A stretch of 30,414 nt of DNA from a virus, in the IMG/VR virus record IMGVR_UViG_3300044695_002837, positions 1 to 30,414 of that record; one strand, written 5' to 3'. A program made the translations under genes and the position numbers. Positions within the stretch are counted from its first letter, which is position 1; every line of letters starts with the position of its first letter. Below the pieces are notes generated by a model. That model was not told the origin of the DNA, did not search any database, and saw nothing but the letters and a program-made list of their open reading frames with translations. Positions 1 to 30,414 of this stretch are shown one piece after another.

Positions 1-108
1 AAAAAAGAACCAAAACCTAAAAAAGAACCAAAACCTAAAAAAGAACCAAAACCTAAAAAAGAACCAAAACCTAAAAAAGAACCAAAACCTAAAAAAGAAC
101 CAAAACCT
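1..108 (+). repeat. 18-bp tandem repeat, six perfect copies
   Basis: The unit aaaaaagaaccaaaacct is repeated six times without a mismatch and enters the window already in progress, so the array may be longer. The length is a multiple of three and the frame is open, so it is a coding repeat (KKEPKP). Perfect identity suggests recent expansion or slippage. Confidence 0.95.
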
Positions 109-165
109 AAAAAATCAGAACCATTGGACACACCATTATTTGATTTTAATGATAAAACTACATAG
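1..165 (+). CDS. C-terminal end of a Lys/Pro-repeat protein (partial)
   Basis: Only the last 54 codons are in the window; the gene begins upstream. The reading frame starts at base 1 and stops at TAG 163-165. It encodes six perfect copies of the hexapeptide KKEPKP followed by a short acidic end (KKSEPLDTPLFDFNDKTT). The repeats would form a stiff, strongly basic, proline-rich linker like those of TonB-type or nucleic-acid-binding tails. The function of the main domain cannot be told from this fragment. The next gene starts 6 bases after the stop, so the two are probably co-transcribed. Confidence 0.75.
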   Translation, partial: KKEPKPKKEPKPKKEPKPKKEPKPKKEPKPKKEPKPKKSEPLDTPLFDFNDKTT

Positions 166-171
166 GTATTT

Positions 172-984
172 ATGAGAATATTAGTAACCGGTTCAACAGG
201 TTTCATTGGTCGTAATATGTTAGACTGGTTAAATCAAGAAGAATTCTGGGAAATTGATACATGGACGTGGGACCCAAACAATTTCCCAGATGTTAAAAAT
301 TATAAATGGGTGATACATTTAGGCGCAGTCACTGATACAAGTGACACCGATGTTGATACAATAATATATAAAAACTATGAATTTAGTCAATGGTTGTTTA
401 ATGAATGTAACTTGAATAAAGTACATATGCAATATGCAAGTACGTGTGCAGTATATGGCAACTCTAATGATTTTTCAGAGTTTGCTCCATGTCATCCACA
501 TACTGCATATGCTTGGTCAAAATACCTATTTGATAGATGGGTGTTTCAACAACAACAAAATATTTATGTCCAAGGATTCAGATATTTTAATGTATACGGG
601 CGATATATGCATACAAAGGGGGCACATACTGATATTATTTGTAGATGGAGAGAACAAGCTAAAACAGAGGGTAAAATAACCGTCTGGGGCAATGCACATC
701 GTATTAAACGTGATTGGGTATGGGTAGGTGATGTATGTAAATTACATATTGATTTTATTAAACAAGTGAATGGGTCTGGTATTTGGAATGTTGGGACTGG
801 ATTATCACACTCATATTTGGACATTGCCGAAGAAATCGCATTCCAAGAAGATGTCCCATTAGAACTAGTTGAACCTAAAAATACAGAACAGTATAATACG
901 AAGGCCGATTTAACTTTGTTGAAATCTACGATTGGTAGAAGAAAATGGGCATCGGTATATGATTGGATTGATCGAGGAATATAA
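172..984 (+). CDS. NAD(P)-dependent sugar-nucleotide epimerase, HldD/RfaD-like
   Basis: A 270-residue extended short-chain dehydrogenase/reductase. The Rossmann motif GSTGFIG sits at residues 7-13, and the catalytic Tyr-x3-Lys is Y113/K117 in YAWSK. The stretch around FRYFNVYG (137-143) and the HTKG that follows resemble ADP-L-glycero-D-manno-heptose 6-epimerase, an enzyme of lipopolysaccharide inner-core synthesis. E. coli HldD is about 310 residues, so this one is shorter. An AGG element 5 bases before the ATG supports the start. In a phage it may alter host surface sugar or supply a nucleotide sugar for glycosylation. The SDR class is secure; heptose specificity is inferred, and GDP-mannose or UDP-sugar epimerases/dehydratases are alternatives. 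Confidence 0.85.
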   Translation: MRILVTGSTGFIGRNMLDWLNQEEFWEIDTWTWDPNNFPDVKNYKWVIHLGAVTDTSDTDVDTIIYKNYEFSQWLFNECNLNKVHMQYASTCAVYGNSNDFSEFAPCHPHTAYAWSKYLFDRWVFQQQQNIYVQGFRYFNVYGRYMHTKGAHTDIICRWREQAKTEGKITVWGNAHRIKRDWVWVGDVCKLHIDFIKQVNGSGIWNVGTGLSHSYLDIAEEIAFQEDVPLELVEPKNTEQYNTKADLTLLKSTIGRRKWASVYDWIDRGI

Positions 985-990
985 TAAATA
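983..990 (+). promoter_or_regulatory. T4-type late promoter core (one mismatch)
   Basis: AATAAATA matches the T4 late core TATAAATA at seven of eight positions. It overlaps the end of the epimerase gene and lies 21 bases before the ATG at 1012, with an AAGGA ribosome binding site between. Confidence 0.5.
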
Positions 991-1011
991 CATGATATTA
1001 AGGATTTAATC

Positions 1012-1365
1012 ATGCGTATAAGTGAAATTTTATCAGAAGAAAAAATTGGTGTAGAACCAAAAAGAAAAGTAAGAGAGGGTAGCCGCGATCCACGTGGACA
1101 CAAACCAGTAGCACCTTACAAGGTTGATGAAGAAATTGAATTAGACGAAGCAGGAAAAGCATCCAGAAAATTGTGTTTATCTAAAAAAACCGATAAAGAA
1201 CTAGGTGCTAGCCAGCTTTCATCTTGTAAAGCACAAGGATTGAGAAAACGCGATACCAATCGTAAATTCAAAACCGGTGGCGAATCAAAACCAAAAAGTA
1301 TTAAAGGTAAATTAGTCAAAGCTAGTGATTATGGTGGGCCATTACCAAAGTGGAAAGGTAACTAA
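1012..1365 (+). CDS. Small basic protein with a capsid-targeting-like N-terminus
   Basis: A 117-residue protein rich in Lys, Arg and Gly with no fold I recognise. It begins MRISEILSEE, which resembles the T4 capsid-targeting sequence of internal head proteins (MKTYQEFIAE then A) and has L-S-E at residues 7-9, a possible prohead-protease site. The rest (KLCLSKKTDKELG, SQLSSCKAQGLRKRD) is strongly basic, as expected for a DNA-associated internal head protein. AAGGA lies 8 bases before the start. The stop overlaps the next start (TAATG), so the two are translationally coupled. Packaging into the head is inference. Confidence 0.75.
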   Translation: MRISEILSEEKIGVEPKRKVREGSRDPRGHKPVAPYKVDEEIELDEAGKASRKLCLSKKTDKELGASQLSSCKAQGLRKRDTNRKFKTGGESKPKSIKGKLVKASDYGGPLPKWKGN

Positions 1366-2165
1366 TGAGATTTTATGAATTTAAAATTTTAAAAGAAGCA
1401 GAAGGATTTACATTATCGCTTCCAACAAGAATGATCTCCCCTGATGTTGCTGATTTACAAAAAGTATTAGTAGCATTCGGTTATGATGTTGGACCACCAG
1501 GGGTTGATGGGATTTTAGGGAAATATACTAAATCTGCTGTTGCTAAAGCACAAGGTGCTTTAGGATTACCAACTACCGGAAAACCAGATGAACAACTCAT
1601 TACTGGGTTAAATTCTGCATTGGCAGAGAATCCAGAAATTGCGGGTAGATTAACTAAGAGTACTGAAGCTGATATTAAAGATAGTGGGCAATCAGTTGAT
1701 GTTGATGTTAGTATTATTCAAGATCCAGATTTCAATAGGAAACTTGAAAAAGTCTCGTCTGAGTTAGGGGTAAAATCTAATGATTTAATTGCAATTATGA
1801 AGCAAGAATCAGGTGTAAATCCACAAGCAGTTAATAAATCATCCGGTGCAACTGGGCTTATTCAATTTATGCCAAGTACTGCTAGAAGATTGGGCACATC
1901 AGTTGAAGATTTGCATAGAATGACCGCAGTTGAACAACTTGATTATGTTTACAAATATTTTAAAATGATTGGAATTAAACCAGGAATGGGGGTTGGTGAT
2001 TTATATATTGCAGTATTTTACCCAGCAGCATTAGGCAAGGATGATAATCATGTTATTAGTTCAAGTGGACATGCAGTATACGATCAAAATAAAGGATTAG
2101 ATAGAAATAACGACGGAACAATTACTATTGCCGACGTAAAAAATTCTGTATCAAGATTTGTATAG
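1365..2165 (+). CDS. Peptidoglycan-binding plus lytic transglycosylase protein
   Basis: 266 residues. Residues about 25-85 form a PG_binding_1-like domain (DLQKVLVAFGYDVG...GILG). Residues about 115-230 form an SLT-type lytic transglycosylase domain with catalytic Glu at E148 (MKQESGVNP) and the family motif GLIQFMPSTA at 164-173. It would cleave the glycan strand of the host wall. The C-terminus carries an EF-hand-like loop (DRNNDGTITIAD, 246-257), suggesting calcium binding. There is no signal peptide. Instead it starts MRFYEFKILKEA, with an L-K-E at residues 9-11 like a prohead-protease site, so it may be packaged in the head or tail and act during DNA entry rather than as an endolysin. 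The start overlaps the previous stop. Confidence 0.85.
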   Translation: MRFYEFKILKEAEGFTLSLPTRMISPDVADLQKVLVAFGYDVGPPGVDGILGKYTKSAVAKAQGALGLPTTGKPDEQLITGLNSALAENPEIAGRLTKSTEADIKDSGQSVDVDVSIIQDPDFNRKLEKVSSELGVKSNDLIAIMKQESGVNPQAVNKSSGATGLIQFMPSTARRLGTSVEDLHRMTAVEQLDYVYKYFKMIGIKPGMGVGDLYIAVFYPAALGKDDNHVISSSGHAVYDQNKGLDRNNDGTITIADVKNSVSRFV

Positions 2166-2166
2166 T

Positions 2167-2172
2167 TAAATA
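2167..2172 (+). promoter_or_regulatory. Late-promoter-like TAAATA exactly 5 bases before ATG
   Basis: GTTAAATA followed by ACTAT and then ATG at 2178. No Shine-Dalgarno sequence is visible. T4 late transcription starts about six bases after the core, so +1 would fall on the start codon. Confidence 0.4.
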
Positions 2173-2177
2173 ACTAT

Positions 2178-2726
2178 ATGAATTTAATCGGAAAACTATT
2201 AATCGCACCACCATCAGTAAAAGGCAATTTATGGTATAAAACAGTTATAATGGTAACTGAACACCATAGAGACGGTAGTATAGGTTTGATAATCAATAAA
2301 CGTAGCCCAGTGACCGTAAATGAACTGGGCGAACGATTGGGATTAGAAATTGACCTACCTGGATTCGTTTATATTGGTGGTCCAATAAGTCCAAAAAGTC
2401 TTAGTATAATCCATTCTAATGAATGGCGTACTAGTAACACCTTACGAATCAATAATCAATTTTCATTAAGCTCATCAGAAGATATGCTTACCAGATTATC
2501 AAGAGGCGATACTCCAAAAGAATGGAGGATGATTGCCGGTATGTGTGGATGGGCTGAACATCAATTAATGAATGAAATAAACGGAATATCACCGTATAAA
2601 CACGAAAATAGCTGGTGCATTGCTTCAAGTGATCCAGAATTAGTGTTTGACACCGATAATAAAGAACAATGGGCAAATGCACTAGATAAATCTGGTATGG
2701 AGTTTGCACAAAGTATCTTGGCATAA
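2178..2726 (+). CDS. YqgE/AlgH (UPF0301) family protein
   Basis: 182 residues, close to the 185-190 of bacterial YqgE/AlgH. Recognisable parts are the N-terminal LIGKLLIAPPSVKGNLWYKTV, GSIGLIINKRSP at about 34-45, the YIGGPIS motif at about 61-67 and GMCGWAEHQLMNEI at about 118-131. The family is widespread in Gram-negative bacteria. AlgH affects alginate regulation in Pseudomonas, but the biochemical role is unsettled. A phage copy may modulate a host regulator. There is no ribosome binding site, and the gene may be translated from a leaderless late transcript. The family assignment is firm; the role in infection is unknown. Confidence 0.85.
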   Translation: MNLIGKLLIAPPSVKGNLWYKTVIMVTEHHRDGSIGLIINKRSPVTVNELGERLGLEIDLPGFVYIGGPISPKSLSIIHSNEWRTSNTLRINNQFSLSSSEDMLTRLSRGDTPKEWRMIAGMCGWAEHQLMNEINGISPYKHENSWCIASSDPELVFDTDNKEQWANALDKSGMEFAQSILA

Positions 2727-2746
2727 TCACTTTATTGTGATATAAT
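2718..2746 (+). promoter_or_regulatory. Sigma70-type promoter for the HNH gene
   Basis: TTGGCA (2718-2723) and a perfect TATAAT (2741-2746) with a 17-base spacer. The spacer holds a small dyad, ATCAC-TTTATT-GTGAT (2726-2741), which could be an operator half-site pair. A GAGA ribosome binding site follows before the ATG at 2772. It looks like an early promoter read by host polymerase. Confidence 0.75.
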
Positions 2747-2771
2747 ACACATTTAACAGAGAGAAATTATT

Positions 2772-3284
2772 ATGGACTGCTTACTGCTGAACGCATCAGG
2801 AATGCCAGTAAGTGTTTTACCACTTAGCACTATAAATTGGCAAGATGCTATAAAATACATTGTGCTTGAAAAAGCCGATGTAGTATTATGGCACAATAAT
2901 TGGACTATCCGCTCCGCAAACTGGGAAACTAATGTTCCATCAGTTTTAATTCTACGCGAATATATGAAACCAAAAGCAACGGTCAGATTTAGTCGCTCTA
3001 GTATTTTCATCCGTGATAATGGAGAATGTCAATATTGTGGGTCTAAACTAACTAAAAATACCGCGACATTAGATCACGTTGTTCCATCGTCTAAAGGTGG
3101 TAAAACTTCTTGGGATAATACCGTTATTGCATGTGGTCCATGTAATTCCGCTAAAGGCGATAAACAACATGGGTACAAACCGCGCATTAAACCATATAAA
3201 CCAGATTATTTCGAATTAGTTAATAAACGTAAAAAATTTGAGTTCAATGTTAAACATAAGGAATGGTTGGAATTTATCGTATGA
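2772..3284 (+). CDS. HNH endonuclease
   Basis: 170 residues. The C-terminal half carries the HNH zinc-ribbon nuclease: C86-x2-C89 (CQYCG), LDH at 100-102 with catalytic H102, N116 (SWDN) and C121-x2-C124-N (CGPCN), followed by KGD. The N-terminal 75 residues (MDCLLLNASGMPVSVLPL) match the usual lead-in of a free-standing HNH family common in bacteria and phages. It could be a homing or DNA-processing nuclease. It has its own sigma70-type promoter, unlike its neighbours, so it is probably made early. Its stop overlaps the next start (GTATGA). Confidence 0.88.
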   Translation: MDCLLLNASGMPVSVLPLSTINWQDAIKYIVLEKADVVLWHNNWTIRSANWETNVPSVLILREYMKPKATVRFSRSSIFIRDNGECQYCGSKLTKNTATLDHVVPSSKGGKTSWDNTVIACGPCNSAKGDKQHGYKPRIKPYKPDYFELVNKRKKFEFNVKHKEWLEFIV

Positions 3285-3691
3285 AAAATTGGTTATGGAA
3301 AATAGCTGGATTTATATTGTTAGGAATTACATACCTGGGTATTATATTACCTGGGTTGCCATTCAGCCCGTTTCTCGTAGGAGCTGCTATTTGTTTTAGT
3401 AAAGGTAGTCCTGTAATGAATAAATGGTTATATAATCATAAACATTTTGGACCATTCTTAACTAATTGGATTGATAACAAAATATTTCCAACTAAAATGA
3501 AATATATGATGTTACTAGTTATGGCTAGTTCGTTAGCTATTCTATGGTTTACTACTTATAACATCAAAGCTACTTGCTGGTCAGGTGGCTTTATGCTACT
3601 AGTTGCTATTTGGGCTTGGCGATTTCCAGGTAGTTTACAAGAATATTACAGACGTGATACATTAGGAAAAAAGATGGGCTGGTTTAAATAA
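3281..3691 (+). CDS. YbaN-like (DUF454) inner-membrane protein
   Basis: 136 residues from ATG 3281, which overlaps the HNH stop; an upstream in-frame TTG at 3263 lies inside that gene and is less likely. The protein has an N-terminal hydrophobic helix (residues about 4-38, with ITYLGIILPGLPFSPFLVGA), a middle SKGSPVMNKWLYNHKHFGP segment and a second hydrophobic pair (about 65-105). This matches bacterial YbaN/DUF454: the ILPGLP-x2-PF and W-x2-RFPG features are family hallmarks. Family function is unknown. A membrane role during infection is possible but unproved. Confidence 0.8.
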   Translation: MKNWLWKIAGFILLGITYLGIILPGLPFSPFLVGAAICFSKGSPVMNKWLYNHKHFGPFLTNWIDNKIFPTKMKYMMLLVMASSLAILWFTTYNIKATCWSGGFMLLVAIWAWRFPGSLQEYYRRDTLGKKMGWFK

Positions 3692-3724
3692 AGTTAAATA
3701 GTAGTACTTAATTAAAGGACTACT

Positions 3725-4537
3725 ATGAAATATATTTTATTTTTAATCACTGCATTTTTTACAGTTCCTGTACATGCTTGGGAACAATATGCACCTTACC
3801 CAATTGAAAAATGTCAAGTTCAATCACCATATGGCTTTCCACAAACTGCTAAACAAGGTGTAGCAATTTGTCGTGCCGGTTATGTTACATTAAATGATAC
3901 AACTGCTAAATTGCCAGTGTGGGTTTCTTATACACTTTATCCTGAATATGCATTAGGATGTGTACCACGTTCTAATGGATTCGCACCTGATCAAAGTTTA
4001 CCAAAAGGCAGTAGAGCAGAACTGGTGGATTTCAAGGGTTCTGGATATGATATTGGGCATATTGTACCAAATGCTGACCAATCAAGATTCGATCAATTGG
4101 AGAAGGAAAGCTTTTTATTGACAAATATGGCAGCCCAGCTCCCAAACTTAAATAGAGGAATTTATAAATTACTTGAAACAAGCGTTCGCGGATGGGTTGT
4201 TCAAAGAAATCATCCATATGTAATTTATGCAGGGCCAATTTATAACCAATCAGATAAAACTATTGGACCTAACAAAGTAGTTGTACCGCATGCGTTTTAT
4301 AAAATTGCAATAGATACAACTACTAATGAAGTAGCTGGTTTCATTTTCCCGCATCAAGCAGGATTAGGAAATGATTTAACAAAAGTTAGAGCACCAATTA
4401 CACAAATACAACAACTGACTGGCATTACATTTGCATACCCTGCTAATGCATCGGAATTACCACTTGACCAATTATGGCCGGTTGATTTTGGTGCATTAAC
4501 TAAATCGAAACAAACGGAATGCAAAGGTAAAAACTAA
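3725..4537 (+). CDS. Secreted DNA/RNA non-specific endonuclease (NUC family)
   Basis: 270 residues. The first 18 residues form a signal peptide (MKYILFLITAFFTVPVHA, probable cut before WEQ), so the mature enzyme should reach the periplasm or outside. The core matches the beta-beta-alpha-metal nuclease family: YDIGHIVPNAD at 108-118 corresponds to the DRGH motif with catalytic H112, and LTNMAAQLPNLNRGIYK (132-148) holds the metal-binding Asn region. The Arg of DRGH is Ile here, a departure that may affect activity. Four cysteines (30, 49, 79 and 266) may form disulphides. The start follows an AAAGGA site. It may degrade competing or host DNA, or salvage nucleotides. It overlaps the convergent endonuclease gene by 4 bases. 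Confidence 0.85.
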   Translation: MKYILFLITAFFTVPVHAWEQYAPYPIEKCQVQSPYGFPQTAKQGVAICRAGYVTLNDTTAKLPVWVSYTLYPEYALGCVPRSNGFAPDQSLPKGSRAELVDFKGSGYDIGHIVPNADQSRFDQLEKESFLLTNMAAQLPNLNRGIYKLLETSVRGWVVQRNHPYVIYAGPIYNQSDKTIGPNKVVVPHAFYKIAIDTTTNEVAGFIFPHQAGLGNDLTKVRAPITQIQQLTGITFAYPANASELPLDQLWPVDFGALTKSKQTECKGKN

Positions 4538-5463
4538 TTAGTTTTAAATTTACAATTGTCAAAATGCCAGCGGGTTGCATTACCAATCGTGCTGGTTTTT
4601 TGACAGTGTGGACACGTTTTTAGTTCTTGTAGATAAGTAGGTTTTTCTCTATTTTGATGAGCTATTTTCATTTTGATTTTCGTATCAGTAGAATGATGTT
4701 TTCCTTTCATCGCGCCAACCTTCCCATACATTGGATTATTTTCACCCAAATTGGCGAGACTTAATTTCTCTTTGATTATGATTGCTTTTTCTTCCCCGAA
4801 GCGTTCTTCAAATGTTTTTCCTTTTATTTTAGCAATAGTTTCAACGGAATGCTTCCTACCAGTAAAAGTACCAGGTTTTCCATATCTAGGATTTTTATCA
4901 CCTAACATTTTTATACGTTTTTTCTCAGATATTTCTTTAGCTTTTTCCTCACCAAATATTTCATTGTAACTTCGACCGAATCTAGATATTTTTTGAATAA
5001 CTGGTTTTAATGATTTTTTATAAAGCCATGTATTTTTTAATTTATTGATTTTTTCGAGTGCTTTTTCTTCCCCATACAGCTCAATATATGATTTACCTTT
5101 ATTGTTAGATAGTTGCCCTTTATTTCGTATACTTGCCTTATGTTTTTGTTCATCTGTCCACAATCGTCCGAGTGTACCATCACCACCAAGTGTCATATTG
5201 TATCCAGAATGATAACTATCATATAAATTAATAAAATAAGACTCCATTACATTTTTTGAATGGGCTCCATCTAAAGATTGATAGATTATTTCAAATGTGA
5301 ATGTATCTATCCCATATTTTTTAATAGCGTAGTATAAATGCGAATTTATTTTTCTTGAGTTTCTAGCATGTTCTACAATTCTTCTTTCAAAATTATTTGT
5401 AAAACCTATATAAACTTTCTCATTATTTGTATTTGTAATTTTATAAATGGAATAAATATCCAT
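4534..5463 (-). CDS. GIY-YIG homing endonuclease with NUMOD-type repeats (copy A)
   Basis: 309 residues. The N-terminal catalytic domain has SIY at residues 5-7 and YIG at 18-20, then FERRIVEHAR with the expected catalytic Arg. The middle is Lys-rich and carries repeated DNA-binding-like segments: GEEKAxEKI modules and two NUMOD3-like motifs around GRKHSVETIAKIKGK and KGKHHSTDTKIKM. The last 30 residues hold a CPHC...HFDNC zinc-finger-like module also seen in two other endonucleases here. Translation starts after a strong AAAGGAG that lies in a small hairpin. No interrupted host gene is obvious; it sits between a nuclease gene and a small gene. Confidence 0.9.
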   Translation of the reverse strand: MDIYSIYKITNTNNEKVYIGFTNNFERRIVEHARNSRKINSHLYYAIKKYGIDTFTFEIIYQSLDGAHSKNVMESYFINLYDSYHSGYNMTLGGDGTLGRLWTDEQKHKASIRNKGQLSNNKGKSYIELYGEEKALEKINKLKNTWLYKKSLKPVIQKISRFGRSYNEIFGEEKAKEISEKKRIKMLGDKNPRYGKPGTFTGRKHSVETIAKIKGKTFEERFGEEKAIIIKEKLSLANLGENNPMYGKVGAMKGKHHSTDTKIKMKIAHQNREKPTYLQELKTCPHCQKTSTIGNATRWHFDNCKFKTN

Positions 5464-5467
5464 GTTG

Positions 5468-5518
5468 ATACTCCTTTACAGTATTAAAGTAGATGGGAAC
5501 GCCAATTCCGCGATCTAC
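5468..5518 (-). promoter_or_regulatory. Two-hairpin 5' leader of endonuclease A
   Basis: On the minus strand a 30-base element (plus 5489-5518) forms an outer stem GTAGAT/ATCTAC and an inner stem GGAAT/GTTCC with a 4-base loop. Then ATACT-GTAAAGG-AGTAT (plus 5468-5484) forms a second hairpin that holds the Shine-Dalgarno sequence in its loop and 3' arm. Related leaders precede the endonucleases at 6686 and 16409, with paired base changes that keep the stems. Confidence 0.8.
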
Positions 5519-5523
5519 ATAAT

Positions 5524-5535
5524 TATTTATAAATA
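5524..5535. promoter_or_regulatory. Divergent T4-type late promoters, overlapping
   Basis: TATTTATAAATA contains a perfect TATAAATA on the plus strand (5528-5535) and another on the minus strand (5524-5531). The minus core would transcribe leader A and its endonuclease. The plus core lies exactly 5 bases before an ATG at 5541. Confidence 0.6.
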
Positions 5536-5540
5536 TTACT

Positions 5541-5621
5541 ATGAAAATATTATACTACATTTATTACGTATTAGCAAAATTTGGATGCGGTCTTGAGGGA
5601 ATTATTTATGAAAATGCATGA
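5541..5621 (+). CDS. Possible 26-residue peptide
   Basis: ATG at 5541 opens a 26-codon frame (begins MKILYYIYYVLAKFG), hydrophobic at its N-terminus. A perfect late promoter core ends 5 bases before it, and there is no ribosome binding site. It overlaps the start of the next gene. It may be a real leader peptide or simply the 5' untranslated part of the next gene. No family is recognised. Confidence 0.25.
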   Translation: MKILYYIYYVLAKFGCGLEGIIYENA

Positions 5622-5841
5622 AATTACACAGCTTAATGAATCATCGTTATTACTTGATAAACTTAAAAAATTTGCAAAATCTCATTACTCGGACACCGAA
5701 GATGAAATTGAAGCACTGTTACTTTTGTTTGCTAGATCATTACAACATGCTGAAGCAGATGATCATCGTCAAGATGATGAAATACAACAACTTCAACAGA
5801 AAATTGAACAATTAACTAAACAACAGAATGCGGTACAATAA
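5608..5841 (+). CDS. Small coiled-coil protein, unknown function
   Basis: 77 residues from ATG 5608, which has GAGGGA 7 bases upstream; an in-frame TTG at 5581 lacks such a site. It begins MKMHEITQLNESS with L-N-E at residues 9-11, like the tag on other proteins in this window. The C-terminal half (RQDDEIQQLQQKIEQLTKQQ) is a clear coiled coil, and the middle is acidic. No family is recognised. Its last 26 bases overlap the antisense remnant of the 5-aminolevulinate synthase gene. Confidence 0.65.
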   Translation: MKMHEITQLNESSLLLDKLKKFAKSHYSDTEDEIEALLLLFARSLQHAEADDHRQDDEIQQLQQKIEQLTKQQNAVQ

Positions 5842-5941
5842 TTGTTTTTAATGCATTAATCAAATCTTCAATCATACCATCATCATGCAATGGTGTAGGA
5901 GCAAATCTTAATCGTTCTGCTCCTACCTCAACTGTTGGGAA
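5816..5941 (-). pseudogene. Displaced 3' fragment of a 5-aminolevulinate synthase gene
   Basis: Directly after the stop codon of endonuclease B, the minus strand encodes 41 residues without a start: [17 protein letters not shown] and onward to a TAG at 5818-5816. Aligned with the C-terminus of the intact synthase at 6755-7954 ([16 protein letters not shown]...), 23 of 34 residues match. It is a diverged copy of the last tenth of that gene, cut off at the point where the endonuclease gene begins. It cannot be translated alone. It is best read as the original 3' end pushed aside when the endonuclease entered with a replacement end. Confidence 0.85.
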
Positions 5942-5942
5942 A

Positions 5943-6686
5943 CTATTTATTTTTACAATTATTAAAATGATATCGTGTCATATTTCCACCCTTTCCAGAT
6001 ACATCACAGTGCGGACATTTAACAATCGGATGGTTTTTTCGGATCAATGACATTTTTTGCTTTGTTTCAGTTGTAACTACTCTGTTTTTTAACTTATGAA
6101 TAGTCTCAGCGGTATGCTTTCTTCCTAAATTAATCTGTCTTATTTTTTCTTTTGTTTCATCAGTATGCATTCTCCCCGTGCTAGTAATTGAAAGCTTTTT
6201 TCTTGTTTCAGCACTTGCTATTCTATTTTTACTGGCAGCACCGATCTTTGCTCGTGTTTCATCTGAAATATTTAGTTTAGAATTTTTAATCTTTTGCTTG
6301 GTTGCATCAGATAATCGTCTACGACTATTTGATGCAGAAATTTTATTTCTAGTTTCCGATGACACTATAGCCCCGTGAGTTCCACCATCTAATCCATTTT
6401 CTAATATTAAATTAGCCCATTCGTTAGATTCTACAATATTATTTTCAATTGAGAATTTTAATGCAACTTCAGTTAATATTTCTTTATTAGTATATGGTTC
6501 TGACATCCAGATGGTTTCTACATATTCTTCACCATGTTTTCTGATATGTTTTTTCCAATATGTTCCAGATCCTAAGTATTTTAATGGGTTTGAATTTGTA
6601 GTTTTACCAAAATATTTTAAGCCAGTAATTGAATGTTGTTTAATATAAAGATAAGTTGGTGTGATGGTATTATCATAAATACTCAT
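5943..6686 (-). CDS. GIY-YIG-like homing endonuclease with NUMOD3 repeats (copy B)
   Basis: 247 residues from the ATG at 6686, which has ACGGAGG 7 bases upstream and lines up with the starts of the other leader-bearing endonucleases; an upstream ATG at 6707 is in frame but lies inside the leader hairpin. The catalytic domain is a variant with LYI at residues 13-15 and YFG at 25-27, similar to Seg-type enzymes, then LGSGTYWKKHIRKHG. Residues about 100-210 are repeated Ser/Thr-x-E-T-(K/R)-x-K modules, typical NUMOD3 DNA-binding repeats. The end carries CPHC...HFNNC. It separates the intact synthase gene from a displaced 3' copy of that gene, indicating insertion at that locus. Confidence 0.88.
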   Translation of the reverse strand: MSIYDNTITPTYLYIKQHSITGLKYFGKTTNSNPLKYLGSGTYWKKHIRKHGEEYVETIWMSEPYTNKEILTEVALKFSIENNIVESNEWANLILENGLDGGTHGAIVSSETRNKISASNSRRRLSDATKQKIKNSKLNISDETRAKIGAASKNRIASAETRKKLSITSTGRMHTDETKEKIRQINLGRKHTAETIHKLKNRVVTTETKQKMSLIRKNHPIVKCPHCDVSGKGGNMTRYHFNNCKNK

Positions 6687-6690
6687 GCTG

Positions 6691-6741
6691 ATGTCCTCCG
6701 TTGACATTAGTGTAGTTGGGAATCCCCATTCCGCGAACTAC
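6691..6741 (-). promoter_or_regulatory. Two-hairpin 5' leader of endonuclease B
   Basis: On the minus strand, outer stem GTAGTT/AACTAC with inner stem GGAAT/ATTCC and GGGG loop (plus 6712-6741). It is followed by ATGTC-AACGGAG-GACAT (plus 6691-6707), which holds the Shine-Dalgarno sequence. Compared with copies A and C, the second stem has changed at three base pairs (A-U to G-C, C-G to U-A, U-A to C-G) while staying fully paired. An AATAAATA late-core-like sequence lies just upstream on the minus strand. Confidence 0.8.
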
Positions 6742-6754
6742 GCCTTTATTTATT

Positions 6755-7954
6755 CTAATTATAACTTTTTAATATGATAGACAACGCTGTTACTAAATCA
6801 GCTATCATAGCATCCGTATGATTTGGGGTAGGTGCAAATCGCAATCGTTCAGTGCCAACATCTACTGTTGGAGAATTAATTGCTTGTACGTAAATACTAT
6901 AATCATTTAATAATCTATCACTAATTTCTCGGGCTTTCTGTGCATTCCCGATCAACACCGGTACGATATGTGTAGTTGAGTCCATTACTGGTATTCCCGA
7001 TTCCTTCATCCGTTTTTTTAATTTTCTAGCTCGTTCTTGGTGTTTTTCTCTTAATTCATTATGAGCTTTTGAAAATTTAACTGCAGCTAATGCCCCGGCG
7101 ACAATCACTGGACTTAATGATGTACTAAAGATGAATCCATTCGCAATGCTTCGAATAGCATCAATTACTATAGAATCCCCTGCGATATAACCACCTTGTA
7201 CACCAAATGCTTTGCCAAGAGTACCATTAACAATATCAACTCGTTCTTGTAAACCTAGTTCTTCTAACACACCCGCACCTGTAAATCCTCGAACTCCTAC
7301 CGCATGAACTTCATCACAGTATGTGATGGCATTATATTTGTCAGCTAAATCACATATTTCTTTAATTGGACTGACATCACCTTCCATACTGTATACACTT
7401 TCAAATACAATACAAGGAATAGTTTCATTTTTAACTGCCTGTTTTAAACAGTTTTCTAACTCAATTAAATCATTATGCTTGAATATTTGTTTAGGTGCTC
7501 TGCTATGGCTCATACCAACTATTAAACTATTATGGTTCTTGCTATCACTAATAAACTCGATATTTGGAATAATCTTACTTAATGCAATTAAACTCCATTC
7601 ATTTGCTACATATGCAGATGAGAACAATAGTGCTTTTTCTTTTTTATGTAATGATGCTAATTCATGTTCCAATGCGACATGATAATGACTAGTTCCTGAA
7701 ATATTTCTAGTACCACCAGAACCAGCACCTGTCATATCTAATGATGTCCTCATTGCATCTAATACTACTTTATGCTGCCCCATCCCAAGATAATCATTAC
7801 TACACCAATTGACAATATTCTTGATGGCATATGGGCCATACCAAATTGCATTTGGGAATTTACCTTGCTCACGTAGTATGTCATTGAAAACTCTGTATTT
7901 TCCAGTTTCTTTTAAATCATTAATAAGTTTATTGAATGGTTCTTTGTTAATCAT
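6755..7954 (-). CDS. hemA: 5-aminolevulinate synthase (ALAS)
   Basis: 399 residues, the normal size for bacterial ALAS, a PLP enzyme that condenses glycine and succinyl-CoA to 5-aminolevulinate, the first step of C4-pathway haem synthesis. Family features seen: YRVF near R21, [12 protein letters not shown] at 50-61, [13 protein letters not shown] at 80-92, [14 protein letters not shown] at 184-197, DEVHAVG at 214-220 and the PLP-binding Lys K248 in GTLGKAFG. The GTRNI stretch and R21 favour ALAS over the sister enzymes KBL, BioF and SPT. All catalytic parts are present, so it looks active. TAAATA lies 5 bases before the ATG with no clear ribosome binding site. Its 3' end was probably replaced during endonuclease insertion. 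The symbol follows the alphaproteobacterial use of hemA. Confidence 0.93.
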
Positions 7955-7959
7955 ACCGA

Positions 7960-7973
7960 TATTTAACTAAATA
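7960..7973. promoter_or_regulatory. Divergent late-promoter-like palindrome
   Basis: TATTTAACTAAATA reads TAAATA on both strands. The minus copy ends 5 bases before the synthase ATG; the plus copy lies 18 bases before the ATG at 7992, which has AAAGGAAA. It would drive the synthase leftward and the virion genes rightward. Confidence 0.45.
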
Positions 7974-7991
7974 TACAAAAGGAAAAAAATT

Positions 7992-8204
7992 ATGGCAGAA
8001 AATGGTATTTCAACACATATCCCAAAATCCGAACGTAGAGATTTAAAATTAGAATTGGCTGAATTAAAACGTCAAGGAAAACTTATTAATACTGATCCAG
8101 TTGATATTACTAAAATTGGTTATAGACCATATAATGTTTATAATAGCCCAGGAACAGTTAGTCCAGCTACAGGACATCCATGGGAATTAGGTCCAGAGGT
8201 TTAA
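7992..8204 (+). CDS. Small phage protein, unknown function
   Basis: 70 residues, charged N-terminal half (KSERRDLKLELAELKRQG) and a Pro/Gly/Tyr-rich end. An AAAGGA site precedes the start and the next gene begins 1 base after the stop, so it heads the virion gene cluster. It may be a structural or chaperone-like accessory of the next protein; no family is recognised. Confidence 0.65.
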   Translation: MAENGISTHIPKSERRDLKLELAELKRQGKLINTDPVDITKIGYRPYNVYNSPGTVSPATGHPWELGPEV

Positions 8205-8205
8205 G

Positions 8206-9807
8206 ATGACATATATACATCCAAATGATAATAATTTAAAAAATCTGCATAAAGCTATGCAATATAATGAGTCTGGTGAACCAGTTATTCGCACACATGT
8301 TGATGGAATATCATTACAAGGCGATGTTCTGGTTGATAAGGTTAGAATTCAAATCGATACATTAGGGAATGTATGGGATGAAAATCATTCTGCACCAGTA
8401 TCAATCGGTACTAATGGGCAAGTAACATTAAAAACGAGTTCTGCAGTTATAGGAAAAGTTCAGCAAGATGGTGATTGGACTGTTAAACAAGGTACTACCC
8501 CATGGGCAATTAGTGATAATGGTGGTTCTATTACAGTGGATGGCAGTGTTTCAATTAGCAGTTTACCAGAAGTTGAAATAAAAAATGATAGTGGAAATCC
8601 TATTCCAGTTTCAATGGGGTTTGGCGCAATTGATGCGTTTGGTAGACAACGAGTTTCCGAACCTTTTACTTTAGGTGATTATAAACACTTATATGGTATA
8701 GATCCTGCATTTATCGACTATGCTGGAAATGGTGGTGCTATTCAATTTGTAAAAAATAAAGCATGTTGTACATTATCTACAACTTCTAATCCATCTAGTT
8801 TTATTATCCATCAAACAAAATTTTATCATCATTATATGCCTGGTAAATCTCAAGTAATTTTTAGTAGTATAAATTTTGGAGCTGCTACACCGAACGTAGT
8901 TAAACGAACTGGGTATTTTGATGATAATGATGGAATTTACTTTGAGCAAGCAGGCGATGGGACTTTATCATGGGTAATAAGAAGTTTTGTTTCTGGCGCT
9001 CCCATTGAAGTCAGAAAAACTCAATCACAATGGAATTTAGACACTGTTTCATGGTTGAACATACTTAATACACAATTAGTAGTGATTGATTTCCAGTGGC
9101 TGGGCGTTGGTAGGGTTCGTGTTGGGTTTGCACATAATGGCAATGCAGTTTATGTACACGAATTCTTACATAGCAATATGTTACCAACTGTTTACATGAG
9201 TAATCCAAATCTTCCCGTTAGATGCGAAATAAGAAATATTGGTACTACCACAGGCGGTTCAATGGATCAAATATGTTCAACAGTATTCAGTGAAGGTGGC
9301 TATGTTGAAGCAGGTCAAGATTGGTCTACAACTACACCGACCTTAAAAACAATAGCAGCTGGTGTAACTTCTCCAGTTATGGCAATTAGATTAAAAAATA
9401 CGTTTCATACATATTCAAATAGAATGATTGTTCGCATGGGTAACTTAAATGTATTCAGCGATGGTGCCAATATTAAATGGCAATTGATAAAATTACCAGC
9501 ACAAGCATTTCTAACAGGTAATTCATGGGTAGATGTGCATAATGAATCAGGTATTCAATACAACGTAACTGCTACCGCATGGACAGATGGGCAAGAAATG
9601 GATAGTGGATTTGTTGGTGCATCTACCCAAGGTAGTCAAAAAGCAGGAGGCGCACCGGCTAGTAACATCCCATCATCTGCAAAAAAGAATTATATTGTGC
9701 AAAACTTTGACAGTACGGATTCTGAGATATTCCTGGTAGTTGCCACAAATTTAGGTGCACAATCAACGAATGTTGGTGTTAGTATGCAATGGCGTGAAAT
9801 ATATTAG
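8206..9807 (+). CDS. Virion structural protein, probable tail/fibre component
   Basis: 533 residues, rich in Gly, Ser, Thr and Asn with no signal peptide or membrane segment. Residues about 40-135 are beta-strand-like repeats (QGDVLVDKV, NGQVTLKTSS, GGSITVDGSVSIS). The middle has FGRQRVSEPFTLGDYKH at about 145-161, a motif I associate with structural proteins of T4-like marine phages, then a lectin-like beta-rich region to the end. It stands between small genes and the fibre genes and is likely a virion surface or tail protein. The exact part cannot be assigned. Confidence 0.65.
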   Translation: MTYIHPNDNNLKNLHKAMQYNESGEPVIRTHVDGISLQGDVLVDKVRIQIDTLGNVWDENHSAPVSIGTNGQVTLKTSSAVIGKVQQDGDWTVKQGTTPWAISDNGGSITVDGSVSISSLPEVEIKNDSGNPIPVSMGFGAIDAFGRQRVSEPFTLGDYKHLYGIDPAFIDYAGNGGAIQFVKNKACCTLSTTSNPSSFIIHQTKFYHHYMPGKSQVIFSSINFGAATPNVVKRTGYFDDNDGIYFEQAGDGTLSWVIRSFVSGAPIEVRKTQSQWNLDTVSWLNILNTQLVVIDFQWLGVGRVRVGFAHNGNAVYVHEFLHSNMLPTVYMSNPNLPVRCEIRNIGTTTGGSMDQICSTVFSEGGYVEAGQDWSTTTPTLKTIAAGVTSPVMAIRLKNTFHTYSNRMIVRMGNLNVFSDGANIKWQLIKLPAQAFLTGNSWVDVHNESGIQYNVTATAWTDGQEMDSGFVGASTQGSQKAGGAPASNIPSSAKKNYIVQNFDSTDSEIFLVVATNLGAQSTNVGVSMQWREIY

Positions 9808-9829
9808 TAAATTCTACATGTCAATAATG

Positions 9830-9837
9830 GATAAATA
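9830..9837 (+). promoter_or_regulatory. Late promoter core 5 bases before ATG
   Basis: GATAAATA (one mismatch to TATAAATA), then AGATT and ATG at 9843. No Shine-Dalgarno sequence; a leaderless late transcript is predicted. Confidence 0.5.
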
Positions 9838-9842
9838 AGATT

Positions 9843-10133
9843 ATGAGAGCTAAAGAATTTACAATTAATGTACCAATTAACATAAGAATAAACGGGGACG
9901 GTGATCCAGAGATTGATATGCCATCACAGGATAAAACCGATCCAAGTGAATTAGATCAAAATCCAGTATTTGTTTCACCATTACAACAAGAATTAGAAAT
10001 GAAAAAAGCGGCTAATGGTAAAGAAAGTGATATAATTGATGATTTAACTCAGAATGAAATATCTGATGAAGATGAAATCAAAGTAATCCAAATGCATGAA
10101 GATGAATTGGCACATTTATTAAGATTGCTATAA
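9843..10133 (+). CDS. Small acidic phage protein, unknown function
   Basis: 96 residues, acidic, beginning MRAKEFTINVPINIRINGDG, with PLQQELEMKKAANG at about 46-59. The MRAKEF opening resembles the MKxxEF/I tags elsewhere in the window but lacks a nearby LxE. It sits between virion genes with a likely late promoter directly before the ATG. It is probably a conserved T4-like-phage hypothetical; the role is unknown. Confidence 0.6.
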   Translation: MRAKEFTINVPINIRINGDGDPEIDMPSQDKTDPSELDQNPVFVSPLQQELEMKKAANGKESDIIDDLTQNEISDEDEIKVIQMHEDELAHLLRLL

Positions 10134-10144
10134 GGATTTAAATA

Positions 10145-10495
10145 ATGACTATTCAAAAGATACGTTCAAGTAGAGTTAACTCAGTTACCGCTGATGATTA
10201 TATCGGTGATAATGGCATGATCTTTTATAACCAAGAACTGGGAGATTTACGTTTAGGGGACGGTGAAACAAAAGGTGGAATACCATTATCTACCGGTTCT
10301 GGCTCTGGATCATATACTTTACCCATTGCAACTGCATCTAGACTAGGTGGTGTTAAAATTGGAAACAATATTACAATAACAAATGGTGTTATTAGCACAG
10401 TTGCACCACCTACCGATATTAGTCAATTAACAGATAACACAAATGTGTTATTATCGCTTGGCAGCAATCAAAATTTAGATGGCGGTCATTATTAA
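10145..10495 (+). CDS. Short fibre-like protein with a tail-attachment N-terminal module
   Basis: 116 residues. The start MTIQKIRSSRVNSVTADDY and then FYNQELGDLRLGDGETKGG resemble the N-terminal module of phage adhesins (Mtd/hyaluronidase type) shared in looser form with the proteins at 10505, 11847 and 22945. The end is Gly/Ser-rich with LPIATASRLGGVKIG, a common collagen/fibre segment, and terminates DGGHY, like the DGGTY of the next protein. It follows AAGGA. It is likely a virion fibre accessory. Confidence 0.6.
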   Translation: MTIQKIRSSRVNSVTADDYIGDNGMIFYNQELGDLRLGDGETKGGIPLSTGSGSGSYTLPIATASRLGGVKIGNNITITNGVISTVAPPTDISQLTDNTNVLLSLGSNQNLDGGHY

Positions 10496-10504
10496 GGAAT
10501 TTAA

Positions 10505-11776
10505 ATGAGTAACATTATTAGAATAAAACGTTCAGAAACATCAGGCAATCCATCAACATTAGGTAATGGTGAATTAGCATATTCTGGATTAACAGATAAT
10601 GGTAGTAATGGTGGTGATCGATTATACATTGGCATGGGTACCGAAACAAATGGCAACGCTGCTTCGCATGTAGTAATTGGTGGCAAATTTTTCACAGATA
10701 GATTAGATCATACTGCTGGCACATTAACTGCATCTTCTGCTATTGTTGTTGATTCTAATAAAAAAATCGATGATTTATTAGTTGATAACATTGAATTAAA
10801 TGGCAACACTATTAGCACTACTGATACTAATGGAAATTTATTATTATCACCTAATGGTACTGGAAAAGTTTCTATTGCTGGTGCTTATACATTACCTAGA
10901 GTAGATGGTACTGCCAATTATGTTTTAACCACTAATGGAGCTGGTGTTGTATCTTGGGCTGCAATACCAGTTAGTGGCTCAATAACCATTGGCTCAACAT
11001 CTATATCATTAGGCGCAACCTCCACTTCATTAGCTGGATTAACCGAACTAACAATTGATAATTTAAACTTCAATGGCAATATTATTTCATCCACAAATAC
11101 AAATGGCGATATTTCATTAGACCCAAATGGGTTAGGGAATGTTGATGTCAATGGTGCGAAAATAACTAATGTTGGTACACCAGAAGTTGGTAGTGATGCT
11201 GCTAATAAAGATTATGTTGATAATGCAGTTACTGGGTTAACATGGAAAGATGCTGCTAATTTATTAGCAGATTCTAATGTAGCATTAACTGGAACAACTG
11301 GTACTTTGGTTATTGATGGTCATGGTGCATTAACCCAAGCACACGGCGATGGTTATAGAATTTTATTAAAAAATCAATCAACTGCATCAGAAATTGGTAT
11401 ATATACATATAGCGATAATGGTTCTAATTATACATTATCTAGATCCGCTGACGCAGATACTTATGCTGAATTAAAAGGTGCTTCAATATTCATATTAGAA
11501 GGTACCAATTATGGTAAATCTGGTTGGGTACAAGGTAATCATTATTTGACCAGTTTTTCAGGTCAGCAATGGGTACAATTCAATGGTGGTGGTGCTTATT
11601 CAGGTGGTGATGGGTTGACATTATCCGGCTCAACATTTAGTGTTAATGTTGCAACTGATGGTGGTATTGAAATTGCAGCTGATAACCTACAATTAAAATC
11701 AACCATTGCTGGCAGTGGGCTATTATATTCATCAGGTGTGTTATCGGTTGGTGATATTGATGGTGGTACCTACTAA
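10505..11776 (+). CDS. Tail fibre / adhesin
   Basis: 423 residues. The N-terminal module RIKRSETSGNPSTLGNGELAY followed by LYIG fits the attachment module of phage tail adhesins. The body is made of beta-type repeats: two copies of LNGNTISTTDTNGNLLLSPNG-like sequence at about 97-120 and 185-210, which suggest a trimeric fibre shaft. KITNVGTPEVGSDAANKDYVDNAV at about 219-242 is a widely used fibre hinge motif. It ends IDGGTY. It starts after AAGGAATTTAA and sits between two other fibre-like genes. It probably contacts the host surface. Confidence 0.78.
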   Translation: MSNIIRIKRSETSGNPSTLGNGELAYSGLTDNGSNGGDRLYIGMGTETNGNAASHVVIGGKFFTDRLDHTAGTLTASSAIVVDSNKKIDDLLVDNIELNGNTISTTDTNGNLLLSPNGTGKVSIAGAYTLPRVDGTANYVLTTNGAGVVSWAAIPVSGSITIGSTSISLGATSTSLAGLTELTIDNLNFNGNIISSTNTNGDISLDPNGLGNVDVNGAKITNVGTPEVGSDAANKDYVDNAVTGLTWKDAANLLADSNVALTGTTGTLVIDGHGALTQAHGDGYRILLKNQSTASEIGIYTYSDNGSNYTLSRSADADTYAELKGASIFILEGTNYGKSGWVQGNHYLTSFSGQQWVQFNGGGAYSGGDGLTLSGSTFSVNVATDGGIEIAADNLQLKSTIAGSGLLYSSGVLSVGDIDGGTY

Positions 11777-11809
11777 ATAGATAAAATGGGTAGAATTTCT
11801 ATTCTATCC
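11774..11809 (+). promoter_or_regulatory. Late-core-like TAAATA and a 5'-proximal hairpin
   Basis: TAAATA at 11774-11779 overlaps the fibre gene's end. A hairpin GGGTAGAAT-TTCT-ATTCTATCC (11788-11809, one G-U pair) lies where a transcript starting about 11785 would begin. No T-run follows, so it is more likely an mRNA-stabilising hairpin than a terminator. Confidence 0.4.
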
Positions 11810-11846
11810 TTGCATTCTTGCAGAACCTTCCTCTATAGGATTTAAA

Positions 11847-12332
11847 ATGGCAAACAAAGTATTACTGAAAAAATCATCAGTAATCGGCAAAATCCCACTC
11901 GCTACTGATTTAGATTATGGCGAGATCGCGTTGAATTATGCCGATGAAAAATTGTATTTTAAAAATACATCAGATCAAATCAAATCATTAGGCGGTGGCG
12001 GTGGAACTACACCAACCTATACAAAACAACTTAATTTTGTTGGTCCAGTTAATATTGGAACTGGAACTTTAAGATGGTATCCTGATACATCTATAAATAT
12101 TACATCAGTTTTTATTTCTGCTGGAACCCCGCCATCTGGTGGACCATTAACATTAGTAATTAAAAAATCAGATTCTACTATTGCTACGGTATCATTATCA
12201 GCGGGACAAAATATTTCATTAACAACTACATTGAATACCATAGTTTTAACAACGGATTATATTACAGTAGACGTTACTGCTACAAATTATACATTTGATG
12301 CTATTTTATCATTTACCTATACAAGGAATTAA
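11847..12332 (+). CDS. Small fibre-like protein with adhesin N-terminal module
   Basis: 161 residues. Residues about 4-47 (VLLKKSSVIGKIPLATDLDYGEIALN, then KLYFKN) form the same attachment-type module as in neighbours: a basic strand, P-x-x-x-D-L-x-x-GE and LY. A GGGGG hinge and a Thr/Ser-rich beta domain of about 100 residues follow. The ATG follows AGGATTTAAA. It is closely linked to the large gene downstream (3 bases), so it may form its base or chaperone. Confidence 0.65.
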   Translation: MANKVLLKKSSVIGKIPLATDLDYGEIALNYADEKLYFKNTSDQIKSLGGGGGTTPTYTKQLNFVGPVNIGTGTLRWYPDTSINITSVFISAGTPPSGGPLTLVIKKSDSTIATVSLSAGQNISLTTTLNTIVLTTDYITVDVTATNYTFDAILSFTYTRN

Positions 12333-12335
12333 ATT

Positions 12336-15300
12336 ATGACAGTTTCTTCAGCAAGTTATACTACTAACAGTATAAAAATTACAGTTTCAAATGAAACAAC
12401 CCCAGCTAATATCATTTCAGCGGTTGATACCGCTATTACATCATTGGGTTGGTCTCAATATGATTATATTGCACCAAATTCATCAACGGTATTCACCACC
12501 GCTACTAGCACTACTGGGACCATTACTCCTACTGGTGGGTTTAGTTCGTTAACAACATTCGGAACCCCAACTGGGACTAGTAGTACATCCACTATAGGCA
12601 CATATATTGGTGTAGCAATTGCATCAACAAGCGGTGTAGGTTCAGGGGGATATATTACTGTCACAAAGGCGGGCACCGGCACAACATATTCTGGAGTAAC
12701 AACCGCAACTATGTATTCTTCCGGTACTGGGTATGTAGTTGGTGATACCATTGTAATAGCTGGAGCAAGTTTAGGTGGTACAACTCCAACTAATAATTTA
12801 ACATTGACCATCGGTGGTTCAGTACTTACAAATACTATTAAAGGATATGTCAGTAGTTCGGCTGTGAGTGGAACTAGTGTTACCGCAGCTAACAACTATA
12901 ACGTAACTCCACTATCTACTAGTGGTTCTGGAACAGGTGCTGTATTTCAGATCTCCAAAACTGGTGCGGGAACTGCATACAGCGGATTTACTACAATAGG
13001 TGTTTTATCATCAGGTACTGGGTATGCAGTTGGTGATACCATTGTAATAGCGGGAGCAAATTTAGGTGGTACAACTCCAACTAATAATTTAACAATAACA
13101 GTTGGTGCTGTAAAATCAAATTATCAAAATACCGCAGTTATCACCGGCATGAGTTCAACTACCGGGTTTGGAGCAGGGTCATTAATTGCTGCAACAGCTG
13201 GTACTGGTACATTGTATGGTGGGACACCTAATTCAATTGTGGTAAATAATATCGTTAGCTCATCATCGATAACATATACAATAAATAACGGGACTCCGCC
13301 AACATCTGGAACTGTTGCAAATATAGTACAATCAAACTTAAATACTTGGTCACCTTTATACACTTATGTTTATCGAGCAATATGTGCAGATAATACTAAT
13401 TACAAATATTTAATTATTAGATGGGATCCTACTAAACAACAGTTTTTTACAGCAGCAGCCGAGGGATGGGATACGTCAACTAAACAACCACTTAATGAAA
13501 CATATGGATTTAATGGAACATTTGGGCAGGGATATGATTTAAAAGATTGCCAAATATTAGTATCAGCTACTTCCTCACATTTTATGATTTGGCCTTGGGT
13601 TAGACAATCCATGGGATTATGGACTGCTATTTTTGAATTTGAACGGGTAGCTGTAGAGGATACAGCAGCAGCTGGTATGCCAAATTTTGCATGGACTAAC
13701 TCTGTTATTTTAGGTTATACATCTGATAATTCTTCTTATCAATTTGTATTCCCTAGATTACCAAATAGCTCACTTAATAAAGATATGCGAGCAGTGACCA
13801 ATAAAGGTATAACAACTACATTAGGTGATTCTTATAATTATACTTATGGATGGGATATAACCAAATCTGTTATAACTTCTTTTTCTATTGATCATGCTAC
13901 TAACTTACAACCACAAGGTAGAGCGTATAATTGCTCAATCACTAAACCATTTGGTGCTGGATTAGATACCACAACCGTTCCATTAGCACCTGGAGGATGG
14001 GCAGATGCTAGTGGCACTAATTCAACTTGTTTAATATTACCATTAAATGGCGGTGCAGAAAGTGGGGTATATAGTTCATTAAATACAGTCAATGCTTCTG
14101 GTAGACCACAAAATAACGGATATTCAGCAGCTGGCGTTGTTGATATGTTATTAATCGGTGTTAATGCCTGGTGTGCTTGTGGTTCTGGTGGTATTAAAAC
14201 ATATGACACAACCCAAACTGTTTCGAGTGGCACATTAGTTCAACGATTAGCGGGCAATTACGATAAATTAATTTTCGATGGTTTTAGAACAATTTATGCC
14301 ATTTATGTTAATGCTGGTTCTGGTGGAACTACGTTAGCTAGAATAGATACCGAAACATACAATTCCGCAACCATAACTCTTGCATATGCTGCTCATCAAA
14401 TAGCGATTGACGGACAATATGTTTATGTTGGGATTAATGGTGCAACTACTTCTCCACGAGTTGCAATTATTAACCGGTGGACTACTACTGATGGTTCAAC
14501 TGGATCTGGATTTACACTTGCATTCACGTATACACCTTCAAATTTAGCAAATAGTTCATATATTGCAAATATATTCCCAGATTATCGTGGATGTATATAC
14601 ATAACATATACATATAATTCTACATTTAATTTAACTCTTTCTGCTAACACCAATGGCGGTTCAATAGGGATTGATAAAGTTTCAGTTGCAGGTATTCCTA
14701 CCGGGGGAAGATTGGGCACCTCATATTCATTACCACCATTAACCATCCAGAGTTACCCTGTACATGCTATTGCATTTTATTATGATCCTATATCAAATTA
14801 TTTAATGTCTATAATTTCGCATACAAACAATAATATATCAGCAGCAAAATATAGCAATTATGTTTTATATCATAATATATATTTTCATTCATATTCTAAT
14901 AAAACATTGAGTTATACTACATTAACTACATATACTGCCGCGAATGGCTCAACACCAACTTCTGATACCGTTGCAGGGTTGACTGGTTTTCAAGGCAATA
15001 GTAGTAGTAGTACCCTTTCTTATGGGATTCTTCAATCAATATTTCCATACAAAGGAACATTAGTGCTGAGTGTGGAAACATATTTAAACAACGGATCGTC
15101 TTATCCTGCCTATTCAACATATACTCTTGCTGATATCATATATGGCGTTACTAATAACCCACTCGTAAATAGTTATGTAACGAATACTCAAGTATTATCT
15201 GGAAATTATTCGATGCAAGTAGCAGCCAATACTTTATTCAATAATTATCAATATCGCAGTATGTATACAAATGGAACAGTGGCATTAAGAAACATAAATG

Positions 15301-15383
15301 GTAATATCTATTACTTGAATAATTTATATAATATGAATAAAACAGATGGTACTGCATGTGGTAGATTAATACTAAAAGGATAA
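12336..15383 (+). CDS. Large tail fibre / receptor-binding protein
   Basis: 1015 residues, very rich in Thr, Ser, Gly, Asn and Tyr, with no signal peptide. Residues about 85-255 hold repeated glycine-rich beta modules; the segment GYxVGDTIVIAGAxLGGTTPTNNLT occurs twice, 97 codons apart, with nearly identical DNA. From about residue 330 the sequence changes to an aromatic-rich domain with many Trp and Tyr (YVYRAICADNTNYKYLIIRWD, MIWPWVRQS), consistent with a folded receptor- or sugar-binding head, possibly a beta-propeller because of recurrent YV/YI strands. Together with its neighbours it is the best candidate for the main host-recognition fibre. The fold assignment is inference. Confidence 0.7.
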   Translation: MTVSSASYTTNSIKITVSNETTPANIISAVDTAITSLGWSQYDYIAPNSSTVFTTATSTTGTITPTGGFSSLTTFGTPTGTSSTSTIGTYIGVAIASTSGVGSGGYITVTKAGTGTTYSGVTTATMYSSGTGYVVGDTIVIAGASLGGTTPTNNLTLTIGGSVLTNTIKGYVSSSAVSGTSVTAANNYNVTPLSTSGSGTGAVFQISKTGAGTAYSGFTTIGVLSSGTGYAVGDTIVIAGANLGGTTPTNNLTITVGAVKSNYQNTAVITGMSSTTGFGAGSLIAATAGTGTLYGGTPNSIVVNNIVSSSSITYTINNGTPPTSGTVANIVQSNLNTWSPLYTYVYRAICADNTNYKYLIIRWDPTKQQFFTAAAEGWDTSTKQPLNETYGFNGTFGQGYDLKDCQILVSATSSHFMIWPWVRQSMGLWTAIFEFERVAVEDTAAAGMPNFAWTNSVILGYTSDNSSYQFVFPRLPNSSLNKDMRAVTNKGITTTLGDSYNYTYGWDITKSVITSFSIDHATNLQPQGRAYNCSITKPFGAGLDTTTVPLAPGGWADASGTNSTCLILPLNGGAESGVYSSLNTVNASGRPQNNGYSAAGVVDMLLIGVNAWCACGSGGIKTYDTTQTVSSGTLVQRLAGNYDKLIFDGFRTIYAIYVNAGSGGTTLARIDTETYNSATITLAYAAHQIAIDGQYVYVGINGATTSPRVAIINRWTTTDGSTGSGFTLAFTYTPSNLANSSYIANIFPDYRGCIYITYTYNSTFNLTLSANTNGGSIGIDKVSVAGIPTGGRLGTSYSLPPLTIQSYPVHAIAFYYDPISNYLMSIISHTNNNISAAKYSNYVLYHNIYFHSYSNKTLSYTTLTTYTAANGSTPTSDTVAGLTGFQGNSSSSTLSYGILQSIFPYKGTLVLSVETYLNNGSSYPAYSTYTLADIIYGVTNNPLVNSYVTNTQVLSGNYSMQVAANTLFNNYQYRSMYTNGTVALRNINGNIYYLNNLYNMNKTDGTACGRLILKG
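12723..12803 (+). repeat. 81-bp direct repeat within the large fibre gene, copy 1
   Basis: Nearly identical to 13014-13094, offset 291 bases (97 codons), so the duplication is in frame. Differences are few and include silent changes, pointing to an older duplication than the one at 15439. Confidence 0.8.
13014..13094 (+). repeat. 81-bp direct repeat within the large fibre gene, copy 2
   Basis: Partner of 12723-12803. Encodes the beta module GYAVGDTIVIAGANLGG. Confidence 0.8.
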
Positions 15384-15387
15384 TATT

Positions 15388-15690
15388 ATGGCATTAGTAG
15401 ATATCGGTAGTATTACCGCAACTCGAAGTAGTTCAACAACCTATACAGCAATTTTAGATGATAATGTTGTCAAGAAAATCTTTTACCCATTAAATATCGG
15501 ATTTTCAGTAGCATTAGATGCAAGTGCAACTAGTTATGTGCCATCATCTACCTATACAGCAATTTTAGATGATAATGTTGTCAAGAAAATCTTTTACCCA
15601 TTAAATATCGGATTTTCAGTAGTTGCCGATACATTAGCATTACCGAATGAAACATTTAGAAGATTAAATAATTATATATATTGGAGTTAA
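15388..15690 (+). CDS. Small virion-like protein made of a duplicated module
   Basis: 100 residues, beginning MALVDIGSITATRSSS. The module TYTAILDDNVVKKIFYPLNI followed by GFSV occurs twice, 37 codons apart, with perfectly identical DNA over 73 bases. It starts 4 bases after the large fibre gene and is followed one base later by another small gene, so it belongs to the fibre cluster. The function is unknown; it may be a fibre cap or assembly factor. Confidence 0.65.
   Translation: MALVDIGSITATRSSSTTYTAILDDNVVKKIFYPLNIGFSVALDASATSYVPSSTYTAILDDNVVKKIFYPLNIGFSVVADTLALPNETFRRLNNYIYWS
15439..15511 (+). repeat. 73-bp perfect direct repeat, copy 1
   Basis: Identical to 15550-15622, offset 111 bases (37 codons), in frame. 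Confidence 0.95.
15550..15622 (+). repeat. 73-bp perfect direct repeat, copy 2
   Basis: Identical to 15439-15511. Zero differences implies recent duplication or gene conversion. Confidence 0.95.
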
Positions 15691-15691
15691 C

Positions 15692-15916
15692 ATGGAAGAT
15701 ATTAAATCAGCAGAAGAATCACAAATAAGTCCAGAAATGGAGGAATTTTATACTAATTTTCCAGTTTCTGATATTAGAATTACTAATAATTACACAGTTG
15801 ATCCGGTCAATAATACTGACTGGGTATGGCAGCATAAAGAAACCAATGACCGTTTCATAGGTAATATTGACGAGTTTAATGAATATTTAAAAAACATGTT
15901 GTCGAACCCAAAGTAA
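15692..15916 (+). CDS. Small acidic phage protein, unknown function
   Basis: 74 residues, acidic (MEDIKSAEESQISPEMEEFY), with two Trp near the middle (DWVWQHKETNDRF). It is preceded by TTGGAG overlapping the previous gene's end. It is the last gene of the fibre cluster and resembles short tail-fibre accessory proteins in size only. No family is recognised. Confidence 0.6.
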   Translation: MEDIKSAEESQISPEMEEFYTNFPVSDIRITNNYTVDPVNNTDWVWQHKETNDRFIGNIDEFNEYLKNMLSNPK

Positions 15917-15935
15917 ATAGTCTTTTAGTTCAGTT

Positions 15936-15943
15936 GATAAATA
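15936..15943 (+). promoter_or_regulatory. Late promoter core 5 bases before ATG
   Basis: GATAAATA, then CTACT, then ATG at 15949, with no Shine-Dalgarno sequence. Nearly the same string (ATAAATATTACTATGAAAAT) occurs at 5529-5548. Confidence 0.55.
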
Positions 15944-15948
15944 CTACT

Positions 15949-16350
15949 ATGAAAATACGAGAAATACTATCAGAAGGATTGAATCGAGATAAAGCAGAAG
16001 ATATTCTTCATGCTTTTATTAAGTTTGCCAAAAAAGAATTACAATTAGATAGTTTACCCAATATTAATCTTCAAAAAGATAATTCTCATAGTGTAGAATA
16101 TCGTTCTTTTGGTGGTTATGGTGGACATAATATCAATTTAACCATCAAGAATCGTCATATCATGGATTGTTGTAGAACATTAGCACATGAATTAGTCCAC
16201 TATCGGCAAGATTTGAATAATGAATTAAATGCTGACAGTGGAAAAGATGGAAGTCCGCATGAAAATGAGGCAAATTACATAGCTGGTATAATTATGCGTA
16301 AATGGGGTAAATTAAACCCAGATTTATTTGGTAAAGAATCGATAGAATAA
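15949..16350 (+). CDS. Putative zinc metalloprotease with capsid-targeting-like N-terminus
   Basis: 133 residues from ATG 15949; an in-frame TTG at 15934 lies upstream of the promoter core and is rejected. The zinc motif HELVH is at residues 80-84, and ENEANYIAG at 105-113 can supply the third, glutamate ligand, as in gluzincin-like minimal proteases. The opening MKIREILSEG matches the tag on the protein at 1012 (MRISEILSEE) and resembles T4 internal-protein targeting sequences with a possible cut after L-S-E. It may be carried in the capsid and act on host or virion proteins after injection. The protease fold is well supported by the motif; packaging is inferred. Confidence 0.75.
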   Translation: MKIREILSEGLNRDKAEDILHAFIKFAKKELQLDSLPNINLQKDNSHSVEYRSFGGYGGHNINLTIKNRHIMDCCRTLAHELVHYRQDLNNELNADSGKDGSPHENEANYIAGIIMRKWGKLNPDLFGKESIE

Positions 16351-16353
16351 TAT

Positions 16354-16404
16354 GTAGTTCGCGGAATTGGAGTTCCCAACTACTTTAATACTGTAAAGGA
16401 GTAT
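16354..16404 (+). promoter_or_regulatory. Two-hairpin 5' leader of endonuclease C
   Basis: Outer stem GTAGTT/AACTAC, inner stem GGAAT/GTTCC (16354-16383), then ATACT-GTAAAGG-AGTAT (16388-16404) holding the Shine-Dalgarno sequence. Apart from three bases it is identical to leader A at 5468-5518, although the two endonucleases downstream are quite different proteins. Confidence 0.8.
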
Positions 16405-16408
16405 CAAC

Positions 16409-17066
16409 ATGTGTATTTATTATGTTTATGCGTATATGCGTAAAATTTCATCATCAACTGCATCTGCAGGAACCCCGTATTATATCGGAAAAGGTAAAGG
16501 CAATCGAGCATGGAATAAACATGCTACCCGCATTCCAGTTCCATCAGATCATTCTTATATTATTATATGTGAATCAAATTTAACAGAACTCGGAGCATTC
16601 GCATTAGAACGCCGTTTAATTAGATGGTATGGACGAAAAGATATTGGAACCGGTATTCTACTTAATAAAACAGATGGGGGAGATGGGACTGCAAATTTAT
16701 CAGAAGAAACTAGGAAAAAAAATTGGTATGGCTCATAAAGGCAAAAAAATATCAGCAGAAGCAATACAAAAAAAGAGTATTTCCTCTAAAGGAATTCCAC
16801 CTTGGAATAAAGGATTAAAAGGAGTTCAAACACCTTGGAATAAAGGATTGACCAAATCGGATCCACGAGTTGCAAATAATATTTCAAATTTGTCAAAAAG
16901 TAATATAGGAAGAGAACCTTGGAACAAAGGTGTTAAAGGCATATCAGACGAAACTCGTATAAAAATGAGCAATGCTGCTAAGAACAGGCCACCAATGTCT
17001 GAAGAAACGAGGCAAAAATTATCTGAATCCACAAAAAAAGCTAGAGCAATTCAACGTAAATCATAA
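16409..17066 (+). pseudogene. GIY-YIG homing endonuclease, frameshifted in an A8 run (copy C)
   Basis: The first frame (16409-16738, 109 residues) encodes the catalytic domain with YVY at 5-7 and YIG at 25-27, an [11 protein letters not shown] helix and the start of a NUMOD3 motif (LSEETRKK). It then shifts at the A8 run 16695-16702. The second frame continues to 17066 with [19 protein letters not shown], three PWNKG motifs and SDETRIKM and SEETRQKL repeats. Removing one A would give one 218-residue protein of normal endonuclease design. It may be a decayed gene, a slippage-dependent gene or a sequencing error. It is expressed from the shared two-hairpin leader. Confidence 0.85.
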
Positions 17067-17069
17067 AAG

Positions 17070-17091
17070 AAAGGCCCCGAAGGGCCTTTTT
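17070..17091. terminator. Bidirectional rho-independent terminator
   Basis: Stem AAAGGCCC/GGGCCTTT with loop CGAA, T-run 17087-17091 on the plus strand and an A-tract before it that serves the minus strand. It lies between two convergent genes. Confidence 0.9.
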
Positions 17092-17093
17092 AG

Positions 17094-17327
17094 TTACTTC
17101 TTACCAACAAAATCATTCATTCTATTAGCAATCTCAAGAACTTTATCAATTGATGGGAATTCTGGTTTGCTTTCTATACCTTGGTTTAAAATCTTCCAGT
17201 ATTCAAATTCCGACTCAAATTCTTTTATTGCTAGATCTTTAGCCATCATTAAGATATCAGATCTGATGTCATAGCCTGTTTTACCTTGTGGTTGAGTTTT
17301 AAGTACTTCCCTTTGTTGTGTTGACAT
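17094..17327 (-). CDS. Small conserved-looking phage protein, unknown function
   Basis: 77 residues, beginning MSTQQREVLKTQPQGKTGYD, helical and charged with two Trp/Tyr-rich stretches. AGGAG lies 6 bases before the ATG. It has its own sigma70-type promoter and the terminator at 17070, forming a single-gene unit on the minus strand, opposite to its late-gene neighbours, so it is likely expressed early. No family function is known to me. Confidence 0.75.
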   Translation of the reverse strand: MSTQQREVLKTQPQGKTGYDIRSDILMMAKDLAIKEFESEFEYWKILNQGIESKPEFPSIDKVLEIANRMNDFVGKK

Positions 17328-17364
17328 AATATTCTCCTGTGTATGTCTGTTGTTGTGAAAGTAA

Positions 17365-17392
17365 ATTATACCATAGAAACTTTAAAAATCAA
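17365..17392 (-). promoter_or_regulatory. Sigma70-type promoter, minus strand
   Basis: On the minus strand TTGATT (plus 17387-17392) and a perfect TATAAT (plus 17365-17370) are separated by 16 bases. It is placed to transcribe the 77-residue gene ending at 17094. Confidence 0.7.
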
Positions 17393-17410
17393 GCACATTT
17401 TTCATATTAC

Positions 17411-17418
17411 TATAAATA
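17411..17418 (+). promoter_or_regulatory. T4-type late promoter, perfect core
   Basis: TATAAATA followed by a 19-base leader with AGGGA and ATG at 17438. Confidence 0.7.
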
Positions 17419-17437
17419 CAGTATAGGGAATAATACT

Positions 17438-17698
17438 ATGCGTAAGAGTACTAGAAGCATTTTACAAGAATTAAGCAACATTGGGATGAACCGGGATAGC
17501 GATTTAATTATCGAAAGTCGTGGTTCTAACATCATTCAAAGTGCAATTAATTTATTGGAATCCATCAGAGAAATATACGATGAAGAAACTGCAGGTGAAT
17601 TAGAAAGACGATTTATCAATAGCATTAAAGCTGGAGATGGTTCTAAATTCAAACGAGGTATTAAGAAAATTCAAGAAAGTAAAGAAAACAAGACTTAA
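17438..17698 (+). CDS. Small helical protein with a tag-like N-terminus
   Basis: 86 residues from ATG 17438, downstream of a perfect late promoter and an AGGGA site; an in-frame upstream extension would cross the promoter and is rejected. It begins MRKSTRSILQELSNIGMNRD, with L-Q-E at residues 9-11. GMNRDSD resembles GLNRDKA in the zinc protease at the same place after the tag. The rest is helical and charged. No family is recognised; it may be a late virion protein. Confidence 0.65.
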   Translation: MRKSTRSILQELSNIGMNRDSDLIIESRGSNIIQSAINLLESIREIYDEETAGELERRFINSIKAGDGSKFKRGIKKIQESKENKT

Positions 17699-17720
17699 CA
17701 AGCCATTTTCTAAAAAAACA

Positions 17721-17754
17721 CTAAATAATATTACAAGCTCACAGAGTAGTGAGT
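17721..17754 (+). promoter_or_regulatory. Late-promoter-like core and 5'-proximal hairpin
   Basis: CTAAATAA at 17721-17728 and a hairpin AGCTCAC-AGAGTA-GTGAGTT (one G-U pair) just after the predicted start of transcription. AGGAG precedes the ATG at 17780. It is probably a strong late unit with a stabilising 5' hairpin. Confidence 0.45.
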
Positions 17755-17779
17755 TGAAAAGCATATAGGAGAAAATATT

Positions 17780-18304
17780 ATGCCATCATTAATCGGTACT
17801 ACAGTTACCACTAACTATTTAAAAACTAGCCCAAGCACAAACTTTGGCACACGTCAATTACGTATTATCAACATCAACGCTGGTACAGGCGGCGATAGCG
17901 ATATCGACTTAACAAAACAAGCATATGTTGTTACTGGTGCAACATCGGGTGCATATACTGGTGCATATACTGATAGCGATAGCTACTATTCAGCTGCAGT
18001 TCGTGCAATCCAAACAGTTGCAGAAATTTATGCAATCGGTCAACCAACTGCTACTGATTTCGTTGCAGTTATCGCGTATGACACTGCCAATGATAGCGGT
18101 ACTGGTTCAAACGCAAATGTTCAAGACAAAACTTGGACCGATTTAGAATCAGCTATTACTGATGCATTATCAGGTCGTTTAGGAAACAAAACTCCTGTTG
18201 GTAGTGCTGGTTTCGTTTACAATGGTACTATTGCAGTAACTGCAATTGATGTTGCAGCTGGTGCAAAAAACTTCGTTGGTGCGTCAATTGGTTCATTAGT
18301 TTAA
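17780..18304 (+). CDS. Probable abundant virion protein
   Basis: 174 residues, rich in Ala, Thr, Gly and Asp, with few Lys and no Cys or Trp-rich region. It begins MPSLIGTTVTTNYLKTSPS. The gene has a good ribosome binding site, a 5' hairpin and its own strong terminator, and uses more C-ending codons than its neighbours (such as TTC and AAC), which together suggest high expression. I associate this opening with structural proteins of T4-like marine phages. It may be a capsid decoration or tail protein, but I cannot assign the part. Confidence 0.65.
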   Translation: MPSLIGTTVTTNYLKTSPSTNFGTRQLRIININAGTGGDSDIDLTKQAYVVTGATSGAYTGAYTDSDSYYSAAVRAIQTVAEIYAIGQPTATDFVAVIAYDTANDSGTGSNANVQDKTWTDLESAITDALSGRLGNKTPVGSAGFVYNGTIAVTAIDVAAGAKNFVGASIGSLV

Positions 18305-18327
18305 TTACTAATTACCATTAAGTAATT

Positions 18328-18361
18328 AAAAGGAGTTACAGAAATGTAACTCCTTTTTTTT
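18328..18361 (+). terminator. Strong rho-independent terminator
   Basis: 13-bp perfect stem (18328-18340 with 18345-18357), GAAA tetraloop and a T-run to 18361. It ends the 174-residue virion gene. Confidence 0.95.
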
Positions 18362-18784
18362 ATGTCTATTAAATACGTTATGAATTATAAATTATATACA
18401 CTCGTAGATATTACACATACCGGACAATATAGAGCTGAATTAGGAAAAGAAGCTGCTCGATGGAAAGAACAGAATTTCAATACCGTTCTGCAATCATTAG
18501 GTATAAGAGCTAATTTATCATATTTTGAAAATCCTATTATGACTGAAGTAAAAGGTAGTCTGATAGGATTTGATACCAATGAGATAATTAGAGTATGGCG
18601 ATTTGATTTTGGAACTGAAAGGGAAGATGTATACTTTAATGATAACGATCCGGTTGGGTTCTTAAAAGAAGATTTCGAGTTAGTACCATATATTGATGGT
18701 CTTGATGAATTATTAGAGCAAAATTTCGCGGTATTTGTTACAGAAGGTAAAAATAAGAATATTGTTTTCCATAAAAAGCAATAA
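18362..18784 (+). CDS. Conserved T4-like phage protein, unknown function
   Basis: 140 residues if started at 18362, whose ATG directly follows the terminator T-run; an ATG at 18380 (MNYKLYTLVDITHTGQYR) is the likelier start by comparison with related phage proteins as I remember them. Features are KLYTLVDITHTG, then RWKEQNFNTVLQSLGIRAN, VWRFDFGTEREDVY and EQNFAVFVTEG. There is no membrane segment or metal motif. It seems a common cyanophage-type protein with no assigned role. Transcription would need readthrough or the ATTAAATA just after 18362. Confidence 0.7.
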   Translation: MSIKYVMNYKLYTLVDITHTGQYRAELGKEAARWKEQNFNTVLQSLGIRANLSYFENPIMTEVKGSLIGFDTNEIIRVWRFDFGTEREDVYFNDNDPVGFLKEDFELVPYIDGLDELLEQNFAVFVTEGKNKNIVFHKKQ

Positions 18785-18787
18785 ATA
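18780..18787 (+). promoter_or_regulatory. T4-type late promoter core (one mismatch)
   Basis: AATAAATA, 38 bases before the ATG at 18826. Confidence 0.4.
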
Positions 18788-18825
18788 TAACATACACCCC
18801 TTGAACAGGATACCTGGAGATAATA

Positions 18826-19065
18826 ATGACAACGTTGAAACCAACCGATATTGAAAAAGAAAACCTAGAAAGTCACGTAGAGTTATGTGCATTGAGATAC
18901 CAAAATCTAGAAACCAGATTACATACAATTGAAACAAAGGTAGAAACACTTTCTGGAAAAATTGAAGAAAGTAAAGCAAGTATGAGTAAAGTTATTATTG
19001 GTGCTACTGCAACTATTGTAGCTGGTATGCTTTCAACTATTGTTACTATCATTATGAAATTCTAA
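18826..19065 (+). CDS. Coiled-coil plus single membrane segment protein, holin-accessory-like
   Basis: 79 residues. Residues about 8-52 form an amphipathic coiled coil (ALRYQNLETRLHTIETKVETL) and the last 25 a hydrophobic membrane span (VIIGATATIVAGMLSTIVTIIM) ending in KF. This layout is that of XhlA-type haemolysin/holin-accessory proteins. A GGAG site precedes the ATG. It may help lysis or anchor another protein in the inner membrane. The assignment rests on architecture only. Confidence 0.6.
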   Translation: MTTLKPTDIEKENLESHVELCALRYQNLETRLHTIETKVETLSGKIEESKASMSKVIIGATATIVAGMLSTIVTIIMKF

Positions 19066-19076
19066 TAGGAACAAGA

Positions 19077-19568
19077 ATGAAAATTAAAGAAATAATGGAA
19101 AATTACAAGGTAACACAATCAAGTCCTCAAGGAATTGAACTAACCGCCCAAGATGGTGTTAAATTAACACTTCCTCCAGAAAAAATGACAGCGATTCATC
19201 AAATGGACCCGAATGATCCTAACAAGCTTTCATTAGACCCAAATGCAATGACTCAAACTTCTTCAACTGATCAACAACAAGTTGGACCAAAGGTTGGTGC
19301 AGAAGTTGAATTACCATCTGATTTATCTTCACAATTATCTACTACAATGGGTGAAACCAGTGAAGAAGAACAAGCAGACCTAGTTGACAATGGAAATAAT
19401 GATGTTGGTGGAGATCGAACAGATAACTTAATCAATAAAATAGTTGATAGAGCATACGAACGAGCAGCCAGAGGTAGTAATATAAGTTCAACCGGAGGCA
19501 ATTCCCGTGATGTATTACCTGAAAATGATGAATTGAATAGATGGCTTACAATAGCTAACCTAAGATGA
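19077..19568 (+). CDS. Acidic phage protein with tag-like N-terminus, unknown function
   Basis: 163 residues, acidic and low in aromatics. It begins MKIKEIMENYKV; I-M-E at residues 6-8 fits an (I/L)xE prohead-protease site. The middle is Asp/Gln/Ser/Thr-rich (DPNDPNKLSLDPNAMTQTSS) and probably disordered. A folded helical end (NLINKIVDRAYERAARG...LNRWLTIANLR) closes it. The stop overlaps the next start (ATGA). A scaffold-like or internal head role is possible. Confidence 0.65.
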   Translation: MKIKEIMENYKVTQSSPQGIELTAQDGVKLTLPPEKMTAIHQMDPNDPNKLSLDPNAMTQTSSTDQQQVGPKVGAEVELPSDLSSQLSTTMGETSEEEQADLVDNGNNDVGGDRTDNLINKIVDRAYERAARGSNISSTGGNSRDVLPENDELNRWLTIANLR

Positions 19569-19777
19569 AACTAAAAGAATTATTTACTACTATGGAAATT
19601 TGGATGACTAATGAGGAGTCCAAGTTATTAGAAAAATTACAATCACCAGTAAAATTAAGTAGTCTTAGTGAACATGAACAATTTAGAATTCAATCGATGA
19701 TTCGTAAGAATCTGGTTTCTAAGATAGGATTTAACAACCCATCGGTGGTGGCTAATGAAAACAAAGACAGTAATTAA
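19565..19777 (+). CDS. Small helical protein, unknown function
   Basis: 70 residues, beginning MKLKELFTTMEIWM, again with the Lys-rich MKxKE opening. It is helical and charged. The ATG overlaps the previous stop by 4 bases and its own end overlaps the next gene by 23 bases, so the three genes from 19077 to 20189 form a tightly coupled set. No family is recognised. Confidence 0.65.
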   Translation: MKLKELFTTMEIWMTNEESKLLEKLQSPVKLSSLSEHEQFRIQSMIRKNLVSKIGFNNPSVVANENKDSN

Positions 19778-20189
19778 AGAATTAGCAAATTATTTTGACC
19801 AAGAACTTCAAGCAAATTTACCAATAAAAATTCTACCTAATGGGGCACTTGGTTATAAAGATTTTTTAGTTAAAAAATTGCCTAATGGTAATTGGGGTGT
19901 TTTTAACATTTTAAATAAAGATTTGATCAATCAATACTATTTGAAAAGTTGTGCGTTAATGGCCGCTAAATTTTATAACCATAGGCAATATAATAGATGC
20001 CATGAAATAAAAGAATTAGATAATAGCTATTGGTTTAATTATAGTGATACTTTAATATTTAAAAACATGATTGATAAATTACCAGATGAAAAATACCTCA
20101 TAGTATTAACAAAATTGGAGGAAAGTACCAACCAATCTGAATACTATAAAAAAATTATTTCTAGAATGTTTAAACATACTTTTGTATAA
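19755..20189 (+). CDS. Phage protein, unknown function
   Basis: 144 residues, beginning MKTKTVIKELANYFDQEL (I-K-E at residues 7-9), then KILPNGALGYKDFLVKKLPNGNWGVFNI, two similar strand-turn units around LPNG, and a C-terminal helix. GGTGG lies before the ATG inside the upstream gene. It seems a conserved small protein of T4-like phages with no assigned role. Confidence 0.65.
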   Translation: MKTKTVIKELANYFDQELQANLPIKILPNGALGYKDFLVKKLPNGNWGVFNILNKDLINQYYLKSCALMAAKFYNHRQYNRCHEIKELDNSYWFNYSDTLIFKNMIDKLPDEKYLIVLTKLEESTNQSEYYKKIISRMFKHTFV

Positions 20190-20192
20190 ATA
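20185..20192 (+). promoter_or_regulatory. T4-type late promoter, perfect core
   Basis: TATAAATA, 32 bases before the ATG at 20225, which has AAGGA. Confidence 0.7.
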
Positions 20193-20224
20193 CATGATAG
20201 AGAAATGTTATAAGGAACACTAAC

Positions 20225-21172
20225 ATGCAAATTAAAGATTTATCACAAAAAGTAACAAGTAAAAAACTAAACGAAAGCATGGCTAAGACTTTCGGTTACA
20301 AATTAAAATTAGAACAGTTTTCAGACGTTCAACTAGAAGATGTACGTAATAAATTACGCACTGAATTAAGCCAACTAGAAATGAACGAAAGTTATGATAA
20401 TATTTTAGAAAATTCAAAATATCAAAAAACTCGTGCTTTATTAGACGTAGTTAATCAAGCAATCTTCGAAAGAGAAGAAGCTGCTGAATTGGCAGAAAAT
20501 TCTGAAAAACCTCGTAAGCAAATAAGCAATGAGGCCATGGTATCGGCAATTCGTCACCGCGCAGAAAAAATGTCAGTACCAGAAAGTTGGATTAAAAATG
20601 CAATTAAACGAATTCAATTGGGTGAATCTGATAGACAAGAATTAGCTGCTGAATTGACATTAAGATACGATTTGTCTGAATCACAGGCAAGTTGGATGCT
20701 ATTAGAAGGTGAAGAACAAAAAGCAGAAAATATCTTAGCTACAAAAGATATGGTTGGTAAGATCACTAACTGGATTGAAGATACTGCAGCGATGAAAGCA
20801 GATCAATTATTAGAATTGTTAGACTCAATCAGAGCAGAACAAGGTAGTGAGGTATCAGGGCAATTTAATCAAGTTGTATCCCAAGCATTAGAAGGGATCT
20901 ACACAGCATTGGTTGCTGGTCGTGAAGGTCTTTCAAATGGTTTGGCGATTGTGTCAGGTGAGCAAGGTGAAACAATGGGTGCTCCAATGGGTGGTTCTCC
21001 AATGGGTGGTTCTCCAATGGGTGGTGAAACCGGTACTCCAGAATTAGGTGGAGATATTGGTGGTGAAGAAGGTGGTGAAATGCCCCCAGCCACAGAAGCT
21101 GGTAGAATGAAACGCGAAAGTATTGATTATAGTCGTAGACTAGGAATGCTTTTAAGCTCAAAAAAAAAGTAA
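20225..21172 (+). CDS. Structural-type phage protein, zero-frame product of a -1 frameshift gene
   Basis: 315 residues. It begins MQIKDLSQKVTSKKLNESMA (L-N-E at 15-17). The body is helical and acidic, with EEREEAAELAENSEKPRKQ in the middle and LLELLDSIRAEQGSEVSGQFNQ near 200-220. A flexible end contains three near-identical 15-base units encoding PMGGS/PMGGE and a Gly/Glu-rich stretch. The coiled, acidic character with a flexible tail resembles scaffold or internal head proteins of T4-like phages. The gene stops at TAA 21170-21172, immediately after A_AAA_AAG, and a second frame continues it by 119 codons. A perfect late promoter and AAGGA precede it. Confidence 0.8.
   Translation: MQIKDLSQKVTSKKLNESMAKTFGYKLKLEQFSDVQLEDVRNKLRTELSQLEMNESYDNILENSKYQKTRALLDVVNQAIFEREEAAELAENSEKPRKQISNEAMVSAIRHRAEKMSVPESWIKNAIKRIQLGESDRQELAAELTLRYDLSESQASWMLLEGEEQKAENILATKDMVGKITNWIEDTAAMKADQLLELLDSIRAEQGSEVSGQFNQVVSQALEGIYTALVAGREGLSNGLAIVSGEQGETMGAPMGGSPMGGSPMGGETGTPELGGDIGGEEGGEMPPATEAGRMKRESIDYSRRLGMLLSSKKK
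21163..21169 (+). promoter_or_regulatory. -1 ribosomal frameshift slippery site A_AAA_AAG
   Basis: In the zero frame the codons are AAA (21164-21166), AAG (21167-21169) and TAA, preceded by A at 21163. This is the heptamer used by E. coli dnaX. A short hairpin CTGC-TGAA-GCAG starts at 21179 and a perfect 9-bp stem (21194-21202 with 21223-21231) follows. An AGGA lies at 21142-21145 upstream, somewhat farther away than in dnaX. Confidence 0.65.
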
Positions 21173-21528
21173 TTGAAGCTGCTGAAGCAGATGATCCGCT
21201 TGTTAAAGTTTTAAAATTACTGCAAGCGGATTTAAATTTCCATCCGGAGAAACAAGAAACACCAGTAGATTGGGATACTATTAATACAGCATTATCAAAC
21301 TTTGGTGGTCCAAGTATAGATTACAATTCATTTGCTTTACGATACGATTCAGAAGATCCAAGTGGTCCATTACACAACATTGTAAATGGTAATAGAGATA
21401 GTTTTGATGATAATGGTATTAGATTAGTGCCTGATAGTCAACAACCTGATATGGTTAACAATCAAGAAGTAGACCCAACACATTCACAAGTATCTAGTAT
21501 GGCTAAACATGCTTTAAAATCAAAATAG
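21169..21528 (+). CDS. -1 frame extension of the preceding gene
   Basis: 119 codons from GTA 21169 to TAG 21526-21528, with clear protein-like composition (IEAAEADDPLVKVLKLLQAD, FGGPSIDYNSFALRYDSEDP, SSMAKHALKSK). The frame has no ATG, GTG or TTG until an ATG 14 codons before its end, so it cannot be translated as a normal separate gene. Read through by a -1 shift at 21163-21169 it would lengthen the upstream product from 315 to 434 residues. The DDP, LQAD and acidic patches match the style of the upstream protein. A missing A in the A9 run would also explain it. Confidence 0.7.
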   Translation, partial: VIEAAEADDPLVKVLKLLQADLNFHPEKQETPVDWDTINTALSNFGGPSIDYNSFALRYDSEDPSGPLHNIVNGNRDSFDDNGIRLVPDSQQPDMVNNQEVDPTHSQVSSMAKHALKSK

Positions 21529-21531
21529 TAA

Positions 21532-21560
21532 TTGACCTCTGTTAGTAAATGTTATATAAT
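21532..21560 (+). promoter_or_regulatory. Sigma70-type promoter with a leaderless start
   Basis: TTGACC (21532-21537), 17-base spacer and a perfect TATAAT (21555-21560), with the ATG only 5 bases later at 21566. Transcription would begin at or next to the start codon, and no ribosome binding site is present. Confidence 0.8.
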
Positions 21561-21582
21561 ACCTTATGACTTTACTAACAGA
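21538..21582 (+). promoter_or_regulatory. 12-bp perfect inverted repeat around the -10 box and start codon
   Basis: TCTGTTAGTAAA (21538-21549) and TTTACTAACAGA (21571-21582) are exact inverse complements, with 21 bases between. They flank the -10 box and the start codon. If transcription starts at the ATG the left arm is not in the mRNA, so the dyad is more likely a DNA operator for a repressor. In a readthrough transcript it would form a hairpin hiding the start. Confidence 0.7.
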
Positions 21583-22282
21583 ACGCTATAATTACACACC
21601 AATCAATAGAAACGAAGAACAGGGCAAACGATTATATCTTTGCCCAGATGGTTCTAAGGTTCCCTCAGTAACAACAATTCTTGACAAGACAAAATCAAAA
21701 GAAAAGATGGAATCCATTATGAAATGGAGGAAGTCGGTCGGCGAAACAAAAGCACAAGAAATAACAACTGAAGCTGCTGGCCGTGGAACACGAATGCATA
21801 AGTTTTTAGAAGACTTTATTGCAAATGGCCAATTGACTCCAGCTGGTACAAATCCATATAGTAAACAAAGCCATCTAATGGCTGATACTATTATATCTAA
21901 TGGATTTTTAAATATAAATGAAATATGGGGGTCTGAGGTTGGATTATATTATCCAGGGCTATATGCAGGAACTGCTGATGCATTGGGTATTCATACAAAT
22001 GATGAAGCAATATTTGACTATAAACAATCCAATAAACCTAAAAAAGAAGAATGGATTGAGGATTATTATCTTCAATTAACTGCATATGCACTAGCCCATA
22101 ATAAGGTACATGGTACCAATGTACGGAAAGGTGTAATTTTAATGTGTGTAAAACCACCGGAAACATCCCCTGGTATATGGGGTATTCCACAATATCAAGA
22201 ATTTATTCTAAAACCAGAAAATTTTAGTCATTGGGAGAATAAATGGTGGGATCGTGTGGAATTATATTACAAGAATAACTGA
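21566..22282 (+). CDS. PD-(D/E)XK exonuclease, MGME1/RecB-like
   Basis: 238 residues. The nuclease core runs from E124 (GSEVGLYYPG) through GTAD with D138 to DYK at 151-153, then the motif QLTAYALAH (170-178), all typical of RecB-like PD-(D/E)XK nucleases. GRGTRMHKFLE (72-82) gives the upstream conserved His. This arrangement is common in T4-like cyanophages and related to mitochondrial MGME1. It would degrade single-stranded or recombination-intermediate DNA. It has its own sigma70-type promoter and apparent operator, and starts without a leader, so it is likely made early and repressed later. Confidence 0.88.
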   Translation: MTLLTERYNYTPINRNEEQGKRLYLCPDGSKVPSVTTILDKTKSKEKMESIMKWRKSVGETKAQEITTEAAGRGTRMHKFLEDFIANGQLTPAGTNPYSKQSHLMADTIISNGFLNINEIWGSEVGLYYPGLYAGTADALGIHTNDEAIFDYKQSNKPKKEEWIEDYYLQLTAYALAHNKVHGTNVRKGVILMCVKPPETSPGIWGIPQYQEFILKPENFSHWENKWWDRVELYYKNN

Positions 22283-22288
22283 TAAATA
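22281..22288 (+). promoter_or_regulatory. T4-type late promoter core (one mismatch)
   Basis: GATAAATA overlapping the exonuclease stop, 21 bases before ATG 22310, which has CGGAG. Confidence 0.5.
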
Positions 22289-22309
22289 CTTAAAACGGAG
22301 ATTTTTAAA

Positions 22310-22870
22310 ATGACTTTAATGGTATCAAGAATTAATGGTTCAGCTACAAAAGTTGGAACATTATACAATGTAAATTCTAATTTATATTTAATTACAGTAA
22401 AAATTGCAGGTGGAACTGCAATTGATTTACAAAATGAAGATAGTTATATTGATTCATCAACTCAATTGGCAGATGGCGTATTAGAAGCAATCGTCAAAGA
22501 AATCAGTCCACTAGCATACTGGTCACCAGCTGATAATTCAGGTAAAATCCATGTGGTAATGGATAAAGCAATTAATGATGCAGCTGAACTAAGAACTCGT
22601 ATTCGCAGAGTGTCTGGTGTTAGAACGATTACCGGTACTACTAATGGAACTGTTACGTTAGCAACATCTTCAGCACTAGCAACAATGGTTGGGGCAACAG
22701 TAACTGGGCCTGGTATATTACCAGGAACTACTGTTTCATCAGTATCAGCTGGGACTAGTTTAACACTTAATCAAGCAGCAAGTACATCAGTCACAGGTGG
22801 TGAATTTACCATCGGGTTCGATTTATCTGGAACAACCGTAACTGATGCAACTTCTTTCACAGTAGCTTAA
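22310..22870 (+). CDS. Virion-type protein with a beta-rich C-terminal domain
   Basis: 186 residues. The N-terminal 100 residues contain VKEISPLAYWSPADNSGKIHVV and NDAAELRTRIRRVSG. The C-terminal 80 residues are Thr/Ser/Gly-rich beta repeats (TGTTNGTVTLATSS, VTGPGILPGTTVSSVSAGTS) of the Ig-like or fibre type. It has a late promoter and its own terminator, so it is probably a strongly expressed late structural protein. Confidence 0.65.
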   Translation: MTLMVSRINGSATKVGTLYNVNSNLYLITVKIAGGTAIDLQNEDSYIDSSTQLADGVLEAIVKEISPLAYWSPADNSGKIHVVMDKAINDAAELRTRIRRVSGVRTITGTTNGTVTLATSSALATMVGATVTGPGILPGTTVSSVSAGTSLTLNQAASTSVTGGEFTIGFDLSGTTVTDATSFTVA

Positions 22871-22880
22871 TTTTTCACAT

Positions 22881-22905
22881 AGCCCTAGTCTTCTAGGGCT
22901 TTTTT
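22881..22905 (+). terminator. Rho-independent terminator
   Basis: Stem AGCCCTAG/CTAGGGCT, loop TCTT, T-run 22900-22905. Confidence 0.93.
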
Positions 22906-22918
22906 ATGTTCAAAATGT

Positions 22919-22926
22919 TATAAATA
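22919..22926 (+). promoter_or_regulatory. T4-type late promoter, perfect core
   Basis: TATAAATA directly after the terminator, 18 bases before ATG 22945, with AGAGGA between. Confidence 0.75.
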
Positions 22927-22944
22927 TATCAAAGAGGATATTTT

Positions 22945-24660
22945 ATGGCAGTTGTACAAATCTCAAGAATCCAACAAAGACGTGGTAAAAAACTAGAAGG
23001 GACAGGACTTCCACAATTAGCTAGTGGTGAATTAGCATGGTGTGTTGATAGTCAAGAGTTATATATTGGAAATGGTTCAGTTTCTGAAGGAGCTCCATCA
23101 GTTGGTAATACAAAACTATTAACATATAAAGATTTGGATAACAATCCAGATCTTCTTAATATTTTCCAACGAGTTTATAAAGACAATAATACCAATATTC
23201 ATACTGGGATTGATTCTAATCATCCAGTATATCGTACTGTACAAGACCGTTTAGATGATTATGTTTCAACAAAAGATTTTGGGGTAATTGGTGACGGCAT
23301 CGTAGATGATACTATCTCATTACAACGAGCAATTGATCAATTATTTTTGAATACAGCAGGGACAGCATATAATAATTCATATAAAAGAATTACATTAAAA
23401 ATACCAGCAGGTACATATAAAATTACTGGGACATTATTCATTCCAAGCTACGCTACGATCATAGGGGAAGGTTCTAGTAAAACTATAATCAGTCATACAT
23501 CAGCCACTCCAGTAGTTAGATTTGTCAATGATTTATCTACACCTGGCAATCCAGCAGGAATGGGTAGTAGATTAATAGATACAAATCTAGATGGTAACTT
23601 TACAAACGATTCCAACGATGTCCAATATACAAATCAACCACGATACATATTATTTAAAGGATTATCAATTATAACTTCATCAATTGATCAAGTTGCATTG
23701 CAATTAGAGTCAGTTAGGGATAGTACGTTCGAAGATTTAAATCTACAAGGAGGATGGGTCGGTGATATTACCAAATTAAGTAAAGGCATTGCATTATATG
23801 GTTTTACCTCACTTGTAACATGTGAACGTAACATTTTTAAAAATATATATATTTCAGGTTTCAACTACGGAGTATATTCAGATAATGATATTATAAATAA
23901 TTTGTTTGATGAAGGATATGTCACTAATGTAAAGCAAGGGTTTGTGTTAGGTTTTAATTCAGATGGTGTAAATATTGGTCAACAATTTGGTTCAAGAGAT
24001 ACTATAATCAATAATTACAAGTTCTATAGTGTGCAACAAAATGCCATATTCATAGATTTAGGTACAGGTAATAATGTTTCTAATATAGAATTATACAATG
24101 TAGGAAACAATTTTGGGAATGTAAATAATCAAGAATTCCCACAAATTTATTCTAGATATTACGGAAATGTTATTAACAATATTAAATCAGACCGCACCGC
24201 AATATCATCACATCCATCACTTACCTATGCATATATTCCAGAAGTTAGTGGTCATTGTGAATATAGTTCATTTGGAACCACCAGAGTTTCTTTAGGATAT
24301 AATACTTATAGTACTGCTTTATTTAGATTACCATTAGCAGGTTCAGTGGATGGGGTGCCAGATGGTTCTATTACCTATAATATCAAATATTATTATAAAA
24401 ATTTAAACAACGAAACTAGATCTGGGGTTTTATCAATAGTAGTAGATATTGATGCTAAACATATTCAATTAACTGATGAATATAACTGTACAGGCACAAT
24501 GGATAACTCACTATTACTAGATTTCCAAGTGTCTTTCTTAGATATCAATGGTGGGATACTTGATAATGGTGAGGATCCCTATTCGTTAAGCATTGCGTAT
24601 ACCAACCTTCTTACAAATGATGCTGGGTATCTACATTATACCTACACAGCAATTAGTTAA
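22945..24660 (+). CDS. Tailspike with a pectate-lyase-type beta-helix (possible depolymerase)
   Basis: 571 residues. The N-terminal module (VVQISRIQQRRGKKLEGTG then QLASGELAWCVDSQELYIG) is an attachment-type domain shared with fibre proteins here. VSTKDFGVIGDGIVDDTISLQRAI at about 110-133 is the classic start of the Pectate_lyase_3 right-handed beta-helix, followed by strand repeats such as RYILFKGLSI, FEDLNLQGG, FKNIYISGF and IINNYKFYS. A C-terminal beta domain of about 130 residues (from about 440) is a trimerisation or binding module. Such spikes often cut capsule or O-antigen; activity here is inferred, and catalytic residues cannot be named. Confidence 0.85.
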   Translation: MAVVQISRIQQRRGKKLEGTGLPQLASGELAWCVDSQELYIGNGSVSEGAPSVGNTKLLTYKDLDNNPDLLNIFQRVYKDNNTNIHTGIDSNHPVYRTVQDRLDDYVSTKDFGVIGDGIVDDTISLQRAIDQLFLNTAGTAYNNSYKRITLKIPAGTYKITGTLFIPSYATIIGEGSSKTIISHTSATPVVRFVNDLSTPGNPAGMGSRLIDTNLDGNFTNDSNDVQYTNQPRYILFKGLSIITSSIDQVALQLESVRDSTFEDLNLQGGWVGDITKLSKGIALYGFTSLVTCERNIFKNIYISGFNYGVYSDNDIINNLFDEGYVTNVKQGFVLGFNSDGVNIGQQFGSRDTIINNYKFYSVQQNAIFIDLGTGNNVSNIELYNVGNNFGNVNNQEFPQIYSRYYGNVINNIKSDRTAISSHPSLTYAYIPEVSGHCEYSSFGTTRVSLGYNTYSTALFRLPLAGSVDGVPDGSITYNIKYYYKNLNNETRSGVLSIVVDIDAKHIQLTDEYNCTGTMDNSLLLDFQVSFLDINGGILDNGEDPYSLSIAYTNLLTNDAGYLHYTYTAIS

Positions 24661-24669
24661 AAATTTCAC

Positions 24670-24698
24670 TAGACATTTCTTGTTATGCAGTGTATAAT
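24670..24698 (+). promoter_or_regulatory. Sigma70-type promoter of the nrd operon
   Basis: TAGACA (24670-24675), 17-base spacer and a perfect TATAAT (24693-24698). It is the only strong promoter seen before the ribonucleotide reductase genes. Confidence 0.75.
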
Positions 24699-24708
24699 AT
24701 CTATAATT

Positions 24709-24756
24709 CATTGAATAGTACAGCGTCTTTTTATAAGATTCTGTTCTATTTCAATG
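24709..24756 (+). promoter_or_regulatory. 5'-terminal hairpin of the nrd transcript
   Basis: Arms 24709-24723 and 24741-24756 pair over 14 base pairs with one T-T mismatch and one bulged T, around a 17-base loop. It begins a few bases after the predicted transcription start and could protect the mRNA end or act as a regulator site. Confidence 0.6.
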
Positions 24757-24846
24757 ACTTACAAAATTTTTCACACATCAATCCAACCCACTAAATACTA
24801 CCTAAACAGAATTAATATAGTAATACGGATTGAGAGTACACATCAT

Positions 24847-25806
24847 ATGGATATGAATAAAATAACAGTAATCAAAAGAAATGGTACTAAAGAACCATTA
24901 AACCTAGAAAAATGGCAGCATCAAATCGCTAAAGTATGTAGCGGTATCGCTGATGTTAGCCAGTCAATGATTGAAATCGAAAGTCAACCGCATTATTATG
25001 ATGGCATTACGACCAAAGAAATCGATGAAATTACATTACGTGCAATAGTTAATCTTATTGACATAGAAGCCAATCCTGATATCGGACATACAAATTATCA
25101 ATATGTGGCTGGTAAACAACGGTTGTCAATGCTTCGTAAAGATGTATATGGACAATATCAACCACCAAAACTTTATGACATCGTAAAGAAAAACATAGAA
25201 ATAGGACTTTATACTCCAGAACTTCTAGATTGGTATGCAGAAGATGAATGGAATAAAATGGACTCGTTCATTGACCATGATAAAGACGAACAATATTCCT
25301 ATGCAGCAATTGAACAATTAATAGAAAAATATCTATTAAGAAATCGTGCTACCAAAGAAGTATACGAAACTCCACAAGTTAGATATATGGTTGCGGCAGC
25401 TACGGTCTTTCATAAAGAAGAACCAAATTCTGCTAGAATGAAATACATAAAGGAATATTATAATGCTGCGTCCGATGGTCTATTCACTCTTGCTACTCCT
25501 GTTCTTGCTGGGCTTGGAACTCCAACAAAACAATTTTCTAGCTGCGTCCTTATACGGAGCGATGACGATCTTGACTCTATATTTGCTTCTGGCGAAATGA
25601 TGGCAAAATATGCCAGTAAACGTGCTGGCATAGGCTTAGAAGTTGGTAGATTGCGCCCACTAGGTTCACCTATTAGAAATGGTGAAATTATGCATACCGG
25701 ATTCATTCCATTCCTTAAAAAATGGTTTGGTGATCTTAGATCCTGTTGTGTTACTCCAGAAACTTGGGTTGAAGTTTTAGACGAGTACGATTCCAACAAT
25801 AAATAA
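24847..25806 (+). CDS. nrdA: Ribonucleotide reductase large subunit, N-terminal piece fused to split-intein N fragment
   Basis: 319 residues from ATG 24847 (a second ATG at 24853 is equally possible; an ATG at 24754 lies in the leader hairpin and adds 31 residues unlike NrdA). An ATP-cone domain occupies about residues 4-92 (KITVIKRNGTKEPLNLEKWQ). YGQYQPPKL, ETPQVRYMVAAATVF and TPVLAGLGTPTKQFSSC follow; C233 of FSSC equals E. coli redox C225. SKRAGIGLEVGRLRPLGSPI and HTGFIPFLKKWFGDLRSC end the extein at C300 (E. coli C292). Then come 19 intein residues, CVTPETWVEVLDEYDSNNK, and a stop. With the other pieces it makes class Ia NrdA, reducing ribonucleoside diphosphates. Confidence 0.93.
   Translation: MDMNKITVIKRNGTKEPLNLEKWQHQIAKVCSGIADVSQSMIEIESQPHYYDGITTKEIDEITLRAIVNLIDIEANPDIGHTNYQYVAGKQRLSMLRKDVYGQYQPPKLYDIVKKNIEIGLYTPELLDWYAEDEWNKMDSFIDHDKDEQYSYAAIEQLIEKYLLRNRATKEVYETPQVRYMVAAATVFHKEEPNSARMKYIKEYYNAASDGLFTLATPVLAGLGTPTKQFSSCVLIRSDDDLDSIFASGEMMAKYASKRAGIGLEVGRLRPLGSPIRNGEIMHTGFIPFLKKWFGDLRSCCVTPETWVEVLDEYDSNNK
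25747..25803 (+). other. Split intein N fragment (19 residues)
   Basis: Starts at Cys1 (TGT 25747) straight after the extein Cys, and CVTPETWVEV fits intein block A (C-x3-x-T-x-V). It ends after 19 residues at TAA. The remaining intein blocks are encoded at 26932. The split falls after the first strand pair, as in the known atypically split inteins with short N parts. Confidence 0.85.
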
Positions 25807-25811
25807 CAGTT

Positions 25812-25851
25812 TTTCTCATACCAGCATAAATAATAATGGAGGTATGAGAAA
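25812..25851 (+). promoter_or_regulatory. RBS-masking hairpin with a late promoter core in its loop
   Basis: TTTCTCATACC (25812-25822) pairs perfectly with GGTATGAGAAA (25841-25851), 11 bp. The 3' arm takes in the last GG of the GGAGG ribosome binding site and the A of the ATG. The 18-base loop contains CATAAATA (25825-25832), one mismatch from the T4 late core. Transcripts from upstream would carry the closed hairpin, while late transcripts starting inside the loop would lack the 5' arm and be open. Confidence 0.8.
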
Positions 25852-26945
25852 TGCTAAATTATCTACAAGAATCATATAACGGATCTTTAACAAATATGCT
25901 AACAAATTCAACTTATTACTGTTATACACTTAATGACATCGAAACTGGAAAGTTTTATTCTGGTTCTCGTGGAGTTGAGGGAAGTAACGAACATGACTTA
26001 CTAATAAAATATTTTACTAGCTCAACTACAATTGATTTTGTCCAAAAATTAAAAGAACATCCTGAGTTGTTTAAATATAAGATAGAATATTTTAATACAA
26101 GAGTATTGGCATTTGAAGCAGAAAAACTTTTTCACAAAAAGCATCAAGTTGGGAAGAATCCGCTTTTTATAAATTCTATCAGCGCAGGTGGAACCAATTG
26201 CGGTGCAGGTACTGTCTTGTGTAAAGATTCTAATGGAAATACTTATCGAGTAACCGTAGAAGAATTTGCTACTGGAAGACATCTACATGTGTCAAAAGGC
26301 ATGATGAATATCAGGACCGACACTGGAATTAAAAAGATTTATGTTAAAGATTGTAATCCTAATACACATACTACTGAATTTAAAGACTATGTACTGGCAC
26401 TAGATACGTCTACCGGAAATACTTGCAGAATATCAAAAACTATTTTTTATTCTAATCCAAAATATGTTGGTATTACTAAAGGTAAAATAGTAGCCTACGA
26501 TACTATTACTGGTAGGCGAGTTACAGTACCCCATCATGAGTTTCATAATTCAAATGGTAGATACGTTGGACATACGTTTGGCGAAATTTCAGTAATAGAC
26601 AGAGTTACTGGTGAGAAAAAACTTATCAAAAAAGAAACGTATAATAAGGATTTGCATAAGCATCATAATACTGGAAATGTTGTAGTCTATTCTCTTATTG
26701 ACCGAAAGGTCATAACTATAAGCAAAGAAGAATATCAAACCAATTTTGCTAACTATGCCAACCCATCAACCAAAGTTTTTTATAAAGTAGATGGTATTTT
26801 TTTTAAGTCAAAAGATTTATTGGACAAATACTACAGAGAAACTAGAGGAAGAACAGTATTAAAAGTTAGTCAATATAATATGTCCTCAAAATTTAACGAC
26901 ATTGAAATAATTACAAAAGAAGAACACAAAAATGGTAAAAACTAA
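25851..26945 (+). CDS. Putative GIY-YIG-type homing endonuclease between intein halves (copy D)
   Basis: 364 residues. The N-terminal 110 residues look like a divergent GIY-YIG nuclease: YCY at 23-25, YSG at 36-38 (GKFYSGSRG), then a helix with LAFEAEKLFHKKHQ. Residues about 120-325 consist of five similar modules of about 32 residues, each with a V-x3-D-x2-TG strand turn, an I-x-K-x-E-(Y/F) helix start and often YVG, which may read DNA. It lacks the CPHC zinc module of its relatives here. It sits exactly in the gap of the split intein, so it is the likely mobility partner. Translation seems controlled by the hairpin at 25812. It overlaps the next gene by 14 bases. Confidence 0.75.
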   Translation: MLNYLQESYNGSLTNMLTNSTYYCYTLNDIETGKFYSGSRGVEGSNEHDLLIKYFTSSTTIDFVQKLKEHPELFKYKIEYFNTRVLAFEAEKLFHKKHQVGKNPLFINSISAGGTNCGAGTVLCKDSNGNTYRVTVEEFATGRHLHVSKGMMNIRTDTGIKKIYVKDCNPNTHTTEFKDYVLALDTSTGNTCRISKTIFYSNPKYVGITKGKIVAYDTITGRRVTVPHHEFHNSNGRYVGHTFGEISVIDRVTGEKKLIKKETYNKDLHKHHNTGNVVVYSLIDRKVITISKEEYQTNFANYANPSTKVFYKVDGIFFKSKDLLDKYYRETRGRTVLKVSQYNMSSKFNDIEIITKEEHKNGKN

Positions 26946-27336
26946 AAAAATTCAAATTAAAGACCTGACAGTAGGTATGAAAATTAAAACTAAAAACGAG
27001 CAAGGCGATATCGTCTTTAAGACAGTAACCGATAAATGGAATACAGTTGTGCAATCCGAAGACCAAGTTCGGTTAGAGTTCGAAAACGGCGTGGTATTAA
27101 ACTGTTCGGTAAATCATCCAATTATGGTGTGGAGTGACTCTGGAGAATTCCTACAGAAGAAACCGAAAGACCTTACTAATGATGACCGTATTCTCACTGA
27201 AGTTGGGTTCACTAGATTATTAGTAGCTGATTTTGACCAAAACAATGACGAGAATTATATCGATATCACAGTAGAGGATACTCATACTTTCTTTGCATCT
27301 GCCAGTAAAGAAAGTCAAATGGTATTAACACATAAC
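26932..27336 (+). other. Split intein C fragment (135 residues)
   Basis: Holds blocks B, F and G and ends His-Asn with Ser as the first extein residue. KKIQIKDLTVGMKI near its start is the strand that normally follows block A in a contiguous intein, so together with 25747-25803 the Hint fold would be complete, with no inserted endonuclease domain. Confidence 0.88.
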
Positions 27337-27966
27337 TCGCAAGGTGGTGTTAGAAATGCATCGGCAACAGTATTTTACCCAATTTGGCATTATCAATTCG
27401 ATGACCTGATTGTACTTAAAAACAATCAAGGAACTGAAGAAACTCGTGTTCGCCATATGGATTATGGTGTTGTATTATCAGCATTCTTTTGGAGACGTTT
27501 TAAGGATAAAGGAAACATTACTTTCTTTGATCCGAATGAAGTACCAGATTTATACGAAGCATTCTATCAAAATACCACAAAATTTGAAGAACTCTACGTA
27601 AAATACGAAAAACGTAAAGACTTACGTAAAAAAACAATGAGTGCTGAAGAAGTATTCAAAGGTGGTATTCTAAAAGAAAGAACTGATACCGGTAGAATCT
27701 ACTTAGTGTTCATTGATAATGTAATGAAGCAAGGACCATTTGATCCAGAACATCACACAATATACCAATCAAATTTATGTTTAGAGATAAATTTGCCAAC
27801 AGTTCCATTAAAATCATTAGATGATGAAGGAGAGTTTAAACTTAGTTTAGACGATGGTACTGAAGTATTAATTCCAGGGCAACACAAGGTTTTATTGTCT
27901 AACGGTGATATGAAGAAAGTTAGGGAATTGACAGAAGATGATGATATTACAGATTTATTATTATGA
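26932..27966 (+). CDS. nrdA: Split-intein C fragment fused to NrdA middle piece, with an intein-like tail
   Basis: 344 residues. Residues 1-135 are the intein C fragment: block B-like NCSVNHPIMV at 57-66, block F YIDITVEDTHTFFA at 109-122 and block G VLTHN ending H134-N135. The extein follows with Ser+1 (SQGGVRNASATVFYPIWHYQ), the specificity loop 2 region of NrdA, then RVRHMDYGV and TGRIYLVFIDN. The catalytic N-x-C-x-E is in SNLCLEINLP: N281, C283 (E. coli thiyl C439) and E285. The extein ends near E301. The last 43 residues (LSLDDGTEVLIPGQHKVLL...) look like intein block B, not NrdA. The next gene starts within the stop (ATGA). Confidence 0.92.
   Translation: MVKTKKIQIKDLTVGMKIKTKNEQGDIVFKTVTDKWNTVVQSEDQVRLEFENGVVLNCSVNHPIMVWSDSGEFLQKKPKDLTNDDRILTEVGFTRLLVADFDQNNDENYIDITVEDTHTFFASASKESQMVLTHNSQGGVRNASATVFYPIWHYQFDDLIVLKNNQGTEETRVRHMDYGVVLSAFFWRRFKDKGNITFFDPNEVPDLYEAFYQNTTKFEELYVKYEKRKDLRKKTMSAEEVFKGGILKERTDTGRIYLVFIDNVMKQGPFDPEHHTIYQSNLCLEINLPTVPLKSLDDEGEFKLSLDDGTEVLIPGQHKVLLSNGDMKKVRELTEDDDITDLLL
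27835..27963 (+). other. Intein block-B-like tail on the NrdA middle piece
   Basis: 43 residues after the last NrdA-like residue. LDDGTEVLIPGQHKVLLSNG followed by DMKKVRELTEDDDI lines up with the block B region of inteins (compare Npu DnaE LEDGSLIRATKDHKF) and with VRLEFENG...NHPIMV...KDLTNDDRI of the intein in the same protein. No block A precedes it and no block F or G is seen at the start of the next nrdA piece. It may be a relic, or a docking tail. Confidence 0.5.
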
Positions 27967-28670
27967 GCCAAGCATTTGTATATATTTGGAAGAATAAAGT
28001 ATCCCTAAGATGGTACTTAGGGTCACGCACTAGAAAAAATTGTCACCCACATTATGGTTATATATGTTCTAGTAAAATTGTAAAACCATTGATTAAGAAA
28101 AATTATGATGAATGGGGGAGAACGATTTTAGCAATTGGTGAACCTATCGATATGGTTAATTTAGAAACAGAGCTTTTAACGCTTTTAGATGCCAAAAATG
28201 ATATACGAAGTTATAACATGCATAATGGTGACGGTAAGTTTACAACATTAGGGATAAGTTTTATTTCTCACAATAAAGGAAAACCTAGTCCACGTAAAGG
28301 TATTCCAAACCTAGGTGTGTCTATCGCTAGAAAAGGAAAATCACCATATAATAAAGGAAAACCTAGTCCACGTAAAGGTATTCCAAACATTAAAACTAGT
28401 ATTTCTCTTAAAGGAAGAAAACAACCAACAGTATGCAGAATTATAGATAGAAAAGAAATAAGTATATCAAATTTTAAAAAATGGCTTAAACACGAACAAT
28501 CGCCTGAATTAAGATTAAAAAATAATATCAATATGTCTAATTCTAAAACAGGCAAGCCGATGAAAAAAGTAACATGCCCACATTGTAATAAAACAGGTGG
28601 GATCAGTAAAATGACTCAATATCATTTTGATAATTGTAAATTATATGGAAATAGAAATGAGAATAATTAA
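27963..28670 (+). CDS. GIY-YIG-like homing endonuclease at the second nrdA break (copy E)
   Basis: 235 residues. VYI at 6-8 and YLG at 18-20 (RWYLGSRTRK) mark a variant GIY-YIG domain, with E58 in NLETELL as a candidate metal ligand. The middle has NKGKPSPRKGIPN twice, encoded by identical 39-base DNA, in a NUMOD3-like Lys/Gly-rich region. The end carries CPHCNKTGGISKMTQYHFDNC, the zinc-like module shared with copies A and B. The ATG overlaps the nrdA middle-piece stop (ATGA) with no clear ribosome binding site, so translation is coupled. It overlaps the next nrdA piece by 14 bases. Confidence 0.85.
   Translation: MSQAFVYIWKNKVSLRWYLGSRTRKNCHPHYGYICSSKIVKPLIKKNYDEWGRTILAIGEPIDMVNLETELLTLLDAKNDIRSYNMHNGDGKFTTLGISFISHNKGKPSPRKGIPNLGVSIARKGKSPYNKGKPSPRKGIPNIKTSISLKGRKQPTVCRIIDRKEISISNFKKWLKHEQSPELRLKNNINMSNSKTGKPMKKVTCPHCNKTGGISKMTQYHFDNCKLYGNRNENN
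28272..28310 (+). repeat. 39-bp perfect direct repeat in endonuclease E, copy 1
   Basis: Identical to 28350-28388, offset 78 bases (26 codons). Encodes NKGKPSPRKGIPN. Confidence 0.93.
28350..28388 (+). repeat. 39-bp perfect direct repeat in endonuclease E, copy 2
   Basis: Partner of 28272-28310. Confidence 0.93.
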
Positions 28671-29619
28671 AAAAGAATGCACTAGAAAAGTTCCAAAAAT
28701 AGCACTGTGTACCTTAGGTTCAATCAATTGGGGTAATTGCAGAAATCCAGAAGATATGCGTAGAGCTTGCCGTATCCTTCATCGTAGCCTGAACAATATC
28801 TTAGATTATCAAGACTTCTTGTCAATCCACTCTAAACTATCAAACGATGAAATTCGTCCTATTGGGATTGGCGTTACTAATTTAGCATACTGGGCTGCTA
28901 AACGCGGGTTGAAATACGGTGAGCCTGAAATGTTAGCCGAAGTTAAATCTTTTATGGAACACCAGGCATTCTACTTAACTGAATCTAGTGTTGAATTAGC
29001 AGAAGAACGTGGACCATGTTTAGATAGTGCAAAAACCCGATATGGTCAAGGTATATTCCCGTGGGAACTACGTGCAGAAGGTGTAAATGAATTAACCGAT
29101 TTTACGCCAGAACTGCCTTGGGAACAATTACGTGAAAGAATGAAAGTTAGCGGTGTTCGTAATGCTACACAAATGGCAATTGCTCCTGTTGAATCTAGTT
29201 CGGTTGTTATTAATAGCACCAATGGTATTGAAATGCCAATGCAGTTAATTCAAACTAAAGAATCAAAAGCCGCATCATTAACACAAGTTGTTCCAGAATA
29301 CCATAAACTGAAAAACAAATATCAGTTAATGTGGGAACAAACTGATTGCATCGGGTATTTAAAAACTGCAGCGGTATTAGCAGCATATGTTGACCAATCA
29401 ATCAGTGTAAATTCATTTTATTCGCCTAAACACTTTCCAGATAGAAAAGTACCAGGAACATTAATTGCGAAGAATTTGATGTTAGGACATAAGTGGGGAT
29501 TAAAAGGTTTTTATTACTCACTTATAGATAAAGCTGGTTCAAAATCAGAAGATGAAGTTGAATTACCAAGTGGTATCAATGAAGATGATGAAAGTTATTG
29601 CGAATCTTGCAAATTATAA
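28657..29619 (+). CDS. nrdA: Ribonucleotide reductase large subunit, C-terminal piece
   Basis: 320 residues from ATG 28657 with GGAA just upstream; an in-frame ATG at 28627 lies within the endonuclease gene. The first 13 residues (MRIIKKECTRKVP) are not NrdA. KIALCTLGSINWGN then gives C18, equal to E. coli redox C462. LDYQDFL, PIGIGVTNLAYWAAKRG, VRNATQMAIAPVESSSVVINSTNGIE and VVPEY follow in the order of T4 and E. coli NrdA. KGFYYSLIDK holds the tyrosine pair of the radical path (E. coli Y730/Y731). The end, YCESCKL, is the swinging redox tail (C315/C318), the same as the T4 end. All C-terminal functions are intact. Confidence 0.94.
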   Translation: MRIIKKECTRKVPKIALCTLGSINWGNCRNPEDMRRACRILHRSLNNILDYQDFLSIHSKLSNDEIRPIGIGVTNLAYWAAKRGLKYGEPEMLAEVKSFMEHQAFYLTESSVELAEERGPCLDSAKTRYGQGIFPWELRAEGVNELTDFTPELPWEQLRERMKVSGVRNATQMAIAPVESSSVVINSTNGIEMPMQLIQTKESKAASLTQVVPEYHKLKNKYQLMWEQTDCIGYLKTAAVLAAYVDQSISVNSFYSPKHFPDRKVPGTLIAKNLMLGHKWGLKGFYYSLIDKAGSKSEDEVELPSGINEDDESYCESCKL

Positions 29620-29631
29620 AAGAAGGAAATA

Positions 29632-29904
29632 ATGAAAATATTTAAAATAGAAACACATATCGATGGCGATCCATATAGCTCTAATACATTATTAAGTATT
29701 GGAAAAAATATCAAATTTAATATGGAACCATGGGGTTGGTATATCAGATTAGAGTCACCTTTTACGAAAACTGTGAATTATGTTGATGCACACGATTTCA
29801 TTAAGAAAGAAGGACCATGTAGAAAAGTATTCTTAATTAGACGTGTTCCAGGTATTAAAAAATTGATAAAGGTAAATGCATGGATGCCAATATCGAACAC
29901 TTAA
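29632..29904 (+). CDS. Small protein in the nrd operon, unknown function
   Basis: 90 residues, starting MKIFKIETHIDGDPYSSNTL after a good AAGGAAAT site, with NMEPWGWYIRLESPF and a basic end (RKVFLIRRVPGIKKLIKV). There is no cysteine pair of a glutaredoxin, so it is not the usual redox partner. It lies between nrdA and nrdB. It could be a small regulator or a structural leftover; no family is recognised. Confidence 0.65.
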   Translation: MKIFKIETHIDGDPYSSNTLLSIGKNIKFNMEPWGWYIRLESPFTKTVNYVDAHDFIKKEGPCRKVFLIRRVPGIKKLIKVNAWMPISNT

Positions 29905-30020
29905 AACAAAAATTAGAAACAGAAACCGATCCTCTAGTAAAATGGAGGATCGAAAAACAAATCGAATTACTAGAAGATGCATTAGTAATTTATCACGAAA
30001 GAAGATTACCAGACGAATAA
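29880..30020 (+). CDS. Small helical protein (46 residues)
   Basis: ATG 29880 with AAAGG about 8 bases upstream. The protein (MDANIEHLKQKLETETDPLV and on to RRLPDE) is a charged two-helix peptide. It overlaps the previous gene by 25 bases and ends 9 bases before nrdB, so it belongs to the operon. No family is recognised. Confidence 0.6.
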   Translation: MDANIEHLKQKLETETDPLVKWRIEKQIELLEDALVIYHERRLPDE

Positions 30021-30029
30021 GGACAAGGA

Positions 30030-30414
30030 ATGTCAGAACAGCAATATAACTTAAAAACACAAACGGATTATTTAAATCGTAAAATGTTCCTTGACCCAGC
30101 AGGGCCAGTAACTATTCAACGGTTTGAAGAAACAAAATATAATAAAATAGCAAAATTTGAACAAACTCAACGGGGGTTTTACTGGATTCCAGAAGAAATT
30201 TCATTGAGTAAAGATGCAAATGATTTTAAAGATGCTAGTGATGCGGTTAAACATATATTCACTAGTAATTTGTTAAGACAAACTGCTTTAGATAGTTTGC
30301 AAGGAAGAGCACCGATTCAAATTTTTGGTCCAGTTTCTAGCTTACCAGAAGTAGAAGCACTTATGTCTATATGGTCTATGTTTGAAACAAATATTCATAG
30401 CCGTAGTTATAGTC
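30030..30414 (+). CDS. nrdB: Ribonucleotide reductase small subunit (partial, N-terminal)
   Basis: 128 complete codons before the window ends. AAGGACAAGGA precedes the ATG. Features of class Ia NrdB are: RKMFLDPAGPVTIQRFEETK, then RGFYWIPEEISLSKD, HIFTSNLLRQTALDSLQGRAP with the first iron-ligand Asp in ALDSLQG (E. coli D84), and FETNIHSRSYS with the ligands equal to E. coli E115 and H118. The radical Tyr lies just past the seen conserved HSRSYS stretch. NrdB makes the diferric tyrosyl radical that NrdA needs. Confidence 0.95.
   Translation, partial: MSEQQYNLKTQTDYLNRKMFLDPAGPVTIQRFEETKYNKIAKFEQTQRGFYWIPEEISLSKDANDFKDASDAVKHIFTSNLLRQTALDSLQGRAPIQIFGPVSSLPEVEALMSIWSMFETNIHSRSYS

What the first reader, a model, noticed from the sequence alone, without database searches (positions are those of the whole stretch)
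24847..29619. Ribonucleotide reductase large subunit in three pieces, with an endonuclease gene in each gap
Seen: NrdA homology runs in order through three genes (24847-25806, 26932-27966, 28657-29619), each gap filled by a GIY-YIG-like endonuclease gene. Each piece holds one of the three essential active-site cysteines: the equivalents of E. coli C225, C439 and C462. Known: split inteins with endonucleases in the gap (fractured genes) and the Aeromonas phage Aeh1 nrdA split by mobE are separate precedents. Here both kinds of break appear in one gene. Inference: the enzyme is rebuilt by one trans-splicing step plus one non-covalent or unknown joining step.
Basis: partly seen in the sequence, partly recalled or inferred. 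Interest (0 to 1): 0.92.

Follow-up and report, generated by a model that had tools for sequence, protein, structure and literature searches.

The report
Phage enzyme in three pieces
A virus of bacteria encodes one essential DNA-precursor enzyme as three separate proteins, with a selfish DNA-cutting gene in each gap; one gap is most likely healed by self-splicing protein ends and the other by matching sticky tails that look like the remains of such a splicing element.

Summary
Confirmed: NrdA is encoded in three consecutive genes, with a GIY-YIG-type homing endonuclease gene (HEG) in each gap and one catalytic cysteine (E. coli C225, C439, C462) per piece. Break 1 (C292|S293) is a complete, atypically split intein: 19-aa IN, 135-aa IC, Cys1, terminal His-Asn, Ser+1. 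A 98-99% identical phage (L120) has an empty site there. Break 2 (about 457|458) lies where Aeromonas phage Aeh1 nrdA is split by mobE. It has no intein ends and no room for an intron; instead the pieces carry a 45-aa acidic C-tail and a 13-aa basic N-tail. The C-tail occurs on 49 IMG/VR contigs, with different HEGs or none, and is as constrained as the enzyme. Tails of Aeh1 type occur on 17 contigs. The window's tails align without gaps, across the split point, with the end of IN and start of IC of a canonical split intein. I propose a split intein trimmed to its docking surfaces: a non-covalent clasp. Most likely, trans-splicing joins pieces 1 and 2, and the clasp joins 2 and 3. Two relatives have NrdA in four pieces. 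Shown: anatomy, distribution, selection. Inferred: splicing, clasp function, intein origin. Structure predictions were uninformative.

The parts
24847..25746 (+). NrdA piece 1, native part (E1, 300 aa): ATP cone, all-alpha domain, barrel start, C225 equivalent
   Evidence: Pfam; E. coli R1 alignment; C at residue 233
25747..25806 (+). IN of the break-1 split intein (19 aa, starts with Cys1) and stop
   Evidence: read directly; conserved in relatives; continuous mini-intein in L065
25808..25855 (+). RNA hairpin holding the hegA ribosome-binding site and start codon
   Evidence: z -5.3; both-sided changes in 4 of 17 pairs over 9 sequences
25851..26945 (+). hegA, GIY-YIG-type homing endonuclease gene in gap 1
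   Evidence: no significant Pfam family
26932..27336 (+). IC of the break-1 split intein (135 aa, ends His-Asn)
   Evidence: PT-HINT 1.1e-6; TIGR01443 intein_Cterm above cut-off
27337..27828 (+). NrdA piece 2, native part (E2), Ser+1, N437/C439/E441 equivalents (numbers recalled)
27829..27966 (+). C-terminal clasp tail (45 aa, acidic) and stop
   Evidence: 49 contigs, on NrdA wherever the neighbourhood is held; pN/pS 0.19; intein similarity
27963..28670 (+). hegB, GIY-YIG-type homing endonuclease gene in gap 2
   Evidence: phrog_314 3.9e-9; TIGR01453 2e-4
28657..28695 (+). N-terminal clasp tail (13 aa, basic)
   Evidence: conserved in relatives
28696..29619 (+). NrdA piece 3, native part (E3), C462 equivalent; Tyr pair and C-terminal Cys pair (roles recalled)
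30030..30413 (+). nrdB, cut by the contig end; intact 370-aa ORF in the longer contig L086

Best explanation
A class Ia ribonucleotide reductase large subunit has been invaded twice by homing elements and is made as three polypeptides. Break 1: an atypical split intein (short IN on piece 1, long IC on piece 2) trans-splices, joining ...LRSC to SQGG... and removing both intein parts; its HEG sits in the gap. Break 2: pieces 2 and 3 stay separate chains, held by a clasp of two tails: an acidic 45-aa Hint-like hairpin segment on piece 2 and a basic 13-aa strand on piece 3. The active enzyme is then (spliced piece 1-2 + piece 3)2 with NrdB, as in Aeh1. The clasp probably descends from a canonical split intein that lost its outer, catalytic ends (Cys1/block A and the block F/G His-Asn) but kept the surfaces by which IN and IC dock. 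Different HEGs come and go in the gap. Shown: anatomy, homology, conservation, selection, empty and HEG-free alleles. Inferred: splicing, clasp function, enzyme activity. The intein origin of the clasp is moderately supported (about 0.55 on its own).
For: Break 1: Cys1, block-B His, terminal His-Asn and Ser+1; Hint and intein C-terminal models; continuous mini-intein in L065; empty site in a 98-99% identical phage. Break 2: no intein ends; no Rfam hit; ORFs overlap, leaving no room for an intron. Same position as Aeh1. C-tail on 49 contigs, kept with GIY-YIG-type or HNH-type HEGs or with none, pN/pS 0.194 against 0.196 for the enzyme codons before it (19 of 20 distinct tails). Opposite charges: C-tail median -4, N-tail +4. 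Intein origin: Pfam Intein_splicing matches 9 of 12 tails, best E 0.0069. hhalign score to the NLC-site intein 23.9, above 200 of 200 shuffles and 179 of 179 real windows. With both tails joined the ungapped match crosses the split point, score 34.0; 3 of 150 shuffles of the N-tail reach that (best 39.8).
Against: No splicing, binding or enzyme data. The tail-intein similarity is weak: below Pfam's cut-off, an Ig-like model (Big_4) matches 7 of 12 tails equally well (best E 0.0063), no NCBIfam intein model matches, the PDB profile search gave no intein, the divergent tail of L125 has no intein match, and no full intein at the break-2 site was noticed among the loci examined (no dedicated search). 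The N-tail is less constrained than the C-tail (pN/pS 0.42 on 17 distinct DNAs of 14 codons). Both AlphaFold2 runs were uninformative (pLDDT 57.6 and 38.3). The comparison with inteins was chosen after the likeness was noticed.
Confidence: 0.72

Rival explanations
1. Same assembly, but the break-2 tails are not intein-derived: they arose from sequence created at HEG insertion, as recalled for Aeh1 (Crona 2011), and became a clasp by chance and selection. (This rival shares the splicing and clasp steps with the best explanation and differs only in origin.)
For: Aeh1 and the 17 class-A contigs have clasps of another sequence at the same site, so clasps can arise there more than once. Intein similarity is below Pfam's cut-off and Big_4 scores alike.
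Against: hhalign register and ungapped match across the split point; charge polarity as in split-intein docking (review PMC11766414, passages read). Tails are the same with different HEG families, so they are not simply part of one HEG.
Confidence: 0.35
2. The gene is decaying: three non-functional fragments, with dNTPs supplied by the host.
For: Campylobacter phage Cpt10 nrdA is described as a pseudogene broken by insertions (PMC3653736, passages read).
Against: All pieces open, catalytic residues kept, pN/pS about 0.2 for C-tail and enzyme alike, nrdB intact in L086, tails kept even where no HEG is present.
Confidence: 0.05
3. Break 2 is also spliced, by RNA (intron) or by a non-canonical intein, giving one continuous chain.
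For: Half-Hint similarity of the tails; the block-B His is kept in 11 of 12 tails.
Against: No Cys/Ser/Thr start of an IN and no Asn or Gln before a Cys/Ser/Thr on the N-tail; no Rfam match; genes overlap with no room for an intron. In L065 and L067 the stop of piece 2 and the start of piece 3 share ATGA.
Confidence: 0.05
4. Pieces 1 and 2 also stay unspliced and assemble through the intact Hint domain (the split intein acts only as a clasp).
For: The residue before the intein is Cys; splicing was not shown.
Against: Splicing residues are kept in 20 of 20 distinct IC ends and in the 18 IN starts seen (the search patterns required part of them), which selection on docking alone would not be expected to keep.
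Confidence: 0.07

Closest known systems
Aeromonas phage Aeh1 nrdA-a / mobE / nrdA-b (Friedrich 2007; Crona 2011; both recalled and seen only through citing papers)
   Same: Break at the same place in NrdA, HEG in the gap, no intron or intein, extra tails of opposite charge on both pieces. MobE's C-terminal domain and its HNH domain are each homologous to parts of HEGs found at this break in other phages.
   Different: Tail sequences are of another class, the HEG in the window is GIY-YIG-type rather than HNH, and the window's gene has a second break with a split intein.
Fractured genes with split inteins and a HEG in the gap (Dassa 2009; not held, recalled; cited in PMC3653736 for nrdA interrupted by inteins in metagenomes)
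   Same: Break 1: split intein with a free-standing HEG between the halves, in a phage nrdA.
   Different: Atypical split with a 19-aa IN; a GIY-YIG-type HEG; combined with a clasp break in the same gene.
Atypically split inteins with short IN (Cat-TerL, PMC11766414, passages read)
   Same: Short IN, long IC.
   Different: In NrdA, not TerL; IN shorter (19 against 30 aa). Cat-TerL is an engineered consensus.
RNR genes with several inteins or introns (Campylobacter phage IBB_35 nrdA with two inteins, PMC3322345; Brochothrix phage A9 nrdE in four ORFs, PMC3653736; passages read)
   Same: RNR as a repeated target of mobile elements.
   Different: Those are described as interrupted by inteins or introns; in the passages read none has a clasp plus a split intein.

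Membership tests
Split intein (break 1) | Cys/Ser at the start of IN; His-Asn at the end of IC; Cys/Ser/Thr +1 | tested here: met
   CVTPETW......VLTHN|SQGG
Split intein (break 1) | Hint-domain sequence | tested here: met
   PT-HINT 1.1e-6, 29.4 bits for IC alone, cut-off 27.7; Intein_splicing 1.5e-5, 25.2 bits, below its cut-off of 35.8; TIGR01443 above cut-off, TIGR01445 below
Split intein (break 1) | Precise insertion: continuous host gene in relatives | tested here: met
   L120, flanks 99.3% and 98.2% identical, no insert; 91 of 179 contigs have neither break
Split intein (break 1) | Trans-splicing activity | not testable with these tools
   needs expression and mass spectrometry
Aeh1-type split NrdA (break 2) | Same break position | tested here: met
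   Aeh1 pieces end LPTVPMG... and resume EISLCTL; window about E. coli 457/458
Aeh1-type split NrdA (break 2) | HEG in the gap without intron or intein | tested here: met
   hegB; no Rfam hit; no intein ends
Aeh1-type split NrdA (break 2) | Tails homologous to the Aeh1 tails | tested here: not met
   Window tails are a different class; 17 other contigs carry Aeh1-like tails
Aeh1-type split NrdA (break 2) | Tails needed for assembly and activity | not testable with these tools
   needs biochemistry
Intein at break 2 | Splice-site residues | tested here: not met
   no IN nucleophile, no terminal Asn on the N-tail
Intein at break 2 | Homology of tails to block B and IC start | tested here: inconclusive
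   beats shuffles and windows, but below Pfam cut-off with Big_4 equal, no NCBIfam or PDB intein match
Group I intron with HEG | Intron RNA around the HEG | tested here: not met
   0 Rfam matches in the window at gathering score

The most novel reading that the evidence does not exclude
Split inteins can be trimmed to their docking surfaces and live on as non-splicing protein clasps. A gene carrying such a clasp tolerates repeated insertion of different homing endonucleases, so the clasp takes the place of an intron or intein in a mobile element: a third way, beside RNA and protein splicing, of making homing harmless. In this phage group, clasps of two classes have settled at one NrdA site, alongside true split inteins at break 1 and three other sites.
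Probability: 0.5. Interest if true: 0.88.

Novelty: new variant of a known kind. Interest (0 to 1): 0.74.

Why it matters
It joins two separate precedents in one essential enzyme and supplies a natural series (no break, either break, both, with or without HEG, up to four pieces). That makes the question of how selfish genes split essential genes without killing them directly testable. If the clasp is a trimmed split intein, it shows how a splicing element can evolve into a structural one, and offers small, natural protein-pairing tags.

Tried and rejected
Structure prediction, first job: a read-through of L202 (piece 2, remnant, piece 3) with 63 relatives. Second job: tails only, with read-through rows whose tails were correctly aligned; pLDDT 38.3. 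Four short strands were predicted for the C-tail, but confidence is too low to use, so no fold search was run. An earlier tails alignment was also wrong and was dropped.

Group I intron, pseudogene, frameshift or assembly artefact were considered and rejected for the reasons given under rivals. A PDB profile search with the tails gave ribosomal protein L23 as best match (E 0.053) and no intein; Sonic hedgehog, a Hint protein by recall, appeared at E 1.7. A genome-contig scan for the tails found no relative (26 pattern matches, 0 confirmed). In deposited phage records the only match to the window's C-tail had E 7, and none was found to a class-A C-tail at E 0.01 (even Aeh1's own tail is too divergent to be found so). 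T4-type late promoters TATAAATA are not enriched in the window (7 found, 8.3 expected), so the CATAAATA in the hegA leader is not claimed as a promoter. On checking, my first enzyme comparator for pN/pS (0.253) was inflated because one of 20 rows (L192) has an intein upstream of the tail; without it the value is 0.196.

Crona 2011 (with a wrong DOI from memory, with its PMC id) and Dassa 2009 are not held. What is said of them is recall or taken from PMC3267527 and PMC3653736, of which I read passages only. Literature searches were made; some searches showed only part of what matched. In what was listed I saw no title describing a split intein and a clasp break in one gene. That library holds only open-licence papers.
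Full report
What is there. The window is a virus record of 30,414 bases; an overlapping 95.9-kb IMG/VR contig (L086) is identical over 11,564 bp. One structural protein (8206-9807) resembles those of cyanophages (S-RIM32, 50% identity over 77%). Three genes cover NrdA in order: 24847-25806, 26932-27966 and 28657-29619. Between them lie hegA (25851-26945) and hegB (27963-28670). E. coli R1 alignments place break 1 at C292|S293 and break 2 at about 457|458. The equivalents of C225, C439 and C462 are on pieces 1, 2 and 3.

Break 1. Piece 1 ends LRSC + CVTPETWVEVLDEYDSNNK; piece 2 begins with 135 aa ending VLTHN, then SQGG. IC matches PT-HINT (1.1e-6, 29.4 bits, cut-off 27.7) and TIGR01443 above its cut-off; Intein_splicing is below its cut-off. 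Among 20 distinct sequences (the window's included), all 20 IC ends are His-Asn before Ser and the 18 IN starts seen begin with Cys (the patterns themselves required part of this). In L065 the same intein is a continuous mini-intein without HEG. L120, 99.3% identical on the left (7,053 bp) and 98.2% on the right (2,277 bp), has no insert. The nearest 200 bp on each side are identical apart from the junction, where 5 of the 12 bases directly before the site differ, all synonymous. That is what a recent insertion which brought its own junction would leave (inference).

Break 2. Piece 2 runs past native NrdA into GEFKLSLDDGTEVLIPGQHKVLLSNGDMKKVRELTEDDDITDLLL; piece 3 begins MRIIKKECTRKVP before K-IALC. 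There is no intein start, no terminal Asn, and no Rfam match in the window. Stop and start codons overlap, leaving no room for an intron. A scan for the C-tail found 49 confirmed relatives on 49 contigs (69 pattern matches), some of them near copies of each other; in all of them the NrdA parts held lie next to the tail (E2 before it in 48, in L014 only E3 after it). They hold 20 distinct tail DNAs among those readable over 42 codons. pN/pS is 0.194 for the C-tail and 0.196 for the 100 enzyme codons before it (19 of the 20; L192 left out because an intein lies there; pS 0.77-0.81 is near saturation). The N-tail gives 0.42 (17 distinct DNAs), a weaker constraint. In L065 and L067 no HEG is present: the pieces overlap by ATGA but keep both tails. 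L202 and L203 keep only a remnant of the HEG seen in L200.

Link to Aeh1. Aeh1 nrdA-A ends and nrdA-B resumes at this same place, with other tails (net +5 and -10). Seventeen contigs match at least one pattern for tails of Aeh1 type, basic on the C side (+5 to +9) and acidic on the N side (-11 to -13); the window's class has the opposite polarity (-6 to -1 and +3 to +5). In 43 loci both tail ends were found by pattern (the pattern missed other tail loci). Two have a gap of -4 nt, one of 7 and two of 45; in L214 the longest ORF is only 123 aa and is not an evident HEG; the other 37 hold an ORF of 235-359 aa. HEGs of one kind occur in both tail classes (for example L131 with L213, and L141 with L212), and an antisense HNH-type ORF occurs in the window's class. 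Of four such proteins from other loci scanned, one reached a Pfam cut-off (GIY-YIG, L141), one was just under it (SegE_GIY-YIG, L131), one matched HNH weakly (L042) and one matched no nuclease (L216). MobE of Aeh1 shares its C-terminal domain with GIY-YIG-type HEGs of both classes (L142, E 2e-21; L213, 5e-19) and its HNH part with the antisense type (E about 3e-13) (E-values are for this small set). So HEGs and clasps are modular, and the site itself is what HEGs recognise or tolerate (inference).

Is the clasp a trimmed split intein? Several relatives have a canonical split intein elsewhere in NrdA, at NLC|C: IN ends ...VTELYEIEDEHGNVLRCTGDHLVFTKNRGYVRADELVETDELCVEI and IC starts MIKIKKIKVEPTDVYD (L115). 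The window's tails look like these two ends. Profile comparison gives 23.9 for the C-tail, above all 200 column shuffles (best 21.7) and all 179 real windows from NrdA, hegA and hegB (best 17.6). Against the break-1 intein it gives 20.30, above 200 shuffles (best 20.23) and 179 windows (best 19.84). With both tails joined, 49 columns align without a gap through the split point, score 34.0 (C-tail alone 25.2); shuffling the N-tail reaches this in 3 of 150 trials, best 39.8. Pfam's Intein_splicing matches 9 of 12 tails, best E 0.0069, while Big_4, an Ig-like model, matches 7 of 12, best 0.0063. Two genuine intein pieces from these loci score in a similar range with Intein_splicing (0.0022 and 0.0025; one of them mistyped by two swapped letters). 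Docking of natural split inteins begins between an anionic IN and a cationic IC (PMC11766414, passages read), the polarity seen here. A PDB search, NCBIfam, both structure predictions and L125's divergent tail gave no support. I hold the intein origin at about 0.55.

Distribution and history. Of 179 distinct contigs (capped best hits of four scans, so a biased sample) 91 have neither break, 34 the window-type clasp without the intein, 9 the intein alone, 12 both (four of them, L086, L087, L088 and L101, near copies of the window), 9 the intein with another insertion near break 2, and 24 are cut off or mixed. On a FastTree of E3 the intein needs 14 changes for 21 carriers (200 shuffles 17-21), the window-type clasp 16 for 30 (24-30), and the Aeh1-type clasp 9 for 10 (8-10). 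Gains, transfers or losses have therefore been frequent. E3 borders the element, so co-conversion may distort this tree.

Further shattering. In L091 and L092 NrdA is in four pieces: the break-1 split intein, a second split intein after SQGGIRNA (so that one piece holds only eight residues of NrdA), a continuous intein at NLC|C, and the clasp (for L091; for L092). The second IC matches PT-HINT at 1e-5, slightly below cut-off, while its IN has no intein match. L113 has a further split intein in E3 (VES|SS).

How it most likely works. Ribosomes make the pieces from overlapping genes; IN and IC of break 1 dock and splice, giving one chain from the N-terminus to the C-tail; the C-tail and N-tail dock and hold piece 3, restoring the barrel with C439 and C462 on different chains; NrdB then completes the enzyme. 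For Aeh1, an (alpha-a + alpha-b)2 beta2 complex is stated in PMC3267527 (passages read). The hegA leader folds into a hairpin covering its ribosome-binding site (z -5.3), with both-sided changes in 4 of 17 pairs across 9 sequences; similar hairpins are described for I-TevI and Aeh1 mobE (PMC2988022, passages read).

Noticed in passing
25808-25855: RNA hairpin sequestering the hegA ribosome-binding site, with both-sided changes in 4 of 17 pairs over 9 sequences; CATAAATA in the loop.
   Followed up: yes
5943-6707 (-): Another homing endonuclease gene (phrog_314, 9e-18); 33 bp of it are 88% identical to the end of hegB.
   Followed up: no
28272-28310 and 28350-28388: 39-bp direct repeat inside hegB, in the region coding for repeated KGKPSPRKGIPN motifs.
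   Followed up: no
L091:6007-13091, L092, L113: NrdA relatives with additional split and continuous inteins, in four pieces in L091 and L092; one piece holds only 8 residues of NrdA.
   Followed up: partly
L062:6906-6911, L110, L111: Aeh1-like clasp tails without any endonuclease gene in the gap.
   Followed up: partly
L101:653-863: Near-identical relative in which most of hegA is deleted while the split intein is kept.
   Followed up: no
L125:9054-9313: A divergent form of the break-2 tails, without HEG between them.
   Followed up: no
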